NCBI RefSeq assembly: GCF_036967205.1
Contig: NZ_CP146022.1
Location: forward strand, 5,518,001 to 5,582,000
Reading direction: 5' to 3'
Source: Streptomyces sp. Q6
GTDB taxonomy: Bacteria; Actinomycetota; Actinomycetes; Streptomycetales; Streptomycetaceae
DNA length: 64,000 bases
Shown: positions 1 through 64,000 of the stretch, in pieces
How positions within the stretch are numbered: the stretch's first letter is position 1
Layout: every line of letters starts with the position of its first letter
Notes under the pieces: model-generated
Told to the model about the DNA's origin: nothing
The model's database searches: none
Seen by the model: only the letters and a program-made list of their open reading frames with translations
Position numbers and translations under genes: made by a program

Positions 1-80
1 TCCCCCCGCTCGCGAAGGTCTCCGAGGACCGCCGCAGCGCCTGCCACTTCTGGAAGGAGACGATCGATGCGGCCCGTTGA
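1..80 (+). CDS. Oligopeptide/dipeptide ABC transporter ATP-binding protein (DppD/OppD type), C-terminal end only
   Basis: Only the last 25 or so codons lie in the window, ending in TGA at 78-80. The readable tail contains SACHFW, the conserved Cys-His-Phe end of the oligopeptide-transporter C-terminal domain, the same motif that ends the next gene (ACHF). I infer the first of the two ATPase subunits of a peptide importer. The reading frame overlaps the start of the next ATPase by 14 nt, as expected for tightly coupled DppD/DppF-type genes. The rest of the gene, and presumably the binding protein and permeases, lie to the left of the window. Confidence 0.75.
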
Positions 81-1221
81 AGGCGGCGGACACGTCAGCA
101 AGGACGACCTCAAGCGCGAGGGCGAGATCGCCGAGCACCTCCTCCACAAGGCGCAGGCCGAGTCCTCGTACGCGAAGAACGGCTCGGCGTCCGGGCACGA
201 ACCCCTGCTCGAAGTACGGGGGTTGGTCAAGCACTACCCGCTGACCCGGGGCATCGTCATCAAGAAGCAGGTCGGCGCGGTCAAGGCCGTCGACGGCGTG
301 GACTTCGACCTCGGGCACGGCGAGACGCTCGGCATCGTGGGCGAGTCCGGCTGCGGCAAGTCGACCGTCGCCAAGATGCTGGTGAACCTGGAGCGGCCCA
401 CGGCCGGGCAGATCAAGTACAAGGGCGAGGACATCACCACGCTCTCCGGCCGCGCCCTCAAGGCGGTGCGCCGCAACATCCAGATGGTGTTCCAGGACCC
501 GTACACCTCGCTCAACCCGCGCATGACGGTCGGCGACATCATCGGGGAGCCGTACGAGATCCATCCCGAGGTCGCGCCGAAGGGGGACCGCAGGAAGAAG
601 GTCCAGGACCTCCTCGACGTGGTCGGCCTCAACCCCGAGTACATCAACCGCTATCCGCACCAGTTCTCCGGCGGCCAGCGTCAACGCATCGGTATCGCAA
701 GGGGGTTGGCGCTGCGCCCGGAGATCATCGTCGCCGACGAGCCGGTCTCCGCGCTCGACGTGTCGGTGCAGGCGCAGGTCATCAACCTGCTGGACAAGCT
801 CCAGGACGAGTTCGACCTCTCCTACGTCTTCATCGCCCACGACCTGTCGATCGTGCGGCACATCTCCGACCGGGTCGGCGTGATGTACCTCGGGCGGATC
901 GTCGAGATCGGCTCCGACGCCGAGATCTACGACCACCCGACGCACCCGTACACGCAGGCGCTCCTGTCGGCCGTGCCCGTGCCGGACCCGCAGGCGCGCG
1001 AACACCGGGAGCGGATCATCCTCTCCGGCGACGTGCCCTCGCCCGCCAACCCGCCCTCGGGCTGCCGCTTCCGCACCCGCTGCTGGAAGGCGCAGCAGCG
1101 CTGCGAGGACGAGGTGCCGCTGCTCGCCGTGCCCGCCGTCTTCCGGATCGGCGACAGCCCGGCGAAGCACCCGTCGGCCTGTCACTTCGCGGAGGAGAAG
1201 CAGGTCGTGCCGACCGAATGA
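67..1221 (+). CDS. Dipeptide/oligopeptide ABC transporter ATP-binding protein (DppF/OppF type)
   Basis: A 384-residue cytoplasmic ATPase that would power uptake of peptides through a membrane permease pair. Visible motifs are Walker A (GESGCGKST, about residues 92-100), the Q-loop ([11 protein letters not shown], from about 141), the ABC signature (FSGGQRQR, about 200-207), Walker B (IIVADEP, about 220-226) and the switch His in IAHDLS. The C-terminal oligo_HPY region holds GCRFRTRCW and a terminal ACHF. Length and domain order match the family. An AAGGAG ribosome site 7 nt before the ATG supports this start, which overlaps the preceding ATPase by 14 nt. It is the last gene of the importer operon; a strong hairpin follows. 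Substrate cannot be read from the sequence. Confidence 0.92.
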
Positions 1222-1329
1222 GGCGGTGCGCGCCGGGACGCGTGCCTTTACACACAGGCAACTCGGCCGACCCGGTCCCGATATACGGGCGGACCAAGGT
1301 GTGCAGCGTACGGCCGTGCGGGTGCCGTA

Positions 1330-1367
1330 GACCGGGCCGGAGCGCGCCATGTCGCTCCGGCCCGGTC
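1330..1367. terminator. Bidirectional terminator between convergent genes
   Basis: A perfect 15-bp GC-rich stem (GACCGGGCCGGAGCG and its complement) with an 8-nt loop lies in the gap between the ABC ATPase (+) and the S9 peptidase (-). No long T-run is present, which is common for Streptomyces terminators. Confidence 0.75.
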
Positions 1368-1372
1368 GCCGT

Positions 1373-3486
1373 TCACACCAGCTTCAACGACCGCTTCAGG
1401 AAGTCGACTTGGAGCAGCAGCAGGTTCTCGGCGACCTGCTCCTGCGGCGTCATGTGCGTGACCCCCGACAGCGGCAGCACCTCGTGCGGGCGCCCGTCCG
1501 CGAGCAGCGCGGAACTGAGCCGCAGGGAGTGGGCCACCACCACGTTGTCGTCGGCGAGCCCGTGCACGATGAGCATCGGCCGGTGCTCGTCGGCGGCCTC
1601 CGCGAGCCCGTCGTCCGTCACCAGCGAACTCTTCGCGTACGTGTCCGGGGACGTCGCCGGATCGCCCAGGTAACGCTCCGTGTAGTGCGTGTCGTACAGC
1701 CGCCAGTCCGTCACCGGCGCGCCCGCGATGCCCGCGTGGAAGACGTCGGGGCGGCGCAGCACGGCCAGCGCCGACAGATAGCCGCCGTAGCTCCAGCCGC
1801 GCATCGCCACCTTGGACAGGTCGAGCGGGAACCGCTCGGCCAGCGCGTGCAGCGCCGTGACCTGGTCGTCCAGCGTCACCGTGAAGTCGCCGCGGACCGA
1901 CTTCTCGCGGCCGGGGGAGATGCCGGGCGTGCCCCGGCCGTCCGCGACGATCACCGCGAAGCCCTGGTCGGCGAACCACTGCGAGGTCAGGTACGGGTTG
2001 TGCGCCGCGACGACGCGCTGCCCGTGCGGTCCGCCGTAGGGGTCCATCAGCACCGGCAGCGGGCCGTCCCCCTCCTCGTACGAGGTCGGAAGGAGCACGG
2101 CGCACGGGATGCCGTCCGCCTCGGTGAGCGTCACGCGCGGGGCCGACAGCGGGCGTTCGGCGTGCGAGACGACCTCGGCGACGTGCTTGCCGTCGCGCTC
2201 CACGCGCACCCGCGCGCCGGGGGCGTCGAGCGTCGCCGATACGAGGACGGTGACGTCGCCGGAGCGGACCGCGGAGTGGACGCCGGGCTCGGTGGTGAGC
2301 CGCTGCACGCCCAGTTCGTTGACGCGGTACACGTGCACCTCGCCGGTCTCCGGCGCCTCGGCGTCCGCGCCCGCCGACGCCGACACGAGGACGTCCCCGT
2401 CACCCACGTCGAGCACGGCCCGCACGTGCAACTGCGGCCCGGTCAACGGCCGTTCGCCCACCGCGAGGACCCGCGCGCCGCCCTCGTCGGCGATCCGCAC
2501 GAGCTGCCCGCTCGGCGACCAGGACGGCACCCCGGGCAGCAGTTCGAGCCACTGGTCGTCCTCGTCGGCGTGCACCATCCGGGTCGAGCCGTTGTCCGGG
2601 TCCACCGCCAGGTAGAGCGCGCTGAGCTGGTCGCGGGCCTGCACGAGGATCAGCGGGGCGCCGTCCGCCGACCAGTGCACGCGGGCCAGGTACGGGTAGG
2701 CCGACCGGTTCCAGTTGATCTCGGTACGGGTGCCGTCGAGGGCGTACGCGAACAGGCGCACCTCGGCGTTGGGCGTACCGGCCGCCGGATAGGCGTTGCG
2801 CGCGGGCTCCCGGTCCGGGTGCGCGGGGTCGGCGATCCACCAGCGCCGTACGTCCGCGTCGTCGGCGCGGGCCACGAGCAGCCGGTCCGACCCCGGCGAC
2901 CACCAGTAGCCGCGCGACCGGCTCATCTCCTCCGCCGCGATGAACTCCGCGAGCCCGTAGGTCACCGTCTCCGACTCGGGCGACGCGAGCGCCCGGTCGT
3001 CCTCGCCCTCCGCGCCGACGATCCGCAGCGCGCCCTGCGCGACGTAGGCGATGTGCCGGCCGTCGGGGAGGGGCGCGGGTCGAGCACCGGGCCGCGGGCG
3101 GGGAGTTCCCGCGCGGTACCGGCCCGTAGCTCGGCCGTGAACAGCCGTCCCGACAGCGCGAACGCCGCCAACTCGGCGGCCGCGTCCGTCGCGTAGCCCA
3201 CGATGCCCGCACCGCCCTCCCGGCTGCGCTCCCGCCGTGCGCGCTCCTGCGCCGACAGATGCTCCGCCGCGCCGCCGAGCAGCACGGCCGGGTCGGCGGC
3301 CACGCGCTCCTGACCGCTCGTCACGTCGAGCACCCACAGCGCGTTCGCCCGATCGGTCCCGGAGGACGACCGCAGAAACACCACCCGCTCCCCGTCGGGC
3401 GCCACGGTGAACGCCCGCGGCGCACCCAACGTGAAGCGCTGGGTCCGCGCGTGCCGACGGGGGAAGGAGTACGTCTCGGAGGTCAT
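1373..3486 (-). CDS. S9 family dipeptidyl/prolyl oligopeptidase, frameshifted as sequenced
   Basis: Serine peptidase of the prolyl oligopeptidase/DPP-IV class. The N-terminal half is a beta-propeller and the C-terminal half an alpha/beta hydrolase with nucleophile motif GWSYGG, an Asp in HGLADDN and a His in GVTH. The coding sequence is split. The first ~138 codons from the ATG at 3484-3486 read in one frame up to VLDPRPSP, and the rest, beginning DGRHIAYV, reads in another. Adding one base within 3065-3073 (two runs of four G on the + strand) restores the classic propeller motif PRPSPDGRHIAYV and a single ~704-residue protein. A MITE-like element sits 9 bp upstream of the start codon, and no good Shine-Dalgarno remains there. 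The gene may be intact in vivo if the missing base is a sequencing error. Confidence 0.85.
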
Positions 3487-3495
3487 CCCCGAAGC

Positions 3496-3676
3496 CTAGG
3501 GCCTGTCTCCCGGATCCCTCCTGCCCCGCGGCGTCTGGTGCACGCTCTCGCCGCACCGGGCCCAAGGCCAAGTACATCCAGTACGAGGCCCTGCATCCGG
3601 CACGCCGAGAGCACGCACCGGACGCCGCAGGGCCCGCCCTTCGGGCGGACGGAGGGATCCGGGAGACAGGCCCTAG
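3496..3676. mobile_element. MITE-like foldback element (181 bp) with 26-bp perfect terminal inverted repeats
   Basis: The ends are exact inverted repeats (3496-3521 and 3651-3676) beginning CTAGGGCCTGTCTCCCGGAT. The interior is also a long imperfect palindrome: GCGGCGTCTGGTGC pairs with GCACCGGACGCCGC, the centre is GTACATCCAGTAC, and the whole sequence could fold into one hairpin. There is no coding capacity for a transposase. The outermost CTAG on each side would fit a 4-bp YTAR-type target duplication of IS5-group elements, which is an inference. It separates the S9 peptidase from any upstream promoter. Confidence 0.7.
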
Positions 3677-3734
3677 ACCGGAAGCGGTTGATGCGCCCCC
3701 ACGCGCTCCCCGTCGCCCCCGTGCCCCCTCGGCG

Positions 3735-3765
3735 TGACTCATGCGTGGCGACGGATAGTTATGAT
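3735..3765 (+). promoter_or_regulatory. Candidate promoter of the small membrane protein gene
   Basis: TATGAT at 3760-3765 matches the vegetative -10 consensus at five of six positions. TGACTC at 3735-3740 is a weak -35 with a long 19-nt spacer. It is the only AT-rich promoter-like spot between the foldback element and the gene at 3835. Confidence 0.3.
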
Positions 3766-3834
3766 TCGTTGCGCTGCGTGGGTAAGAGTCGGTCGGAGCG
3801 ACCTGACCCCTGATCACTTTGGAGGAGGACCGCT

Positions 3835-4029
3835 GTGGCACTTTCGATCTCCGCCGTGGTGCTGTTCGCGATCATCGTCTTCATCCTGATCAAGAAGTCC
3901 GGCCTGAAGGCCGGGCATGCGGTCGTCTGCGTGCTCCTCGGCTTCTATCTGGCGAGCTCGTCCATCGCCCCCACGATCACGGAGCTGACGACGAACGTCG
4001 CGGGCATGATCGGTGACATCAAGTTCTAG
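3835..4029 (+). CDS. Small conserved membrane protein (64 aa)
   Basis: GTG start preceded by a strong GGAGGAGG ribosome site. The protein has an N-terminal hydrophobic segment (about residues 4-19, ending in IKKSG), a second hydrophobic stretch (about 26-42, HAVVCVLLGFYLASSS) and a short polar tail ending GMIGDIKF. I recognise it as a protein type conserved among Streptomyces but know of no function. It precedes mshB in the same direction with 37 nt between them. mshB appears to have its own leaderless promoter, so the two need not be co-transcribed. Confidence 0.75.
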   Translation: MALSISAVVLFAIIVFILIKKSGLKAGHAVVCVLLGFYLASSSIAPTITELTTNVAGMIGDIKF

Positions 4030-4054
4030 CTGTGGCCGGGCGCCGTGAGGGTTC

Positions 4055-4066
4055 TAGTCTGGTGAC
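4055..4066 (+). promoter_or_regulatory. Leaderless-type -10 element of mshB
   Basis: TAGTCT (TAnnnT) ends 6 nt before the ATG of mshB and no Shine-Dalgarno lies between. This is the usual geometry of a leaderless actinobacterial transcript. No convincing -35 is visible. Confidence 0.45.
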
Positions 4067-5020
4067 ATGACGGAACTGCCCGACCGGCGTCTGCTCCTCG
4101 TGCACGCGCACCCCGACGACGAGTCGATCAACAATGGCGCCACCATGGCCCGGTACGCGGCCGACGGCGTCCACGTCACGCTCGTGACCTGCACCCTCGG
4201 CGAAGAGGGCGAGGTCATTCCGGACGAACTCGCCCATCTCGCACCGGACCGGGAGAATCTCCTCGGGCCGCACCGAATCGGTGAGTTGGCCGCCGCCATG
4301 AAGGAACTGGGCGTCACCGACCACCGCTTCCTCGGCGGTCCGGGCCGCTACCACGACTCGGGAATGATGGGCGTCGAGCAGAACGAGCGGCCGGGCGCCT
4401 TCTGGTCCGCCGATCTCGACGAGGCCGCCGCCCATCTCGTCGCCGTCGTCCGCGAGGTCCGCCCGCAGGTCCTGGTCACGTACGACCCGGACGGCGGCTA
4501 CGGCCACCCCGACCACATCCAGGCGCACCGCGTCGCCATGCGCGCCGCCGACCTCGCCGCCGAGAGCGCGTTCCGCCGCGATCTCGGGGAACCGCACACG
4601 ATCTCCAAGATCTACTGGAACCGCGTGCCGCGCACGGTCGTCGAGGAGCGGTTCCGCCGCCTCGCCGACGTGCTCGACACCACCCCCTTCGACGCCGCCG
4701 CCGTCGTGGGCGATGTCCCGGGCGTCGTCGATGACACCCGCGTGACCGCCGAGATCGACGGCCGCGCGTACGTGGGGCGGAAGGCCGCCGCGATGGCCGC
4801 GCACGCCACACAGGTCGATGTCGCCGAGGTCCCCGCCGGCCCCGACGGCTCCGACGGGTTCCGGGTGTTCGCGCTGTCGAACGCGCTGGCGCAGCCGCTG
4901 TTCGACATCGAGTACTACGAGTTGGTGCGGGGCGAGCCCGGATCGGCGTACGAGAAGGACCTGTTCGAGGGCGTCGAGGGCGTCGAGGGCGCGGACGGCA
5001 CTGAGGGAGCGCGGGCGTGA
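4067..5020 (+). CDS. mshB: N-acetyl-1-D-myo-inositol-2-amino-2-deoxy-alpha-D-glucopyranoside deacetylase (mycothiol biosynthesis)
   Basis: Zinc-dependent LmbE/PIG-L-type deacetylase that removes acetate from GlcNAc-inositol to give GlcN-inositol, the second step specific to mycothiol synthesis. The AHPDDES motif supplies the presumed zinc ligands His15 and Asp18 and the catalytic Asp17. The third ligand is His147 in YGHPDH, at the spacing expected from mycobacterial MshB. The 317-residue length is normal for the family. The C-terminus carries an acidic [10 protein letters not shown] repeat. The stop overlaps the next start, so the two genes are translationally coupled. A leaderless promoter is likely. 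Confidence 0.93.
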
Positions 5021-5484
5021 TGAGCAGCGGCGGCAGCGGACGGGCCTCGGCGGCCTCCGGCAAGGGCGGCGCGACCCCGGCCCAGCAGGTCGACCTCCCC
5101 TTCAGCATGAGCGGCCTGTCGGCGGGGCGGGTCGCCGTCCTCCTCGTCCTCTTCGTGCTCGGCGCGTGCGTCGGTGCCGCGGGTTCGCTCGTCCAAGGGG
5201 GCTGGTTCCCGGGCGGGTTGTTCCTGTCGCTGCTCGGCGCGGCCGGACTCTTCCACGGCGGCGCCCGTCTCGTCGGCGCCAGATCCGGGGCCCTCGCACC
5301 GGCCGCGGGCTGGGTCGTGGCGGTCGTCCTGCTGACCGCGAGCCGTCCCGAGGGCGACTTCCTGTTCGGCGCGGGCCTCGGCTCCTACCTCTTCCTCCTC
5401 GGCGGGATGGCCGTGGCTGTGATGTGCGCCACCCTTGGCGTGCCGCGGCAACCACCCGCGTCCGCCGCCCGACTTGGGAAGTGA
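5017..5484 (+). CDS. DUF6113-like membrane protein
   Basis: A 155-residue integral membrane protein. A polar Ser/Gly/Ala-rich N-terminus of about 35 residues is followed by roughly four hydrophobic segments (about 40-62, 68-85, 92-105, 115-140). It starts at GTG 5017, or at ATG 5020 directly after; either overlaps the mshB stop. The position downstream of mshB suggests a conserved actinobacterial pair, but I know of no function. The family name is given from memory and is the less certain part. Confidence 0.75.
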
Positions 5485-5637
5485 CGTCGCACTTATTACC
5501 AGCACCCCTGGTCCTCCGCACGGGATTCACCATCCGTCACACCGTGACTTCCTGCGGCGGCCAGTATGGTGGTGCGCGCCGCCGAGCAGCCCGCGCGAGG
5601 TCGAGACGGGCGGCGGAGCCAACCGGGAGAACCTGCT

Positions 5638-7745
5638 TTGAGTCGTGAAACTGACAGTTCGTCCTCCGGGCCCCAGGGGCGCGGCGCTGCCGCCTACCCG
5701 TCGGGGACGCCTCCGTACGGAACGTCCGCGCAGGGCCCGTCGTCCGGCGATGCCGACCCGCTGGGCCAGGTGCCCGCGGGCGACCAGGAGTCCCCGGACG
5801 CGCCCAAGACCGAGACCACGCTGACGACGCGGATCCGGATCAACATCCCCGGGTCCCGGCCGATCCCGCCGGTCGTGATGCGTACGCCGATGAGCGATGT
5901 CGACGGCAAGTCCGCGAGCACGGCCGACAGCGCCGCGCAGGCCCCGGAGGCCGACGCGTCCGCCGGGCGTCCCTCAGCGCTGTCCGCGTACGCGGCCGGC
6001 GCGACGGAGACCGGTCCCGGTCCGGCCGCGGCCCCCGCCGCCGACGAGCCCGCCGAGGCCAAGCCCGCGCGCGGCGAGAAGACCAGCGACTGGTTCGCCC
6101 CGCGCAAGCCGTCGTCCCCGGCCCGCGCGGCGCCGCCGCGAACGGGGCGGGAGCCGCGGCCTCCGCCGGTGGCCCCGCCTCCGGCGCCCCCGCGCCCGGC
6201 GGTTCCGGCGCGCGCGGCCCGCTCACCCCGCCGCCCGCTGCGAACGGCAGCCCCAACGGCGGCTCGCCCTCCGGCACTTCGGGCGGTCCCTCGGGCTCCT
6301 CCGGCGGCTTCGACGTGACCGGCGCGCTGGCCGCGGGCCCGCTCGGCGGCGCGGCCCCGCGCGCCCAGCGCCCCGACGGCCAGGGCGGCGACCTCCCGTA
6401 CTTCTCCGGCGGCCAGGACGCGGGCGCGCCCCGCCCCGGCGGCCAGGGCGGACCCGCGGGGCCCACGACGGGCCCCGCCACCGGCGACGGCCCGATGATG
6501 ACGCCGAGCACGCCCAACCCGCTGGTCGGCGGCGCGCAGACGCCGCCCCGGATGAGTGACGACACCGCGATCCTGACCCCGCAGAAGCCCGCTCCCGAGC
6601 GCGGCGCGGGGGGCAACGTCTCGGGTGACACGCTCACCAGCGGCATCCCGGTCGTCCCGCAGGCGGGGCAGGTCCCCGGCGGACCCGGCTCGCCGTTCGG
6701 CCCCGGCGGACCCGGCACCGCGCCGTCCCCGCACACCCCGCCGAAGCTGCCCGACCCGGTGCAGGCCGCCCCGGCCGCGGCCCCCGCGAAGAAGAAGAAG
6801 GGCCGCAGCAAGCTGGTCCTGCTCGGCGCGGGCGTCGTCGGCGTGGCCGGCGTCGCGTACGGCGCGGGCCTGCTGATGAACCACTCGGACGTGCCCAAGG
6901 GCACCACCGTCCTCGGCGTCGACATCGGCGGCGGCACCCGCGACGAGGCGACCGCCAAGCTGGACGACGCCCTGCACAAGCGCACCGAGCAGGACCTGAA
7001 GCTCCAGGTCGACGGCAAGACGGTCGCCCTGAAGCCGGACCAGGCGGGCCTGTCCCTGGACAGCGCCGCCACCGTGTCCGCCGCCGCGGGCAGCGACTAC
7101 AACCCGGTCTCCGTGATCGGCTCGCTGTTCGGCAACGAACGGGTCGTGGAGCCGGTCATGCCGGTCGACGAGGAGAAGCTCGCCGCAGCCCTGGAGCGGG
7201 CCGCGGGCGGCGCCGCCGCCTCCGGCGACGGCACGATCAAGTTCGTCCCGGGCAAGGCCTTCGCCGTCTACGGCAAGACCGGCAAGGGCATCGACGTTGC
7301 GAAGTCGACCTCCGCGGTCGAGCAGGCGTACCGGACGCAGGTCGAGACGGGCTCGGCCACGCCGGTCCCGGTCGCGACGACGACGCGCGAGCCGACGGTC
7401 GCGAACTCCGAGGTCGACCGGAAGATGAAGCAGTTCGCCGAGCCCGCGATGTCCGGCCTGATCACCATCAAGGCGGGGCCGACGGCGTCCATCCAGTTCG
7501 GCCCCGACAAGTCGCTGCCCAAGATCCTCGGCATGAAGGCGGTCGACGGCAAGCTCGTCGAGACGTACGACCTCGAAGCCCTCAAGCAGCTCTACGGGAA
7601 CACCTTCGACGGCGTCCTGATCACGCGTGGCACCGGCAAGAAGACCCCGGTGCAGCCCACGGACGTCGCCCAGGCGATGGCCAAGGCGCTGCTCGGCAAG
7701 ACGCCGGCGGAGCGCATCGCCACGATCGAGACGAACCCCGGCTAG
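5638..7745 (+). CDS. Membrane-anchored protein with PG_binding_4-type extracellular domain, frameshifted as sequenced
   Basis: Starts at TTG 5638 with GGGAG upstream. A long Pro/Gly/Ala-rich cytoplasmic region (about 380 residues) is followed by KKKKGRSK, a membrane segment (LVLLGAGVVGVAGVAYGAGLLM), and an extracellular part with GTTVLGVDIGGGTRDEATAKL, characteristic of putative peptidoglycan-binding/VanW-type proteins. The frame changes near 6118-6130: the first part reads to ...SSPARAAPP, but sense continues one frame over as GAAANGAGAAASAGG. One missing base explains this; the repaired product would be about 702 residues. The low-complexity region makes exact placement difficult. A role at the cell wall is inferred from the topology only. 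Confidence 0.75.
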
Positions 7746-7751
7746 GACACG

Positions 7752-7787
7752 GCACGTCCCGCATGACAGATGTCATGCGGGACGTGC
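7752..7787. promoter_or_regulatory. Perfect 16-bp palindrome upstream of the ABC/two-component operon (operator and/or terminator)
   Basis: GCACGTCCCGCATGAC is followed by AGAT and its exact complement. It lies between the stop of the PG-binding protein and the start of the ABC ATPase, so it may end the upstream transcript. The core ATGACAGATGTCAT is a compact dyad of the sort bound by NarL/LuxR-type response regulators, and the operon encodes one. Both roles are inferences. Confidence 0.6.
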
Positions 7788-7835
7788 GACGCCCGACACT
7801 GCCGCGCACCGCCGCCGACCGGCGACGATGACGGC

Positions 7836-8744
7836 ATGAACACCACCGCAGCGGTCACCTTCACCGGGGTGACGAAGACCTACGGCACCGTGAAGGCGGT
7901 CGACGGCCTCAGCCTCGACCTGCACCCGGGCGAGACCGTCGCCCTCCTCGGCCCGAACGGCGCGGGCAAGTCCACCACCCTGGACCTGCTGCTCGGCCTG
8001 CGCCCGGCCGACACCGGCGACGTCAGCGTCTTCGGCACCAGCCCGCGCGACGCCATCGTCGCGGGCCGCGTCGGCGCCATGCTCCAGAGCGGCGGCCTGA
8101 TGGACGAGGTGACCGTCCGCGAACTCGTCGAGCTGGCCTGCGCCCTGCACCCCACGCCGTACAAGCCCGGTGACGTGCTCGCCCGCGCCGGCATCACGCA
8201 GATCGCCGACCGCAAGGTCAACAAGCTCTCCGGAGGCCAGGAGCAGCGCGTCCGCTTCGCCCTCGCCACGGCCGGCGACAGCGACCTCATCGTCCTCGAC
8301 GAGCCGACCACCGGCATGGACGTCTCCGCGCGCCAGGCGTTCTGGGCGACCATGCGCGAGCAGGCCGACCAGGGCCGCACGGTGCTGTTCGCCACGCACT
8401 ACCTGGAGGAGGCGGACGCGATCGCCGACCGGGTCCTCGTGCTGCACCGCGGCCGCCTCCTCGCCGACGGCACGGCCGCCGAGATCAAGGCGAAGGCGGG
8501 CGCGCGCAAGGTCTCCTTCGACCTGGAGGGCGAGATCGACGCCGCCGCCGTCAAGGCGCTGCCGTTCCTCACCAGCGTGGACATCTCCGGACAGACCGTC
8601 CGTATCCAGTCCACCGACGCCGACGCGACCGTGCACGCGCTGTACGGGCTCGGCGTCTACCCCCGCAACCTCGAAGTCGCCGGCCTCGGCCTGGAGCAGG
8701 CGTTCGTGGCGATCACCGAAGCCGAGGAGGCCAAGGCCCGATGA
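7836..8744 (+). CDS. ABC transporter ATP-binding protein (drug/lipid exporter type)
   Basis: A 302-residue ATPase energising the permease encoded next. Walker A is GPNGAGKST (about 39-47), the signature LSGGQEQR (about 131-138), Walker B LIVLDEPTTG (about 151-160), and the switch His is in FATHYLEEAD. This DrrA/CcmA-like class pairs with ABC-2 permeases. The start at 7836 gives the normal N-terminus just before the nucleotide-binding fold. It is the first gene of a four-gene operon (ATPase, permease, histidine kinase, response regulator) in which each junction is an ATGA or GTGA overlap. Such operons usually sense and export membrane-active compounds; the substrate is unknown here. Confidence 0.9.
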   Translation: MNTTAAVTFTGVTKTYGTVKAVDGLSLDLHPGETVALLGPNGAGKSTTLDLLLGLRPADTGDVSVFGTSPRDAIVAGRVGAMLQSGGLMDEVTVRELVELACALHPTPYKPGDVLARAGITQIADRKVNKLSGGQEQRVRFALATAGDSDLIVLDEPTTGMDVSARQAFWATMREQADQGRTVLFATHYLEEADAIADRVLVLHRGRLLADGTAAEIKAKAGARKVSFDLEGEIDAAAVKALPFLTSVDISGQTVRIQSTDADATVHALYGLGVYPRNLEVAGLGLEQAFVAITEAEEAKAR

Positions 8745-9481
8745 ACAGCCTGATCAAGCTCGAACTCGTCCGCGCCCTGCGCAACAAGAAGTTCCTGTTC
8801 TTCTCGGTGGTCTACCCGTCCGTGCTGTTCCTGCTGATCGCGGGCCAGTCCGACACCTCCACCATGGTCGACGGCACGGGCCTGAACCTGGCCGCGTTCA
8901 TGATGGTCTCCATGGCCTCCTTCGGCGCGCTCACCGCCGTCCTGATGGGCAACAGCGAGCGCATCGCGAAGGAGCGGGAGAGCGGCTGGGTCCGGCAGTT
9001 GAGGCTCACCACGCTGCCGGGGCGCGGCTACGTCCTCGCCAAGACGGCGAGCGCCGCGGTGGTCTCGCTGCCCTCGATCGTGGTCGTCTTCGTCGTGGCC
9101 GCGCTCTTCAAGGACGTACGGTTCGACGCCTGGCAGTGGCTCGCGCTGACCGGTGCGATCTGGGCCGGCAGCCTCTGCTTCGCCGCCCTCGGGGTCGCCA
9201 TCGGCTACGTCGCGTCCGGTGACGCCGTCCGCCCCATCACGATGATCGTCTACTTCGGCCTGTCGATCCTCGGCGGCCTGTGGATGCCGACCACGACCTT
9301 CCCCGACTGGCTCCAGGACATCGCCAAGTGGCTGCCCACGCACGCGTACGCTGCCCTCGGCCAGGCCATCGAGCTGGGCGACGCCCCGCACCTCAAGGAC
9401 GTCACGCTGATCGTCGCGTACTTCCTGCTCTTCGCGGGCGGCGCGGCCTGGCTGTACCGGAAGGACACCTTGAAGGCGTGA
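8741..9481 (+). CDS. ABC-2 type transporter permease
   Basis: A 246-residue permease with about six membrane spans. An N-terminal juxtamembrane helix (KLELVRALRNKKFLFFS) leads into the first span. The loop ERIAKERESGWVRQLRLTTLP and the later segment ILGGLWMPTTTFPDWLQ are typical of ABC-2 exporters of the DrrB/NatB kind. The ATG overlaps the ATPase stop (ATGA), and its own stop overlaps the kinase start. It forms the membrane half of the exporter. Confidence 0.9.
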   Translation: MNSLIKLELVRALRNKKFLFFSVVYPSVLFLLIAGQSDTSTMVDGTGLNLAAFMMVSMASFGALTAVLMGNSERIAKERESGWVRQLRLTTLPGRGYVLAKTASAAVVSLPSIVVVFVVAALFKDVRFDAWQWLALTGAIWAGSLCFAALGVAIGYVASGDAVRPITMIVYFGLSILGGLWMPTTTFPDWLQDIAKWLPTHAYAALGQAIELGDAPHLKDVTLIVAYFLLFAGGAAWLYRKDTLKA

Positions 9482-10647
9482 ACGGGACCGTGAACGGGAC
9501 GCGCGAGGACCTGGCGATCGGCCGGACGCCGGAGAGCCGCCGCGAGTTCGTCGTGAAGCTGCTGTGGATCGGCATGTGGCTGGTCTTCCTCGGCGCCCCC
9601 GTCGACGACCTCCTCGACGGCGACCACGCCACCGCGGGCACCGTCTGCGGCTGGATCGGCCTGGTCGTCTTCACGCTCACGTACGTGGCCCTGGTCTTCC
9701 GGCACACCAACAGGCCCCTGGCCCGCCCCGTCGTGTACGTGATCCTCGCCGCCCTGCCCGTCCTCGCCACGGCCCTGTCCGTGACGCTCGGCGAGCCGTG
9801 GCTGGTCCTGTTCGTGTACGTCGCCGTGTCCTGCGGCGCCGTGCTGCCGATACGGCAGGCGCGGGCCATGATCCTCGCGTCCACCGCCGTGATCGTCGTC
9901 ATCGCGCTGGGGCTCGGCGCGGGCCCCGACCTCGACCTGGTCTTCCCCGCGCTGCTCGGCGGCTTCTCGATGACCGGTGTACGGCAACTGGTGCGCACGA
10001 CGAGGGAGTTGCGGGAGGCGCGGGCCCGTGTCGCGCAGCTCGCCGCGAGCGAGGAGCGGCTCCGGCTCGCCCGCGACCTGCACGATCTGCTCGGCCACTC
10101 CCTCTCCCTGATCACGCTCAAGAGCGAGCTCGCCGGACGGATGCTGCCCGCTCACCCGGACAAGGCCGCCGATCAGGTCGCCGATATCGAGAAGGTCAGC
10201 CGGCAGGCGCTCGTGGATGTGCGCGAGGCCGTCAGCGGCTACCGGCGCCCCCGCCTGGCCGCCGAACTCGCGGGCGCGCAGACCGTGCTGGCGGCGGCCG
10301 GCATCGCGGCGGAGGTGCCCTCCGAGGCGCCCGTGCTGCCCGACGCGCAGGAGGCGGCACTCGCCTGGACGCTGCGTGAGGCCGTCACCAACGTCGTACG
10401 GCACAGCCGGGCGCGGCACTGCGTCGTCGACGTCACCCGCCGCGAGACCCTCGGCGGGCCGCTCGTCGAGCTGACCGTCGAGGACGACGGCCGCGGCCCG
10501 GCGGGCGCCAGCGCGGGCAACGGCCTCACCGGTCTCGCCGAACGCCTCGCCGAGGTCGGCGGCACCCTGGAGACCGGCGCCGCGCGCGGCCGCGGCTTCC
10601 ACCTGGTGGCCCGCGTCCCGGCCGCGTCCGTAGGATCCGCCGCATGA
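9478..10647 (+). CDS. Sensor histidine kinase, HisKA_3 family (DesK/NarX-like)
   Basis: A 389-residue membrane kinase starting at GTG within the permease stop. About five hydrophobic segments fill residues 25-165 and probably form the sensor, as there is no extracytoplasmic domain. A coiled linker (RELREARARVAQLAASEERL) leads to the phospho-acceptor motif ARDLHDLLGHSLS with His202. The ATPase domain shows the N-box NVVRHS and glycine motifs DDGRGP and GNGLTGLAERL. The sensor is all-membrane and sits with an ABC exporter, so it probably responds to membrane state or to the exported compound. It phosphorylates the regulator encoded next. Confidence 0.92.
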   Translation: MNGTVNGTREDLAIGRTPESRREFVVKLLWIGMWLVFLGAPVDDLLDGDHATAGTVCGWIGLVVFTLTYVALVFRHTNRPLARPVVYVILAALPVLATALSVTLGEPWLVLFVYVAVSCGAVLPIRQARAMILASTAVIVVIALGLGAGPDLDLVFPALLGGFSMTGVRQLVRTTRELREARARVAQLAASEERLRLARDLHDLLGHSLSLITLKSELAGRMLPAHPDKAADQVADIEKVSRQALVDVREAVSGYRRPRLAAELAGAQTVLAAAGIAAEVPSEAPVLPDAQEAALAWTLREAVTNVVRHSRARHCVVDVTRRETLGGPLVELTVEDDGRGPAGASAGNGLTGLAERLAEVGGTLETGAARGRGFHLVARVPAASVGSAA

Positions 10648-11267
10648 GCACGGAGAACACGACGATCAGGGTGCTGCTCGCCGAGGACCAGTCGATGGTC
10701 CGCGAGGCGCTCGCCGCGCTGCTCGGCCTGGAGCCCGACATCGAGGTCGTCGCCCAGGCGGCACGCGGTGACGAGGTCCTGGCGGCGGCCCGCGCGCACG
10801 CGGTGGACGTGGCGCTCCTCGACATCGAGATGCCGGGCTGCACGGGCATCGAGGCGGCCGCCGAACTGCACGCGGAGATGCCGGAGTTGAAGGTCGTCGT
10901 GCTCACCACGTTCGGTCGCCCCGGCTATCTGCGCAGCGCCATGGAGGCGGGCGCGGCCGCGTTCCTCGTCAAGGACGCCCCCGCCTCCCAGCTGGCGGAG
11001 GCCGTCCGCAAGGTCCTCGCGGGGGAGCGCGTCATCGACCCGACGCTCGCCGCGGCGGCGCTCGCGGAGGGCGCGAACCCGCTCACGGACCGCGAGCGCG
11101 AGGTCCTGCGCGCGGCGGCGGACGGCAGCACCAACGCCGAACTGGCCCTCGCCCTGAACCTCTCCCAGGGCACGGTCCGCAACTACCTGTCCGTGGCGAT
11201 CCAGAAACTGGCGGTCCGCAACCGGGCGGAGGCGGTACGGGTCGCGCAGGAGAAGGGCTGGCTGTGA
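10644..11267 (+). CDS. NarL/LuxR-family response regulator
   Basis: A 207-residue regulator. The receiver domain has acidic residues in LLAEDQS, phospho-acceptor Asp60 in VALLDIEMP and the conserved Lys in FLVKDAP. The C-terminal LuxR helix-turn-helix (LTDREREVLRAAADG to GTVRNYLS, about 147-190) binds DNA. The ATG overlaps the kinase stop, which marks it as the cognate partner. A likely target is the 16-bp dyad at 7752-7787 in front of the operon, giving autoregulation of the exporter. Confidence 0.93.
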   Translation: MSTENTTIRVLLAEDQSMVREALAALLGLEPDIEVVAQAARGDEVLAAARAHAVDVALLDIEMPGCTGIEAAAELHAEMPELKVVVLTTFGRPGYLRSAMEAGAAAFLVKDAPASQLAEAVRKVLAGERVIDPTLAAAALAEGANPLTDREREVLRAAADGSTNAELALALNLSQGTVRNYLSVAIQKLAVRNRAEAVRVAQEKGWL

Positions 11268-11268
11268 G

Positions 11269-11307
11269 CCCTTCCCGACTCCCGGACGGGCGGTAGCCCG
11301 AAGGGCC
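11269..11307. terminator. Possible terminator between convergent genes
   Basis: CCCTTC and GAAGGG bracket a GC-rich interior in the 44-bp gap between the response regulator and the SirB1-like gene. The stem is short and interrupted, so this is tentative. Confidence 0.35.
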
Positions 11308-11311
11308 GGGT

Positions 11312-12154
11312 CTAGTTCAGCATCGCGCGCGCCGCCCGCGCCTGCCCGAGCACCTGCTCGGCCGCCGCCGCGTCCACCGTCGCCACGACCTCCGCGTACG
11401 CCTCCAGCTCGACGGCCCCGGTCACGAAGTCACCGCGCTGCACGAGCAGTTGGGCCCGCTCGTACCGCAGCCGCGCCGGATGCGACGGCAGCAGCAGGGA
11501 CAGCTCGACGGCCCACAGCGACACATCGGACCGCTCGGGCCGGGTCGCCGCCCACGCCCGGACGTTGTTCAGGATCCGCAGCACGACCTCCAGCGGATCG
11601 GCGGGCGTGAGCATCGACGGATCGAGGGGAGCGCCCGTGGCCCCGGCCACCAGCAGCTCCGTGTCGGGCCCGCTGAGCACCCGCCCGCCGGCGAACGGAT
11701 CGGCGAGCACCTGGTCCTGCGGTGGACCGAACCCGACGACGAAGTGCCCCGGCAGCGCGACCCCGTACACCGGGGCCCCGGCCCGCCGCGCGACCTCCAT
11801 CCACACCACCGAGAGCAGGATCGGCAGCCCGCGCCGCCGCCGCACGACCTCGTGCAGCAGCGACGACTCCAGTCGCTGGTAGTCGCCGGGCGTCCCGTGG
11901 AAGCCGAGCCGCGCACCGAGCAGCTCGCCCAGCGCGGTGGCCCAGGACCTGGGCCCGCCCGGACGGAACGGCAACTGCCCGGCCAGCTCGTCCAGTTCGA
12001 TCTCCACCGCGTCCATGCCGGCCTCGTCGAGGCCGCCGTCCGCCTGTGCCGCCAGCAGCAGGCACAGCTGCGCCAGATCGGGCCGCTCGGCCCGCGCCTC
12101 CTCGGCGAACCGACGGCGAAGTTCCCCGGAGCGGGGGGAAAGGTGGGGGGACAT
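11312..12154 (-). CDS. SirB1/transglutaminase-like family protein
   Basis: A 280-residue cytoplasmic protein related to the SirB1 N-terminal (transglutaminase-like core 2) family. Typical features are LLHEVVRRRRGLPILLSVVWMEVARRAG in its core (residues about 100-127), then the GHFVVGF segment. The C-terminus is helical and TPR-like, with LRYERAQLLVQRGDF. The biochemical role in actinobacteria is unknown. The start at MSPHLSPRSG was chosen because GAGG lies about 8 nt upstream and the homologous region begins there; an in-frame ATG at 12217 would overlap the upstream GNAT gene. It lies 37 bp downstream of that gene, probably in one transcript. Confidence 0.8.
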   Translation of the reverse strand: MSPHLSPRSGELRRRFAEEARAERPDLAQLCLLLAAQADGGLDEAGMDAVEIELDELAGQLPFRPGGPRSWATALGELLGARLGFHGTPGDYQRLESSLLHEVVRRRRGLPILLSVVWMEVARRAGAPVYGVALPGHFVVGFGPPQDQVLADPFAGGRVLSGPDTELLVAGATGAPLDPSMLTPADPLEVVLRILNNVRAWAATRPERSDVSLWAVELSLLLPSHPARLRYERAQLLVQRGDFVTGAVELEAYAEVVATVDAAAAEQVLGQARAARAMLN

Positions 12155-12191
12155 ACGTGCCTCGTGCCCTCTCAGACCGATCGATAGCGGG

Positions 12192-13256
12192 TCAGCCGCC
12201 GCGCCGTTCCGGAGCACGGTAGTGGTGATAAGCGTGATGTGTGGCGAAACCCATCCGCTCGTACAGGGCGCGCGCCGCGTCGTTGTCGCTCTCCACCTGG
12301 AGCCAGGCCGCCGACGCGCCCTCGTCGAGCGCCCGCCGCGCCAGCGCTGTCATGACCCGCGTCGCGAGCCCCCGACGCCGCTGCGCGGGGTCGACCTCGA
12401 CAGCGGCGAACCCGGCCCACCGCCCGTCGACCACACACCGCCCGATCGCCGCGGGCACCTCGCCCTCGCCGGGCACGGTCGCGAACCACACCGAGGGCCC
12501 GGCGCACAGCACCTTCCGCGCGACCTCGTCCGCACCCTTGCGCTGGTAGCGCCCCAGCCACGCCTCCCCGGGCTCCCGGCTCAGGACCACCCCGGGATCG
12601 TCCGCCGCGTCGCCGATCGGCGCGAGCGCCGCGATCCGCAGCTCGGCACTCACCTCCCGCACCCAGCCGCGCGCCTCCAACTCGGCGCAGAGCACTTCCT
12701 GCGTCCCCCGCGCCCCGGTCGCCGTCTGCGCGTACGCGGGCAGCCCCCGGTCCTCGTACCACTTCTGTACGTGGGCGAGCGCGTCGTCGAGCGGACGGCC
12801 CGGGTCGCCCAGGGGCAGCACGGAGTTGGCGCGGCGCGTGAAGCCCTGGCGCCGTCCGGCCCCGGGCCCGTCCTGGAAGGCGGCCCGCAGCTCCCACTCG
12901 CCCAGGGGCTCGCGCTCGATCGGCTGCCAGGCCCGCGAGGCGATCCGCGCGAGCTCCGGATACGTCGCCGAGGGCCCCCGGCGACGCGCCGGCTCGGCCG
13001 GGACGACCTTCCCGGCGACCAGCGACGACTCGTCGATCGCGACCCGCTCGCCGCCCCTGCGTGTGATGAGCAGCACACCGTCGTTCCACGATGTGAGAAC
13101 TCCGACGGTGTCGGTGAACATCCGACCCGCGGGGCCCTCCTCACTCACCCGTCGCACGGACACACGTTTTCCCACGTCAGCGCCGGTGATACGGACTTCG
13201 AGCCGTCCGCCCGCAGTGAATTCCACAGCTCGGTCCACCCCTCCTGTTCGGATCAT
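12192..13256 (-). CDS. GNAT family N-acetyltransferase
   Basis: A 354-residue protein. An N-terminal region with small beta-barrel character (about residues 15-85, RVSVRRVSEEGPAG ... LLITRRGGE) is followed by a C-terminal GNAT domain. The acetyl-CoA loop is seen in VDPAQRRRGLATRVM (R/Q-x-x-G-x-G/A type) and the end in ALYERMGFATHHAYHHYR. The two-part architecture suggests a tandem or fused GNAT. The substrate is unknown. The gene is divergent from fdxA with a 110-bp shared upstream region. Confidence 0.85.
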   Translation of the reverse strand: MIRTGGVDRAVEFTAGGRLEVRITGADVGKRVSVRRVSEEGPAGRMFTDTVGVLTSWNDGVLLITRRGGERVAIDESSLVAGKVVPAEPARRRGPSATYPELARIASRAWQPIEREPLGEWELRAAFQDGPGAGRRQGFTRRANSVLPLGDPGRPLDDALAHVQKWYEDRGLPAYAQTATGARGTQEVLCAELEARGWVREVSAELRIAALAPIGDAADDPGVVLSREPGEAWLGRYQRKGADEVARKVLCAGPSVWFATVPGEGEVPAAIGRCVVDGRWAGFAAVEVDPAQRRRGLATRVMTALARRALDEGASAAWLQVESDNDAARALYERMGFATHHAYHHYRAPERRGG

Positions 13257-13366
13257 GCCCAGGAACGGAGATACTAGGGGCGGGCATCGACGACGCCGCG
13301 CTCCCGCGCGCCAGGCGGCGGAGCCTGTGGAGGCCCGCCAGCGCCCTATCGAGGAGGAACGACAGC

Positions 13367-13687
13367 GTGACCTACGTCATCGCGCAGCCTTGTGTCGACG
13401 TCAAGGACAAGGCGTGCATCGAGGAGTGCCCGGTCGACTGCATCTACGAGGGCTCCCGGTCCTTGTACATCCACCCGGACGAATGCGTCGACTGTGGTGC
13501 CTGTGAGCCGGTCTGCCCGGTCGAGGCGATCTTCTACGAGGACGACACTCCGGAGGAGTGGAAGGACTACTACAAGGCGAACGTCGAGTTCTTCGACGAG
13601 CTCGGTTCGCCCGGTGGTGCCTCGAAGATGGGCCTGATCGAGAAGGACCACCCGTTCATCGCCGCGCTGCCGCCGCAGAACCAGTAA
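13367..13687 (+). CDS. fdxA: Ferredoxin, [3Fe-4S][4Fe-4S] seven-iron type
   Basis: A 106-residue electron carrier. Cys9, Cys17, Cys21 and Cys25 lie in the first half and the second motif is CVDCGACEPVCP with Cys40, 43, 46 and 50. This is the pattern of actinobacterial 7Fe ferredoxins (FdxA/FdxC). The C-terminal extension after residue 55 is typical. GTG start with GAGGAGG upstream. A strong hairpin at 13720-13754 ends the gene before dapC. The position next to dapC matches the fdxC-dapC pair known in mycobacteria. Confidence 0.94.
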   Translation: MTYVIAQPCVDVKDKACIEECPVDCIYEGSRSLYIHPDECVDCGACEPVCPVEAIFYEDDTPEEWKDYYKANVEFFDELGSPGGASKMGLIEKDHPFIAALPPQNQ

Positions 13688-13719
13688 TTCCGCAGTAGCG
13701 GTACGCACAGGCGCTGCCC

Positions 13720-13754
13720 CGGTCCCGTACGGCTTCGACTGCCGTACGGGACCG
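13720..13754 (+). terminator. Terminator after fdxA
   Basis: Perfect 14-bp stem (CGGTCCCGTACGGC and complement) with a 7-nt loop, 33 nt after the fdxA stop and 36 nt before the dapC start. It could also attenuate read-through into dapC. Confidence 0.7.
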
Positions 13755-13790
13755 TGGCATGTGTCCATCACGAGGAAAGTGAGCCCTCAG

Positions 13791-14909
13791 GTGTCCGCAG
13801 TCCCAGCCCCCATCGACCGCCTCCCCGCGTTCCCGTGGGACAAGCTCGAGCCGTACAAGAAGACGGCGGCGGCGCACCCGGACGGCATCGTCGACCTCTC
13901 CGTCGGCACGCCGGTCGACGCGGTGCCTGAGCTGATCCAGAAGGCGCTGGTCGACGCCGCGAACTCGCCCGGCTACCCGACGGTGTGGGGCACGCCCGAG
14001 CTGCGCGACGCGCTGGTCTCCTGGTGCGAACGCCGCCTCGGCGCCCGGGACCTGACGCATCGCAACGTCCTGCCGGTGGTCGGCTCCAAGGAACTGGTCG
14101 CCTGGCTCCCGACGCAGCTGGGCCTCGGTCCGGGCACCGCGACGTCCAAAGACGTGGTCGCCTACCCGCGCCTCGCCTACCCGACGTACGAGGTCGGCGC
14201 CCGCCTGGCCCGCGCCGAGTACGTGGCGTACGACGATCCGACGGAACTCGACCCGGCCGGCATCAAGCTCCTGTGGCTGAACTCCCCGTCGAACCCGACG
14301 GGCCGGGTGCTGGCCAAGGACGAGCTCACCCGCATCGTGGCCTGGGCGCGCGAGCACGGCATCCTGATCTTCTCGGACGAGTGCTACATCGAGCTGGGCT
14401 GGGAGGCCGACCCGGTCTCCGTCCTGCACCCGGACGTCAACGGCGGCTCGTACGAGGGCCTGGTCTCCGTCCACTCGCTCTCCAAGCGCTCGAACCTGGC
14501 GGGCTACCGCGCGGCGTTCCTCGCGGGCGACGCGGCGGTCCTCGGCCCGCTCCTGGAGATCCGCAAGCACGGCGGCATGATGACGTCGGCCCCGACGCAG
14601 GCGGCGGTCGTCGCGGCGCTCGGCGACGACGCCCACGTCCACGAGCAGCGTGAGCGCTACGCGGCCCGTCGGGAGCAGCTGCGCGCCGCGCTCGTACGGC
14701 ACGGCTTCCGCATCGAGCACAGCGAGGCGAGCCTGTACCTGTGGGCGACCCGCGACGAGTCCTGCTGGGACACGGTCGCCCACCTCGCGGAGCTCGGCAT
14801 CCTGGTGGCGCCGGGCGACTTCTACGGCGAGGCGGGCGGGAACTTCGTCCGCGTGGCCCTGACCGCGACGGACGAGCGGGTCGCCGCGGCGGTCGAGCGC
14901 CTCGGCTGA
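13791..14909 (+). CDS. dapC: Succinyldiaminopimelate transaminase (lysine/DAP pathway)
   Basis: A 372-residue class I/II aminotransferase that uses pyridoxal phosphate to convert N-succinyl-2-amino-6-ketopimelate to N-succinyl-LL-DAP. The cofactor Lys is Lys232 in SLSKRSNLAGYR. NSPSNPTG and the SDECYIELGW segment are fold-type I hallmarks. GTG 13791 was chosen because homologous sequence (APIDRLPAFPWDKL) begins right after it. It works in the same pathway as dapE, 1.9 kb downstream, supplying peptidoglycan precursors and lysine. Confidence 0.92.
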   Translation: MSAVPAPIDRLPAFPWDKLEPYKKTAAAHPDGIVDLSVGTPVDAVPELIQKALVDAANSPGYPTVWGTPELRDALVSWCERRLGARDLTHRNVLPVVGSKELVAWLPTQLGLGPGTATSKDVVAYPRLAYPTYEVGARLARAEYVAYDDPTELDPAGIKLLWLNSPSNPTGRVLAKDELTRIVAWAREHGILIFSDECYIELGWEADPVSVLHPDVNGGSYEGLVSVHSLSKRSNLAGYRAAFLAGDAAVLGPLLEIRKHGGMMTSAPTQAAVVAALGDDAHVHEQRERYAARREQLRAALVRHGFRIEHSEASLYLWATRDESCWDTVAHLAELGILVAPGDFYGEAGGNFVRVALTATDERVAAAVERLG

Positions 14910-14930
14910 GCGGAAGCGGTCGGACGGAAA

Positions 14931-14970
14931 ACCGGGGTGCCCGGAGCTCAGGAGCTCCGGGCACCCCGGT
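14931..14970. terminator. Bidirectional terminator after dapC
   Basis: Perfect 18-bp stem (ACCGGGGTGCCCGGAGCT and complement) with a 4-nt loop, between convergent dapC and the secreted-protein gene. Confidence 0.85.
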
Positions 14971-14987
14971 GGTGCGAGAGGCGGCGA

Positions 14988-15452
14988 TCAGCCGAGCGGC
15001 AGGCCCTTGACCGGCAGCTGGTCGGTCGGCAGGCCGCCCTGGGTGAGCGAGTCGGTCGGCAGACCGCCGCCCGCGACCGGCACGCCGTCCTTGGTCGCCG
15101 TCCCGGCCGTCTCGCCGAGCACGTCACCCGTGCTGCCGGCCAGCTCGCCCGCGGCCTTCTGCGCGGCCGGCGTGGCGGTCTTGGCGCCCTTGCCGACCGC
15201 CTTGCCCGCCGTCGGCACGGCCTTCTTGACGGCCTTGCTGCCGGTGTCGCCCGCGAGACCGCTGACGTTCTGAGCCGCACCGTCCACGGTGTTGCCCAGG
15301 CCCGCGCCGTCCAGGGCGGTCACGCCACCCAGGTCGGGGGCGGCCGGGAGCTCGGCGGCGCCAGCGGAGCCGGCCGCACCGACCACGGGCGCCGCTCCCG
15401 CCGCGACGAGCAGCGCGACACGGGCGATCCGGCGGGTCAGGGGGAGGGACAT
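14988..15452 (-). CDS. Secreted Ala/Gly-rich protein of unknown function (154 aa)
   Basis: A Sec signal peptide is clear: basic LTRR, a hydrophobic core (VALLVAAGAAPVVGAAG) and a likely cut after AGA near residue 32. The mature part is low complexity, rich in Ala, Gly, Thr and Lys, with SKAVKKAVPTAGKAVGKGAK and a C-terminal GGLPTDSLTQGGLPTDQLP duplication. No enzyme motif is visible. Similar small secreted proteins of unknown role are common in Streptomyces. It stands alone with its own promoter. Confidence 0.7.
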   Translation of the reverse strand: MSLPLTRRIARVALLVAAGAAPVVGAAGSAGAAELPAAPDLGGVTALDGAGLGNTVDGAAQNVSGLAGDTGSKAVKKAVPTAGKAVGKGAKTATPAAQKAAGELAGSTGDVLGETAGTATKDGVPVAGGGLPTDSLTQGGLPTDQLPVKGLPLG

Positions 15453-15483
15453 GATGCTCCTTAGACGGGAGAGAACTTGGGTC

Positions 15484-15523
15484 GTCCGACCGCCTCACGG
15501 CTCGGGCCGCTCGGCGGTCGGAC
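15484..15523. other. 5'-leader hairpin in a 312-bp gene-free stretch (15453-15764)
   Basis: An 11-bp inverted repeat (GTCCGACCGCC ... GGCGGTCGGAC, 18-nt loop) lies in the predicted untranslated leader of the secreted-protein gene. The rest of 15453-15764 holds the promoter noted separately and the 3' end of the upstream lysozyme-like gene; no further coding signal was seen. Confidence 0.4.
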
Positions 15524-15592
15524 GCCGTGACAACAGCCCCAAGGCCCAGGAAGGTTGCGGGTCCCCGACGTAAAGGGTTGGCAATGCGTCGC

Positions 15593-15621
15593 ATTATCGG
15601 CTCCGGATAAAAACGGGCAAA
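15593..15621 (-). promoter_or_regulatory. Vegetative-type promoter for the secreted-protein gene
   Basis: On the minus strand TTTGCC (15616-15621) and GATAAT (15593-15598) are separated by 17 nt. GATAAT matches five of six consensus -10 positions. This would give a leader of roughly 130 nt containing the 15484-15523 hairpin. Confidence 0.5.
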
Positions 15622-15764
15622 CGCCACCCGTTCCGGACCCCTGAGAATCCCCTACAGCCCTTTGCCGCCAAGGGATTCGCGGAGCGCGCCGCGGCGGGCG
15701 CGAAAAGTCGCCCGCGGGGTCACCCGCGCATGATCCACGTGCCCCGATCGAGTGAGGGCCCGCA

Positions 15765-16715
15765 CTACTGCCCAGTGACGATTCGGACCTCGGCGACCGA
15801 CGTCGAGGCCGCGGGACCGGATCCCGTGCCGGCCGCCGCGGACGCCTCGCGCCACTCGCTGCTGCCTTCCTTCCCCGAACCGCCCGCGCTCCACTCGTGA
15901 CCCGCGTAGGAGACGCGTTCGATGCGCAACGCGGACGAGTTGGCCACGGCCCACTGCGCCAGCTCCCAGCCGCGCTGCCGCTCCCCGCCCTCCGCGGAGT
16001 CGACGGTCGACGGCACGGGGACACGGACGGAACGCCCGCCCCGGTGCGCCGACGGCGCCACGCCCTTGCCGAAGTCCCGTACGAGCGCGGCCTTCACCTG
16101 CGCCGGATCGCCGGCCCGCGCGCCCTCCGCGCCGCTCGGCCGCCCCTCGCAGGTCAGGGACGCCGCGGCCCGCCCGGTCAGCGAGGCGGACAGCAGCGTG
16201 GCGTCCGGCTCGTGCTTGGCGTACGCCTGCGGATAGCCGCTGCGCTGCACGCGCTGCGCCGCCACCGTCAGCGGGAGCCGCGAGTAGCCGGGGATCTTGT
16301 CCAGGTGCGCGTAGAACCGGTCCGCCGCGTACACCGGGTCCATGATCTGTTTCTCGCTGCCCCAGCCCTCCGAGGGCCGCTGCTGGAACAGGCCGAGGGA
16401 ATCCCGGTCGCCATGGCGGATGTTGCGCAGCCCGGACTCCTGGAGCGCGGTCGCGAGGGCGATCGTGACGGCCCGCTCGGGCATGCCGCGCGAGGTGCCG
16501 ACGGCGGCGATCGTCGCCGCGTTCACCGCCTGCTCGGAGGTGAACTCGTAGGACGCCCCGTCCCCGTTGGCGGAGACGACCACGCATCTCGGCGTGGCGC
16601 GGCCACCGGTGGCGTACTGGACGGCCACATACGTGGCCACGGCGAGCAGCACGACCGCGGCCGCGCCGATGCGCAGGAGGCGGCCGCGCCGGACGAGGGT
16701 GGGGGGCTCAGGCAC
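15765..16715 (-). CDS. Membrane-anchored lysozyme-fold (lytic transglycosylase-like) protein
   Basis: A 316-residue protein with an N-terminal signal anchor (about residues 13-34) and an extracytoplasmic domain. The sequence ALATALQESGLRN, with the candidate catalytic Glu93, followed by DSLGLFQQRPSEGWG and YAADRFY, is the lysozyme-superfamily signature of a Streptomyces-specific secreted family. The C-terminal ~130 residues include a segment resembling a short repeat domain (RGWELAQWAVANSSALRIERV). It would act on peptidoglycan outside the membrane; activity is inferred. It is divergent from dapE. Confidence 0.75.
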   Translation of the reverse strand: MPEPPTLVRRGRLLRIGAAAVVLLAVATYVAVQYATGGRATPRCVVVSANGDGASYEFTSEQAVNAATIAAVGTSRGMPERAVTIALATALQESGLRNIRHGDRDSLGLFQQRPSEGWGSEKQIMDPVYAADRFYAHLDKIPGYSRLPLTVAAQRVQRSGYPQAYAKHEPDATLLSASLTGRAAASLTCEGRPSGAEGARAGDPAQVKAALVRDFGKGVAPSAHRGGRSVRVPVPSTVDSAEGGERQRGWELAQWAVANSSALRIERVSYAGHEWSAGGSGKEGSSEWREASAAAGTGSGPAASTSVAEVRIVTGQ

Positions 16716-16773
16716 GCGTCCAAGGTACTGGAGGCCGCTGAGAAGGGGGACAGGCCTGTCGTCGCACGGGCGA

Positions 16774-16786
16774 TAGGGTCGACGGC
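16774..16786 (+). promoter_or_regulatory. Leaderless-type -10 element of dapE
   Basis: TAGGGT at 16774-16779 ends 7 nt before the dapE ATG with no ribosome site between. A perfect 12-bp palindrome, GACAGGCCTGTC at 16749-16760, lies just upstream where a -35 or operator would be. Confidence 0.4.
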
Positions 16787-17869
16787 ATGGACCGCACGCC
16801 TCTTGACCTCACCCAGGACGCCGCCCTTCTCACCGCCCAGCTGGTCGACTTCCCCTCGCCCAGCGGCAGCGAGAAAGAGCTCGCCGACGCCGTCGAGGCG
16901 GCACTGCGCGCCCTGCCGCACCTCACGGTCGACCGCCACGGCAACAACGTGGTGGCGCGCACGCACCTCGGCCGTGCCGAGCGGGTCATCCTCGCGGGCC
17001 ACATCGACACCGTCCCGATCGCCGACAACGTCCCCTCGCGCCTCGACGAGAACGGCGTGCTGTGGGGCTGCGGCACGAGCGACATGAAGTCGGGCGTCGC
17101 GGTCCAGCTCCGTATCGCCCAGACGATCACGGAGCCCAACCGCGACCTCACGTTCGTCTTCTACGACAACGAAGAGGTCGCCGCGCACCTGAACGGACTC
17201 GGCCACGTGGCCGACGCCCACCCCGACTGGCTGGAGGGCGACTTCGCCATCCTCCTGGAGGGCACCGAGGGCGAGGTCGAGGGCGGCTGCCAGGGCACGC
17301 TGCGCGTCATCCTGAGGACGAAGGGCGAGCGGGCGCACTCCGCGCGCGCGTGGATGGGGAAGAACGCCATCCACGCGGCGTCCCCCATCCTGGAGAAGCT
17401 CGCCGCCTACGAGCCGCGCAAGCCGGTCGTCGACGGGCTTCGGTTCCACGAGGGCCTGAACGCCGTGCGCGTCGAGGGCTTCGTCGCCACGAACGTCATC
17501 CCCGACGACTGCGCGGTGACGGTCAACTTCCGCTACGCGCCGGACCGTTCGATGGAGGAGGCCGAGCGGTTCGTCCGTGACTTCTTCGCCGACTGCCCGA
17601 TCGACGAGTTCATCGTGGACGACCACACCGGTGGCGCGCGCCCCGGCCTCACGCACCCCGTCGCCGCCGCCTTCATGGCCGCCGTCGGCGGCGAGGCCCG
17701 CCCCAAGTTCGGCTGGACGGACGTCTCCCGCTTCAGCGCGCTCGGCGTCCCCGCGGTGAACTACGGCCCCGGCAACCCGATCTACGCCCACAAGATCGAC
17801 GAGCGCGTCGACACCGCGCTCATCCTGGAGGCGGAGAAGCGCCTCGCCGCCTGGCTCACGGCCTCCTGA
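16787..17869 (+). CDS. dapE: Succinyl-diaminopimelate desuccinylase
   Basis: A 360-residue M20 metallopeptidase that hydrolyses N-succinyl-LL-DAP to LL-DAP and succinate. Metal-site residues are visible: His72 and Asp74 in AGHIDTVP, Asp99 in GTSDMK, and the Glu pair in YDNEEV near residue 129. The dimerisation lid follows in GTLRVILRTKGERAHSARAW. The length is typical of actinobacterial DapE. The likely leaderless start leaves the ATG at 16787 as the only sensible choice. It works with dapC in the same pathway. Confidence 0.93.
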   Translation: MDRTPLDLTQDAALLTAQLVDFPSPSGSEKELADAVEAALRALPHLTVDRHGNNVVARTHLGRAERVILAGHIDTVPIADNVPSRLDENGVLWGCGTSDMKSGVAVQLRIAQTITEPNRDLTFVFYDNEEVAAHLNGLGHVADAHPDWLEGDFAILLEGTEGEVEGGCQGTLRVILRTKGERAHSARAWMGKNAIHAASPILEKLAAYEPRKPVVDGLRFHEGLNAVRVEGFVATNVIPDDCAVTVNFRYAPDRSMEEAERFVRDFFADCPIDEFIVDDHTGGARPGLTHPVAAAFMAAVGGEARPKFGWTDVSRFSALGVPAVNYGPGNPIYAHKIDERVDTALILEAEKRLAAWLTAS

Positions 17870-17971
17870 TCCTCCGACTCCCGATACGCCGGGGTCCCGC
17901 GCTTGTAACCCGCGTAGACCTACCCTTGCTCTACGTAAGCGCGTGATTCCTGCGCATGGAGGGAGCAGACG

Positions 17972-18721
17972 ATGAGCAACCCCGAGGGCAAGCGGCATCC
18001 GAAGGAACAGCGGACGGGGCCCGTGATCCGTCGTCGCGACCAGGTCCAGCCGGGAACGAGTGACCAGCGACTGCTCGACACGGAGGGCCCCTCGGGGTGG
18101 GTCCACACCGACCCCTGGCGGGTCCTGCGCATTCAGTCGGAGTTCATCGAGGGCTTCGGCACGCTCGCCGAACTGCCGCCCGCGATCAGCGTGTTCGGCT
18201 CGGCGCGCACCCCGCTGGACTCACCCGAGTACGCGGCGGGCGTCGCCATCGGCAAGGCCCTGGTGGAGGCCGGCTTCGCCGTCATCACGGGCGGCGGCCC
18301 GGGCGCCATGCAGGCCGCCAACCAGGGCGCCGTGGAGGCCAAGGGCATCTCGGTCGGCCTCGGCATCGAGCTGCCCTTCGAGCAGGGCCTCAACCAGTAC
18401 GTCGACCTCGGCCTCAACTTCCGCTACTTCTTCGTACGCAAGACGATGTTCGTCAAGTACGCGCAGGGCTTCGTGGTCCTGCCCGGCGGCCTCGGCACCC
18501 TGGACGAGCTCTTCGAAGCGCTCACCCTCGTACAGACCACGAAGGTGACCCGCTTCCCGATCGTCCTCTTCGGTACGCAGTACTGGAGCGGCCTGGTCGA
18601 CTGGCTCAAGGACACGGTGATCGCCCAGGGCAAGGCCAGCGAGGCGGACCTCCTGCTCTTCCACGTCACGGACGACGTGGAAGAGGCGATCACGCTGGTC
18701 ACCAAGGAGACCGGCAAGTAG
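17972..18721 (+). CDS. LOG family (TIGR00730) Rossmann-fold protein
   Basis: A 249-residue cytoplasmic protein with the LOG hallmarks SVFGSART near residue 73, GGGPGAMQAANQGA near 107, and PGGLGTLDELFEAL (about 171-184). Family members are phosphoribohydrolases acting on nucleoside monophosphates; older annotation as lysine decarboxylase is misleading. A polar N-terminus of about 60 residues precedes the fold. The ATG has GGAGGGAG upstream. In M. tuberculosis a LOG gene also follows dapE, as I recall, so the arrangement is conserved. Confidence 0.88.
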   Translation: MSNPEGKRHPKEQRTGPVIRRRDQVQPGTSDQRLLDTEGPSGWVHTDPWRVLRIQSEFIEGFGTLAELPPAISVFGSARTPLDSPEYAAGVAIGKALVEAGFAVITGGGPGAMQAANQGAVEAKGISVGLGIELPFEQGLNQYVDLGLNFRYFFVRKTMFVKYAQGFVVLPGGLGTLDELFEALTLVQTTKVTRFPIVLFGTQYWSGLVDWLKDTVIAQGKASEADLLLFHVTDDVEEAITLVTKETGK

Positions 18722-18736
18722 TCCGGCGGCGGACCG

Positions 18737-19597
18737 CTACGCGAGTCCCCGGCGGGCGACCGCCGGGGGCCGGTGTCCCGCGATGGACGCCACCATGTCG
18801 AGCACCTGCCGGGTCTCCGCGACCTCGTGCACCCGGTAGACCTGCGCCCCCAGCCACGCCGACACGGCGGTCGTCGCCAGCGTTCCGATGACCCGCTCCT
18901 TGACGGGCTTGTCGAGCGTCTCGCCCACGAAGTCCTTGTTGGAGAGCGAGACGAGCACCGGCCACCCGGTCTCCACCATCTCCGGCAGCCGCCGCGTCGC
19001 CTCCAGCGAGTGGCGCGTGTTCTTCCCGAAGTCGTGCCCCGGATCGATCAGCACGGACTCGCGCGGCACACCCAGGGCGACCGCCCGCTCGGCGTAGCCG
19101 ACCGTCACGTCCAGGATGTCCGCCATCACGTCGTCGTACGTGACCCGGTGCGGCCGGGTCCGAGGCTCGGCGCCGCCCGCGTGCGTGCACACGAGGCCGA
19201 CCTGGTAGCGGGCCGCGACCTCGGCGAGCTTCGGGTCGACGCCGCCCCACGCGTCGTTCAGGAGATCCGCACCGGCCTCGCACACGGCCTCGCCGACCTC
19301 GTGCCGCCAGGTGTCGACGCTGATGATCACGTCGGGGAAGCGGCGCCGCACCTCCGCGACGAAACCGACGGTCCGCCGCGCCTCCTCCCGCGCGTCGACC
19401 TCCTCGCCGGGACCCGCCTTCACGCCGCCGATGTCGACGATCGCGGCGCCCTCGGCCACCGCCTGCTCGACGCGGGCCAGCGCGGGCTCGTCCTGGAACG
19501 TGGCGCCCTGGTCGTAGAAGGAGTCGGGGGTCCGGTTCACGATCGCCATGATCACCGGCTCGTGAGCGCCGAATTCGTGCTGGCCCAGCCTGAGCAT
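18737..19597 (-). CDS. Dihydropteroate synthase family protein (FolP2-like)
   Basis: A 286-residue TIM-barrel pterin-binding protein. Motifs are IMAIVNRTPDSFYD near the start, VDIGGVKAGPGEEVD, VIISVDTWRHEV, LLNDAWGG and IDPGHDFGKNT. DHPS makes dihydropteroate from pABA. However, the canonical loop reads GG(E/Q)STRPG in true FolP but GGVKAGPGEEV here, as in mycobacterial FolP2-type proteins, for which DHPS activity is doubtful. The start at MLRLGQHEFG was chosen over an in-frame upstream ATG at 19663 because homology begins there. It converges on the LOG gene with only 15 bp between stops. Confidence 0.82.
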   Translation of the reverse strand: MLRLGQHEFGAHEPVIMAIVNRTPDSFYDQGATFQDEPALARVEQAVAEGAAIVDIGGVKAGPGEEVDAREEARRTVGFVAEVRRRFPDVIISVDTWRHEVGEAVCEAGADLLNDAWGGVDPKLAEVAARYQVGLVCTHAGGAEPRTRPHRVTYDDVMADILDVTVGYAERAVALGVPRESVLIDPGHDFGKNTRHSLEATRRLPEMVETGWPVLVSLSNKDFVGETLDKPVKERVIGTLATTAVSAWLGAQVYRVHEVAETRQVLDMVASIAGHRPPAVARRGLA

Positions 19598-19725
19598 CCC
19601 CTGTGACTCTCCCTCGGATCCCTCTAGAACGGTCGCCTGCGACCTTAACCGTCGGTGCGGCATGGCACGATCGGAGCCTGACGGTTTCGGGCCGCACGGC
19701 CCAGTCGAGCCAGGGGACAGCAGAG

Positions 19726-20124
19726 ATGGTCATGTTCTTGTTTCTGGTCGCCGCGCTGGTCGTGGTGGTCGCCGCGGTGACGCTCGCGGTCCTCGGCGGC
19801 GGCGACGGCGGCGCGCTGCGCGACGAGCCGTCCCAGTTCTACGCCGACCCGCTGCCCCCGGATCGCCCCCTGGCCCCCGCCGACCTGGAGGCGCTGCGCC
19901 TGCCCACCGCCGTGCGCGGCTACCGCATGGCGGAGGTGGACGACGCGCTGAACCGCCTGGGCGCCGAGCTCGCCGAGCGCGAGGCACGCATCGGGGAGCT
20001 GGAGGCGGCCCTCGCCGCGGCCCACGCACAGGCGGCCCGGCGGCCCGTCGACCCCCGGACCGATCAGAACGGCTTCGCGCCGCCCGGCGGGTACCAGGGC
20101 GAGCCGGGGGAGGACTTCCGGTGA
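19726..20124 (+). CDS. DivIVA-motif membrane-associated protein
   Basis: A 132-residue protein with an N-terminal membrane segment (MFLFLVAALVVVVAAVTLAVLGGG), a linker, and one DivIVA-domain motif (LRLPTAVRGYRMAEVDDALNRLGAEL, described here only by its ends at about residues 65-90) followed by a short coiled coil (EREARIGELEAALAAAHAQ). It may sense or bind curved membrane or a polar partner, but no function is established. ATG 19726 or 19732 could start it. Its stop overlaps the GTG of tag, so the two are co-translated. Confidence 0.8.
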   Translation: MVMFLFLVAALVVVVAAVTLAVLGGGDGGALRDEPSQFYADPLPPDRPLAPADLEALRLPTAVRGYRMAEVDDALNRLGAELAEREARIGELEAALAAAHAQAARRPVDPRTDQNGFAPPGGYQGEPGEDFR

Positions 20125-20738
20125 GCGAGCCGGTACCGGGCGCCGCGCTCCCCGGACCCGACGGGAAGCTGCGCTGTCCCTGGGGACTGTCGACCGAGGA
20201 CTACCTGGCGTACCACGACGAGGAGTGGGGCCGCCCGGTCCACGGCGACGACGCGCTCTTCGAGCGGCTGTCCCTGGAGGCCTTCCAGTCGGGCCTGTCC
20301 TGGATCACGATCCTGCGCCGCCGCGAGACCTTCCGCGCCGCCTTCTCCGGGTTCAAGATCGCCGACGTGGCCGCCTTCACGGACACCGACCGCGAGCGCC
20401 TGCTCGCCGACCCCGGCATCATCCGCAACCGCGCCAAGGTCGACGCGACCCTCGCCAACGCCCGCGTGCTCGCGCAGTGGTCGCCCGGCGAACTCGACGC
20501 GCTGATCTGGTCGTTCGCGCCGAGCGCCGCAGACCGCCCGGTCCCGAAGGTGCTCGGCGACGTGGCCGCGATCACCGACGAGTCCAAGGCCCTGTCCAAG
20601 GAGCTGAAGAAGCGCGGCCTGCGCTTCGTCGGCCCCACCACGGCGTACGCGCTCATGCAGGCGTGCGGGCTGGTCGACGACCACCTGGCCGACTGCACGG
20701 CCCGCACGACGAAGAAGCCCCGGTCACGCAGGTCCTAG
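20121..20738 (+). CDS. tag: DNA-3-methyladenine glycosylase I
   Basis: A 205-residue base-excision repair enzyme that removes 3-methyladenine from alkylated DNA. The zinc ligands are recognisable: Cys19 in RCPWG, His32 in YHDEEWG, and His188 with Cys192 near the C-terminus (DDHLADC). The core FQSGLSWITILRRRE and the KVLGDVAAITDESKALSKELKKRG region are typical. It starts at GTG 20121 overlapping the upstream stop. Its TAG stop overlaps the stop of the convergent enoyl-CoA hydratase in a shared CTAG. Confidence 0.93.
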   Translation: MSEPVPGAALPGPDGKLRCPWGLSTEDYLAYHDEEWGRPVHGDDALFERLSLEAFQSGLSWITILRRRETFRAAFSGFKIADVAAFTDTDRERLLADPGIIRNRAKVDATLANARVLAQWSPGELDALIWSFAPSAADRPVPKVLGDVAAITDESKALSKELKKRGLRFVGPTTAYALMQACGLVDDHLADCTARTTKKPRSRRS

Positions 20739-21538
20739 CGCCCCAGGTACTTCGGCTTCTCCTTGGCGAGGAAGGCCTGGACGGCGATGGTGTGGTCCTC
20801 GGACGCGCCGGCCCGCGCCTGCAGTTCGTCCTCCTTGTCGAGGGTCTCGTCCAGGGAGTGGTCGGCGGAGAACGCCACGGCCTCCTTGAGCGCGGCGTAG
20901 GCGACGGTCGGACCCTCGGCGAGCGTGCGGGCCACCTTCCGCGCCTCGTCGGCGAGCTCGGCGCCGGGCACGATCCGGTTCGCGATGCCGAGCTCGTACG
21001 CCTCCCGCGCCGTGAGGGAGCGCGGGAAGAGCAGCAGATCGGTGGCGCGGCCCGGCCCGATCAGGCGCGGCAGCGTCCAGGACACGCCGGAGTCGGCGGT
21101 CAGTGCGACACCCGCGAACGAGGTGTTGAACGACGCGTGGTCGGCGACGATCCGGTAGTCAGCGCAGAGCGCGAACCCGAAGCCCGCGCCGGCCGCCACG
21201 CCGTTCACCGCGGCCACGACCGGCTTCGGCATCCCGGTCAGCGCCCGCACGATCGGGTTGTAGTGCTCGCGCACCGTGTTCATGGTGCGGCCCTTGCCGT
21301 CCTCGCGGTCGGCCATCAGCGACCCGACGTGCTCCTTCAGGTCCTGGCCCACACAGAACGCCCGCTCGCCGGAGGCGGTCAGCAGGACCGCCCGCACCGC
21401 CTCGTCGGCGGCGGCGGCCTGCACCGCGTCGCGGAGGGCGACCTTGGCCTCGTTGTTCATCGCGTTCATCGCCTCGGGGCGGTTCAGCGTGATCGTCGCG
21501 AGCCCGTCACTCACCTCGTAGAGCACGGTGTCGGCCAT
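20735..21538 (-). CDS. Enoyl-CoA hydratase/isomerase family protein
   Basis: A 267-residue crotonase-fold enzyme. Oxyanion-hole segments are visible as ERAFCVGQDLKEH (about 58-70) and NGVAAGAGFGFALCADYRI (about 108-126), and the acidic position in TADSGVSWTLPRLIG resembles PaaG-type isomerases. Family members add water to, or isomerise, acyl-CoA double bonds; substrate is not predictable. A strong AGGAGG sits upstream of the ATG (complement of 21536-21538). It converges on tag, sharing the CTAG stop. Confidence 0.88.
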   Translation of the reverse strand: MADTVLYEVSDGLATITLNRPEAMNAMNNEAKVALRDAVQAAAADEAVRAVLLTASGERAFCVGQDLKEHVGSLMADREDGKGRTMNTVREHYNPIVRALTGMPKPVVAAVNGVAAGAGFGFALCADYRIVADHASFNTSFAGVALTADSGVSWTLPRLIGPGRATDLLLFPRSLTAREAYELGIANRIVPGAELADEARKVARTLAEGPTVAYAALKEAVAFSADHSLDETLDKEDELQARAGASEDHTIAVQAFLAKEKPKYLGR

Positions 21539-21734
21539 GGGACTCCTCCTATGCGGTTGCTTAGTCGTCGTGCTCAGCATGACGGAGATCACGGCCCGCG
21601 GAACGCCCCCGGCATGTGACCTGCGTCTAACAATTCCGCTTCGGGGGGAGCATGAAGGAGGCGCAGTATCGCAGTCACATCGCCGAATTGAGTGGTTTTG
21701 CTCAAGCGCGTTGCGCAAGCGATGCCGACTGATG

Positions 21735-21765
21735 TTGGTCATCGGGTCCGCCGATGCGGGATAAT
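21735..21765 (+). promoter_or_regulatory. Candidate promoter of the DUF3117 gene, in a 319-bp gene-free stretch (21539-21857)
   Basis: GATAAT at 21760-21765 matches a vegetative -10 at five of six positions; TTGGTC at 21735-21740 is a possible -35 with a long 19-nt spacer. The stretch also contains TTGCTCAAGCGCGTTGCGCAAGC near 21708, a partial dyad described here by its repeated CAAGC/GCAA elements. No open frame was supported in it. Confidence 0.4.
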
Positions 21766-21857
21766 GGCCTGGAAGCAATGTGTTCGATGCCGGTGACGTG
21801 TGCCCATCCAGAGGGCCGTCGGCTACCGATGAGCTGGTTTCAGGAAGGGGAACGAGC

Positions 21858-22025
21858 ATGGCGGCCATGAAGCCGCGAACGGGTGACGGCCCGCTCGAGG
21901 TGACAAAGGAGGGGCGGGGCATCGTCATGCGCGTTCCGCTCGAAGGCGGCGGTCGGCTCGTAGTAGAGCTGACGCCGGACGAGGCCGATGCCCTCGGCGA
22001 CGCCCTGAAGAAGGTCGTCGGCTGA
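21858..22025 (+). CDS. DUF3117 family small protein (55 aa)
   Basis: A 55-residue soluble protein conserved across actinobacteria. It begins [20 protein letters not shown] and continues as a short beta-hairpin and helix ending [19 protein letters not shown] precedes the ATG. A similar small gene lies close to tagA and upstream of sigE in mycobacteria, as I recall. The function is unknown. A strong terminator follows, so it is probably monocistronic. Confidence 0.88.
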
Positions 22026-22047
22026 CGCGGAAGCGACCATACCTTTT

Positions 22048-22084
22048 CGACTGCCCCGGCACACATTCGGTGCCGGGGCAGTCG
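22048..22084. terminator. Terminator after the DUF3117 gene
   Basis: Perfect 15-bp stem (CGACTGCCCCGGCAC and complement) with a 7-nt loop, preceded by TTTT, between convergent genes. Confidence 0.8.
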
Positions 22085-22120
22085 TGCGTCCGGGGTCCGG
22101 ACCCCGGGGAGGCCGGTGTT

Positions 22121-22690
22121 TCAGCGCTTCACGGCGCAGAGCAGCCCGTCGCCGACGGGCAGCAGCGAGGGCACCAGCTCGGGGGACTCCCGCACCGCGC
22201 GCAGCAGCTCGCGCAGGCGCACCACCTCCACCGGCTGCGGACCCGAGTCGACGGTCCGGCCGTCGGCGAAGACACCCTCGAAGCACACCAGGCCGCCGGG
22301 GCGCAGCAGGCGCAACGATTCAGCGAGGTAGTCCAGGCTCTCCATCCGGTCGCCGTCGCAGAAGACCAGGTCGTAGCCGCTGTCCGCGAGCCGCGGGAGG
22401 ACGTCGAGCGCCCGGCCGGGGATGAACCTGGCCCGGTTGCTGGCGAAGCCGGCCGCGCGGAACGCCTGCCGGGCGAACTGCTGCCGCTCGGGCTCGGGAT
22501 CGACCGTCGTCAGGACGCCGTCGGGCCGCATTCCGTGCAGAAGATGGATTCCGGACACGCCCGTGCCCGTACCGATCTCGGCGACGGACTTCGCCCCCAC
22601 CGTGGCAGCGAGCAGCCGCAGCGCGGCGCCCGCGCCGGGGGACACCGAGCGCAGCCCGGCCTCGCGGGCCCGGTCCCGGGCCCAGCGCAC
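22121..22690 (-). CDS. SAM-dependent O-methyltransferase (class I, COMT-like)
   Basis: A methyltransferase with the AdoMet-binding motif [15 protein letters not shown], then LTTVDPEPE, the metal/substrate region DLVFCDGDR and the end [14 protein letters not shown]. It resembles mycobacterial Rv1220c, which sits next to sigE there too. GTG at 22690 is the first ordinary start, but it removes the conserved stretch [20 protein letters not shown]. That stretch is encoded in frame up to an ATT at 22751-22753 with AGGAG 6 nt before it. An ATT start would give 210 residues, closer to the family length. The substrate is unknown. Confidence 0.85.
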
Positions 22691-22805
22691 CGCGTCGTCC
22701 TCGGCGACAAAGGCGTCGGCGAACGCCCAGCTCGTCTGCCGGTTGCCGGTAATGGCCCTCTCCTGTCCCCGTGGTTGCCTGCGCGTGACTTTATCCGTTG
22801 GTGGC

Positions 22806-22832
22806 GGGAACTCGCAGATGGGACCGGGCGTT
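22806..22832 (+). promoter_or_regulatory. ECF-type promoter of sigE (probable autoregulation)
   Basis: GGGAAC at 22806-22811 and CGTT at 22829-22832 are separated by 17 nt. This is the -35/-10 pattern recognised by SigE-class ECF sigma factors (GGGAAC ... CGTT/GTT). It lies 80 nt before the sigE ATG, supporting positive autoregulation. Confidence 0.65.
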
Positions 22833-22912
22833 TAAGAGGCAGGCGGACGGCGGGGAGCCGACCGGCAAATCTGAGTAAAAACGCTTATCCGGAGCTAACG
22901 GGCGAGGTGGCT

Positions 22913-23689
22913 ATGGTAGGGGCTCCACTGGACACCACCAGAGCCGACAGGGGAGGTGCGGCTGCGCCTGTGGATCGGGGAGGAGTGCTGCGGCGCTTTC
23001 TCAGGTCGGCGGGTGAGCCGAAATCTGTGACCGACACCGCTGACCGAATCCGCACCACTGACTCCGCGCAGCAGACCGCGACCTTTGCCGCTGATGCGGA
23101 ATCGCAGGCGTGGACTCCGCCCACCTGGGAGGAGATCGTCAGCACGCACAGCGGCCGGGTGTACCGGCTGGCCTACCGACTGACCGGAAACCAGCACGAC
23201 GCCGAGGACCTCACGCAGGAGGTCTTCGTCCGCGTCTTCCGCTCCCTGTCGACGTACACGCCCGGCACGTTCGAGGGCTGGCTGCACCGCATCACCACGA
23301 ACCTGTTCCTGGACATGGTCCGCCGCAAGCAGCGCATCCGCTTCGACTCCCTCGGGGACGACGCGGCCGAGCGCCTGCCCAGCCGCGACCCGTCGCCGCA
23401 GCAGGTCTTCAACGACGCGCACTTCGACGCCGACGTCCAGCAGGCCCTCGACACCCTCGCGCCCGAGTTCCGCGCCGCCGTCGTGCTGTGCGACATCGAA
23501 GGACTCTCGTACGAGGAGATCGCGGCGACCCTGGGCGTGAAGCTGGGCACGGTGCGCAGCCGTATCCACCGCGGCCGCTCGCAGCTGCGCAAGGCGTTGC
23601 AGCACCGTTCGCCCGAGGCCCGCGCCGAGCGCCGCACGCTCGCGACCACGGGGATCCCCGTCCTTGGAGGAGGGGGCGCGCCCGCGTGA
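22913..23689 (+). CDS. sigE: ECF RNA polymerase sigma factor, mycobacterial SigE orthologue type
   Basis: A 258-residue sigma-70 family regulator. An N-terminal extension of about 70 residues precedes region 2 ([25 protein letters not shown], seen from about residue 80) and region 2.4 ([20 protein letters not shown]). Region 4 follows ([24 protein letters not shown] and [18 protein letters not shown]). It directs envelope-stress transcription. Gene order sigE - anti-sigma - htrA - tatB matches the mycobacterial Rv1221-Rv1224 block. Note that the gene called sigE in S. coelicolor is a different ECF factor. The stop overlaps the next gene's GTG. Confidence 0.9.
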
Positions 23690-24642
23690 GTGGATCACGT
23701 CTCAATCCTGCCGAGCGCCAACAGACCGCGGCCGATCAGCACCTGGGGGACAGGCTGGCCGCTCTGGTCGACGGCGAGTTGGACCACGACGCCCGCGAGC
23801 GCGTGCTCGCGCACCTGGCGACCTGTTCGAAATGCAAGGCCGAGGCCGACGCCCAGCGCCGCCTCAAGAGCGTCTTCGCGGAGGCGGCCCCACCGCCGCC
23901 CTCCGAGAGCTTCCTCGCCCGCCTCCAGGGGCTTCCCGCGGGAGGTGACGGCGACGCGGGCACACCACCGTTCGCGGGAGGCGGCTTCGGTACCGGCCGC
24001 GCCTTCGGCAGCGTCCGGGGCTTCGGGCAAGGAGTCTTCGACGTAGACCCCGAACCGTTCGGCTACGCCCCGGCCGGGGCGCACGCCGCCGTGCTTCCCA
24101 GCGCGCAGCGGGGCTTCCGCATCCACGAGGTGAGCCGCCCCGACCGGCACGACGGCGACCGGGCCTCGCGCTCGCGCCGCTTCGCGTTCGCCGCGGCGGG
24201 CGCGGTGTCGCTGGCCGCGATCGCGCTCGGCGGAGTCTCGGCCGGTGCCCCGGTCGACGCGTCGGACGCGCGCGGTGGCGGCGGCAGCAATGTCACACCG
24301 CTGCGCAGCCAGGCCTCGGGCACCACGTCGAGTCCGGAGTCCCCGCGTCGTCGGGCCCTGTCCCCGCTGCTCGGCCAGGGCGGTGGCGCGCTCTCCGCAC
24401 CGGTGTCGCCGACGGAGGCGGGTGCGCCGCTGCTGCCCGGCGGCGGCCACGCCGAGAGCGCCACGTACCCGTTCCCGAGCCCGCTGCTGTCCGGCGCGGC
24501 CCGCATGTCGCCCCTGATACGCCCGGCTCAGGACACGTACGCGCCGGCCGAGGCGACCGCCTTCGAGGAGATGACACCGGGGTTCGTCGCGGCGCCCGTC
24601 TCCTCGCCGACCGCGTCGTCCCGCCCGTCCTCGCTCCGCTGA
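23686..24642 (+). CDS. rseA: Anti-sigma factor with zinc-finger (RseA-like), partner of SigE
   Basis: A 318-residue membrane protein. The N-terminal ZAS-type finger holds His43, Cys47 and Cys50 (HLATCSKC), the usual sigma-binding fold. After a long Gly-rich cytoplasmic linker, a single membrane span ([19 protein letters not shown], about 165-185) places a Ser/Pro/Ala-rich domain outside. It should hold SigE inactive at rest and be degraded or inactivated on envelope stress. GTG start overlaps the sigE stop. The external tail is much longer than in mycobacterial RseA. Confidence 0.85.
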
Positions 24643-24736
24643 CGCACCTGCACCCGAGCCGCTGAACCTGGTTGAATCGCGCGTGGGAGCCCGTGGCGTG
24701 GTGCCGCGGGCCAGGTGGCGGGGAGAGCGGCGGGAC

Positions 24737-26748
24737 ATGGACGAGGGCAAGCCCACAAAGGCCAAGTGGTGGAGCCGCCCCCGACCGGACACGGGGCACT
24801 CCGTGGGGGACGACGGCGACTGGCACCTCCAGGCGCCGGCACCAGCATCAGCGCCGACAGCGGCACCCGCCCCGGCACCGGCAGCAGCACCCGCACCGGC
24901 GTCCGCGCCTGACTCCGGCGGGATCGCGGAGAGCGGTGAGGGTGCGGGTGCGGCGAGTGCCGTGACGAGCGCCGTGCCGAGCGCCGGGAGCACGGGTGAG
25001 GGGGTGGACGGGGGTTCACCGAACCCGACGCTTGCCGCCCCGGCCGACAGCGACACCGCTGACATCGCTGACAGCACCGGCAGCGGCATGGGCGACGCAG
25101 GCGCGGACCTCGGTACCAGCCCCAGCACCAGCCTCGGCGCCGGTACCAGCCCCAGCACCACCAGTGCCGGCCTCGGCAGCGGCATCACCCCCGATCCCGC
25201 TCCGGCCCCCGCCGCGGCCTCCTCCGGGGCCGACGGCCAAGCCCCGCGCCCCTGCACGACCCCGACCCCTACAGCACCCCGCCGTACGGCGAGCCGGGGC
25301 CGTGGGCGCTCGCGCCGCCCGTCCAGCACCCGGCGACCACCCCGGCCCACGGCACGTCGACGGCGCAGCCGCCGTACCGCACCGCTCCGGTTCCGGCCCC
25401 CGCGCCTGCGCCCGCTCCCGCTCCCATGGACCCGCACCCCGCTGCCGCGCCGGCCGGTCACGCGCTCAACGCCCCGCCGCCGTTCGCCGGTGCCCCGGCG
25501 CCCGCGTCGCCGACCGGCCCGCACCCGGCAGGCGGAGCCACGCCCGCACCGCAGCCCCCGGCCGGGGCCTGGCAGCAGTACGACCCCTGGGCCGGGCCCG
25601 TCTCCCTGTCGCAGAGCGGCGGGCCCGTCGGCGGGAAGCCCGCGCGGCGGCGGCGCGGCGCGGTGCTCGCCGCCGTACTGATCGCCGTCGTGTCCGGCGG
25701 TGTCGGCGGCGCGATCGGCTCCTACCTGGAGCGCAACGGCGGCACCGAGGTCCAACTCCCGCAGGCCGGCGCCGAGTCCACGCACCGCGCGCCCGGCAGC
25801 GTCGCGGGCATCGCCGCCACCGCCCTGCCCGGCGTCGTCACCATCCACACCAAGGGCTCCTCGGAGCAGGGCACCGGCACCGGCTTCGTGCTCGACGGCC
25901 GCGGCCACATCCTCACGAACAACCACGTCGTGGAACCCGCGGGCAGCGGCGGTGAGATATCGGTCACGTTCGCCGGAGGCCAGAGCGCCGACGCCGAGGT
26001 GGTCGGGCACGACAGCGGCTACGACCTCGCCGTCATCAAGGTCGAGGGCGTGCGCGGACTGAAGCCCCTGCGCCTCGGCAACTCCGAGAACGTGCAGGTC
26101 GGTGACCCGGTCGTGGCCATCGGCGCCCCCTTCGACCTGGCCAACACGGTCACCTCCGGCATCATCAGCGCCAAGGAGCGGCCCATCACGGCGGGCGGCG
26201 AGAAGGGCGACGGCAGCGATGTCAGCTACGTCGACGCGCTCCAGACCGACGCCCCCATCAACCCGGGCAACTCCGGCGGCCCGCTCGTCGACACGCAGGC
26301 CCGCGTCATCGGTATCAACAGCGCGATCCGCTCCGCGGACAGCGGCTCCGAGCTGGACGGCGGCCAGTCCGGTTCGATCGGCCTCGGGTTCGCGATCCCG
26401 ATCAACCAGGCCAAGCGCGTCGCCGAGGAGCTCATCAACACCGGCAAGGCCACCCATCCGGTGATCGGTGTCACGCTCGACATGGACTACAGCGGCGACG
26501 GCGCCCGTGTCGGCACGAAGGGCAACAGCGGTGGCTCGGCCGTCAGTCCGGGCGGGCCCGGCGACAAGGCCGGAATCGAACCCCGCGACGTGATCACCGA
26601 GGTGGACGGTACGCGCGTCCACTCCGGCGAGGAACTGATCGTCAAGATCCGCGCCCACCGCCCCGGCGACAAACTGGACCTCACGCTCGAACGGGGCGGA
26701 AAGGAACGGAAAGTGAACCTCGTGCTCGGCTCGGCCGACGGCAACTGA
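24737..26748 (+). CDS. htrA: HtrA/DegP-like S1C serine protease with PDZ domain, frameshifted as sequenced
   Basis: A membrane-anchored protease for envelope quality control. A long Ala/Pro-rich cytoplasmic region precedes a signal anchor (GAVLAAVLIAVVSGGVGGAIG). The catalytic triad is visible: His in ILTNNHVV, Asp in GYDLAVIKV and Ser in NPGNSGGPLVD. A C-terminal PDZ domain ends LVLGSADGN. The N-terminal frame (from ATG 24737) runs out of sense near 25244-25250; the expected GQAPRPLHDPDPYSTPPYGEPGPW appears only if one C is added to the CCCC run there. The repaired protein is about 670 residues. A shorter in-frame start, ATG 25426, would retain only anchor and protease. It belongs to the SigE stress block. 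Confidence 0.88.
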
Positions 26749-26889
26749 CCCGACCTGATCCCGGACGTATCCCAGTGGCTACCAAATGGACAGGATCGCC
26801 GGGTACCGTGGACCCGGTCCGATGCCGGACCCTGCCGAAGACCTGCTACTGAAGACCGCCGCGGGCCGAGGACACGCTAGGAGTGCAAG

Positions 26890-27360
26890 GTGTTCAACGA
26901 CATTGGCCTACCGGAGGTCATAGCGCTGGTCGTGCTGGCCGTGCTCGTGTTCGGCCCCGACAAGCTGCCGCAGGTCATTCAGGACGTCTCGCGCACCATC
27001 CGCAAGATCCGCGAGTTCTCCGACAGTGCCAAGCAGGACATCCGCAACGAACTGGGCCCCGAGTTCAAGGACTTCGAGTTCGAGGACCTGAACCCCAAGA
27101 CGTTCATCCGCAAGCAGCTGGACAGTGACGAGCTGGGGCTCAAGGAGATCCGCAACGGCTTCGACCTGAAGAAGGAGATGGCCGAGGTCTCCGACGCGGT
27201 GCACACCGTGGGTGACCTGGAGGAACTGGGTGCGGCGGGCGCCACCGCCGGCAGCGTCGACATGCAGAAGCGCACCGAGCAGCCCGCGAAGGTCGACATG
27301 CAGAAGTCGGACCAGCCGCCCGCCGTCGAGCCGCCGCCCTTCGACACCGACGCGACCTGA
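26890..27360 (+). CDS. tatB: Sec-independent protein translocase subunit TatB
   Basis: A 156-residue Tat component that binds twin-arginine signal peptides with TatC. The N-terminal hydrophobic helix (IGLPEVIALVVLAVLVFGPDKLP) has the Glu and Gly-Pro hinge of TatB, followed by an amphipathic helix (VIQDVSRTIRKIREFSDSAKQ) and a polar tail with a MQKRTEQPAKVDMQKSDQP repeat. It starts at GTG 26890. tatB downstream of sigE/htrA is a conserved actinobacterial arrangement, placing export capacity with envelope-stress control. Confidence 0.93.
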   Translation: MFNDIGLPEVIALVVLAVLVFGPDKLPQVIQDVSRTIRKIREFSDSAKQDIRNELGPEFKDFEFEDLNPKTFIRKQLDSDELGLKEIRNGFDLKKEMAEVSDAVHTVGDLEELGAAGATAGSVDMQKRTEQPAKVDMQKSDQPPAVEPPPFDTDAT

Positions 27361-27493
27361 ACCACCCGTGTGGAACCGGGCCTCCTGGACCCGGTGTGGC
27401 ATCCTGCCTTGTTGTTGCGCGGACCGGACGTGAGAACGCCCGAGGGGGGCGGGCCGCTCCGGTCCGTACGAGAGCGAGGAGGCGGCCGGGTAC

Positions 27494-28150
27494 ATGGAGA
27501 CGACGAGTCGGGTAGGCGCGCAGGCGCCGGCCACCGAGGGGGCCGGTCAGGTTCCCACGGCCCGGCGCACGGTCGACGGCTACCTGCTGGCGCCCTTCCC
27601 GTGGTACGGCCTCGACGAGGCCTTCACGGGACCGCGTTGGCTGATGCAGGTCGGCACCACGGCGGACGGGTCCGTCGAGCACGGTTCGATCGGGCACGGT
27701 GACGAGCCCTCCGTACGCAGCGAAGGCACGGAAGACACCGAGCGGTTCGCGGTCGTGGTGACCGTCGCCGCGAATCCGGTGCGGCGCAGCTCCGACGGCA
27801 CGGGTGTCCTGGAGGCGACGTCCGTCTCCTCGGCGGCCTGGCTGGCCGGAGTCGGTCTGCTCTCGTACACGTGGCCGGGGCAGATGGACCACACCCTGCG
27901 CGACGACTGGCTGGACCAGCAGACCGAGACGGCCTGGGTGCTCGCGGACGACCTCGGGTCCTCGGACTGGGCGACGCTGTCGCTGCCGGTCGACGGGGTG
28001 CCGACGCCGTTCCACTACCGGGAGTCCGAGTACGGCTGGGTCCTCGCCGGGTCCACGCAGGCCGGGGTGCACCTGGGAGCGTACGGGCGCGGCATGAGCG
28101 CGTACGGGCTCGGGTTCTCCGTGGTCAAGGACGTCGCGGAACTCGCGTAG
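27494..28150 (+). CDS. Conserved hypothetical protein (218 aa)
   Basis: A soluble protein without signal peptide or membrane span and with no motif I can assign. A basic/Pro start is followed by YLLAPFPWYGLDEAFTGPRWL, then beta-rich sequence with WLAGVGLLSYTWPGQMDHTLRDDWL and ending GMSAYGLGFSVVKDVAELA. It follows tatB by 133 nt, in which ACCGGGCC-TCCT-GGACCCGGT could form a weak terminator. A strong hairpin begins immediately at its stop codon. Confidence 0.7.
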   Translation: METTSRVGAQAPATEGAGQVPTARRTVDGYLLAPFPWYGLDEAFTGPRWLMQVGTTADGSVEHGSIGHGDEPSVRSEGTEDTERFAVVVTVAANPVRRSSDGTGVLEATSVSSAAWLAGVGLLSYTWPGQMDHTLRDDWLDQQTETAWVLADDLGSSDWATLSLPVDGVPTPFHYRESEYGWVLAGSTQAGVHLGAYGRGMSAYGLGFSVVKDVAELA

Positions 28151-28207
28151 GCGTACGAGAGCGGGCCGCGTCCGGAACGACTCCGGACGCGGCCCGCTTT
28201 CGTACGC
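28151..28207. terminator. Strong bidirectional terminator between the hypothetical gene and mrp
   Basis: A 26-bp near-perfect stem (inner GCGGGCCGCGTCCGGA and complement, outer GCGTACGA/TCGTACGC) with a 5-nt loop and TTT in the descending arm. Confidence 0.85.
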
Positions 28208-28222
28208 GAGAACGCCTCGCGC

Positions 28223-29356
28223 TCAGAACTTGTTGCGCGGGGTGAGCCCCAGCGACATGCCGGACAGGCCGCGCTGGCGGCCGCTCAGCTTCTCGGCGAT
28301 GGCGCGCAGCGCCGAACCCGCGGGGGAGTCCGGGTCGGTCAGGACGACCGGCTTGCCCTCGTCGCCGCCCTCGCGCAGGCGGACGTCGATCGGGATGGAG
28401 CCGAGCACCGGCACGTTCGTTCCGGTCGTCTTCGTCAGGCCCTCGGCGACCGCCTGGCCGCCGCCCGTACCGAACACGTCGACCATCTCGTCGCAGTGCG
28501 GGCACGGCAGCCCGGACATGTTCTCGACGACGCCGACGATCTTCTGGTGGGTCTGCACGGCGATCGAACCGGCCCGCTCGGCGACCTCGGCCGCGGCCTG
28601 CTGCGGCGTGGTCACGACGAGGATCTCGGCGTTCGGCACCAGCTGGGCGACCGAGATGGCGATGTCACCGGTGCCCGGCGGCAGGTCGAGCAGGAGCACG
28701 TCCAGGTCGCCCCAGAAGACGTCCGCGAGGAACTGCTGGAGCGCGCGGTGCAGCATCGGGCCGCGCCACACCACCGGCGCGTTGCCCGGCGTGAACATGC
28801 CGATCGAGATGACCTTCACGCCGTTCGCCATCGGCGGCATGATCATGTTCTCGACCTGGGTGGGCTTGCCGTCGGCACCCAGCATGCGCGGGATGCTGTG
28901 CCCGTAGATGTCCGCGTCGACGACGCCGACCTTCAGTCCGTCGGCGGCGAGCGCGGCCGCCAGGTTCACGGTCACGGACGACTTGCCGACGCCGCCCTTG
29001 CCGGAGGCCACCGCGTACACCCGGGTCAGCGAGCCGGGCTTGGCGAACGGGACCTCGCGCTCGGCGGTCCCGCCGCGCAGCGCGGCCGCCAGCTCCTTGC
29101 GCTGTTCGTCGCCCATGACGTCGAGGGTGACCTGCACCTCGGTCACGCCGTCGACGCGCAGCACGGCGTCCCGCACGTTGTTCTCGATCGTCGAGCGCAT
29201 CGGGCAGCCGGAGACGGTCAGATACACGGTGACCGCGACGACTCCGTCCGCACCGATGTCCACCGATTTGACCATCCCCAACTCGGTGATGGGTCGCTGG
29301 ATCTCGGGGTCGTTCACTGTCGCGAGCGCCTCGCGCACCGCGTCTTCCGTAGCCAT
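28223..29356 (-). CDS. mrp: Mrp/NBP35-type P-loop ATPase, iron-sulfur cluster carrier
   Basis: A 377-residue cytosolic protein that carries and transfers Fe-S clusters. An N-terminal MIP18/DUF59 domain (about 1-90) is followed by the P-loop SGKGGVGKSS (about 118-127) of the MinD/Mrp class, DADIYGHSIP, and DLPPGTGD. The CPHC motif in LPCPHCDEM is the cluster-binding pair. The start MATEDAVREAL was preferred over an in-frame upstream ATG (29389), as homology begins there. It ends against the strong terminator at 28151-28207. Confidence 0.92.
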   Translation of the reverse strand: MATEDAVREALATVNDPEIQRPITELGMVKSVDIGADGVVAVTVYLTVSGCPMRSTIENNVRDAVLRVDGVTEVQVTLDVMGDEQRKELAAALRGGTAEREVPFAKPGSLTRVYAVASGKGGVGKSSVTVNLAAALAADGLKVGVVDADIYGHSIPRMLGADGKPTQVENMIMPPMANGVKVISIGMFTPGNAPVVWRGPMLHRALQQFLADVFWGDLDVLLLDLPPGTGDIAISVAQLVPNAEILVVTTPQQAAAEVAERAGSIAVQTHQKIVGVVENMSGLPCPHCDEMVDVFGTGGGQAVAEGLTKTTGTNVPVLGSIPIDVRLREGGDEGKPVVLTDPDSPAGSALRAIAEKLSGRQRGLSGMSLGLTPRNKF

Positions 29357-29400
29357 ACAACCGATAGTACGGCGCGGTAACCGGGGCACGGAAAGCCCCG

Positions 29401-29979
29401 TCAGCGGTCGTCTACGTCACGTCCGCGATCGCCGTCCCCCGGGAACACCTCGCCCTTGGCGACGGAGCGCTGCTGTTCCTCCAGCTCCTTGAGGAGGTCC
29501 TGCAGCTCGGAGCGGATCCAGTCGCGGGTGGCCACCTCGCCGAGCCCGATCCGCAGGGCCGCCACCTCGCGGCTCAGATACTCGGTGTCGGCGATCGACC
29601 GCTCGTTCTGCTTCCGGTCCTGTTCGAGGTTGACCCGGTCGCGGTCGTCCTGCCGGTTCTGGGCGAGCAGGATCAGCGGAGCGGCGTACGACGCCTGGAG
29701 CGACAGCATGAGGGTCAGGAAGATGAACGGGTAGGTGTCGAAGCGCAGGGCGTCCGGCGCCGCCACGTTCCAGGCCACCCACGCGATGATGATCACCGTC
29801 ATCCAGACGATGAACCGGCCCGTCCCCAGGAACCGGGCGATCCGCTCCGACATCCGCCCGAAGGCCTCGGGGTCGTAGTCCGGGATGAGCTTGCGGCGGG
29901 GCGTCAGCGGCTGGTCGAGCCGGATCCGCGGCCGCCGCGGGGCCTCCCCGGTGCGGGTCTGGGTCTCCTCAGTCGGCAT
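29401..29979 (-). CDS. DUF1003 membrane protein
   Basis: A 192-residue protein with a cytoplasmic N-terminus, two membrane spans (FIVWMTVIIIAWVAWNVAAP and YPFIFLTLMLSLQASYAAPLIL) and a charged coiled-coil tail starting LLAQNRQDDRDRVNLEQDRK. These are the defining features of DUF1003. Its start overlaps the end of the MgtE_N/CBS gene by 11 nt, so the pair is translationally coupled. The pairing suggests a shared role in metal or membrane homeostasis, which is unproven. Confidence 0.88.
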   Translation of the reverse strand: MPTEETQTRTGEAPRRPRIRLDQPLTPRRKLIPDYDPEAFGRMSERIARFLGTGRFIVWMTVIIIAWVAWNVAAPDALRFDTYPFIFLTLMLSLQASYAAPLILLAQNRQDDRDRVNLEQDRKQNERSIADTEYLSREVAALRIGLGEVATRDWIRSELQDLLKELEEQQRSVAKGEVFPGDGDRGRDVDDR

Positions 29980-31246
29980 GGTTCACATCCCCGGACAGGT
30001 GGAATTCCTGCTCGCGCCAGTCGTCGGGCAGCATGTGGTCCAGTACGTCGTCGACGGTCACGGCGCCGAGCAGCGAGCCGCTCTCGTCGACGACGGGCGC
30101 GGCCACCATGTCGTACGTCGCGAAGAACCCGGCGATCTCCGGGAGTTGGGCGTCCGGCGACAGCGCCTGGAGGTCCTCGTCGAGCACGGCGCTGACCAGC
30201 GTGAACGGTGGGTCGCGCAGCAGTCGCTGGAAGTGGATGGTGCCCAGGTACTTGCCGGTCGGCGTCTCGTCCGGCGGCCGGCACACGTACACCTGGGCGG
30301 CGAGCGCCGGGGAGAGATCGGGGTTGCGCACGCGGGCCAGGGCGTCGGCGACGGTCGCGTCCGGGCGCAGCACGATCGGCTCGGTCGTCATCAGACCGCC
30401 CGCGGTCCGGTCCTCGTACGCCATCAGGCGCCGCACGTCGGCCGCGTCGCTGGGCTGCATCAGCGCGAGCAGGCGCTCCTTGTCCTCCTCGGGCAGTTCA
30501 CTCAGCAGGTCGGCCGCGTCGTCCGGGTCCATCTCCTCCAGGACGTCGGCGGCGCGCTCCTCCTTCAGCTTGCCGAGGATCTCGATCTGGTCGTCCTCGG
30601 GGAGCTCCTCGAGGACGTCGGCGAGACGTTCGTTGGTGAGGGCGGCGGCGACCTCCGCCCGCCGCTTGGGGGAGAGGTGGTGCAGCACGTTCGCGAGGTC
30701 GGCGGGGCGCAGCTGCTCGAAGGTGGCGAGCAGGTTCTCGGCGCCCTGCCCGTGCTCCTCCAGCGAGAACCCGTCGACGGCCGACCAGTCGACGGTCAGC
30801 GTCTCTCCCTTGTTGCGCCGGAAGGCGCTGCTGCGCCCCTTGCGCACGAAGACCCGGTCGATCTCCCAGTCGCGGCGTGCGGGCAGTTGCTGGATCGCGA
30901 CGTCGAGGACGGTGACCTCCTCGCCGCTCTCCACGAGCCGGACCCGCCGGTCGAGCATCTCGCCGATCACCAGGCGCTCGGTGGGCCGCTGCTCGAAGCG
31001 CCGGACGTTGAGCACGCCGGTGGTGATGACCTGGCCCGACTCGATGCCGGTCACGCGGGTCATGGGCAGGAAGATGCGCCGCCGCGTCGACAGTTCGACG
31101 ACGAGCCCGAGCAGCCGGGGCGGCCGCTTGCTCACCCGCAGCATGGCCACGAGGTCGCGCACCCGGCCCACCTGGTCGCCGTTCGGGTCGAAGACGGCGA
31201 TGCCGGCGAGGTGCGAGACGAAGATCCTGGGTACGCCTCCCGCCAT
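29969..31246 (-). CDS. PRC-barrel/MgtE_N/CBS-domain protein
   Basis: A 425-residue soluble protein. The N-terminal ~180 residues contain two PRC-barrel-like segments (VFDPNGDQVGRVRDLV; DWEIDRVFVRKG). An MgtE intracellular N domain follows (DLANVLHHLSPKRRAEVAAALTN; EERAADVLEEMDPDDAADLL), then two CBS modules ending GAVTVDDVLDHMLP. It is the cytosolic half of an MgtE magnesium channel without the membrane part. It may sense Mg2+ or nucleotides for a partner; corA lies 1.6 kb away. It is conserved near mrp in mycobacteria too. Confidence 0.88.
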   Translation of the reverse strand: MAGGVPRIFVSHLAGIAVFDPNGDQVGRVRDLVAMLRVSKRPPRLLGLVVELSTRRRIFLPMTRVTGIESGQVITTGVLNVRRFEQRPTERLVIGEMLDRRVRLVESGEEVTVLDVAIQQLPARRDWEIDRVFVRKGRSSAFRRNKGETLTVDWSAVDGFSLEEHGQGAENLLATFEQLRPADLANVLHHLSPKRRAEVAAALTNERLADVLEELPEDDQIEILGKLKEERAADVLEEMDPDDAADLLSELPEEDKERLLALMQPSDAADVRRLMAYEDRTAGGLMTTEPIVLRPDATVADALARVRNPDLSPALAAQVYVCRPPDETPTGKYLGTIHFQRLLRDPPFTLVSAVLDEDLQALSPDAQLPEIAGFFATYDMVAAPVVDESGSLLGAVTVDDVLDHMLPDDWREQEFHLSGDVNHAD

Positions 31247-31486
31247 CGCTCCCCACCTCCCTTTCGGCCGTATCGGTGCGTAAATACGAGCAATCCGTGG
31301 TTCAGGCTAGCCGGTACCCGTAGAACACGCCTTTGCGCTGCGGCCACCCGGACCCGGGCGAGTATCCGCAGATGGCAGGGGTACGCTGCCGTCTGCTCGC
31401 CCGTCTGCCGCCACCGCCCCCCCCCACAGGGGCGCTGCGCGCCGCCCTGCCTTCCCGGCTCGATGCGTACGAGAGGTGTCCCACCC

Positions 31487-32239
31487 GTGACCGCAGCTTT
31501 CCTGGCCCCTCGTACCCGCAGGACCGTCCTGGTCGGCGTGATGTGCTCGGGGCTCGCGGTCGGACTCGCGGCCTGCGGCGGCGAGGATCCGGACGCCGGT
31601 ACGAACGGCGTCGGCAAACTGGAACCGGCCACGATCCAGAGCCGTACGGTCAAGGCGGCGCAGGGCGCGGACGCCGTGCACCTCTCCGGGACCGTGGTCA
31701 GCAGCGGCAAGTCCTACCGGCTTGACATGCGGCTGAAGGACGACGGCGGCACGGGATCGGTGACGGCGAACGGCAGCACGTTCCGGCTGCTGCGCGTCGG
31801 CGACCACCTGTTCCTCAAGGCGGACGCCGACTTCTGGACGCACTCGGACGACGCGAAGAGCGGGCACGGCGACGGCGCGGCCGCGGAGAAGCTCGACGGC
31901 AAGTACGTGAAGGTCCCGAAGGGCGATCCCGCGTACCAGCGGCTCAGCACCTTCACCGACAAGGACGTCCTGCTCGACGGCCTGCTCACGCTCCACGGCG
32001 ACCTGGCGAAGGGCGACCGCGGCTCCTCCGGCGGCGTCCGCACGATCGAGCTCACCGGCGACAAGGGCGCGGGCGGCACCCTCGACGTCTCTCTGGAAGG
32101 CCGCGCGTTCCCCATGCGGCTGGAGCGGGCGGGCGGCGCGGGCACCCTCCAACTGACCGACTGGGGCCAGGACTTCGATCTCGCGGAGCCGGAGGACGGC
32201 GACACGGTGGACTACGGTCAGGCGCTTCCGTCGTCCTGA
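31487..32239 (+). CDS. LprG/LppX-type lipoprotein
   Basis: A 250-residue exported lipoprotein. A signal peptide (RRTVLVGVMCSGLAVGLAAC) ends in a lipobox with the lipidated Cys near residue 31. The mature part has the alternating beta pattern of LppX/LprG proteins (VHLSGTVVSSGKSYRLDMRL, GDHLFLKADADFW, YVKVPKGDPAYQRLSTFTD), which carry glycolipids or triacylglycerol in mycobacteria. GTG 31487 has GAGAGG about 9 nt upstream; ATG 31464 is an in-frame alternative. The 240 bp upstream hold no other gene. It converges on the next gene. Confidence 0.8.
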   Translation: MTAAFLAPRTRRTVLVGVMCSGLAVGLAACGGEDPDAGTNGVGKLEPATIQSRTVKAAQGADAVHLSGTVVSSGKSYRLDMRLKDDGGTGSVTANGSTFRLLRVGDHLFLKADADFWTHSDDAKSGHGDGAAAEKLDGKYVKVPKGDPAYQRLSTFTDKDVLLDGLLTLHGDLAKGDRGSSGGVRTIELTGDKGAGGTLDVSLEGRAFPMRLERAGGAGTLQLTDWGQDFDLAEPEDGDTVDYGQALPSS

Positions 32240-32250
32240 GCCGCGTGGCC

Positions 32251-32778
32251 TCAGCCCTTCTTCCGCCGGGCGAGAAGCCGGGGCAACCCCGCGGGCACCG
32301 CGTTACGCGTCACCGCGGGCGACGGCAGCGGCGGCGCGGCCAGCGCCCCGTCCGAGCCGGGCACCACGCCCGCACCGAGGTCCGGCTCGAGGCGGAGCAC
32401 CCGGCACTCCCGCCCCCACCGCTCCGGCATGGCCTCGGAGTCCGGAGCGTTCAGCCGCTTCCCCTTGAGGTCGCCGACCGCCGCCTCCCACGCCTGCGTG
32501 CCGGACGCGAGCTCCACGACCTTCGCCCGCCACCCGACGAGCCGCCCGCCCTTGTCCTTGCTGCGTACGGTGACGGTGGCCGAGCCGCCGTCCACGAGGT
32601 CGGGGAGCGGCTGCTCGCCGGGCCCGTCGCCGACCACGTGCGCGGCGCCCTCGTGCCACACGTGCCACAGGGCGCGCTCGGGCCCCGACGGGTCCGAGCC
32701 GCCGCGGACCCAGATGAGCCCGGACTTCTTCGTGGCCTCCTCGACGAGGGCGGCGTCGAGCAGTTCAGGAGTCGTCAT
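32251..32778 (-). CDS. Conserved hypothetical protein (175 aa)
   Basis: A soluble 175-residue protein. The N-terminal ~115 residues have a pattern like small beta-barrel flavin or pyridoxamine-oxidase-like proteins (KKSGLIWVRGG, ERALWHVWHEGAAHVVGDGPGEQ, ATVTVRSKDKGGRLVGWRAKV), but no catalytic motif is certain and I do not assign a function. The C-terminus is Pro/Arg-rich. It starts 22 nt downstream of corA in the same direction and may share its transcript. Confidence 0.7.
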   Translation of the reverse strand: MTTPELLDAALVEEATKKSGLIWVRGGSDPSGPERALWHVWHEGAAHVVGDGPGEQPLPDLVDGGSATVTVRSKDKGGRLVGWRAKVVELASGTQAWEAAVGDLKGKRLNAPDSEAMPERWGRECRVLRLEPDLGAGVVPGSDGALAAPPLPSPAVTRNAVPAGLPRLLARRKKG

Positions 32779-32800
32779 GCGGCAAGCGTAGCCGCGCTGT

Positions 32801-33931
32801 TCACAGCCATCCGTTCCGCTTCAGGGTCCGGTGGATCCCGAAGCAGACCGCGCCGATGACGGCGAGCACCATCGGGTAGCCGAACCGCCAGTGCAGTTCG
32901 GGCATGTACGTGAAGTTCATGCCGTAGACGCCGCACACCATGGTCGGTACGGCGATGATGGCGGCCCACGAGGTGATCTTGCGCATGTCCTCGTTCTGGG
33001 CGACGGAGGCCTGCGCGAGGTTGGCCTGGAGGATCGAGTTGAGCAGTTCGTCGAAGCCGACGACCTGCTCCTGGACCCGCTCCAGGTGGTCGGCGACGTC
33101 CCGGAAGTACTTCTGGATGTCCGGGTCGATCAGCCGCATCGGCCGCTCGCTCAGCAGCGCCAGAGGGCGGCGCAGCGGGGCCACGGCACGCTTGAACTCC
33201 AGTACCTCGCGCTTGAGTTGGTAGATCCGGCCCGCGTCGGAACCGCGCGGCGCGCCTTTGCCGGTCTGCGAGAAGACCTCGGTCTCGACCTCGTCGATGT
33301 CGTCCTGCATGGCGTCGGCCACGGCCAGGTATCCGTCGACGACGTGGTCGGCGATGGCGTGCAGGACGGCGCTCGGGCCCTTGGCGAGCAGCTCGGGGTC
33401 GTCCTGGAGCCGGTGGCGCAGCGCGCGCAGCGAGCCCTGCCCGCCGTGCCGCACGGTGATGAAGAAGTCCCGCCCGGTGAAGCACATGACCTCGCCGGTC
33501 TCCACGACCTCGCTGGTCGCGGTGAGCTCGGCGTGCTCGACGTAGTGGATGGTCTTGAAGACGGCGAAGAGGGTGTCGTCGTACCGCTCCAGCTTGGGTC
33601 GCTGGTGCGCGTGCACCGCGTCCTCCACGGCGAGCGGGTGCAGCCCGAACTCGGCGGCGATACCGGAGAATTCGGCCTCGGTCGGCTCGTGCAGGCCGAT
33701 CCAGGCGAAGCCGCCGTCACGGCGCACCTGGTAGCGGGCCTCTCGCGGCGTCAGGCACTCGCCGGACTCGACGCGGGCTCCGTCGCGGTACACGGCACAG
33801 TCCACGACCGCCGAGACCGCGGACGGGTCACGCGTGCTGTCGTACGAGGAACGCGACTCGTTCTCGTACGGGGCCACGCTCTTGCGCAGCGAGGGGCGGA
33901 CGGCGGCACGCAGGTCGCGAATCATCGACAT
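32801..33931 (-). CDS. corA: CorA-type magnesium/cobalt transporter
   Basis: A 376-residue member of the CorA channel family. A large cytoplasmic alpha/beta domain precedes a long helix and two C-terminal membrane spans, the first ending in the selectivity motif GMN (VYGMNFTYMPEL). The second span (MVLAVIGAVCFGIH) leads to the basic tail LKRNGWL. An N-terminal ~60-residue extension has the polar sequence SYDSTRDPS. It would admit Mg2+ passively. The MgtE_N/CBS gene nearby points to a local magnesium theme. Confidence 0.92.
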   Translation of the reverse strand: MSMIRDLRAAVRPSLRKSVAPYENESRSSYDSTRDPSAVSAVVDCAVYRDGARVESGECLTPREARYQVRRDGGFAWIGLHEPTEAEFSGIAAEFGLHPLAVEDAVHAHQRPKLERYDDTLFAVFKTIHYVEHAELTATSEVVETGEVMCFTGRDFFITVRHGGQGSLRALRHRLQDDPELLAKGPSAVLHAIADHVVDGYLAVADAMQDDIDEVETEVFSQTGKGAPRGSDAGRIYQLKREVLEFKRAVAPLRRPLALLSERPMRLIDPDIQKYFRDVADHLERVQEQVVGFDELLNSILQANLAQASVAQNEDMRKITSWAAIIAVPTMVCGVYGMNFTYMPELHWRFGYPMVLAVIGAVCFGIHRTLKRNGWL

Positions 33932-34406
33932 GGGCAGGCTCCTTCGCGGGCGGGAGCCGCGCAGGGACGGGTGGAACTACCCGGAATGAGGACGTCCTGG
34001 CCAACCGGACATGCTGCACGTCCACAAAGCGGGGAGCACCGCACCGGCACTGGGGCGGCTTCGCTTACTGATTCAGATCAGGAAGATCAGAAAGATCAGG
34101 CGGAAACGAAGCGCTCTTCCGGCACGCGCGGGCAGCCCTGAAGGACAGCGACTGCGGAGTGAAGTGCGGGCCTAGCGGCCGGAAGAACGGGTGGTACTGC
34201 ACGGTCGACTTCGATCCATGACAGCCCCACCTCCTCCGGTCGGTCCCCCGTGGGGGACGTCTGGTGGGTCGGTTCTTCGAGTGCTCTCTGAGGGGCTCTC
34301 GGCGGGTACGCGGTGCGTACCATCCCGACCAGCGGCCAAGACTATCAGCCGACTGAAGAAGCAAGCCCCTTCTTTACCCGTTGCATGCGAGTTCTATGCT
34401 CGCGGG
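33932..34406. other. Gene-free 475-bp stretch between divergent corA and SUFU-domain gene
   Basis: No supported gene. It holds three tandem 9-bp units (AGATCAGGA, AGATCAGAA, AGATCAGGC) at about 34076-34102, and a 7-bp dyad GGTACGC-GGT-GCGTACC at 34305-34321. The length and dyads suit a regulatory region for two divergent genes; no riboswitch could be recognised. Confidence 0.5.
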
Positions 34407-34991
34407 ATGGCAGAAGTTCTTGCGTTGGTGGAAGCCCGGCTGACCACGGCCCTGGGCGAGCCGGACGCGCGCGCGGCGGTCACGTTCCTCGGCACCGACC
34501 GGATCGAGGTGCTGCGCTTCAGCGACGGCGACGTCGTCCGGTACGCGACGCTCGGCATGTCCACATCCCCGATGTCCGACCCGACGGCGGTGCTCGCCGA
34601 TCCGGTGAAGGGCCCGCGCGCGGAGCTGGTCCTGACGGTCAGGGCCGGCCTCGCCGACACCGACAAGGCGCTGCGCCCGCTGGCCGTGCTCGCCGCGTCC
34701 CCGCAGGTCGAGGGCGTCGTCGTCGCGCCGGGCGCCTCGCTGGACGTGGGGGAGCCGCTGTGGCCGGGCGCCCCGTTCACCTCGGTCCTCGTGGCGGAGT
34801 CGGGCGGCCTGGTCGAGGACCTGGAACTGGACGAGCCGCTCGACCCCGTACGGTTCCTGCCGCTGCTGCCGATGACGCAGAACGAGGCGGCGTGGAAGCG
34901 CGTGCACGGCGCGGCCGCGCTCCAGGAGAAGTGGCTGAGCAGCGGCACGGACCTGCGCGATCCGCTGCGCAGGTCCGTGCCGCTCGACTGA
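34407..34991 (+). CDS. Suppressor-of-fused (SUFU)-domain protein
   Basis: A 194-residue soluble protein with the bacterial SUFU pattern: VTFLGTDRIEVLRFSDGDVVRYATLGMS in the first strand pair, GPRAELVLTVRAGL, then LWPGAPFTSVLVAES and the end VRFLPLLPMTQNEAAWKRVHG. Many bacterial SUFU proteins are immunity or toxin-related, but this free-standing form is common in Streptomyces and has no assigned role. ATG 34407 follows a weak GCGGG ribosome site. No toxin gene is adjacent. Confidence 0.8.
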   Translation: MAEVLALVEARLTTALGEPDARAAVTFLGTDRIEVLRFSDGDVVRYATLGMSTSPMSDPTAVLADPVKGPRAELVLTVRAGLADTDKALRPLAVLAASPQVEGVVVAPGASLDVGEPLWPGAPFTSVLVAESGGLVEDLELDEPLDPVRFLPLLPMTQNEAAWKRVHGAAALQEKWLSSGTDLRDPLRRSVPLD

Positions 34992-35054
34992 CGTGGTGCC
35001 GTCCGGTCGCCGGCGTCCAGGGCCGCGTCCGCGGCAGGGTCCGCCGGTCAGGTT

Positions 35055-36311
35055 CTAGCCGGCGAAGACGGAGACGCTGTCCTCGCTCGCGTGCCGGGGC
35101 TCCAGTTCCTCGGCGTCGTGGGTGAGGGCGTTCCTGCGCACCCACACCACGACCGCGCCGAGCAGCGCCGTGACGGCGGCGACCACGAACGGGATGTGGA
35201 TGTCGCTCCACTCCTCGATCTTCGGCGCGAAGTACGGGGCGGCCGCGGCGGCGAACCACCGGACGAAGTTGTACCCGGCGGACGCCACGGGCCGCGGCGC
35301 GTCCGAGACGCCCAGCGCGAGCTCGGTGTAGACGGTGTTGTTCACGCCGATGAAGGCGCCGGACAGGATCGTGCAGACGATGGCCGCGGTGTGGCTGCCG
35401 TAGCCGAGGACGAGCACGTCGGCGGCGAGCAGGACCAGCGAACCGCCGAGCACCTTCAGCGAGCCGAACCGCGCCTGCATGCGCGGCGCCACGATCACCG
35501 AGAACAGCGCGAGCAGCACGCCCCAGGCGAAGAAGACACCGCCGGACTTGTACGGGGTCATGTTCAGCACGAACGGTGTGAAGGCCAGCACCGTGAAGAA
35601 CGTGTAGTTGTAGAAGAAGGCGGAGACGGCGGCGGACGCGAGGCCGCCGTGGCCCAGCGCCTTGATCGGGTCGAGGATCGAGGTCTTCCGTGCGGGCTTC
35701 GGCTGCTCCTTCAGGAACACCGTGATGCACAGGAACCCGACGGCCATGAGCGCCGCGGTGCCGAAGAACGGGTAGCGCCAGCTGGCGTTGCCGAGCAGGG
35801 CGCCGACCAGCGGTCCGCACGCCATGCCGAGGCCGAGCGCGGACTCGTACAGCAGGATCGCGGCGGCGCTGCCGCCGGCCGCGGCGCCGACGATGACGGC
35901 GAGCGCGGTCGACACGAACAGCGCGTTGCCGAGGCCCCAGCCGGCCCGGAAGCCGACCAGTTCGCCGACCGATCCGGACGTGCCCGCGAGCGCGGCGAAG
36001 ACGACGACGAGCGCGAGGCCGACGAGCAGGGTCTTCTTGCCGCCGATGCGGCTGGAGACGAAGCCGGTGACCAGCATCGCGATCGCGGTGATCAGGAAGT
36101 ACGAGGTGAAGAGGAGGGAGACCTGACTCGGGGTCGCCTCCAGGCCCTTGGCGATCGACGGCAGGATCGGGTCGACGAGTCCGATGCCCATGAAGGCGAC
36201 GACGGATGCCCCGGCGGTCGCCCAGACCGCCTTCGGTTGACGCAGGATGCTGCCCGCACCCGCGTCGAAGGGGTCCCCTTCGGCGGGACCTCCTGTGCTG
36301 CTGTGGCTCAT
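35055..36311 (-). CDS. MFS transporter (DHA1-type drug exporter)
   Basis: A 418-residue protein with 12 membrane spans. The cytoplasmic loop signature GFVSSRIGGKKTLLVG lies between spans 2 and 3 and the antiporter motif region GLGMACGPLVGALLG in span 5, both typical of 12-TM drug/H+ antiporters. The central loop (KEQPKPARKTSILDP) separates the halves. It likely exports small hydrophobic compounds. The promoter contains a TTAG-CTAA dyad between -35 and -10, implying control by a repressor, though no regulator gene is adjacent. Confidence 0.9.
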   Translation of the reverse strand: MSHSSTGGPAEGDPFDAGAGSILRQPKAVWATAGASVVAFMGIGLVDPILPSIAKGLEATPSQVSLLFTSYFLITAIAMLVTGFVSSRIGGKKTLLVGLALVVVFAALAGTSGSVGELVGFRAGWGLGNALFVSTALAVIVGAAAGGSAAAILLYESALGLGMACGPLVGALLGNASWRYPFFGTAALMAVGFLCITVFLKEQPKPARKTSILDPIKALGHGGLASAAVSAFFYNYTFFTVLAFTPFVLNMTPYKSGGVFFAWGVLLALFSVIVAPRMQARFGSLKVLGGSLVLLAADVLVLGYGSHTAAIVCTILSGAFIGVNNTVYTELALGVSDAPRPVASAGYNFVRWFAAAAAPYFAPKIEEWSDIHIPFVVAAVTALLGAVVVWVRRNALTHDAEELEPRHASEDSVSVFAG

Positions 36312-36361
36312 GCCTGATGCTCCTTTGCTCCTGGGCCGAGCGAGATCGTTGGCGTATGCAC

Positions 36362-36391
36362 ATAATAAGTTAGACCAGCTAATTAATGCAA
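36362..36391 (-). promoter_or_regulatory. Repressible promoter of the MFS gene with embedded operator
   Basis: On the minus strand TTGCAT (36386-36391) and TATTAT (36362-36367) are 18 nt apart. A dyad TTAG-N5-CTAA (36370-36382) fills the spacer in unusually AT-rich DNA. An operator placed there is the standard layout for MarR/TetR/PadR repression. Confidence 0.5.
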
Positions 36392-36481
36392 GCTACACGT
36401 AAATCTGTGGGGCAGACCGGCACACTCCGGACGGGTGATCGTCCTTGACGCGGCGCGGCACGGGGAGGACCGTGGGACTTT

Positions 36482-37120
36482 ATGAGGGGCGAACCCAGTT
36501 GCCCGAAGTGTGGTGGCCGGGTCAGGGCTCCCGGACTCTTTGCCGACTCCTGGCAGTGCGATGTGCACGGGACCGTGCATCCGTTGCAGCCTGTGATCCC
36601 GCCCAGCGTCGAGGCCCTCGGTGTCGTGGTGCATCGCGCGCGGGTACCGGTGTGGATGCCGTGGCCGCTGCCGGTCGGCTGGCTGTTCACGGGCGTGGCC
36701 AACGCGGGCGACGACCGGCACGGCGGCCGCGCCACCGCCGTCGCCTGCTCGGGGCCGGGACCGCTCGGCGGCATCGGCGAGCTGGTGCTCGTCGCCGAGG
36801 AGCTGGGCGTCGGACTCGGCGCGCGCTACGCGGGCATCGAGGGGCCCGACCCGGGACCGCGGATGAACGTCGAGAAGCCGCCGCAGGCCAAGCTGCTCGC
36901 TGCCGGTCGGCCCACTCCGCTCTGGCACGTCACGGGCACACCGGACGACCGTGCCGTCTTCGCCGGCGAGGCGCGCGGCCTGTGGCTGTGGGCGATCGTG
37001 TGGCCGGAGCAGTCGGGTCTGCTCATGTACGACGAGCTGGTGCTCACCGACCTGCGGGACGCGGGCGCCGAGGTGGACCTGCTGCCGTGCGGGGCGCTGT
37101 CACCGCGCATCCTTCAGTAG
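36482..37120 (+). CDS. DUF6758-type zinc-ribbon protein
   Basis: A 212-residue soluble protein opening with a zinc-ribbon-like motif: Cys7 and Cys10 (CPKCGG) and Cys26 with His29 (QCDVHG). The remainder is rich in Gly and Trp (VWMPWPLPVGWLFTGVANAGDD; LWLWAIVWPEQSG) and ends LLPCGALSPRILQ. It is conserved in Streptomyces without known function; the family number is from memory. The next gene starts 254 bp downstream. Confidence 0.75.
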   Translation: MRGEPSCPKCGGRVRAPGLFADSWQCDVHGTVHPLQPVIPPSVEALGVVVHRARVPVWMPWPLPVGWLFTGVANAGDDRHGGRATAVACSGPGPLGGIGELVLVAEELGVGLGARYAGIEGPDPGPRMNVEKPPQAKLLAAGRPTPLWHVTGTPDDRAVFAGEARGLWLWAIVWPEQSGLLMYDELVLTDLRDAGAEVDLLPCGALSPRILQ

Positions 37121-37145
37121 GGCGTACGGGACCGTGCGCCGGGGG

Positions 37146-37179
37146 TACGTGCCCGCGTGGTGTACGTGCCCGCGTGGTG
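37146..37179. repeat. Short tandem repeats between the DUF6758 and PHP genes
   Basis: Two exact 17-bp copies of TACGTGCCCGCGTGGTG lie at 37146-37179. A second diverged pair, GTGGGGCGTCCGCGTAA and GTGGGACGTCCGCGTAA, occurs at about 37228-37265. Confidence 0.7.
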
Positions 37180-37374
37180 TACGGGCCTGCCCGCAGGCGT
37201 ACGGGGCGGTGCGCCCGAGGGCCTTCGGTGGGGCGTCCGCGTAATCGGTGGGACGTCCGCGTAAGGGGTGGCGGCCCGGTTCGGTGGTGACGGGAGCGGG
37301 GAAATTCCCCGTTATCCTTGAGCGTCCCCCGCTGCCCTCCGGCAGCAGCCCGTCCGAGCCTGGAGTACGCAGCC

Positions 37375-38238
37375 GTGCGCATCGATCTGCACACCCACTC
37401 CACCGCTTCCGACGGGACGGACAGCCCGGCCGAGCTGGTGCGGAACGCGGCGGCTCAGGGTCTGGACGTCGTGGCGCTCACCGACCACGACACCACGCGC
37501 GGCCACGCCGAGGCGATCGCCGCGCTCCCCGAGGGCCTCACCCTCGTCACCGGCGCCGAACTCTCCTGCCGCCTCGACGGCGTGAGCATGCACATGCTGG
37601 CGTATCTCTTCGACCCCGAGGAAGCGGGGCTGCTCGCCGAGCGCGAGCTGGTCCGTGACGACCGGGTGCCGCGCGCCCAGGGCATGATCGCCAAGCTGAA
37701 CGAGCTGGGCGTCCCCGTCACCTGGGAGCAGGTCGCCCGTATCGCCGGTGACGGCTCGGTCGGCCGCCCGCACATCGCCACGGCGCTGGTCGAGCTCGGT
37801 GTCGTACCGACGGTCTCCGACGCGTTCACCGAGGAGTGGCTGGCCAACGACGGGCGCGCGTACGTCGACAAGCACGAGACGGACCCCTTCGAGGCGATCC
37901 GCCTGGTCAAGGCCGCGGGCGGCGTCACCGTCTTCGCGCACCCGGGTGCTGCCAAGCGAGGCCGGACGGTCCCCGACGCGTCGATCGCGAAGCTGGCCGA
38001 GGCCGGTCTCGACGGCATCGAGGTCGACCACATGGACCACGACCCGGCCACCCGCGAGCGCCTGCGCGGCCTCGCCGCCGACGTCGGCCTGCTGACCACC
38101 GGCTCCTCGGACTACCACGGCAGCCGCAAGACCTGCGTGCTCGGCGAGTACACGACCGACCCCGAGATCTACGGCGAGATCACGCGGCGCGCCACGGGCG
38201 CCTTCCCGGTGCCGGGCGCCGGCGGACGCCGCGCCTGA
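37375..38238 (+). CDS. PHP-domain phosphoesterase
   Basis: A 287-residue metal-dependent phosphoesterase. The PHP motifs are DLHTHSTASDG (metal ligands His6 and His8), ALTDHDTTRG, GAELSC, FAHPG and TGSSDYHG at the C-terminus. Stand-alone members include enzymes acting on 3',5'-nucleoside bisphosphates and RNA ends, so nucleotide turnover is the likely role. The start is GTG 37375, directly before the metal-binding motif. MarC follows 66 bp downstream. Confidence 0.9.
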   Translation: MRIDLHTHSTASDGTDSPAELVRNAAAQGLDVVALTDHDTTRGHAEAIAALPEGLTLVTGAELSCRLDGVSMHMLAYLFDPEEAGLLAERELVRDDRVPRAQGMIAKLNELGVPVTWEQVARIAGDGSVGRPHIATALVELGVVPTVSDAFTEEWLANDGRAYVDKHETDPFEAIRLVKAAGGVTVFAHPGAAKRGRTVPDASIAKLAEAGLDGIEVDHMDHDPATRERLRGLAADVGLLTTGSSDYHGSRKTCVLGEYTTDPEIYGEITRRATGAFPVPGAGGRRA

Positions 38239-38304
38239 CGCTCCCCGCGCGTCCCCCTCGTACGCCCCCCTCCGCTCGACTCTCCCGCAAGGCAAGCCCC
38301 CACT

Positions 38305-38910
38305 GTGTTCGATGTCGCTGTTTTCGGATCCCTTTTTCTCACGCTTTTTGTGATTATGGATCCCCCTGGAATCACTCCGATCTTCCTCGCCCTCACCGCC
38401 GGCCGCCCCGCCAAGGTCCAGAAGCGGATGGCCTTCCAGGCCGTCTGCGTCGCCTTCGGCGTCATCGCCGTCTTCGGTCTCCTGGGCCACCAGATCCTCG
38501 ACTACCTGCACGTCTCCGTGCCGGCCCTGATGATCGCGGGCGGGCTGCTGCTCCTGCTCATCGCGCTCGACCTGCTGACCGGCAAGACGGACGAGCCGAA
38601 GCAGACGAAGGACGTGAACGTCGCCCTCGTCCCGCTCGGCATGCCGCTGCTCGCGGGGCCCGGCGCGATCGTCTCGGTCATCCTGGCCGTCCAGAAGGCG
38701 GACTCGTTCGCGACCCAGGTCTCGGTCTGGACGGCGATCGTGGCGATCCACGTCGTCCTGTGGATCGTGATGCGCTACTCGCTGGTGATCATCCGCGTCA
38801 TCAAGGACGGCGGCGTGGTCCTCGTGACCCGGCTCGCGGGCATGATGCTCTCGGCGATCGCCGTGCAGCAGATCATCAACGGGGTGACCCAGGTGATCCA
38901 GGGCGCCTGA
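38305..38910 (+). CDS. MarC family integral membrane protein
   Basis: A 201-residue protein with six membrane spans. The family signature is near the N-terminus (LFVIMDPPGITPIFLALT) and repeated in the middle (PLGMPLLAGPGAIVSVIL), reflecting the internal duplication of MarC/NAAT proteins. The function is not established; early links to multidrug resistance were not confirmed. GTG start. A strong terminator follows. Confidence 0.9.
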   Translation: MFDVAVFGSLFLTLFVIMDPPGITPIFLALTAGRPAKVQKRMAFQAVCVAFGVIAVFGLLGHQILDYLHVSVPALMIAGGLLLLLIALDLLTGKTDEPKQTKDVNVALVPLGMPLLAGPGAIVSVILAVQKADSFATQVSVWTAIVAIHVVLWIVMRYSLVIIRVIKDGGVVLVTRLAGMMLSAIAVQQIINGVTQVIQGA

Positions 38911-38942
38911 CCCCCGGCTGCCGTGAGCAGGCTCCGGACATG

Positions 38943-38979
38943 CGAAGCCCCCGTACGCGTCGTGCGTACGGGGGCTTCG
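38943..38979. terminator. Bidirectional terminator after marC-like gene
   Basis: Perfect 16-bp stem (CGAAGCCCCCGTACGC and complement) with a 5-nt loop, between convergent genes. Confidence 0.85.
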
Positions 38980-39002
38980 AAGATGTGTGAGTCGCTACCC
39001 CG

Positions 39003-39155
39003 TTACGAGGCGGCCGACTCGGCCGGGCGGATGTAGAGGCGCTGCCCGATGGCGGCGGCCTGCTGAACGATCCGGTTGACGGAGGCGGCGTCCACGACGG
39101 TGCTGTCCACGGCGGTGCCGTCGACGTCGTCGAGTCGCATGATTTCGAAGCGCAT
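39003..39155 (-). CDS. Small conserved hypothetical protein (50 aa)
   Basis: A 50-residue soluble protein beginning MRFEIMRLDDVDGTAVD and ending RLYIRPAESAAS. AAGGGAG lies a few bases before the ATG (complement of 39153-39155), supporting this start over an in-frame upstream ATG. There is no cysteine, signal or membrane segment. Its adjacency to a strong terminator and 263-bp upstream spacing suggest an independent unit. I recognise it only as a streptomycete-type small protein; function unknown. Confidence 0.65.
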   Translation of the reverse strand: MRFEIMRLDDVDGTAVDSTVVDAASVNRIVQQAAAIGQRLYIRPAESAAS

Positions 39156-39418
39156 GTGGCTTCTCCCTTCGTCTGGTGATCCTCCTGAAGGAGAACTACT
39201 GGTGCTGACCACGAGTCTGGTCCAGCTGTACGGCCAGGCGGTTGCCTGACCGTTAAGAGTGGATTGCGTGGCTCCAGTGCCCCGCGTGCTCTATGGGGTT
39301 CAACGAGTTGCCCCCAGCAAACATTCCCTACGCTAAGGAAATTTTTCGGGTAACTAATTACCGGCGGGTAGCGGGAGCGGTTGTACACGGGGCGTGACGC
39401 CCAGGACAATGGGCGGCG

Positions 39419-40321
39419 ATGAACGACGACACCCCCACGGACGCCGTGAGCACCCGCCTCGACACCACGAACGACCTGCTCAGACGGATGCTCGCCGAAG
39501 TGGCGAAGACGCCGTCGACGCACGCGATCTTCGTGGACGCGGGCTACCTCTACGCGGCCGCGGGCCGGCTCGTCGCCGGCACCGAGGACCGCCGCTCCTT
39601 CGACCTCGACGCCGAAGGGGTCATCGAGGCCCTGATCGACAAGGCCCGCACGATCTTCGCGGACAGCCGACTGCTGCGCGTCTACTGGTACGACGGCGCC
39701 CGCCGCCGCATCCACACCACCGAGCAGCAGTCGATCGCCGAGCTGCCCGACGTGAAGGTGCGCCTCGGCAACCTGAACGCGAACAACCAGCAGAAGGGCG
39801 TCGACTCCCTCATCCGCAGCGACCTCGAATCGCTCGCCCGGCACCGCGCCATCAGCGACGCGGCCCTGCTCGGCGGCGACGAGGACCTGGTCTCCGCCGT
39901 CGAGGCGGCCCAGGGGTACGGCGCCCGCGTCCACCTCTGGGGCATCGAGGCGCCCGACGGCCGCAACCAGGCCGATCCGCTGCTCTGGGAGGTCGACAGC
40001 CAGCGCACCCTCGACCTCGACTTCGTGAAGCCGTTCGTCACCCGCCGCACCACGCTCTCGTACGAGTACCCGGACGCGCCGCGGCCCGGCCGCGACCAGG
40101 TGCGGTTCGTCGGAGCGCAGATCGCGGCGCAGTGGCTGGCCGCGCGCGGGCGCGAAGCACTGGCCGACCTGCTCCCCGGCCACCCCTACCTGCCGGGATC
40201 CGTCGACCAGGAACTCCTCGTCGAGGCGGAAGCGCTGCTCCAGTACTCGCTGCGCGGCCACTCCGACCTGCGGCGCTCGCTGCGGGACGGGTTCTGGAGC
40301 CATCTCCAGACGCAGTACTGA
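39419..40321 (+). CDS. NYN-domain (PIN-like) RNase family protein
   Basis: A 300-residue protein. The NYN nuclease-like domain (about 35-180) has acidic residues in AIFVDAGYLY (Asp40) and LLGGDEDLVSAVEAAQGYG, which fit the PIN/NYN metal site. The C-terminal ~100 residues form an OST/LOTUS-like helical region (AQIAAQWLAARGREALADLLPG ... LRRSLRDGFWSHLQ). Members are predicted RNases. It is convergent with the hydrolase gene. Upstream (39156-39418) is AT-rich with GTAACTAATTAC at about 39351. Confidence 0.85.
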   Translation: MNDDTPTDAVSTRLDTTNDLLRRMLAEVAKTPSTHAIFVDAGYLYAAAGRLVAGTEDRRSFDLDAEGVIEALIDKARTIFADSRLLRVYWYDGARRRIHTTEQQSIAELPDVKVRLGNLNANNQQKGVDSLIRSDLESLARHRAISDAALLGGDEDLVSAVEAAQGYGARVHLWGIEAPDGRNQADPLLWEVDSQRTLDLDFVKPFVTRRTTLSYEYPDAPRPGRDQVRFVGAQIAAQWLAARGREALADLLPGHPYLPGSVDQELLVEAEALLQYSLRGHSDLRRSLRDGFWSHLQTQY

Positions 40322-40357
40322 CGTCCGCCCCCGCTTCCTGTTCCGGCGCGGTATCCC

Positions 40358-41227
40358 TTACGACGCCGGGTGGCGGTCCCAGAAGGCGGCGAGTGCGGCG
40401 GCGGTCTCCAGCGGGCGGTCGGTGTTGGGGGAGTGCTCGGCCCCCGCGATCAGCGACCGCGCCGCGTCCAGCCGCGCCGCCATCGCGTCGAGCTGCGGCA
40501 CCGGCCACGCGTCGTCCCGCTCGCCCGACACGACATGCACCGGGGGCGCGACCGCGGCCAGCTCCGCCACCCGGTCCGGCTCGGTGCACAACTGCCGCCC
40601 GGTGGCGATGAGTTGGGCCGGACTGTGCGCCATCCAGCGGCGCCGCAGATCCTCCTCGTCACCGCGTACGTCGACGACGTCCTCCGGGGTCTCCAGGGCC
40701 TGGATCGCCTCCCAGACCTGCGCCATGTCCAGCGCGGTCAGCGCGTCCTGGAGCAGCTTGACCCGCTGCTGCTGCGGCTCGGTGACCGGCCCGGGGCCCG
40801 ACGCCATCAGGGTCAGTGTCGCGAACGGCGCCGGGTCGATGAGCACCGCCGCCCGCGCGATCAGCCCGCCCAGCGAGTGGCCGAGCAGATGCACCGGGCC
40901 CGCGTCGAGCGCGGCGGCCTGCGCCAGCACGTCCCGCGCCAACTCGCCCTGGGCGTAAGGGGATTCGTCGTCCTCGGGGCCCGCGCTCTGGTACTGCCCG
41001 CGCCCGTCCACGGCGACCGTCCGGTATCCGGCGGCGCCGAGCGGGGCGTGCAGCGCGATGAAGTCCTCCTTGCTGCCGGTGAACCCGGGCAGCAGCAGCG
41101 CGGTGCCGCGCACGGGCCCCGACCCGGGCTCCGGCTCACCGACGAGGGCGGCGAACTCGCCTCTCGCGGTGACCAGACGCTGGGCACGGGTACCGGGCGG
41201 CGGAGTGAAGGTGGGCGGCCTGCTCAT
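40358..41227 (-). CDS. Alpha/beta-fold hydrolase
   Basis: A 289-residue hydrolase with nucleophile Ser118 in GHSLGG, an acidic position in VSGERDDAWPVPQ and the His in GAEHSPN. The oxyanion region is LLLPGFTGSKEDF. There is no signal peptide, so it is cytosolic. The substrate is unknown. It lies 97 bp downstream of the DEAD-box helicase, separated by a hairpin. Confidence 0.85.
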   Translation of the reverse strand: MSRPPTFTPPPGTRAQRLVTARGEFAALVGEPEPGSGPVRGTALLLPGFTGSKEDFIALHAPLGAAGYRTVAVDGRGQYQSAGPEDDESPYAQGELARDVLAQAAALDAGPVHLLGHSLGGLIARAAVLIDPAPFATLTLMASGPGPVTEPQQQRVKLLQDALTALDMAQVWEAIQALETPEDVVDVRGDEEDLRRRWMAHSPAQLIATGRQLCTEPDRVAELAAVAPPVHVVSGERDDAWPVPQLDAMAARLDAARSLIAGAEHSPNTDRPLETAAALAAFWDRHPAS

Positions 41228-41275
41228 GCCGCGAGATTACGTGGCGCGCCGGTCGCGCGCCTCGGCGGGCACGAA

Positions 41276-41311
41276 GAAGGCCCGGCCCCGCAGTGCGGGA
41301 ACCGGGCCTTC
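41276..41311 (-). terminator. Terminator after the DEAD-box helicase
   Basis: GAAGGCCCGG and its complement enclose a second small hairpin (CCCGC-AGT-GCGGG). It lies 14 nt beyond the helicase stop on the minus strand. Confidence 0.65.
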
Positions 41312-41324
41312 AAGGCTGGACCGA

Positions 41325-43724
41325 TCAGGCCTCGGGGGCCTCGGCGACGGCCTTCTTGCGCGTGCGGCGCGGCTTGGCGTCGGCGACGGGCGCCTCGACC
41401 GGAGCGGCGGCGACGGCCTTCTTGCGGGTCCGCGTGGCCGGCTTGGCCTCCGCGGGCTCCGCGGCGACGGCCTTCTTGCGGGTGCGCGTGGCGGGCTTGG
41501 CCTCGACGGCTTCGGCGGTGTCGACGGCGACTTCGGCCTTCTTGCGCGTGCGGCGCGGCTTGGTCTCGGCGACGGGCGCCTCCTCCGCCGGGGCGGCGGC
41601 GACGGCCTTCTTGCGGGTGCGCGTGGCGGGCTTCGCCTCGACGGCTTCCGCGGTGTCGACGGCGACTTCGGCCTTCTTGCGCGTGCGGCGCGGCTTGGTC
41701 TCGGCGACGGGCGCCTCCTCCGCCGGGGCGGCGGCGACGGCCTTCTTGCGGGTCCGCGTGGCGGGCTTCGCCTCGACGGCTTCGGCGGTGTCGACCGCGG
41801 CCTCCGCCTTCTTGCGCGTACGACGCGGCTTCGGCACGACGGCCTCGGCGACCGGAGCGGCGGCCTCGACGGCCTCCACGGTCTCGACGACGGCCTCCGC
41901 CGCCTTCTTGCGCGTACGGCGACGGGGCTTGGCTTCCACCTCGGCCTCGGCCTCGGCCTCGGCGACGGCCACGGTCGCCGGAGCGACCGCCTCGACCGCC
42001 TCCACGACGGCCTCCGCCTTCTTACGCGTACGGCGACGGGGCTTGCTCTCCGCCACGGCCTCGGCGACGACCTCGGTCACCGGGGCGACGGCCTCGGTCA
42101 CGGGCGCCACCGTCTCGACCGTCTCGACGACGGCCTCGGCGGCCGGGGCGACGGGCGCTCCGGCACCGCTGCGCGTCCGACGACGACGGCGCGGCGTGCG
42201 CGGCTCGGAGGCGTCCTCCGCGACCGGCGTCACGGGAGTCGCCGTGCTGCCGGCGGCCTCCGCGGCGACCGTCTCGCCGCCGCGCGTACGGCGACGGCGA
42301 CGCGGGGTGCGAGCGGAACGCTCCTGCTCCTGCTCCTGCTCACGGCCACGGTTGTCGCGGTCGCGGTCACGCGGACGGTCGCGGTCCGGACGGCCACCAC
42401 GGCCGCCGCGCGGCGAGGCGCCACGGCCACCGGTCTCGCCCAGGTCCTCGATCTGCTCGGCCCCGAGCCCGGCGCGCGTGCGCTCCGAGCGCGGCAGGAC
42501 ACCCTTGGTGCCCGCCGGGATGTTCAGCTCCTCGTAGAGGTGCGGGGACGAGGAGTACGTCTCGACCGGGTCGTTGAAGTCCAGCTCCAGCGCCTTGTTG
42601 ATCAGCTGCCAGCGCGGGATGTCGTCCCAGTCGACGAGCGTGATCGCGATGCCCTTGGCGCCCGCGCGGCCGGTGCGGCCGATGCGGTGCAGGTACGTCT
42701 TCTCGTCCTCGGGGGACTGGTAGTTGATGACGTGCGTGACGCCCTCGACGTCGATGCCGCGCGCGGCGACGTCGGTGCACACGAGCACGTCGACCTTGCC
42801 GTTGCGGAACGCGCGCAGGGCCTGCTCGCGCGCGCCCTGTCCGAGGTCGCCGTGGACGGCGCCGGAGGCGAAGCCGCGCTTCTGCAGCTGCTCGGCGATG
42901 TCGGCGGCGGTCCGCTTCGTCCGGCAGAAGATCATCGCGAGCCCGCGGCCGTCGGCCTGGAGGATGCGCGCGACCATCTCCGGCTTGTCCATGTTGTGCG
43001 CGCGGAACACGTGCTGCTTGGTGTTCGCGACCGTCTTGCCCTCGTCGTCCGGCGCGGTGGCGCGGATGTGCGTGGGCTGCGACATGTAGCGGCGGGCCAG
43101 GCCGATGACGGCGCCCGGCATAGTCGCCGAGAACAGCATCGTCTGACGCTTCGCCGGAAGCAGCTTGATGATCTTCTCGACGTCGGGCAGGAAGCCCAGG
43201 TCGAGCATCTCGTCGGCCTCGTCGAGGACGAGCGCCTTCACGTGCGAGAGGTCCAGCTTCTTCTGGCCCGCGAGGTCCAGAAGGCGTCCGGGCGTACCGA
43301 CGATGACGTCGACGCCCTTCTTGAGGGCCTCGACCTGGGGCTCGTACGCCCGACCGCCGTATATGGCGAGGACGCGCACATTGCGCACCTTGCCGGCGGT
43401 GAGCAGGTCATTGGTCACCTGCGTGCACAGCTCGCGCGTGGGGACGACGACGAGCGCCTGCGGGGTGTCGGTCAGCTGCTCGGGCTTGGCCCGGCCCGCC
43501 TCGACGTCCGCGGGGACGGTGACGCGCTCCAGGAGCGGCAGACCGAAACCGAGGGTCTTGCCCGTGCCGGTCTTGGCCTGGCCGATGACGTCCGTGCCGG
43601 TCAGGGCGACGGGGAGGGTCATCTCCTGGATGGGGAAGGGAGTGACGATGCCGACGGCCTCAAGGGCTTCGGCGGTCTCGGGAAGGATCCCGAGCTGACG
43701 GAATGTAGAAGTCTGCGTAGTCAG
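41325..43724 (-). CDS. DEAD-box ATP-dependent RNA helicase (RhlE type) with long repetitive basic C-terminus
   Basis: About 799 residues. The helicase core (about 1-420) has FRQLGILPETAEALE (Q-motif region), AKTGTGKT (motif I, 50-57), PTRELC, TPGRLLD, DEAD (168-171), SAT, and HRIGRTGR. The remaining ~380 residues are RGG/R-D-rich then alternating acidic and TRKKA/TRRKK basic blocks that probably bind RNA. No ATG or GTG lies near the conserved start; CTG 43722-43724 with GAGG upstream is the most likely initiator, the only ATG being 276 nt further up (44000). It would unwind structured RNA, probably in cold or ribosome assembly. Next to the ferritin-like gene as in mycobacteria. Confidence 0.88.
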   Translation of the reverse strand: MTTQTSTFRQLGILPETAEALEAVGIVTPFPIQEMTLPVALTGTDVIGQAKTGTGKTLGFGLPLLERVTVPADVEAGRAKPEQLTDTPQALVVVPTRELCTQVTNDLLTAGKVRNVRVLAIYGGRAYEPQVEALKKGVDVIVGTPGRLLDLAGQKKLDLSHVKALVLDEADEMLDLGFLPDVEKIIKLLPAKRQTMLFSATMPGAVIGLARRYMSQPTHIRATAPDDEGKTVANTKQHVFRAHNMDKPEMVARILQADGRGLAMIFCRTKRTAADIAEQLQKRGFASGAVHGDLGQGAREQALRAFRNGKVDVLVCTDVAARGIDVEGVTHVINYQSPEDEKTYLHRIGRTGRAGAKGIAITLVDWDDIPRWQLINKALELDFNDPVETYSSSPHLYEELNIPAGTKGVLPRSERTRAGLGAEQIEDLGETGGRGASPRGGRGGRPDRDRPRDRDRDNRGREQEQEQERSARTPRRRRRTRGGETVAAEAAGSTATPVTPVAEDASEPRTPRRRRRTRSGAGAPVAPAAEAVVETVETVAPVTEAVAPVTEVVAEAVAESKPRRRTRKKAEAVVEAVEAVAPATVAVAEAEAEAEVEAKPRRRTRKKAAEAVVETVEAVEAAAPVAEAVVPKPRRTRKKAEAAVDTAEAVEAKPATRTRKKAVAAAPAEEAPVAETKPRRTRKKAEVAVDTAEAVEAKPATRTRKKAVAAAPAEEAPVAETKPRRTRKKAEVAVDTAEAVEAKPATRTRKKAVAAEPAEAKPATRTRKKAVAAAPVEAPVADAKPRRTRKKAVAEAPEA
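41521..41790 (-). repeat. Two near-identical 135-bp tandem repeats inside the helicase gene
   Basis: The unit encodes 45 residues containing TRKKAEVAVDTAEAVEAKPA and KKAVAAAPAEEAPVAETKPRR. The copies start at about 41521 and 41656; degenerate versions continue on both sides (about 41380-42060). Confidence 0.8.
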
Positions 43725-44149
43725 GGTGTTGCCTCTTCTGTGAGGTGCGGCGTGAGGCGAACGCGGGGGTCGTGACCGTGCCAGTGCCGTGCCGTTGGTA
43801 CGCCGGTCTCGTGACCGCGAGTGCGGGACGGACCGGGTGGCGCGGGACCACTGCCGACGCTCGAGCGCTCGTGCCGCTGAGGGGGCCCCTCCTCGATCCG
43901 TACGTCTTGTGACGTACGACCCGGAGGGCTGTCGGGTCGGAGCCGATCGGGCCACCGACCGGGCATCCTCATTCGTGCGGCCCGTCGCATATACGCGCAA
44001 GTACCAGAAAGCTGGCTTGCACTCGGCGGGCTCATTACCACCATACCCCGGAAATCCGCATGTGCGACGGCCGAATTGGTCACGTAGCCGTCGTCACACT
44101 CCTTGACCAGGGACTTCCGGTGAGCGGTGAGCGGGCTATTGTGCGCTTC
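43725..44149. other. Gene-free 425-bp stretch: structured leader of the helicase gene and divergent promoter region
   Basis: If the helicase starts at CTG 43724 this stretch has no gene. It contains an 8-bp stem CGTACGTC-TTGT-GACGTACG (43899-43918) and a second hairpin GCAAG/CCAG-AAAG-CTGG/CTTGC (43997-44020). Long structured leaders are usual for cold-shock helicases. Confidence 0.45.
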
Positions 44150-44896
44150 ATGGAGACGCCTGACAACGCCACGCCGTCCGCCGAAGAGACCCCCGCCGTG
44201 ACCGGTATCGCGGCCCAGGACTGGGCCACCGCGTCCGCGGACGAGAACTACCGCGCCGCCGTCGTGGACCTGCTGGGCGCCCTCGCGTACGGAGAGCTTG
44301 CGGCGTTCGAACGGCTCGCCGAGGACGCGAAGCTGGCGCCGACGCTGGCCGACAAGGCCGAGCTGGCGAAGATGGCGTCCGCCGAGTTCCACCACTTCGA
44401 GCAGCTGCGCGACCGGCTCTCCGCGGTCGGCGCGGAGCCGACCGGCGCGATGGACCCCTTCGTCGCCGCGCTGGACGGCTTCCACCGCCAGACCGCCCCG
44501 TCGGACTGGCTGGAGGGCCTCGTCAAGGCGTACGTCGGCGACTCGATCGCCTCCGACTTCTACCGCGAGGTCGCGGCCCGGCTCGACTCGGACACCCGCA
44601 AGCTGGTCCTCGCGGTCCTCGACGACACGGGGCACGCCTCGTTCGCCGTCGAGAAGGTGCGCGCCGCGATCGACGCGGACCCGCGCGTGGGCGGGCGGCT
44701 CGCGCTCTGGGCGCGACGTCTGATGGGCGAGGCCCTGTCGCAGTCGCAGCGCGTGGTCGCGGACCGCGACGCGCTCTCCACGATGCTGGTCGGGGGCGTG
44801 GCCGACGGCTTCGACCTCGCCGAGGTCGGCCGGATGTTCTCGCGGATCACGGAGGCGCACACCAAGCGGATGGCGGCGCTCGGCCTGGCGGCCTGA
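44150..44896 (+). CDS. Ferritin-like fold protein (MiaE_2-like)
   Basis: A 248-residue soluble helical protein with ferritin-like metal-site candidates: Glu in YGELAAFERL, ExxH in ASAEFHHFEQL, and a later Glu/His pair in LVLAVLDDTGHASFAVEKVR. The spacing suits a di-iron carboxylate fold related to tRNA hydroxylase MiaE, although the second half is less canonical. It is divergent from the DEAD-box helicase, an arrangement shared with Mycobacterium (Rv3210c/Rv3211). Function unproven. ATG 44150 follows a short AT-poor leader with no clear ribosome site. Confidence 0.8.
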   Translation: METPDNATPSAEETPAVTGIAAQDWATASADENYRAAVVDLLGALAYGELAAFERLAEDAKLAPTLADKAELAKMASAEFHHFEQLRDRLSAVGAEPTGAMDPFVAALDGFHRQTAPSDWLEGLVKAYVGDSIASDFYREVAARLDSDTRKLVLAVLDDTGHASFAVEKVRAAIDADPRVGGRLALWARRLMGEALSQSQRVVADRDALSTMLVGGVADGFDLAEVGRMFSRITEAHTKRMAALGLAA

Positions 44897-44935
44897 CCCG
44901 GTCGTCCGGTTGCGGAGCCCTTGTGTGCGGCGCCG

Positions 44936-45208
44936 CTACGCGTACGGACTCAGCTGCCGCGCTCTGCCCCGGGCCGGGCGCAGCAGCAGCGACAGCAGGG
45001 CCACCGCCATCACGACGGCTCCCACGAGCGTCGCGATCACATGGCCGGGGCCCAGAGCGCTGTGGGTGACGAACGCCCCGAACAGGGCGCCCGCGACTCC
45101 GGTCGGCAGTACGAGGGTGCGCGACGGAAGACGGTGCGGCAGCCGATGGCCGGCGGCCATGGCGAGAGCCAGGCCGAGCAGTGCGGATCCGAGAGCTTCG
45201 AGGAGCAT
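44936..45208 (-). CDS. Small hydrophobic membrane protein (90 aa)
   Basis: Roughly three membrane spans: ALGSALLGLALAMAAGH, VLPTGVAGALFGAFVTHSALG, and VIATLVGAVVMAVALLSLLL, followed by a basic tail (RPARGRARQLSPYA). It resembles GlsB/YeaQ/YmgE-type small membrane proteins in size and glycine pattern, but this is only a resemblance. A GGAGGG-type ribosome site precedes the ATG. It stands alone. Confidence 0.65.
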   Translation of the reverse strand: MLLEALGSALLGLALAMAAGHRLPHRLPSRTLVLPTGVAGALFGAFVTHSALGPGHVIATLVGAVVMAVALLSLLLRPARGRARQLSPYA

Positions 45209-45370
45209 GGTGAGGGTCCCTCCCGCGCGGCCGGTAGGTGCAAAACGGTCGTAGCGGGTCTACCCCTGGCACCCGGAATGCAACCCTCCTCGTGTGCATT
45301 CGCTGTGCGTCCGCCGTGAAAGCGGAAGACCTGGTAAGGGCCGTAGGACCTGGCGGGGAACAGAGAAGAA

Positions 45371-45427
45371 GGAACGACAGAAGAAGGCCCGACGGCGGGA
45401 TGCCGTCGGGCCTTCTTCTGTCGTTCC
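45371..45427. terminator. Long perfect hairpin terminator
   Basis: A perfect 26-bp stem (core AAGAAGGCCCGACGGC and complement) with a 5-nt loop. It ends the DUF3107 gene on the minus strand and lies in a 236-bp gap that holds no other gene. Confidence 0.85.
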
Positions 45428-45444
45428 GGTGTGTCCCGGGCTGC

Positions 45445-45672
45445 CTACAGCGGGCCGAAGCCCACCTTCCGCACCGTCGGCTCGCCGATCTCCACGTAGG
45501 CGAGGCGCTCGGCCGGGACGAGGACCTTGCGGCCCTTGTCGTCCGTCAGGGAGAGCAGCTGCGCCTTGCCGGCCAGCGCTGCGGACACCGCGCTCTCGAC
45601 CTCCTCGGCGGACTGGCCGCTCTCCAGAACGATCTCGCGGGGCGTGTGCAGCACGCCGATCTTGACCTCCAC
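45445..45672 (-). CDS. DUF3107 family protein (75 aa)
   Basis: A compact 75-residue protein conserved in actinobacteria: MEVKIGVLHTPREIVLESGQ start, then VSAALAGKAQLLSLTDDKGR and the end EIGEPTVRKVGFGPL. It looks like a small beta-alpha domain with no catalytic residue pattern. It is found next to a TetR gene, a DUF3152 gene and moeZ in mycobacteria as well, but function is unknown. GGGACAAGG precedes the ATG. Confidence 0.9.
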   Translation of the reverse strand: MEVKIGVLHTPREIVLESGQSAEEVESAVSAALAGKAQLLSLTDDKGRKVLVPAERLAYVEIGEPTVRKVGFGPL

Positions 45673-45839
45673 GGCCTTGTCCCTCCGACGATCCGTGATG
45701 TGCGCGGACGACCGCGCGCCGTACGCAGCAAAGATAGCCCGGCCGGACGAGGCTCCCGGTGCCCCGGCTGCACGCCAAGAGCGAACAACCGCGTGGGAAC
45801 AAAAGTGCCCCGGGGGGACAGTGGCGCCTCAGCGGCCTC

Positions 45840-46481
45840 TCAGTGCCCTTCGGCGCCGTGCAGCGGGAAGCCCGCGATGCCGCGCCAGGCCAGCGACGTC
45901 AGGTGCTGGACCGCCTTCTCGCGCGGGACCGGGCTCGCGCTGGACAGCCAGTAGCGCGCCACGACCTGCGAGACACCGCCCAGACCCACCGCGAGCAGCA
46001 TCGACTCGTCCTTGGACAGACCGGTGTCCTCGGCGATCACGTCCGAGATGGCCTCGGCGCACTGGAGGCTGACCCGGTCGACGCGCTCGCGCACCGCCGG
46101 CTCGTTCGTCAGGTCCGACTCGAAGACCAGGCGGAACGCGCCGCCCTCGTCCTGGACGTACGCGAAGTAGGCGTCCATCGTCGCCTCGACGCGCTTCTTG
46201 TTGTCCGTCGTGGACGCCAGCGCCGTCCTGACCGACTGGAGGAGCGACTCGCAGTGCTGGTCGAGCAGCGCGAGGTAGAGCTCGAGCTTGCCCGGGAAGT
46301 GCTGGTAGAGCACCGGCTTGCTGACTCCGGCGCGCTCGGCGATGTCGTCCATCGCGGCCGCGTGGTACCCCTGTGCGACAAAAACCTCCTGGGCAGCGCC
46401 CAGGAGCTGGTTGCGTCGGGCACGGCGCGGCAGGCGTGTGCCCTTGGGGCGCGCTGCCTCCGTCTGCTCGATGGCTGTCAC
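45840..46481 (-). CDS. TetR family transcriptional regulator
   Basis: A 213-residue repressor-type regulator. The N-terminal helix-turn-helix (AAQEVFVAQGYHAAAMDDIAE and AGVSKPVLYQHFPGK) is canonical; the C-terminal ligand domain is unassigned. GTG 46481 was chosen because GGGAGG stands directly before it; a TTG at 46493 is in frame. A pseudo-dyad TTGGGTAACCAA lies in the promoter region and may be its own operator. The gene sits beside DUF3107 as in mycobacteria (Rv3208). Confidence 0.88.
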   Translation of the reverse strand: MTAIEQTEAARPKGTRLPRRARRNQLLGAAQEVFVAQGYHAAAMDDIAERAGVSKPVLYQHFPGKLELYLALLDQHCESLLQSVRTALASTTDNKKRVEATMDAYFAYVQDEGGAFRLVFESDLTNEPAVRERVDRVSLQCAEAISDVIAEDTGLSKDESMLLAVGLGGVSQVVARYWLSSASPVPREKAVQHLTSLAWRGIAGFPLHGAEGH

Positions 46482-46525
46482 GCCGCCTCCCAAAATCGTC
46501 CGTACGCGGTGTGCGCCGTGCCGTC

Positions 46526-46546
46526 ATCGTACTTTTGGGTAACCAA
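46526..46546 (-). promoter_or_regulatory. TetR promoter with possible operator
   Basis: On the minus strand a -10-like TACGAT (46526-46531) lies 3 nt from the pseudo-palindrome TTGGTTACCCAA (46535-46546). That site would fall inside the promoter spacer, fitting autorepression. No good -35 was found. Confidence 0.35.
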
Positions 46547-46655
46547 GATGTGCGCGGTGCGAGCGCAGAATTTCACGGACCGGACGGCTGTGAAAGCCGC
46601 GCGGAGTCCGTCCTGGCCCGTCCGCGGACGCAAAGCGGCGCATACCGGCGTCACC

Positions 46656-46874
46656 TCACCGATAGTCGTCCTCGTCGAGCGCGACCACCCTGGCCTGTTC
46701 CGCCCGATCCGCCTCGTTCGCGCCGTCCGGGTCGGCGGCCTCGACCGGGGCGTCGTCCTCCTCGGGGGCGAGCTCCGTCGACTGCTCGGCCGCGTCGGCC
46801 TCGGGGGCTTCTACGTCGATCTCCGGCGGGCGGCGGTCCTCGAAGGTGTCGGGATCGCTGGGGTCGACCGTCAT
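46656..46874 (-). CDS. Small acidic hypothetical protein (72 aa)
   Basis: A 72-residue, strongly acidic, probably disordered protein beginning MTVDPSDPDTFEDRRPPEID, with AEQSTELAPEEDDAPVEAAD and the end VVALDEDDYR. AGGGAG stands just upstream of the ATG. It has no recognisable domain. Codon usage and the ribosome site support it as real. Function unknown. Confidence 0.6.
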   Translation of the reverse strand: MTVDPSDPDTFEDRRPPEIDVEAPEADAAEQSTELAPEEDDAPVEAADPDGANEADRAEQARVVALDEDDYR

Positions 46875-47057
46875 GAATGGCTCCCTTCCTCACTGTCGTC
46901 ACGTGGGCGGGTGCCCTGATATCGAGCGTAGGAGACACCCGATCGGGGCGCTATGCGATCTCGATGCCGCACGCGCCCGTGGGGCGCGGGGAAGTTCTGG
47001 GGAGAGGTGGGCACGAGCTGTGACGGCGAACACACGATCCACTGCGTGATCGTCTCG

Positions 47058-47070
47058 TAACATATGCCGC
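47058..47070 (+). promoter_or_regulatory. Leaderless-type -10 element of the hydrolase gene
   Basis: TAACAT at 47058-47063 ends 7 nt before the ATG at 47071 with no ribosome site between. No strong -35 is seen. Confidence 0.4.
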
Positions 47071-48345
47071 ATGGCTTCGACCGATCCGCCGCGCGTGCCC
47101 CCCGCCATCGCCGCCGCAGTGCCCAAGCCGGGCACCGTCAGGGTCGTGGAGGGAGAGCGGCTGCGATCGGTCGGTCTGCCCGGCCTGACCCTGTCGGTCC
47201 GGTCGCGGCCGGGAACGCGCGAAGGGCTCGCCCCCGCGCTGTACGTCCACGGGCTCGGCGGCTCCTCGCAGAACTGGTCGGCACTGATGCCGCTGCTCGA
47301 GGACATCGTCGACGGCGAGGCCGTCGACCTGCCCGGCTTCGGTGACTCGCCCCCACCGGACGACGGCGACTACTCGGTGACCGGCCACGCCCGCGCCGTC
47401 ATCCGCTACCTCGACGCGCAGGGCCGCGGACCCGTCCACCTCTTCGGGAACTCGCTGGGCGGCGCCGTCGCCACCCGCGTCGCCGCCGTACGTCCCGACC
47501 TCGTACGGACGCTGACGCTGGTCTCGCCGGCGCTGCCGGAGATCCGCGTGCAGCGCACCGCACTGCCGACCGGACTGCTCGCGGTGCCCGGCGTGGCCTC
47601 GCTCTTCACGCGCCTGACCAGGGAATGGACACCGGAGCAGCGCGTCCGCGGCGTCACTGCCCTGTGCTACGGAGATCCGAACCGGGTCACTCCGGAAGGC
47701 TTCCGCGCCGCCGTGGACGAGATGGAGCGGCGGCTGCGACTCCCGTACTTCTGGGACGCGATGGCCCGCTCCGCGCGCGGCGTCGTGAACGCGTACACGC
47801 TCGGCGGCCAGCACGGTCTGTGGCGTCAGGCCGAGCGGGTGCTCGCGCCGACGCTGCTCGTGTACGGCGGCCGTGACCTGCTGGTCTCGTACCGGATGGC
47901 GGCGCGCGCGGCGCGGGCCTTCCGTGACTCGCGGCTGCTCACGCTGCCGGACGCGGGACACGTCGCGATGATGGAGTACCCGGAGACGGTCGCGACGGCC
48001 TTCAGGGAACTCGTCGCGGACACCGGTACGGTGAACCAGCGGGCCGGCGCTGGCGCCGGTGGCGCGAGCGAAGTGAACGGCTCCAGTGATGTGAGTGGCC
48101 CGAGCGAGCTCAGTGAAGTGAGTGAGCTGAGTGAACTGCGCGAGTCGAGTGAGCTCGGTGGGTTGAGTGGGCTCGGTGAGTTGAGCGAAGGGCGGGGGCG
48201 GCAGGGTCGCGGACGCGATCATGCGGCGAGCGGCAGTGCCGGTGGTTCGGGCGGTGCCGGTGGTGGGGGCGGGAGCAGTAACAGCGGCGGTGGTAGCGGC
48301 AGTGGTAGTGGCAGCGGCGGTACTGATACGGAATTGGGGAGCTGA
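47071..48345 (+). CDS. Alpha/beta-fold hydrolase with Ser/Gly-rich tail
   Basis: A 424-residue protein. The hydrolase core (about 25-320) has HGLGGSSQNW at the oxyanion hole, nucleophile Ser128 in GNSLGG, Asp in YGGRDLLV and His in DAGHVAMM. No signal peptide. From about residue 325 the sequence is low complexity: SSDVSGPSELSEVSELSEL repeats followed by poly-Ser/Gly. The tail is absent from ordinary family members and may be strain-variable. The DUF3152 gene starts 8 nt after its stop, so the two form an operon. Confidence 0.82.
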   Translation: MASTDPPRVPPAIAAAVPKPGTVRVVEGERLRSVGLPGLTLSVRSRPGTREGLAPALYVHGLGGSSQNWSALMPLLEDIVDGEAVDLPGFGDSPPPDDGDYSVTGHARAVIRYLDAQGRGPVHLFGNSLGGAVATRVAAVRPDLVRTLTLVSPALPEIRVQRTALPTGLLAVPGVASLFTRLTREWTPEQRVRGVTALCYGDPNRVTPEGFRAAVDEMERRLRLPYFWDAMARSARGVVNAYTLGGQHGLWRQAERVLAPTLLVYGGRDLLVSYRMAARAARAFRDSRLLTLPDAGHVAMMEYPETVATAFRELVADTGTVNQRAGAGAGGASEVNGSSDVSGPSELSEVSELSELRESSELGGLSGLGELSEGRGRQGRGRDHAASGSAGGSGGAGGGGGSSNSGGGSGSGSGSGGTDTELGS

Positions 48346-48353
48346 GGCGGCCT

Positions 48354-49618
48354 GTGGGACGGCATAGCCGCCGAGGACCGGCAGACAACGGCGATACCGC
48401 CGACATACCCGTAGCGCCCCCGGCGCCGGACCCCTCGCACCCCGGGCCCGGCTCAGGGCGCAGACGCAGGGGGCCCGCCCAGGCGGCGGGGGCCGGGCAC
48501 ATGCCCGCGCGGCCGAGCGCTCCGCAGGTGCGGGGCGGCCACCCGGAGCAGCGGGAACAGGGCGGCGGCTGGGGCGCGCCCGGCGCGGGACCGGTCCCTC
48601 CGGCGCGCGGACTCGGCGCGACCGCCGGGCAGCCGTCGATACCGCGTCCGCGACCGCGCCAGGACTACGTCGACGCGTTCGACGGCGCACCGCCCGCGCC
48701 GCGCGACCCGTACGCCGCCGTCACCGACTGGGACGACGAACCGCCCCTGCCGGTGCGCGAGCCGCTGCCGGAGGCCGACGCGCCTCGGGAGAAGCGCGGC
48801 AAGGGCTCACCTATACGGGCATCGCCGCCGCGGCCGTCACCACCGCGCTCGCGGTCGTCGTCGCCGGACAGGTCACGGGCCGGGACGGCGGGTCGTCGGG
48901 CGGCGTGCAGGCGCGGGCCGCGGACGGCGCGCGCGTCAAGGACGGCTCCGCGTCGCGCTCGGACGACCGGGCCACCCCGTCGCGCACGGCGCAGGCCGCG
49001 CCGGCGACGTACGCGCAGAAGATGGCCAAGAAGTACCCGCTCGCGGCGAACCTGAAGGCGTCGGGGAAGTTCGAGGCGATCGCCGGACTCGACAAGGCGC
49101 CGGGCAAGGGACAGAAGTTCCGCTACCGGGTCGACGTGGAGAAGGGGCTCGGGCTCGACGGCACCCTGTTCGCGCAGGCCGTCCAGAAGACCCTGAACGA
49201 CAAGCGGAGTTGGGCCCACGACGGGGCGCGCACCTTCGAGCGGATCTCGTCCGGCAAGCCGGACTTCGTGATCACGCTGGCGAGTCCGGGCACGACGGCG
49301 GACTGGTGCGCGAAGTCGGGGCTCGACACGACCGTGGACAACGTGTCGTGCGACTCCGCCGCCACCGACCGCGTGATGATCAACGCCTACCGTTGGGCCC
49401 AGGGCTCCACGACGTACGACAAGGAACTCGGCGCCCGCGCCATCCACCCGTACCGGCAGATGCTCATCAACCACGAGGTCGGCCACCGGCTCGGCTTCAA
49501 CCACGTGACCTGCTCGCAGGACGGCGCGCCTGCGCCGGTCATGCAGCAGCAGACCAAGTTCCTGACCTTCGACGGGATCACGTGCAAGGCCAACCCCTGG
49601 GCGTTTCCCAACGGTTGA
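48354..49618 (+). CDS. DUF3152 membrane-anchored zincin-like protein, frameshifted as sequenced
   Basis: GTG start 8 nt after the hydrolase stop. A disordered cytoplasmic part (about 1-150) leads to a membrane anchor (GIAAAAVTTALAVVVAGQV) and an extracytoplasmic domain with HEVGHRLGFNH (49472-49504), an exact HExxHxxGxxH zinc-metallopeptidase motif, and paired Cys. The frame shifts near 48802-48806: AAGGGCTC should encode Lys-Gly-Leu, which needs one more G or C. The repaired protein is about 421 residues. DUF3152 also neighbours moeZ and TetR in mycobacteria (Rv3207c). Proteolysis is inferred from the motif only. Confidence 0.85.
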
Positions 49619-49704
49619 CGCTCCGTAGTTTTTCGTAGCTGATTGATCTCTTAGCGCGACTGAACGTCACGCGCGCGGGAAAGTTACGACCGTTCACCCC
49701 TTTT

Positions 49705-49738
49705 GGTGGCGTGATGGACAACCGTCCATCACGCCACC
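49705..49738. promoter_or_regulatory. Perfect 15-bp palindrome between the DUF3152 gene and the polysaccharide locus
   Basis: GGTGGCGTGATGGAC, a 4-nt loop (AACC) and the exact complement. No T-run follows; TTTT precedes it. It may end the DUF3152 transcript or serve as an operator for the operon beginning at 49819. Confidence 0.65.
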
Positions 49739-49818
49739 GGCATGTCCGCATACGTTCGTCCCGCTGCGAGCCGCCGGGTCAACGGCGGCTCCCCACAAGG
49801 GAGATCGGGGGTGTACTC

Positions 49819-51876
49819 GTGCGCATCGGACTGCTTACCGAGGGTGGCTATCCGTATGTGAGCGGTGAGGCCAGACTCTGGTGCGACCGGCTTGTGCGCG
49901 GTCTCGAGCAGCATGAGTTCGACATCTACGCGCTCAGCCGCAGCCAGCAGCAGGAGGACGCGGGGTGGCTGGAACTGCCCCCGCAGGTCAGCCGCGTGCG
50001 GACCGCGCCGATGTGGACGCCGGGCGCGACGGGCTCCGGAGGATCGGACTACTCGGGTCACTCGGCGCACTCGGCGCACTCGGCGCACTCGGGTTACGAG
50101 GACGGAGTGCGGGGTGGCGGCCTGCGCTGGCGCGCACGGCGCCGGTTCAACGCCCTGTACGCGGAACTGGTCGAGGCCGTCGTCTGTGGTGCTCCCGCCG
50201 GCGGCGCGCCGGGCGGTCCCGGCGTCGCCGACGCCGAGGCGGACCGTTTCGCCAACGCGCTGTACGGACTCGCCGAACTCGCCCGCCACGAAGGCGGCCT
50301 CGGCCACGCGCTGCGCTCGGAAGCGGCCATGCGCATCCTGGAGCGCGCCTGTCGTGCGCCCGGCGCCCTGCGTGCGGCCCGCGCCGCCCGGGTGCCCGAC
50401 CTGCTCGCCTTCTCCGTGCACATGGAGCGCGCGCTGCGCCCGCTCTCCCTCGACTGGTACGACGACGCCTCCGGGTCGTACGACGGCGGAGGGCTCGGCT
50501 CCGTCGACCTGTGCCATGCGACGTCCGGCGGGGCTGCGGCCCTGCCCGGTCTGGTCGCCAAACGCTTCTTCGGCGTCCCGCTGCTCGTCACGGAGTACGG
50601 GGTGCAGCTCAGGGCCCGCTACATCGCCGCGGGCGACGCCGACCTGAGCGCGCCCGTCCGCGCGCTGCTCGCCGCCTTCCACGGCCGCCTCGCCGCCGAG
50701 GTCTACCGGCAGGCCGCCGTCATCACCCCGGGCAACACCCACGCCCGGCGCTGGCAGGAGCGGTGCGGCGCCGACCGCGCCAAGCTGCGCACCGTGCACC
50801 CTGGCATGGAGGCCTCGCGCTTCGCGGAGGTCGGCGAGCGGGAGGAGCCGGGGGAGCCCGACACCCTCGTCTGGGTCGGCCGGATCGACCCTTCCAAGGA
50901 CCTCATCTCCCTGCTGCACGCCTTCGCCGAGATCCGCAAGGAAGAACCGAAGGCGCGGCTGCGGATCGTATGGGCGATGCCGCGCAGGGCGGTCGCGGCC
51001 GCCGCGGGCGGGCCGGGTCCTGAGCGCTCCGAGGACCCCGAGGCCGAGGCGTACCTCGGGCACTGCAAGGCGCTCGCCGCGCAACTGTTCCCCGACGAGG
51101 CGGAGGGCATCCACGCCGTCGGCGAGAACCCCGTCTCCTTCGAGGAGCTCGGCGGCCCCGAAGCGCCCGACCTCGCCGACGCCTACGGCGCGGGCAGCGT
51201 CGTCGTCCTGTCGAGCGTCGTCGAGGGCTTCCCGATCAGCCTGGTCGAGGCCATGTTCTGCGGGCGCGCCACGGTGTCGACCGACGTGGGCGCCGTCGTC
51301 GAGGTCATCGGCGGCACCGGCCTCGTCGTCCCGCCGCGCAACCCGAAGGCGCTGGCCGAGGCCTGCGTGGCATTGCTGCGCGACCCCGAGCGCCGTGACC
51401 GGCTCGGAGCGGCGGCTCGGGCGCGGGCGCTGGAGCTGTTCACCGTCGAACAGAACGTCGCGGCATTTCGCGGCATTTACCTGGAGATCGTGTCGCACTG
51501 CCCGGTCCGCCGGGAGGCTCTGGACGACGCCGGGGAGCCGCTGCCGTTCTCCCACCCGCCGGAGGCGCATGTACCGGGGCGGTGGACGGCGCCGGGCGGC
51601 GCCGGAGCCGGCGGGACCTGGCTCGCCGGACGGTCCGCCGGTGCGGGGGAGCCCAGTTGGGCGTCGCGGTCCGGCGCTGTGCCGGAGGGCCAGGCGCCTG
51701 AGGCCGAGATGTCTGAGGCCGAGATGTCTGAGGGCGACGCGGGTCCGAGTGCGGGTTCGGGGTCTGGTTCGGGTTCGCGGCCGGGGGCCGGAGTGGATGA
51801 CGGGGATGACGGTGCCGGTCGGGAGCGGGAGCAGTTGGCCGGTGTGACGCAGGGCAGCGGGGAGAGGGATCTATGA
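49819..51876 (+). CDS. GT4 glycosyltransferase, PelF/DUF3492 type
   Basis: A 685-residue cytosolic glycosyltransferase. The N-terminus RIGLLTEGGYPYVSGEARLWCDRLV is the DUF3492 signature found in PelF enzymes. GT4 donor-site motifs follow: WVGRIDPSKDLISLLHAFAEI, SVVEGFPISLVEAMFCGRATVSTDVG and GLVVPPRNP. PelF uses UDP-N-acetylhexosamines to build Pel polysaccharide. Two low-complexity parts are unusual: a 9-bp tandem repeat encoding HSAHSAHS near residue 80, and a Ser/Gly/Glu-rich tail with a 15-bp repeat. GTG 49819 was chosen at the conserved start. ATGA overlap with the next gene. Confidence 0.88.
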   Translation: MRIGLLTEGGYPYVSGEARLWCDRLVRGLEQHEFDIYALSRSQQQEDAGWLELPPQVSRVRTAPMWTPGATGSGGSDYSGHSAHSAHSAHSGYEDGVRGGGLRWRARRRFNALYAELVEAVVCGAPAGGAPGGPGVADAEADRFANALYGLAELARHEGGLGHALRSEAAMRILERACRAPGALRAARAARVPDLLAFSVHMERALRPLSLDWYDDASGSYDGGGLGSVDLCHATSGGAAALPGLVAKRFFGVPLLVTEYGVQLRARYIAAGDADLSAPVRALLAAFHGRLAAEVYRQAAVITPGNTHARRWQERCGADRAKLRTVHPGMEASRFAEVGEREEPGEPDTLVWVGRIDPSKDLISLLHAFAEIRKEEPKARLRIVWAMPRRAVAAAAGGPGPERSEDPEAEAYLGHCKALAAQLFPDEAEGIHAVGENPVSFEELGGPEAPDLADAYGAGSVVVLSSVVEGFPISLVEAMFCGRATVSTDVGAVVEVIGGTGLVVPPRNPKALAEACVALLRDPERRDRLGAAARARALELFTVEQNVAAFRGIYLEIVSHCPVRREALDDAGEPLPFSHPPEAHVPGRWTAPGGAGAGGTWLAGRSAGAGEPSWASRSGAVPEGQAPEAEMSEAEMSEGDAGPSAGSGSGSGSRPGAGVDDGDDGAGREREQLAGVTQGSGERDL
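50050..50094 (+). repeat. 9-bp tandem repeat in the PelF-type gene
   Basis: CACTCGGCG occurs three times from 50059, flanked by one diverged copy on each side, encoding repeated Ser-Ala-His. Such repeats can change length between strains without breaking the frame. Confidence 0.75.
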
Positions 51877-53548
51877 GCGGGCGGGACGGCCGAGACGGTA
51901 CGGACGACAGGCGCGAGCGCGAGCGTGGAGCCGCCGGGGCGGATGTGCCCCGGGTACCGGTGAGCGCCGGTGTGGATGTGCCTCGGATGTCGGTGAGTGC
52001 CGGTGTGGATGTGCCTCGGGTGCCGGTGAGTTCCGGTGCGGATGTGCCGCGCGTGCCGGTGAGCGCCGGAGCCTGGGGTGCTGGATCCCAGGAGGCGCTG
52101 ACCGCGATGCCGCCGACGGCCGAACGGGACGGGCGGGGTGGTCTCGGCGACCTCGATGCTCTCGGTGCTCTGGACGAGCGCTTGGGCGAGGCGCTGGACG
52201 AGGGGTTCGGCGACGACCTGGACGAAGGGCTGTTGGAGACTCCCGGGGCGTGGCGGGTCGGCACCGGCGCCGGCGCCCGTGCCGACGGCGGAGCTCGCGA
52301 TGGCTCGGGCGGCTCAGGCGGTTCGGCTGCCCCGGGCGGCGTGGCCCACTCGGGACGGGGCGGCGAAGGCGCGCGCCCGGGTTCCCCCAGTGCCGCCACG
52401 ACCACTGACACCGCTACCACCCCCGCCATCCGTGCGGACGGTCGCCTCGCCAACTCCCGCACACAGCAACGCCGTTCAGGAGCCGACCCGGTCAAGGTCC
52501 TCATGCACCGGCACCGCGACCTGTGCGAGCGCGCCGTCGATCCACTGGAGATCGCGGCCGGGCTGGAAGCCCGCGGCGTGACCGACCGCACCGCCGCCCG
52601 CTACCGCCACAAGGACGTCTTCTCCCTCGCCGAGGAGATGTACGCGCGCATGCCGAGGGACGGCGACCCGGGCGAGCTGCTCATCGTCGCCCCGGCCGAG
52701 CCGACCGGCGTGCGCGGCGCGTGGGCGGGACTCGCCCTGCTGCCGGGCGCCGTCTGCGCGCTCGCGCTGCCGGCCCTCACCGCCACCGGCGGCACCGCCC
52801 GACTGGCCGTCGGCGTCGGCGCAGCGCTCGCCGTCGCCGCCGCCCTGCGCACGACCCTGCGGCACGGCCCCTGCGCGCCGCCGAAGGCTCGACCGCCCCG
52901 GCCACCCGCCTGTGGGTCTGGTGGCTGCTCGGCTACGCACTGCTCGGCGACGGCCTCCTGAACGCCGCGCTGGCCGGCGGGCCCGACGGGGCCTGGGCTC
53001 CGTCGTTTGCCCCGGTCCTCGCGCTCGCCGCCGCCGTGGCGCCCGCCACCTGGTGCGCGCACCTCTTCATCGCCGGTGCCCGCCGCCGACTCGCCACCAG
53101 CCGCGGCCTCGCCGAATTCGCCTCCTCCGCGCGGCCGTTGCTCCTCGGATCCGTCCTCCTGTTCGCTCTCGCCCTGACCGTGCTCCTCGCCCTGGCCGGA
53201 TCCCTGCTCGACCAGGACGCGGACTACGCCGCCGCGGGCGCCCTGGGCGTCCTGCTCCTGCTCGCCCGACTCCTCACCGCGCACGGACGCACCCACGCCC
53301 CCACCGTCGTACTCGGCGCGGCCGCCGCGGCCGAGGCCCTGGCTGTCGCGCTGGTCTTCGCCGCGCGACTGCCCGGCTGCGACGTCCTGGGCACCCCGGT
53401 CGAGGCGGCCGTCGACGCGGCGGGCGCGGGCGTCGTCCCCGCCACGGCCTGCGCCGTCGCCGCGCTCGCCCTGCTCGTCCACGCCACCCGCACGCTGACC
53501 CGCGCCTCCGCGCACGCCCACACCGACGGGGCGGGCGGTACGCCATGA
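51873..53548 (+). CDS. Polytopic membrane protein of the Pel-like locus, frameshifted as sequenced
   Basis: About 558 residues when repaired. A low-complexity N-terminus carries four 11-residue repeats (DVPRVPVSAG type). A cytoplasmic segment follows (HRHRDLCERAVDPLEIAAGLE ... RYRHKDVFSLAEEMYAR, split here), then about eight to ten membrane spans. The frame breaks near 52867-52870: GGCCCCTGC should be Gly-Pro-Leu (GGC CCN CTG), so one C is missing. It lies between pelF- and epimerase-like genes, the place for a polysaccharide exporter, polymerase helper or PelE/PelG-like part, but I cannot assign the family. ATGA overlaps join it to both neighbours. Confidence 0.75.
51936..52067 (+). repeat. 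33-bp tandem repeat (four units) encoding an 11-residue motif
   Basis: Four in-frame 33-bp units encode GADVPRVPVSA-type repeats with small substitutions (GVDVPRMSVSA, GVDVPRVPVSS). Confidence 0.8.
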
Positions 53549-53646
53549 CCGCCGCCGCCCTCACCACCCCCACCTTCTTCGGCGCCGTCGCCGTCTCCTA
53601 CGCCACCGAACGCGCCGGGCCGCCACGCCCACCGCGCGCCGCATGA
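53545..53646 (+). CDS. Small ORF (33 aa) coupled to the membrane protein gene
   Basis: Its ATG overlaps the stop of the membrane-protein gene (ATGA). It encodes a 33-residue peptide beginning MTAAALTTPTFFGAVAVSYATER, given here as start and class only, with a short hydrophobic stretch and a Pro/Arg-rich end. The overlap makes translation plausible, but no homology is known to me; it may be a remnant. Confidence 0.35.
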   Translation: MTAAALTTPTFFGAVAVSYATERAGPPRPPRAA

Positions 53647-53724
53647 CAAGAACCACCCACATCCCGCGGGGCCGACACCGCGGGACGAACCGATCCACGG
53701 CAACACCCCTAAGGAGAACGCCAG

Positions 53725-53862
53725 ATGACCACCCCTCCTCCCGGAGGCACCGGATATGCCGGATACTCCGGACCTCACGGGCAGCGCGGAACCCACGACC
53801 GGCGCGCTCGACGCGCGGCGCCGGGAGCGCTCCGAACGCGCACCGCCGGAGGTGCCCGATGA
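53725..53862 (+). CDS. Small ORF (45 aa) coupled to the epimerase gene
   Basis: AAGGAG lies 8 nt before the ATG, the best ribosome site in this region, and the stop overlaps the epimerase ATG (ATGA). The product begins MTTPPPGGTGYAGYSGPHGQ and ends Arg-rich. It may be a leader cistron that drives epimerase translation, since the epimerase ATG has no equally strong site of its own. Confidence 0.45.
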   Translation: MTTPPPGGTGYAGYSGPHGQRGTHDRRARRAAPGALRTRTAGGAR

Positions 53863-54830
53863 GGGTCCTGCTGATCGGAGCCAACGGATATCTCGGCCGC
53901 TTCGTCGCCGACCGGCTGCTCGCCGACCCCGCCGTGCAGCTGACCGCGCTCGGCCGAGGCGACGACGCCGACGTCCGCTTCGACCTCGCCACCGGCAGCC
54001 CGGGCGCGCTCACCCGCTTCCTGGACGCCGTCCACCCCGGAGTGGTCATCAACTGTGCCGGTGCCACCCGCGGCGGCGCCCGCGACCTCACCCGGCACAA
54101 CACCGTCGCCGTCGCCACCGTCTGCGAGGCCCTGCGCCGCAGCGGCTGCGGCGCCCGACTGGTACAGATCGGCTGCGGCGCCGAGTACGGCCCGTCGCAG
54201 CCCGGCTCGTCCACCGCCGAGGACGCGGTGCCCCGCCCCGGCGGCCCGTACGGCGTCAGCAAGCTCGCCGCCACCGAACTGGTCCTCGGCTCCGGCCTCG
54301 ACGCCGTCGTCCTGCGCGTCTTCTCGCCCGCAGGCCCCGGCACCCCGGCCGGATCCCCGCTCGGCCGGCTCGCCGAGGCGATGCGCCGCGCGATGCAGGC
54401 CGGCGACGGCGAACTGAAACTCGGCGGCCTCGGCGCACAGCGCGACTTCATCGACGTACGGGACGTGGCCCGCGCCGTGCACGCCGCGTCCCTCTCCGCC
54501 GCACAGGGCGTCATCAACATCGGCTCGGGCCGCGCCGTCCGACTGCGGGACGCGGCCGCCGTGCTCGCCCGCGTCGCCGGATTCGGCGGCGCTCTCCACG
54601 AACTGGACGCGCCGTCTCTCGGGCTGAGGCAATCCGTCGCCCACCCGCGCACCGAATCCGACCACGGGATGCACGGCCCGTCGGCCGCCGCGTACCCGTA
54701 CCCCGACGGCTGCGGCAGCTGGCAGCAGGCCGACGTGCGCACCGCGCGCGACCGGCTCGGCTGGCGTCCGCGCATCAACCTCGAAGAGTCCCTCGCCGAC
54801 ATCTGGATGGAGGCGGCATGCCGTATCTGA
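53859..54830 (+). CDS. NAD-dependent epimerase/dehydratase (SDR), PelX-like position
   Basis: A 323-residue extended SDR. The NAD site is RVLLIGANGYLGRF at the N-terminus; the catalytic Tyr-x3-Lys is in PYGVSKLAATE, and the Ser/Thr position is probably in LVQIGCGAEYG. Family members interconvert nucleotide sugars; Pel loci often carry a UDP-GlcNAc 4-epimerase (PelX). Supply of UDP-GalNAc to the GT4 enzyme is therefore the natural hypothesis. Its 3' end overlaps the next gene by 13 nt. Confidence 0.85.
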   Translation: MRVLLIGANGYLGRFVADRLLADPAVQLTALGRGDDADVRFDLATGSPGALTRFLDAVHPGVVINCAGATRGGARDLTRHNTVAVATVCEALRRSGCGARLVQIGCGAEYGPSQPGSSTAEDAVPRPGGPYGVSKLAATELVLGSGLDAVVLRVFSPAGPGTPAGSPLGRLAEAMRRAMQAGDGELKLGGLGAQRDFIDVRDVARAVHAASLSAAQGVINIGSGRAVRLRDAAAVLARVAGFGGALHELDAPSLGLRQSVAHPRTESDHGMHGPSAAAYPYPDGCGSWQQADVRTARDRLGWRPRINLEESLADIWMEAACRI

Positions 54831-55567
54831 CCCCTGTCACGACCGGCCAGTCGAGCACTGATGTACGCCTGGGCTTCGGCGTCCCAGGATTCGCCCACCC
54901 CCTCGTCGCCCCCACCGAATGGGGCGAACTCACCCGCCCGGCAACCCCTTTGCACTGGGTTGTCCTCAATGTCGCCAATGGGCCGGGGGCCCGCCCCGAC
55001 CCCCACTGCCTGGCGGCGGCGGGCCGGCTTCGCAACGCGGGAGTACGTGTCCTTGGTCACCTGGACATGACCTACGGCGCCCGCTCCTTCGGTGAACTCG
55101 TCTCCGACGCCCACCGCTTCCTGGACTGGTACCAGGTCGACGGCTTCTCCGTGGACCGCTGCCCCACCGAGCGGGCCGCCCTCCCCGAGGTCCGGCGCAC
55201 CGTCACGACGCTGCGCGCGCTCGTCGACGACGCGTACATCGTGCTCGGCCACGGCACCCACCCGTACCCCGGATACGCCGAGACCGCCGACCAGTTGGTG
55301 ACGTTCTCCGGCCCCTGGAGCGACTACCGCTGGTCGCAGGTCGCCGAATGGACCGCCGACTATCCGCCCGAGCGGTTCTGCCACTTCGTCCACGGCATGC
55401 CCCGAGGGCATCTGGAAGAGGCGCTGCGCATCGCGCGCTGGCAGGGCGCCGGCACCATCTACTTCACCGACCGCACGGACCGCGGTGGCCCGAGCGCCCC
55501 CTGGGAGTCGATGCCCGGTTACTGGGACGAGATCGTCTCGCGTATCGGACCAGGTGTCTCGGAATGA
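54818..55567 (+). CDS. Spherulation-specific family 4 protein (spherulin-4/Sph3-PelA-type glycoside hydrolase)
   Basis: A 249-residue TIM-barrel protein of the spherulin-4 group. The barrel motif segments HWVVLNVANGPG, VLGHLDMTYGARS and WYQVDGFSVDRCP, with acidic residues at strand ends (Asp in LDMTYG; Asp in VDGFSVD), match glycosidases of the Sph3/Ega3/PelA hydrolase clan that cleave galactosaminogalactan or Pel. No signal peptide is seen, which is odd for an extracellular glycosidase. ATG 54818 lies inside the end of the epimerase gene, so it is translationally coupled. Confidence 0.82.
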   Translation: MPYLTPVTTGQSSTDVRLGFGVPGFAHPLVAPTEWGELTRPATPLHWVVLNVANGPGARPDPHCLAAAGRLRNAGVRVLGHLDMTYGARSFGELVSDAHRFLDWYQVDGFSVDRCPTERAALPEVRRTVTTLRALVDDAYIVLGHGTHPYPGYAETADQLVTFSGPWSDYRWSQVAEWTADYPPERFCHFVHGMPRGHLEEALRIARWQGAGTIYFTDRTDRGGPSAPWESMPGYWDEIVSRIGPGVSE

Positions 55568-55630
55568 AGGGGGGCGTGGCAGTGTTACAGACGGAACAAC
55601 CGTACGTAGAAACCGACCAACGGAGTCCCC

Positions 55631-56809
55631 GTGTCGCTGCCACCCCTGGTCGAGCCAGCTGCTGAGCTCACCGTAGACGAGGTCCGCAGGTACTCCCGCC
55701 ACCTGATCATCCCGGATGTCGGGATGGACGGGCAGAAGCGGCTGAAGAACGCCAAGGTGCTGGCCGTGGGCGCCGGCGGCCTCGGCTCCCCGGCCCTCAT
55801 GTACCTGGCCGCCGCCGGCGTGGGCACGCTGGGCATCGTGGAGTTCGACGAGGTCGACGAGTCCAACCTGCAGCGTCAGATCATCCACAGCCAGGCCGAC
55901 ATCGGCCGCTCGAAGGCGGAGTCCGCGAAGGACTCGGTCCTCGGCATCAACCCGTACGTGAACGTGATCCTCCACGAAGAGCGGCTCGAGGCCGACAACG
56001 TGATGGACATCTTCAGCCAGTACGACCTGATCGTCGACGGCACCGACAACTTCGCGACGCGGTACCTCGTCAACGACGCGTGCGTGCTGCTCAACAAGCC
56101 CTACGTGTGGGGTTCCATCTACCGCTTCGACGGCCAGGCCTCGGTCTTCTGGTCCGAGCACGGGCCGTGCTACCGCTGCCTGTACCCGGAGCCCCCGCCG
56201 CCGGGCATGGTCCCCTCCTGCGCCGAGGGCGGCGTCCTGGGCGTGCTGTGCGCGTCCATCGGCTCCATCCAGGTCACCGAGGCGATCAAGGTCCTGGCCG
56301 GCGTCGGCGACCCGCTGGTCGGCCGCCTGATGATCTACGACGCTCTTGAGATGCAGTACCGCCAGGTCAAGGTCCGCAAGGACCCGAACTGCGCGGTCTG
56401 CGGTGAGAACCCGACCGTCACCGAGCTCATCGACTACGAGGCCTTCTGCGGTGTCGTGTCCGAAGAGGCGCAGGAGGCGGCCGCCGGTTCGACGATCACT
56501 CCCAAGCAGCTCAAGGAGTGGATCGACGACGGCGAGAGCATCGAGATCATCGACGTCCGCGAGCCGAACGAGTACGAGATCGTCTCCATCCCGGGCGCCA
56601 AGCTGATCCCGAAGAACGAGTTCCTCATGGGCACCGCCCTCGAAGGACTGCCGCAGGACAAGAAGATCGTCTTGCATTGCAAGACGGGTGTCCGCAGTGC
56701 GGAAGTCCTCGCCGTGCTGAAGTCCGCGGGCTTCGCGGACGCCGTGCACGTCGGCGGCGGCGTCATCGGCTGGGTCAACCAGATCGAGCCGAGCAAGCCG
56801 GTCTACTAG
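55631..56809 (+). CDS. moeZ: Adenylyltransferase/sulfurtransferase MoeZ
   Basis: A 392-residue two-domain enzyme. The ThiF/MoeB-type domain has the nucleotide loop GAGGLGSPAL (about 48-57), catalytic Asp in DGTDNFATRY, and zinc cysteines Cys180/183 and Cys254/257. The C-terminal rhodanese domain has active-site Cys350 in HCKTGVRS. It adenylates and thiocarboxylates small carrier proteins used in molybdopterin, thio-metabolite and cysteine synthesis. GTG 55631. It sits at the end of the locus as in mycobacteria (moeB1, Rv3206c), so the link to the polysaccharide genes is probably positional only. Confidence 0.93.
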   Translation: MSLPPLVEPAAELTVDEVRRYSRHLIIPDVGMDGQKRLKNAKVLAVGAGGLGSPALMYLAAAGVGTLGIVEFDEVDESNLQRQIIHSQADIGRSKAESAKDSVLGINPYVNVILHEERLEADNVMDIFSQYDLIVDGTDNFATRYLVNDACVLLNKPYVWGSIYRFDGQASVFWSEHGPCYRCLYPEPPPPGMVPSCAEGGVLGVLCASIGSIQVTEAIKVLAGVGDPLVGRLMIYDALEMQYRQVKVRKDPNCAVCGENPTVTELIDYEAFCGVVSEEAQEAAAGSTITPKQLKEWIDDGESIEIIDVREPNEYEIVSIPGAKLIPKNEFLMGTALEGLPQDKKIVLHCKTGVRSAEVLAVLKSAGFADAVHVGGGVIGWVNQIEPSKPVY

Positions 56810-56844
56810 CCGGCCCGCCGGGCCACCACCCGGCTGCGACTTCT

Positions 56845-56883
56845 CCCGACGGGCCTCGCGCACTGCGCGCGGGGCCCGTCGGG
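56845..56883. terminator. Bidirectional terminator after moeZ
   Basis: A 17-bp stem (CCCGACGGGCC plus CGCGC arms, one G-U pair) with a 5-nt loop lies between convergent moeZ and the secreted peptidase gene. Confidence 0.75.
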
Positions 56884-56903
56884 CATGTCGGGAGCGACCG
56901 CGG

Positions 56904-58529
56904 TCAGGAGCACACCGTGCCGTCGCGCGGTATTCGACCCTCCAGTAGATAGTCGTTGACCGCCGAGTCGACGCAGGAGCTGCCGGAGCCGTACGCGCCG
57001 TGCCCCTCGCCCTTCCACGTCAGCTCGACGCCGACACCCTTGCCCAACTCGTCGGCCATCCGCCGCGCACCCTCGTACGGCGTCGCCGGGTCTCCCGTGT
57101 TGCCCACCACGAGCACCGGCGCCGCGCCCGGCGCGCTCACCTCCGGGTCCTTCCACTGACCCGCGACCGGCCAGTCGTGGCACCAGCCCGCCGTGTCCCA
57201 GCCCATGTACGCGCCGAAGACCGGCGAGATCTCCCGGAACCTCGCCAGCCGCTTCTTCGTCTCCGCCGCCGTCGGCCGTACCTTGTCGTCCAGGCAGGAG
57301 ATCGCGCGCTGCGAGTGGCTCGATGTGCCGTAATGACCGCTCGCGTCACGGTCGTTGTACGAGTCGGCGAGCGCGAGGAGCGAGGTGCCGTCGCCCTTCT
57401 CCGCGTCCTTGAGCCCCCGGGTCAGGGCGGGCCAGCTGTTCTTGCTGTACAGAGTGACCGCGATGCCGGTCGTCGCGAGCGACTCGTTCAACTCCCGGCC
57501 GCCCGACGTCGGGAGAGGGTGTTCGTCCAGGCGCTTCAGGAGCGCCGCGATCTCGCGCGAGCCCTCCTTCGGGTCCTTGCCGCGGGACTTCAGATAGTTG
57601 TCGAGCGCGCGCTGGAAGCCGCGCGCCTGGTTCTCCGCCTGCCCGACCCGTCCCGCTGTCGGGTCGACCACCGCGTCCAGCGTGAGCCGGCCCACCTTGT
57701 CGGGGAACAAGTGGGCGTAGACGCCGCCCAGTTCGGTGCCGTACGAGACGCCCATGTAGTGCAGCTCGTCGTCCCCGAGCACCTGCCGCATCAGGTCCAT
57801 GTCGCGGGCCGCCTCGATGGTCGACACATGACCCAGCAGGTCACCTGCCGTGCGGCAGCCCTGCCCGAAGTCGGCGGCGTCCTTGAAGTACGCCTTCTCT
57901 TCCCCGGCCGTGTCCGGAGTGAGGTCGACGGACTCCGCGGCCTGCGTCTCCTTGTCGCTGCGGCACCGCACACCACGGCTCGCCGCGACCCCGCGCGGAT
58001 CGAAGCTGACCAGGTCGTAGCGCTCGCGCAATTTCGCGTACTGCGGTGCGAAGGCCGGCAGCAGATCCACACCGGAACCGCCCGGGCCGCCGAAGTTGAA
58101 CAGCAGCGAGCCGATCCGCTCGCCCCGGTCGCCGCGTGCCTCGGCCCGGATCAGGGCGATGTCGATCGTCGGCCCGTCCGGCTTCGCGTAGTCGAGCGGT
58201 GCCTTGAGCTTCGCGCACCGCCAGTCGGAGCCGGGCGCGGGCGCGCTCCCGGTCGACGTACAGCGACCCCAGTCGAGGCGCTGCCCGGTGATCGAGGAAG
58301 GGAGCGCGGGCAGCGCCGCGGCGCGCGGTGTCGAGCTCCCCGAGCGCGATGCCTCGCCGCTGCCCGCGGCGGGCGGTTTCGGATCGGCCCTTCCGCCTTC
58401 CCCGCCCGAACTGCAGCCCGCGACCAGGCCGATCGCCACCGCGGCGACCACCGCCAGCCTGCGGGCGCGGGCCCCCTGTTCTGCGCGTGTGCGTACGCCC
58501 GCGTGGGCATGCGCGTCCTGTGCCGCCAT
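56904..58529 (-). CDS. Secreted tripeptidyl-aminopeptidase-like alpha/beta hydrolase (lipoprotein), paralogue A
   Basis: A 541-residue exported enzyme. The signal peptide ends in a lipobox (GLVAGCSS, Cys39). The hydrolase core has FGGPGGSG (oxyanion), nucleophile Ser262 in GVSYGTELGG, an Asp in GNTGDPATPYE, and His in GEGHGAYG, with the TAP C-terminal domain. This is the SlpD/SlpE/Tap family of Streptomyces mycelial or secreted aminopeptidases. It lies downstream of a close paralogue, 96 nt apart. Specificity is not predictable. Confidence 0.88.
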   Translation of the reverse strand: MAAQDAHAHAGVRTRAEQGARARRLAVVAAVAIGLVAGCSSGGEGGRADPKPPAAGSGEASRSGSSTPRAAALPALPSSITGQRLDWGRCTSTGSAPAPGSDWRCAKLKAPLDYAKPDGPTIDIALIRAEARGDRGERIGSLLFNFGGPGGSGVDLLPAFAPQYAKLRERYDLVSFDPRGVAASRGVRCRSDKETQAAESVDLTPDTAGEEKAYFKDAADFGQGCRTAGDLLGHVSTIEAARDMDLMRQVLGDDELHYMGVSYGTELGGVYAHLFPDKVGRLTLDAVVDPTAGRVGQAENQARGFQRALDNYLKSRGKDPKEGSREIAALLKRLDEHPLPTSGGRELNESLATTGIAVTLYSKNSWPALTRGLKDAEKGDGTSLLALADSYNDRDASGHYGTSSHSQRAISCLDDKVRPTAAETKKRLARFREISPVFGAYMGWDTAGWCHDWPVAGQWKDPEVSAPGAAPVLVVGNTGDPATPYEGARRMADELGKGVGVELTWKGEGHGAYGSGSSCVDSAVNDYLLEGRIPRDGTVCS

Positions 58530-58625
58530 GGCACCTCCCCCCTCGACCGCCCTCGCTCGAAGGACAGTCAGGCCATCGTAGGAGGCACCGCAGACATCTG
58601 CTCCGGCCTGTGGAAAACCCCGCGA

Positions 58626-60173
58626 TCAGGTGCAGACCGTTCCCTCTTTCGGGACCGTCCCGTCGAGGAGATAGTCGTTCACCGCGCTGTGCACGCACGT
58701 GCTGTCGCTGTCGTACGCCCCGTGCCCCTGGCCCTTGTACGTCAGCTCGACGCCCACACCGTCGCCGAGCGCGTCCACCATCTTCCGCGCGCCCTCGTAC
58801 GGGGTGGCGGGGTCCCCGGTGTTCCCGACGACCAGGATCGGGGCGGAGCCCGACGCGCTGACGTCGGGGTGGTCGGCGGTGCCGTCGACCGCCCAGTTCG
58901 TGCAGCCGAGCATGCCCCAGGCGAGGTAGTCGCCGAACAGCGGAGAGGCCTCGCGGAACTCGGGCAGCTTCGCCTCGACGTCCTCGGTGGTGTAACGCGG
59001 CTTGTCGTCGGCGCAGTTGATGGAGACGTTCGCGGCCTGGATGTTGCTGTACCGGCCGTCCTCGTTCCGCCCGTTCATCGAGTCCGACAGCAGCATCAGG
59101 ATCTTGCCGTCATCGTCGTACGCCTGCTGAAGGCCCTCGGTGAGGTACTCCCAGAAGTCCTGCGAGTACAGGGACTGGGCGATGCCGTTGGTGGCGGCGG
59201 TCTGCGTCAGATCACGCGGGAAGATGCCCGGGATCGGCTTGTCGTCGAGTTCCTTGAGGAGCTTGGCGATCTTGGCCTTGACCTCCGCGGGCGTGTCCCC
59301 GATCGGGCAGTCCTCGGTCTTGGACGTGCAGTCCTTCGCGTAGTTGTCGAGGGCGAGCTGGAAGCCCTTGGCCTGTCCGAGGGAGCCCTGCTCCGGGTCC
59401 TGCGTGGGGTCGACGACGCCGTCGAACACGGCGCGGCCCACGTTCTTGGGGAACAAGTGGGCGTAGACGCCGCCCAGTTCGGTGCCGTACGAGATCCCGA
59501 AGTAGTGCAGCTTGTCGTCGCCGAGGACCTGGCGCATCAGATCCATGTCGCGGGCCGCGTCCGTGGTGCGTACGTGGGGGAGGACCGTGCCGGAGTTCTT
59601 GTCGCAGGCCTTGTTGAACGACGTGATGTTGTCGACGAGCTTCTTCTGCTCCTCCGCGTCGTCGGGCGTCGAGTCCTGCTCGAAGTACTCGTCGAGCTGC
59701 TCGTCGTCCTCGCACTCCACGCCCGCGCTGCGGCCCACCCCGCGCGGATCGAAGCTCACGAGGTCGTAGCGGGTGCGCAGCTTCGCGTAGTCGGAGCCGA
59801 ACGCCGGCAGGGTCGTGACGCCCGAGCCGCCGGGCCCGCCGAAGTTGAAGATCAGCGAACCGATGCGCTGGTCCTCGTCACCGCTCGCCCGCGCGCGGAT
59901 CAGCGCGAGATCGATGGTGTCACCCTCGGGGTCGTCCCAGTTCAGCGGCGCTTTCATGGTGGCGCACTGCCACTCGGCGCCGCCGGGCAGCGGGGAGGGA
60001 GCGTCGCCGCCGCCCTCGGACGCCGAAGGGGCGGGGCAGTCCTTCCAGCTCAGTGCCTGGGACGGCAGATCCACGTCGTCCTTCGCGTCGCTGCTGCAAG
60101 CCGCGAGGGAGGCGGAGAGCAGGGCGGCGGAGACGGCCAGGGCAGCGGCGCGGGGCCGGGACGGATTGGGCAT
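58626..60173 (-). CDS. Secreted tripeptidyl-aminopeptidase-like alpha/beta hydrolase (lipoprotein), paralogue B
   Basis: A 515-residue paralogue of the next gene downstream. Signal peptide with lipobox SLAAC (Cys26), FGGPGGSG, nucleophile Ser229 in GISYGTELGG, and a His in GQGHGAYD. ATG 60173 was chosen because a clean signal peptide starts there; an upstream in-frame ATG at 60335 would bury it. The two paralogues share long blocks (AARDMDLMRQVLGDD; GVYAHLFP), so a tandem duplication is clear. Confidence 0.9.
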   Translation of the reverse strand: MPNPSRPRAAALAVSAALLSASLAACSSDAKDDVDLPSQALSWKDCPAPSASEGGGDAPSPLPGGAEWQCATMKAPLNWDDPEGDTIDLALIRARASGDEDQRIGSLIFNFGGPGGSGVTTLPAFGSDYAKLRTRYDLVSFDPRGVGRSAGVECEDDEQLDEYFEQDSTPDDAEEQKKLVDNITSFNKACDKNSGTVLPHVRTTDAARDMDLMRQVLGDDKLHYFGISYGTELGGVYAHLFPKNVGRAVFDGVVDPTQDPEQGSLGQAKGFQLALDNYAKDCTSKTEDCPIGDTPAEVKAKIAKLLKELDDKPIPGIFPRDLTQTAATNGIAQSLYSQDFWEYLTEGLQQAYDDDGKILMLLSDSMNGRNEDGRYSNIQAANVSINCADDKPRYTTEDVEAKLPEFREASPLFGDYLAWGMLGCTNWAVDGTADHPDVSASGSAPILVVGNTGDPATPYEGARKMVDALGDGVGVELTYKGQGHGAYDSDSTCVHSAVNDYLLDGTVPKEGTVCT

Positions 60174-60237
60174 GCGTCCATCCTGCGGTGGCCCGGTGCG
60201 GGGCGCTCGGGCTGCGGGCTGTGCGGGTGAGGGTCCG

Positions 60238-61620
60238 TCAATACGCGGCCCCGGCCACGACCCGGAGGGCCGCGGCCCGGCCCGAGGCCACACAGGACGC
60301 GACATCCATGCCTGCGTAGGCCGCGCCGCACACATCGAGGCCGGGCAGCGCCTTCAACGCCGCTCGGATCGTGTCGATCCGCTCACCATGGCCGACGTCG
60401 AACTGCGGCAGAGCGTTCTCCCAGCGGGTGACACGCGCGGCGACCGGCTCCCCTAAGGCGCCCACGGCCAGCCGCAGTTCTACGACGGCGCTGCGTATCA
60501 AGTGCCGGTCGGGGACGGCCAGTCGGTGCTCCTCTCCTATGTGTCCCAAAGAGGCGCGCAACAAGAAGAGACCTGGTTCGGCGTCGTCCACGTGCCGCCA
60601 TTTGTTGGACAAGAAGGTGACCTCCCGCGTGGCACGTCTCTCGATAGGAGGGACGACGTATCCGTTCCCCTCGGGAGGGCGTCGCGGCATCGTCGCGCGG
60701 GCGAAGGCCAGGGTGACCACGGCGGTCCCCGCGTGCCGGACACCGGCCAGCCCGGCCTCGGCGACGGGTGCGTGCGGGCGCAGCAGCGCGGCGGCGGGGC
60801 CCGCGGGCAGCGCGCAGATCACGGCGTCCGTCTCCATGACGAGCGGTCCGTCCCCGGTGGTGGCCAGCACCCGCCAGCGTCCGGCCGGTGTGCGCCGCAC
60901 CTCGTGCGCGCGCGTCTCGGTCAGGACGCGGGCGCCGCTCGCCGTCGCGACGGCCTGCGGCAGTCGGCCCAGGCCGCCGTCGACGCCGTACGCCGCCGTG
61001 GCCGGGGAGGGTGCTGTGGACAGGGTGGCCCGCACCTCCCGGACCACGGACCCGCCCCGGCGGGCGACGGCGGCGAGGCGGGGCAGCGCGGCCCGCAGCG
61101 AGAGCCGGTCGGCGAGACCGCCGCCGCGGGCGCCGAGCAGCGGGTCGACGAGGCGGTCGACGGCCTCTCTGCCGATCCGCCCCGCGAGGTACTCGGCGAC
61201 CGGTACGTCGCCCTCCAGGCCGTGCGCGGGAAGCGCTTCTTCCTGGCTCAGCCGATTGATGCCGTCGTCGGACAGCAGGCCGGTGCCGGTGAGCGCGGCC
61301 GGCTCGGCGGGGATCCCCCTCACCTGCCGGGCGGGCAGCGGACGCAGAGCGCCGTCCGACCAGATGCACAGGGCTGCGTCGGCGGGTTCGCGCAGCGCGT
61401 CCGCGAGTCCCACGTCACGGGCGAGGGCGAGGGCTTCCGGCTGCTCCGCCGTCAGCACCTCGGCGCCCACGTCGACCGGGACCCCCGCTACGTAGACGGA
61501 ACGCAGCTGGCCACCCACGCGCGGAGCGCTCTCCAGGACGGTGACATCGGCGTGCTTCCGCAGTTCCCAGGCCGCGGCGAGCCCGCTGATTCCGCCGCCG
61601 ATGACGATTGCTGAACGCAT
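60238..61620 (-). CDS. Protoporphyrinogen/coproporphyrinogen oxidase family flavoenzyme (HemG/HemY-like)
   Basis: A 460-residue FAD enzyme. The dinucleotide site IVIGGGISGLAAAWEL opens the protein, followed by VDVGAEVLTAEQPEAL, and the C-terminus has the FAD-contacting GLDVCGAAYAGMDVASCVASGRAAA. Central motifs VYGVDGGLGRL-like AYGVDGGLGRLPQ match HemY/PPO proteins. It would oxidise (copro)porphyrinogen in haem synthesis. No other hem genes are visible near it, so its role cannot be confirmed here. It lies 65 nt upstream of the peptidase pair in the same direction, with a different likely role. Confidence 0.82.
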   Translation of the reverse strand: MRSAIVIGGGISGLAAAWELRKHADVTVLESAPRVGGQLRSVYVAGVPVDVGAEVLTAEQPEALALARDVGLADALREPADAALCIWSDGALRPLPARQVRGIPAEPAALTGTGLLSDDGINRLSQEEALPAHGLEGDVPVAEYLAGRIGREAVDRLVDPLLGARGGGLADRLSLRAALPRLAAVARRGGSVVREVRATLSTAPSPATAAYGVDGGLGRLPQAVATASGARVLTETRAHEVRRTPAGRWRVLATTGDGPLVMETDAVICALPAGPAAALLRPHAPVAEAGLAGVRHAGTAVVTLAFARATMPRRPPEGNGYVVPPIERRATREVTFLSNKWRHVDDAEPGLFLLRASLGHIGEEHRLAVPDRHLIRSAVVELRLAVGALGEPVAARVTRWENALPQFDVGHGERIDTIRAALKALPGLDVCGAAYAGMDVASCVASGRAAALRVVAGAAY

Positions 61621-61833
61621 GACCCGAACTCCCTGCCGGGCACATTCAGGCCCACCAGCTCACGTTACGTCCGTGCCGAGCGCCGCCCGCGGGCCGAAAG
61701 TCCCACTTCCAGGGAAGCTGGTCACGCAACCGAGTCACCCAGAATCCAGTCACCTGGACGCCGAGTGGAAGCCGAGACATCTGGCAACCACGTCACCTGG
61801 AAGTGACTGCGCGCCGGGGGAGCGCGCGCGACG

Positions 61834-64000
61834 CTACAGGGCGCCCTTGCGCGACAGGTGGTTGAAGAACAGCCACCCGGGCAGCACGGGCAGCCACAAG
61901 GTGAGCAGGCGGTACAGGAGCACCGCGGGGGCGGCCACTTCCTTGGGGAGGCCGACCGCGATGAGGCCCACCGTCAGCGTCGCCTCGACGGCGCCCACAC
62001 CGCCCGGCGTCGGCGCGGCGGAGCCGAGTGCGTTGCCCGCGAGGAAGACGACCGCGACGCTGGCCAGGCTCAGGCTCGTCGTGTTGTCCCCGAAAGCGCG
62101 GATCGACGCGTCCAGGCACATGACGAAGCAGGCGGTCAGGAGCAGCATGCCGCCGATGCCGGTGAGCAGCTTGCGGGGGCGCTGCAACACGTCGAGCATG
62201 CGCGGCACGACACCGGCGAACAGCGACCTCACGCGCGTGACGACGAACTTCCGCAGGAACGGGATCGACGTCACCACAAGGACGAGAACAGCGACGGTCA
62301 GCAGACCCGCGATCACGGTCCGGGACGGTGACAAGGAAGGCGTCTTCTCGGTCCCTGTCAGGTAGCCGAAGGTCAGCAGCAGCAGGATGTGGCTGCACAT
62401 GCCGAACAGCTGCGAGGCGCCGACGCTCGCGACGGCGAGACCGGGACGGACGCCACCGCGCTGCAAGAAGCGCGTGTTGAGGGCGACGCCGCCGACCGCG
62501 GCAGGCGCGACGATCTTCACGAACGACCCGGCGACCTGGGCCGCGACGGTCCGCATGAAGGGCACGCGTTCCGGAACGAATCCCAGCAGGCTCATCGCGG
62601 CCGCGAAGTAGCTGAGCGCGGAGAACAGCACCGCGAGCCCGACCCAGCCCCACTCGGCCTCGCTGACGATGGTGCCGAAGTCGATGTGCGTGAGTTGCGA
62701 CAGCAGGAAGTAGGCGCCGATCGCGCCCGCGATGAAACTGATCAGTGTGCGCGGCCTGATGCGCTCCAGGCGGGCCGGTTCGACGGGCGCCTGCGGCCGG
62801 ATACGCAGCACCTGGTGGCGGATCTGGGTGAGCAGGTCCTCCTCACGGGCCTCGTCCAGGGCTTCGTCCAAGGCGCGCTTTTCGGCCTGCCGCTCGGCCT
62901 TCTCGGACTTCTTCTCGGCGCGCACGGACTTCTTGCCGTCCGTGTCGGCCTCGGCTCCGGACTCCTCCAGCCGGGTCTGCTTGGCCTTGCTGGAGGCCTC
63001 CAGGACGGCCTCGCGCTCGCGCTGGGCGCGTTCCCGTCCGAGCTTGCGCAGGGTGGCCCTGGTGGACCGGGTGAGCGCGATCGGCTGGAGCAGGGGCAGG
63101 CAGTCGGCGACCGTGTCCGGGCCGAGGACGGCGACGGCGGACGCGACGGACCGCTCGGCACCCACTCGCAGCCCCAGCGTCGTCAGCAGTTGCGCGATGT
63201 CCATCCGCAGCACCAGATCGCCCGCGGCGATCTCGCCGCCGCGCAGGTCCGTGAGGATGACCGTGCCGGAACGATCCACCAGAATCGCGTCTCCGGCGAG
63301 CCGCCGGTGCGCGATCCGCCGCGACTGGAGTGCCTGCGCCTGACGCCAGGTGTCGTGCAGCAGCTCGTCCGTGATCTCCTCGTCCGGCATCGCGTCCAGC
63401 GAGCGGCCACCGATGTGCTCGTAGACGAGCATCACGGCGTCGGGACCCAGCTCGGAGGTGGCGATGAGCTTCGGCGCGTTCGCCCCGGCGGAGATCGCGG
63501 CGTACGCGAGCAGCGCCTCCTGCTCGAGCGCCTGGCGCAGCGACTGGAGGCTGCGGCGCTGCGTGATGCCGCGCAGCGTCAGGCGCCGCCACACGCGGTA
63601 GAAGAAGCCCTGCGCCTGCTGTTCCCGGTCGACGACCGTCACATCGAGCGGCGGTCCGTCCTCCAGGGTGACGAAGTAGCGCCGCCCTCGGTCGCCGTTC
63701 TCCGTGGCGCCCTCGTGGGCCTCCTCGCGGGCGGCGCTCACCGGGTGGAAGCCGACATGCCGCAGACCGGCGAGGAGCGTCTGCCCGGTGGGGCGCACGT
63801 TGGGGGAGCCGACCGCGTACAGCGTTCCGTAGGCGACGGTCCAGCCGATGAGGATCGTCAGGATGATCGAGAACGGCGTCGTGTAACCGGTGACCAGCAT
63901 CGCGAAGGCGTCGAGCAGCAGCACCACCCACAGCACCACGCGCCAGCGTGGTCGCCGGGACATGCCCACGGCCGTCATGTAGGCGATGACGGGCGCCAAG
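61834..64000 (-). CDS. Flippase-like (LPG synthase TM domain) protein with degenerate kinase-like domain, 5' end beyond the window
   Basis: At least 721 residues; the frame is open to the right edge, and homologous proteins extend further N-terminally, so the gene is cut. Two or more N-terminal spans (VVLWVVLLLDAFAMLVTGYTTP) precede a kinase-like domain whose catalytic loop reads HRRLAGDAILVDRSG and metal site TDLRGG in place of HxDxxxxN and DFG, so it is probably a pseudokinase. A charged coiled coil (DGKKSVRAEKKSEKAERQAEK) leads to a C-terminal ~8-span lysylphosphatidylglycerol synthase TM domain (LTHIDFGTI ... GGVGAVEATL). Role in lipid or glycolipid flipping is inferred. Confidence 0.8.
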   Translation of the reverse strand, partial: LAPVIAYMTAVGMSRRPRWRVVLWVVLLLDAFAMLVTGYTTPFSIILTILIGWTVAYGTLYAVGSPNVRPTGQTLLAGLRHVGFHPVSAAREEAHEGATENGDRGRRYFVTLEDGPPLDVTVVDREQQAQGFFYRVWRRLTLRGITQRRSLQSLRQALEQEALLAYAAISAGANAPKLIATSELGPDAVMLVYEHIGGRSLDAMPDEEITDELLHDTWRQAQALQSRRIAHRRLAGDAILVDRSGTVILTDLRGGEIAAGDLVLRMDIAQLLTTLGLRVGAERSVASAVAVLGPDTVADCLPLLQPIALTRSTRATLRKLGRERAQREREAVLEASSKAKQTRLEESGAEADTDGKKSVRAEKKSEKAERQAEKRALDEALDEAREEDLLTQIRHQVLRIRPQAPVEPARLERIRPRTLISFIAGAIGAYFLLSQLTHIDFGTIVSEAEWGWVGLAVLFSALSYFAAAMSLLGFVPERVPFMRTVAAQVAGSFVKIVAPAAVGGVALNTRFLQRGGVRPGLAVASVGASQLFGMCSHILLLLTFGYLTGTEKTPSLSPSRTVIAGLLTVAVLVLVVTSIPFLRKFVVTRVRSLFAGVVPRMLDVLQRPRKLLTGIGGMLLLTACFVMCLDASIRAFGDNTTSLSLASVAVVFLAGNALGSAAPTPGGVGAVEATLTVGLIAVGLPKEVAAPAVLLYRLLTLWLPVLPGWLFFNHLSRKGAL

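Follow-up and report, generated by a model that had tools for sequence, protein, structure and literature searches.

Four genes that adjoin moeZ in Streptomyces sp. Q6 raise the question of what kind of glycan system they encode. An earlier note on this DNA had read them as a reduced Pel locus, making a GalNAc-rich cationic matrix polymer and carrying an active cognate hydrolase, a label that the following analysis found to be only partly right. The window analyzed is the whole stretch of 64,000 nucleotides that holds the block, taken from a genome of 8.95 Mb.

Gene content and layout of the locus

The features of the locus are as follows.

49690..49818, + strand: structured 5′ leader with covariance model R1, recognized from covariation, conservation, and minimum free energy (MFE)
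49819..51876, + strand: DUF3492/GT4 glycosyltransferase (GT) of the Agd3-type clade with a GTG start, assigned from domain scans and a tree
51873..53548, + strand: polytopic membrane protein with a conserved N-terminal domain of ~55 aa and a MOP-like predicted fold; gene frameshifted
53859..54830, + strand: SDR, NAD-dependent epimerase/reductase-like; YxxxK retained, catalytic Ser replaced by Cys106
54818..55567, + strand: Spherulin4-family protein without a signal peptide; Ser164 at the position of Sph3 Glu222
55631..56809, + strand: moeZ, constant neighbor 3′ of the block, given as a landmark with no claim that it belongs to the system

Profile searches confirmed the proposed family assignments of the first and last genes: the GT matches DUF3492 in Pfam at an E value of 1.9e-28 and GT4 domains as well, and the Spherulin matches PF12138 with 82.2 bits, above the gathering cut-off of 30.2, as well as the Sph3 chain 5c5g (E 4.7e-7). 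The SDR matches the Epimerase family PF01370 at E 4.8e-37. No usable Pfam or NCBIfam family was obtained for the membrane protein, its single Pfam match having an E value of 0.24. The deacetylase reported as missing was not found by the Pfam scan of the locus proteins either; at the level of the Pfam and NCBIfam models, these proteins contain no PelD or deacetylase family and no regulatory domain. The description as four coupled genes holds for two pairs, since the GT and membrane genes overlap by 4 nt and the SDR and Spherulin genes by 13 nt (identical in 71 of 73 named loci), but not across the ~310 nt that separate the membrane gene from the SDR gene.

Conservation and distribution

That the four genes are conserved together was borne out: the order GT-membrane protein-SDR-Spherulin-moeZ is kept in 76 of 80 named loci, which had been fetched with the membrane protein, so that its presence is by construction. 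The exceptions are L158, L196, and L199, which lie at contig ends, and L200, which retains only a Spherulin remnant. This gene order is far beyond chance. A GT match at E 1e-60, a threshold that lets paralogues in too, was obtained in 130 of 132 Streptomyces genomes and in none of 15 other genomes of the order, and a Spherulin match in 59 of 61 Streptomyces genomes; in G001 and G028 the best Spherulin match is of the paralogue type (38 and 42% identity). Among the 246 genomes of a phylum sample, the membrane protein family was detected in all 8 Streptomyces, and elsewhere G262 gave a partial match; the Spherulin was likewise found in all 8 and, outside Streptomyces, in G071 and G100, which belong to a single other genus (E 6e-27 and 2e-28) and both carry a canonical PelF. 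Within the Streptomycetaceae, a threshold of E 1e-10 gives membrane protein matches in 61 of 81 genomes, from 12 of 17 genera, and the weaker matches may be paralogues. The Spherulin has been lost or eroded in L279, L280, L200, L306, and L307.

The glycosyltransferase belongs to an Agd3-type clade

The GT scores 97.4 bits against the NCBIfam PelF model (NF038011), for which the cut-off is 100, and the Streptomyces orthologues in G219, G013, and G240 pass this cut-off if neighboring in-frame pieces are summed. A tree of 53 GTs, 15 of them core-locus enzymes, was used to place the protein. The core-locus enzymes form one clade (100/100) nested in an Agd3-type clade of 32 rows (100/100), and their nearest relatives are Streptomyces Agd3-type enzymes (98/93). 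The sister group to the Agd3-type clade comprises eight PelFs, six of which adjoin an annotated pelG, and the Paenarthrobacter GT L251 (100/98). A grouping of the core enzymes with PelF was rejected (AU p 2.5e-6) in a test that was run after the first tree had been seen, on the prior hypothesis of the earlier note. The core branch is long, at ~1 change per site, as are the branches of several other rows. Canonical Pel membership is thus not upheld: the GT falls in the Agd3/GAG-type clade and outside that of PelF, an outcome near to the one that the earlier note had named as refuting its reading, yet Agd3-type GTs and PelFs are united in a single DUF3492 superclade that excludes the other GT4s (100/99).

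A membrane protein with a MOP-like predicted fold

In the window, the membrane gene lacks a continuous reading frame and is split between an ORF at 51873-52961 and the frame of 52523-53548. The −1 frameshift lies between 52863 and 52912, with 50 nt between matched blocks versus 51 in the nearest sampled relative, and may be either a real mutation or an artifact of assembly at a C-run; 79 of the 80 named loci have the gene in frame. Neither this frameshift nor the RNA leader figured in the earlier note.

An orthologue was modeled as an all-helical, polytopic protein, the helical part of which spans ~280 residues. Among the structure comparison matches listed, the predicted fold best matches MOP/MATE/Wzx-like flippases, including WzxE (rows 11, 12, and 18) and MurJ (row 13). 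The best 50 listed contain no PelG or PelE chain, an absence that excludes nothing. PelG is itself a member of the MOP superfamily, but hhalign detected no sequence similarity between it and the membrane protein. A search with the PelG family PF16933 gave partial matches in 15 of 61 genomes, 6 of them above the cut-off, and the match of the window genome lies elsewhere in the genome. The statement that the locus has no PelG-type flippase therefore stands at the level of sequence and not at that of the predicted fold, according to which a flippase may be present. The membrane protein may be regarded as a flippase candidate with a modeled MOP-like fold, although it is shorter than the MOP flippases MATE, Wzx, and MurJ and has an extra conserved N-terminal domain.

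Altered active sites in the core proteins

In Sph3, the D166A mutant is inactive (PMC8546845, in excerpt) and Glu222 is catalytic according to the available part of PMC12054363, which prints Asp196 for the aspartate. Both residues lie at chain index +50 in the 5c5g alignment, fitting D166 and Glu222, and align with Asp113 and Ser164 of the window protein; this mapping rests on sequence, the AlphaFold model having a pLDDT of 35. The comparison covered 93 core Spherulins, from 73 of the 80 named loci (those with a match from residue 1-3) and 20 G loci, and 12 relatives from other loci (<58% identity), of which 11 are paralogues from Streptomyces and one, L089, comes from a different genus. None of the 93 has Glu at the catalytic position (S in 65, R in 12, A in 10, others in the rest), and it is also missing in two other genera (L304 and L305); all 12 relatives have it. 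The Asp is kept in 80 of the 93 and in 12/12 relatives. H145, H189, and H192 are present in all 93 core proteins and H148 in 92, and this constancy implies that the protein is under selection, though probably not as a hydrolase. The idea of a cognate glycosidase thus finds no support in a family that lacks the Glu in 93/93 and the Asp in 13/93 cases, and the core Spherulin is a probable pseudo-glycosidase.

The reported lack of a signal peptide was confirmed by a hydrophobicity check across the 73 named loci, where no 10-residue stretch within the first 45 residues exceeds 1.34. By this crude measure, L212 and L214, two Agd3-type loci, have Spherulins that reach 1.74 and 1.08, versus 2.35 and 2.24 for the GH114 and Agd3-like neighbors in L212, so that a cytosolic Spherulin may be ancestral.

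In the SDR, the Ser of the Ser-Tyr-Lys triad has given way to Cys in every one of 100 core rows but is present in seven of seven relatives (6 from Streptomyces and L083); Tyr and Lys are retained in all 100 core rows. Epimerase activity is consequently unsupported. Since Agd3-type loci can carry a 4,6-dehydratase-like SDR together with a nucleotidyltransferase, the enzyme encoded in the core locus might act as a ketoreductase and not as a 4-epimerase.

For the GT, 95 core rows were compared, 76 of them from named and 19 from G loci. The EX7E motif of the enzyme is intact, with E469 and E477 in all 92 lettered rows, and the GRxxPxK motif is kept, with K360 in 94/95. The exception is the GGVS loop, which contacts the donor phosphate in GT4 enzymes: the second Gly is Asp or Glu in all 94 lettered core rows (2 of 96, the window included, being gapped), and it is Gly in the 8 PelFs and in 12/12 relatives, counted after two loop-gapped rows among the 14 labeled as paralogues, the core fragment L048 and the canonical PelF L089, had been set aside. 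Comparison thus shows that three of the core proteins, Spherulin, SDR, and GT, have conserved residue changes within or close to their active sites.

A probable structured RNA leader precedes the glycosyltransferase gene

The 129 nt directly 5′ of the GT start are predicted to fold into four helices, all on the + strand.

49695-49700 / 49808-49813, + strand: P1, outer stem CACCCC/GGGGUG, which ends 5 nt 5′ of the start codon
49704-49719 / 49724-49739, + strand: P2, 16-bp hairpin with the loop AACC and a GGAC-AACC-GUCC tip
49753-49762 / 49799-49807, + strand: P3, inner stem, which takes up GGGA
49769-49775 / 49784-49790, + strand: P4, second hairpin

The MFE fold of the window leader (−75.4 kcal/mol, z −6.4) contains all four. 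Mean column identity is 89% across 30 chosen loci, and the four P2 tip pairs are invariant across 79 rows; P4 is unaligned in 14 of the 22 rows of a divergent set. Leader alignments used 32 and 30 of ~92 leaders, L037, whose upstream region looks degraded, being left out, and the 79 rows came from 80 sources, of which L091 and L281 contributed no match, whereas two came from L048, one of them antisense. Both-sided pair changes numbered 6 in an unfitted alignment (shuffled 2.7; 2/500 as high), 12 in the 79 model-fitted rows (shuffled 3.0; 0/500), and 15 in the 22 divergent fitted rows (shuffled 5.6; 0/500), with the reservation that fitted alignments lean towards the model's own structure. The outer stem hardly varies, and its support is therefore mainly conservation. 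G-U pairs are frequent, one P2 position having them in 26 of the 79 rows, which argues for an RNA over a DNA palindrome. The leader is thus a candidate cis-regulatory RNA whose base pairs are maintained through both-sided changes. GGGGGUG resembles a Shine-Dalgarno sequence, and CACCCC is its complement; P1 therefore likely hides the ribosome-binding site of the GT gene, as we infer from the sequence.

R1 matches were found in 55 of 61 Streptomyces genomes, in all 8 Streptomyces of the phylum sample, of which G229 has a match no better than E 0.0016, and in 14 of 21 genomes selected for membrane protein matches, covering 7 of 10 other genera. Two matches outside Streptomyces in the phylum sample, in G140 (E 0.0048) and G169 (E 0.0026), were treated as chance. 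In 17 paralogue or PelF loci there was no match at E <0.5. No Rfam family reached its gathering score on the leader, and the weak matches were rejected, the best being CC1840 (E 0.12; 27.6 versus 50 bits).

Links to known glycan operons

Eleven paralogous loci from 9 Streptomyces genomes were inspected. All contain the GT, Spherulin, and membrane protein families, and 6 contain an SDR relative, 6 a nucleotidyltransferase with a dehydratase-like SDR, and, within the sequence stretches examined, 6 a GH114 protein. Ten of the 11 also encode a protein related to the 715-aa one in L212. The L212 protein matches its counterpart of ~700 aa in G262 (L083; 26%, E 1.9e-24), which is Agd3-like (PF25116, E 3.5e-14; PF25115, E 2.8e-11). 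By Pfam, the Agd3-like proteins of Deinococcus (L213 and L253) are strong and above the cut-off, that of Thermus L215 has one domain above it, and that of Kocuria L214 lies below; among those of Streptomyces only L088 reaches it (27.7 versus 27.6 bits), L079 falling below, and the L212 and L080 proteins have no Agd3 match. On an annotated S. californicus plasmid, a 715-aa protein, pelF, the membrane protein, and the SDR adjoin, and the same cluster adds a nucleotidyltransferase, an oxidoreductase, Spherulin4, and GH114. Variants of this operon type occur on plasmids of Deinococcus, Kocuria, and Thermus.

Operons of this kind are already known. Bacterial Agd3 operons have been described in which a cytoplasmic GT and an integral membrane protein are encoded together with GH114 and, in some cases, Spherulin-4 (PMC7229062, in excerpt). 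The core locus shares with them the GT clade, the membrane protein family, the SDR, and Spherulin4, a comparison made with loci of this analysis and not with the operons of that publication. However, it lacks the Agd3/CBM87 deacetylase, the nucleotidyltransferase, and GH114, and it differs in the loss of the Spherulin Glu, the Ser-to-Cys change of the SDR, the adjoining moeZ, and the RNA leader. Comparison thus shows that the GT, membrane protein, SDR, and Spherulin share their ancestry with Agd3/GAG-type operons, and the kinship with GalNAc-polymer machinery that had been proposed is retained in this form.

The fungal galactosaminogalactan cluster (uge3, gtb3, sph3, ega3, and agd3) has like kinds of parts. 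Among proteins of solved structure, its Sph3 is most closely related to the locus Spherulin; Sph3 has both Asp and Glu, whereas the core Spherulin is without the Glu. Gtb3 is described as a predicted integral-membrane glycosyltransferase (PMC7229062, in excerpt). The Gram-positive pel operon pelDEA(DA)FG, which often has an epimerase and a GH close by according to the available text of PMC7112168, has a DUF3492-type GT in common with the core locus; the latter has no PelD, PelE, deacetylase, or sequence-recognizable PelG, and its GT belongs to another clade.

Expression and mutant data

In S. coelicolor, SCO5174-SCO5177 upstream of SCO5178 are presumably this locus, as judged from matching annotation. 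SCO5174, SCO5175, and SCO5177 are upregulated by log2 2.2-3.8 in the second versus the first mycelium (PMC3610822, in excerpt). The available part of PMC6585502 lists SCO5174 as a putative glycosyltransferase, possibly of cell wall synthesis, and reports less actinorhodin in its mutant. This induction and the mutant fit a glycan of the envelope or matrix that serves differentiation. SCO5178 is named moeB in the part of PMC4340878 that was available. Single locus genes appear in expression tables and one mutant list; a search of the open-access literature, subscription papers being mostly outside its scope, found no paper on the locus as a system and no description of the deacetylase-less, moeZ-linked form.

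What the locus may do

The lost catalytic residue of the Spherulin and the folded RNA leader suggest a glycan system that was probably repurposed rather than a standard Pel system. The reading that we favor, at a probability of roughly one in two, is that of a Streptomycetaceae module that derives from Agd3/GAG-type glycan synthase operons, was repurposed, is linked to development, and has its translation gated by an RNA. The leader would open on a signal during development, and the cytoplasmic GT, with its EX7E motif, would build a hexosamine glycan at the inner membrane, for which the SDR would supply or modify a sugar nucleotide. The MOP-like protein would move the glycan, or a lipid-linked form of it, outward, and the cytosolic pseudo-glycosidase would bind the glycan uncut, as a dispensable accessory or tuning subunit. 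A bolder version, which is tentative, holds that this is a family-wide developmental glycan system, with the GT, SDR, and glycosidase altered in or near their active sites and the glycosidase turned into a cytosolic glycan-binding subunit, and that a new RNA class with the invariant GGAC-AACC-GUCC tip gates translation by sensing a sugar nucleotide or a developmental factor.

Another explanation, which we consider unlikely on balance, is that the locus contains no polymer synthase and that its GT transfers a single sugar, or a small number of them, to a lipid carrier, a wall glycopolymer, or a protein, the MOP-like protein flipping a lipid-linked product as Wzx does. The WzxE and MurJ matches listed for the membrane model, the departure of the GGVS loop from the 8 PelFs examined, and the absence from the locus of any polymer-modifying enzyme whose active site is intact all speak for it; the kin operons, however, carry polymer deacetylases and hydrolases. 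It is quite improbable that the whole module has turned into a sensor or scaffold, in which a pseudo-GT, a pseudo-SDR, and a pseudo-GH, tethered to a membrane anchor, relay a sugar-nucleotide or wall signal to development, since EX7E of the GT and YxxxK of the SDR are retained in every lettered core row and the Pfam and NCBIfam scans found no regulatory domain, even if the conserved changes in or near three active sites and the effect of SCO5174 mutation on actinorhodin (PMC6585502, in excerpt) would suit this role. The reduced Pel locus with an active hydrolase has the least to recommend it and is very improbable, because, against the presence of the DUF3492 and Spherulin4 families, the near-cut-off PelF score, and the three orthologues that pass with summed pieces, stand the rejected grouping with PelF, the loss of the Spherulin Glu, the missing signal peptide, and the absence among the scanned locus proteins of a deacetylase to give a cationic polymer.

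The locus is a candidate envelope or matrix glycan locus common to nearly all Streptomyces sampled and to related genera, and it supplies a candidate cis-regulatory RNA with covariation. It would also be a further case of glycan machinery that is retained while its hydrolase loses catalysis. Finally, the tree places Agd3-type GTs clearly next to PelF, a position relevant to the bacterial origin that has been proposed for the fungal galactosaminogalactan cluster (PMC7229062, in excerpt).

Leader and gene integrity

The locus is preceded by a structured RNA leader with covariation, in which the tip GGAC-AACC-GUCC is invariant. This leader is carried by several Streptomycetaceae genera and has no Rfam family. 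Its position and those of the flanking features are as follows.

48905-49618: DUF3152 protein (E 8.3e-60), directly upstream of the leader
49690-49818: RNA leader
56904-61620: stretch past moeZ with two minus-strand TAP-like alpha/beta hydrolases side by side and, after them, the oxidoreductase of the next line
60238-61620: flavin amine oxidoreductase, after the two hydrolases

Comparison with orthologues placed a -1 frameshift at 52863-52912 within the membrane gene, the reading frame of which is intact in 79 of the 80 named loci; the frameshift is either an assembly error or a real mutation. Five of the compared loci (L279, L280, L200, L306, and L307) have lost the Spherulin gene or retain only a remnant, while keeping the SDR, the membrane gene, and moeZ; in L279 and L306, the glycosyltransferase also appears to be disrupted or missing.

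Pel matches and sugar identity

Partial matches to the PelG model were found in 15 of the 61 Streptomyces genomes, exceeding the cut-off in 6. One partial match (G000:C1:1775518-1775883; 29.3 bits versus a cut-off of 29) lies in a long frame away from the locus. Among the 14 control genomes, only Thermotoga maritima had both PelF and PelG matches.

A nucleotidyltransferase is present in the Agd3-type loci L083 (genome G262), L088 and L212 (Streptomyces), and L213 and L253 (Deinococcus), accompanied in some of them by a LegB- or GDP-mannose-dehydratase-like SDR. Given this combination, the sugar may be other than plain GalNAc.
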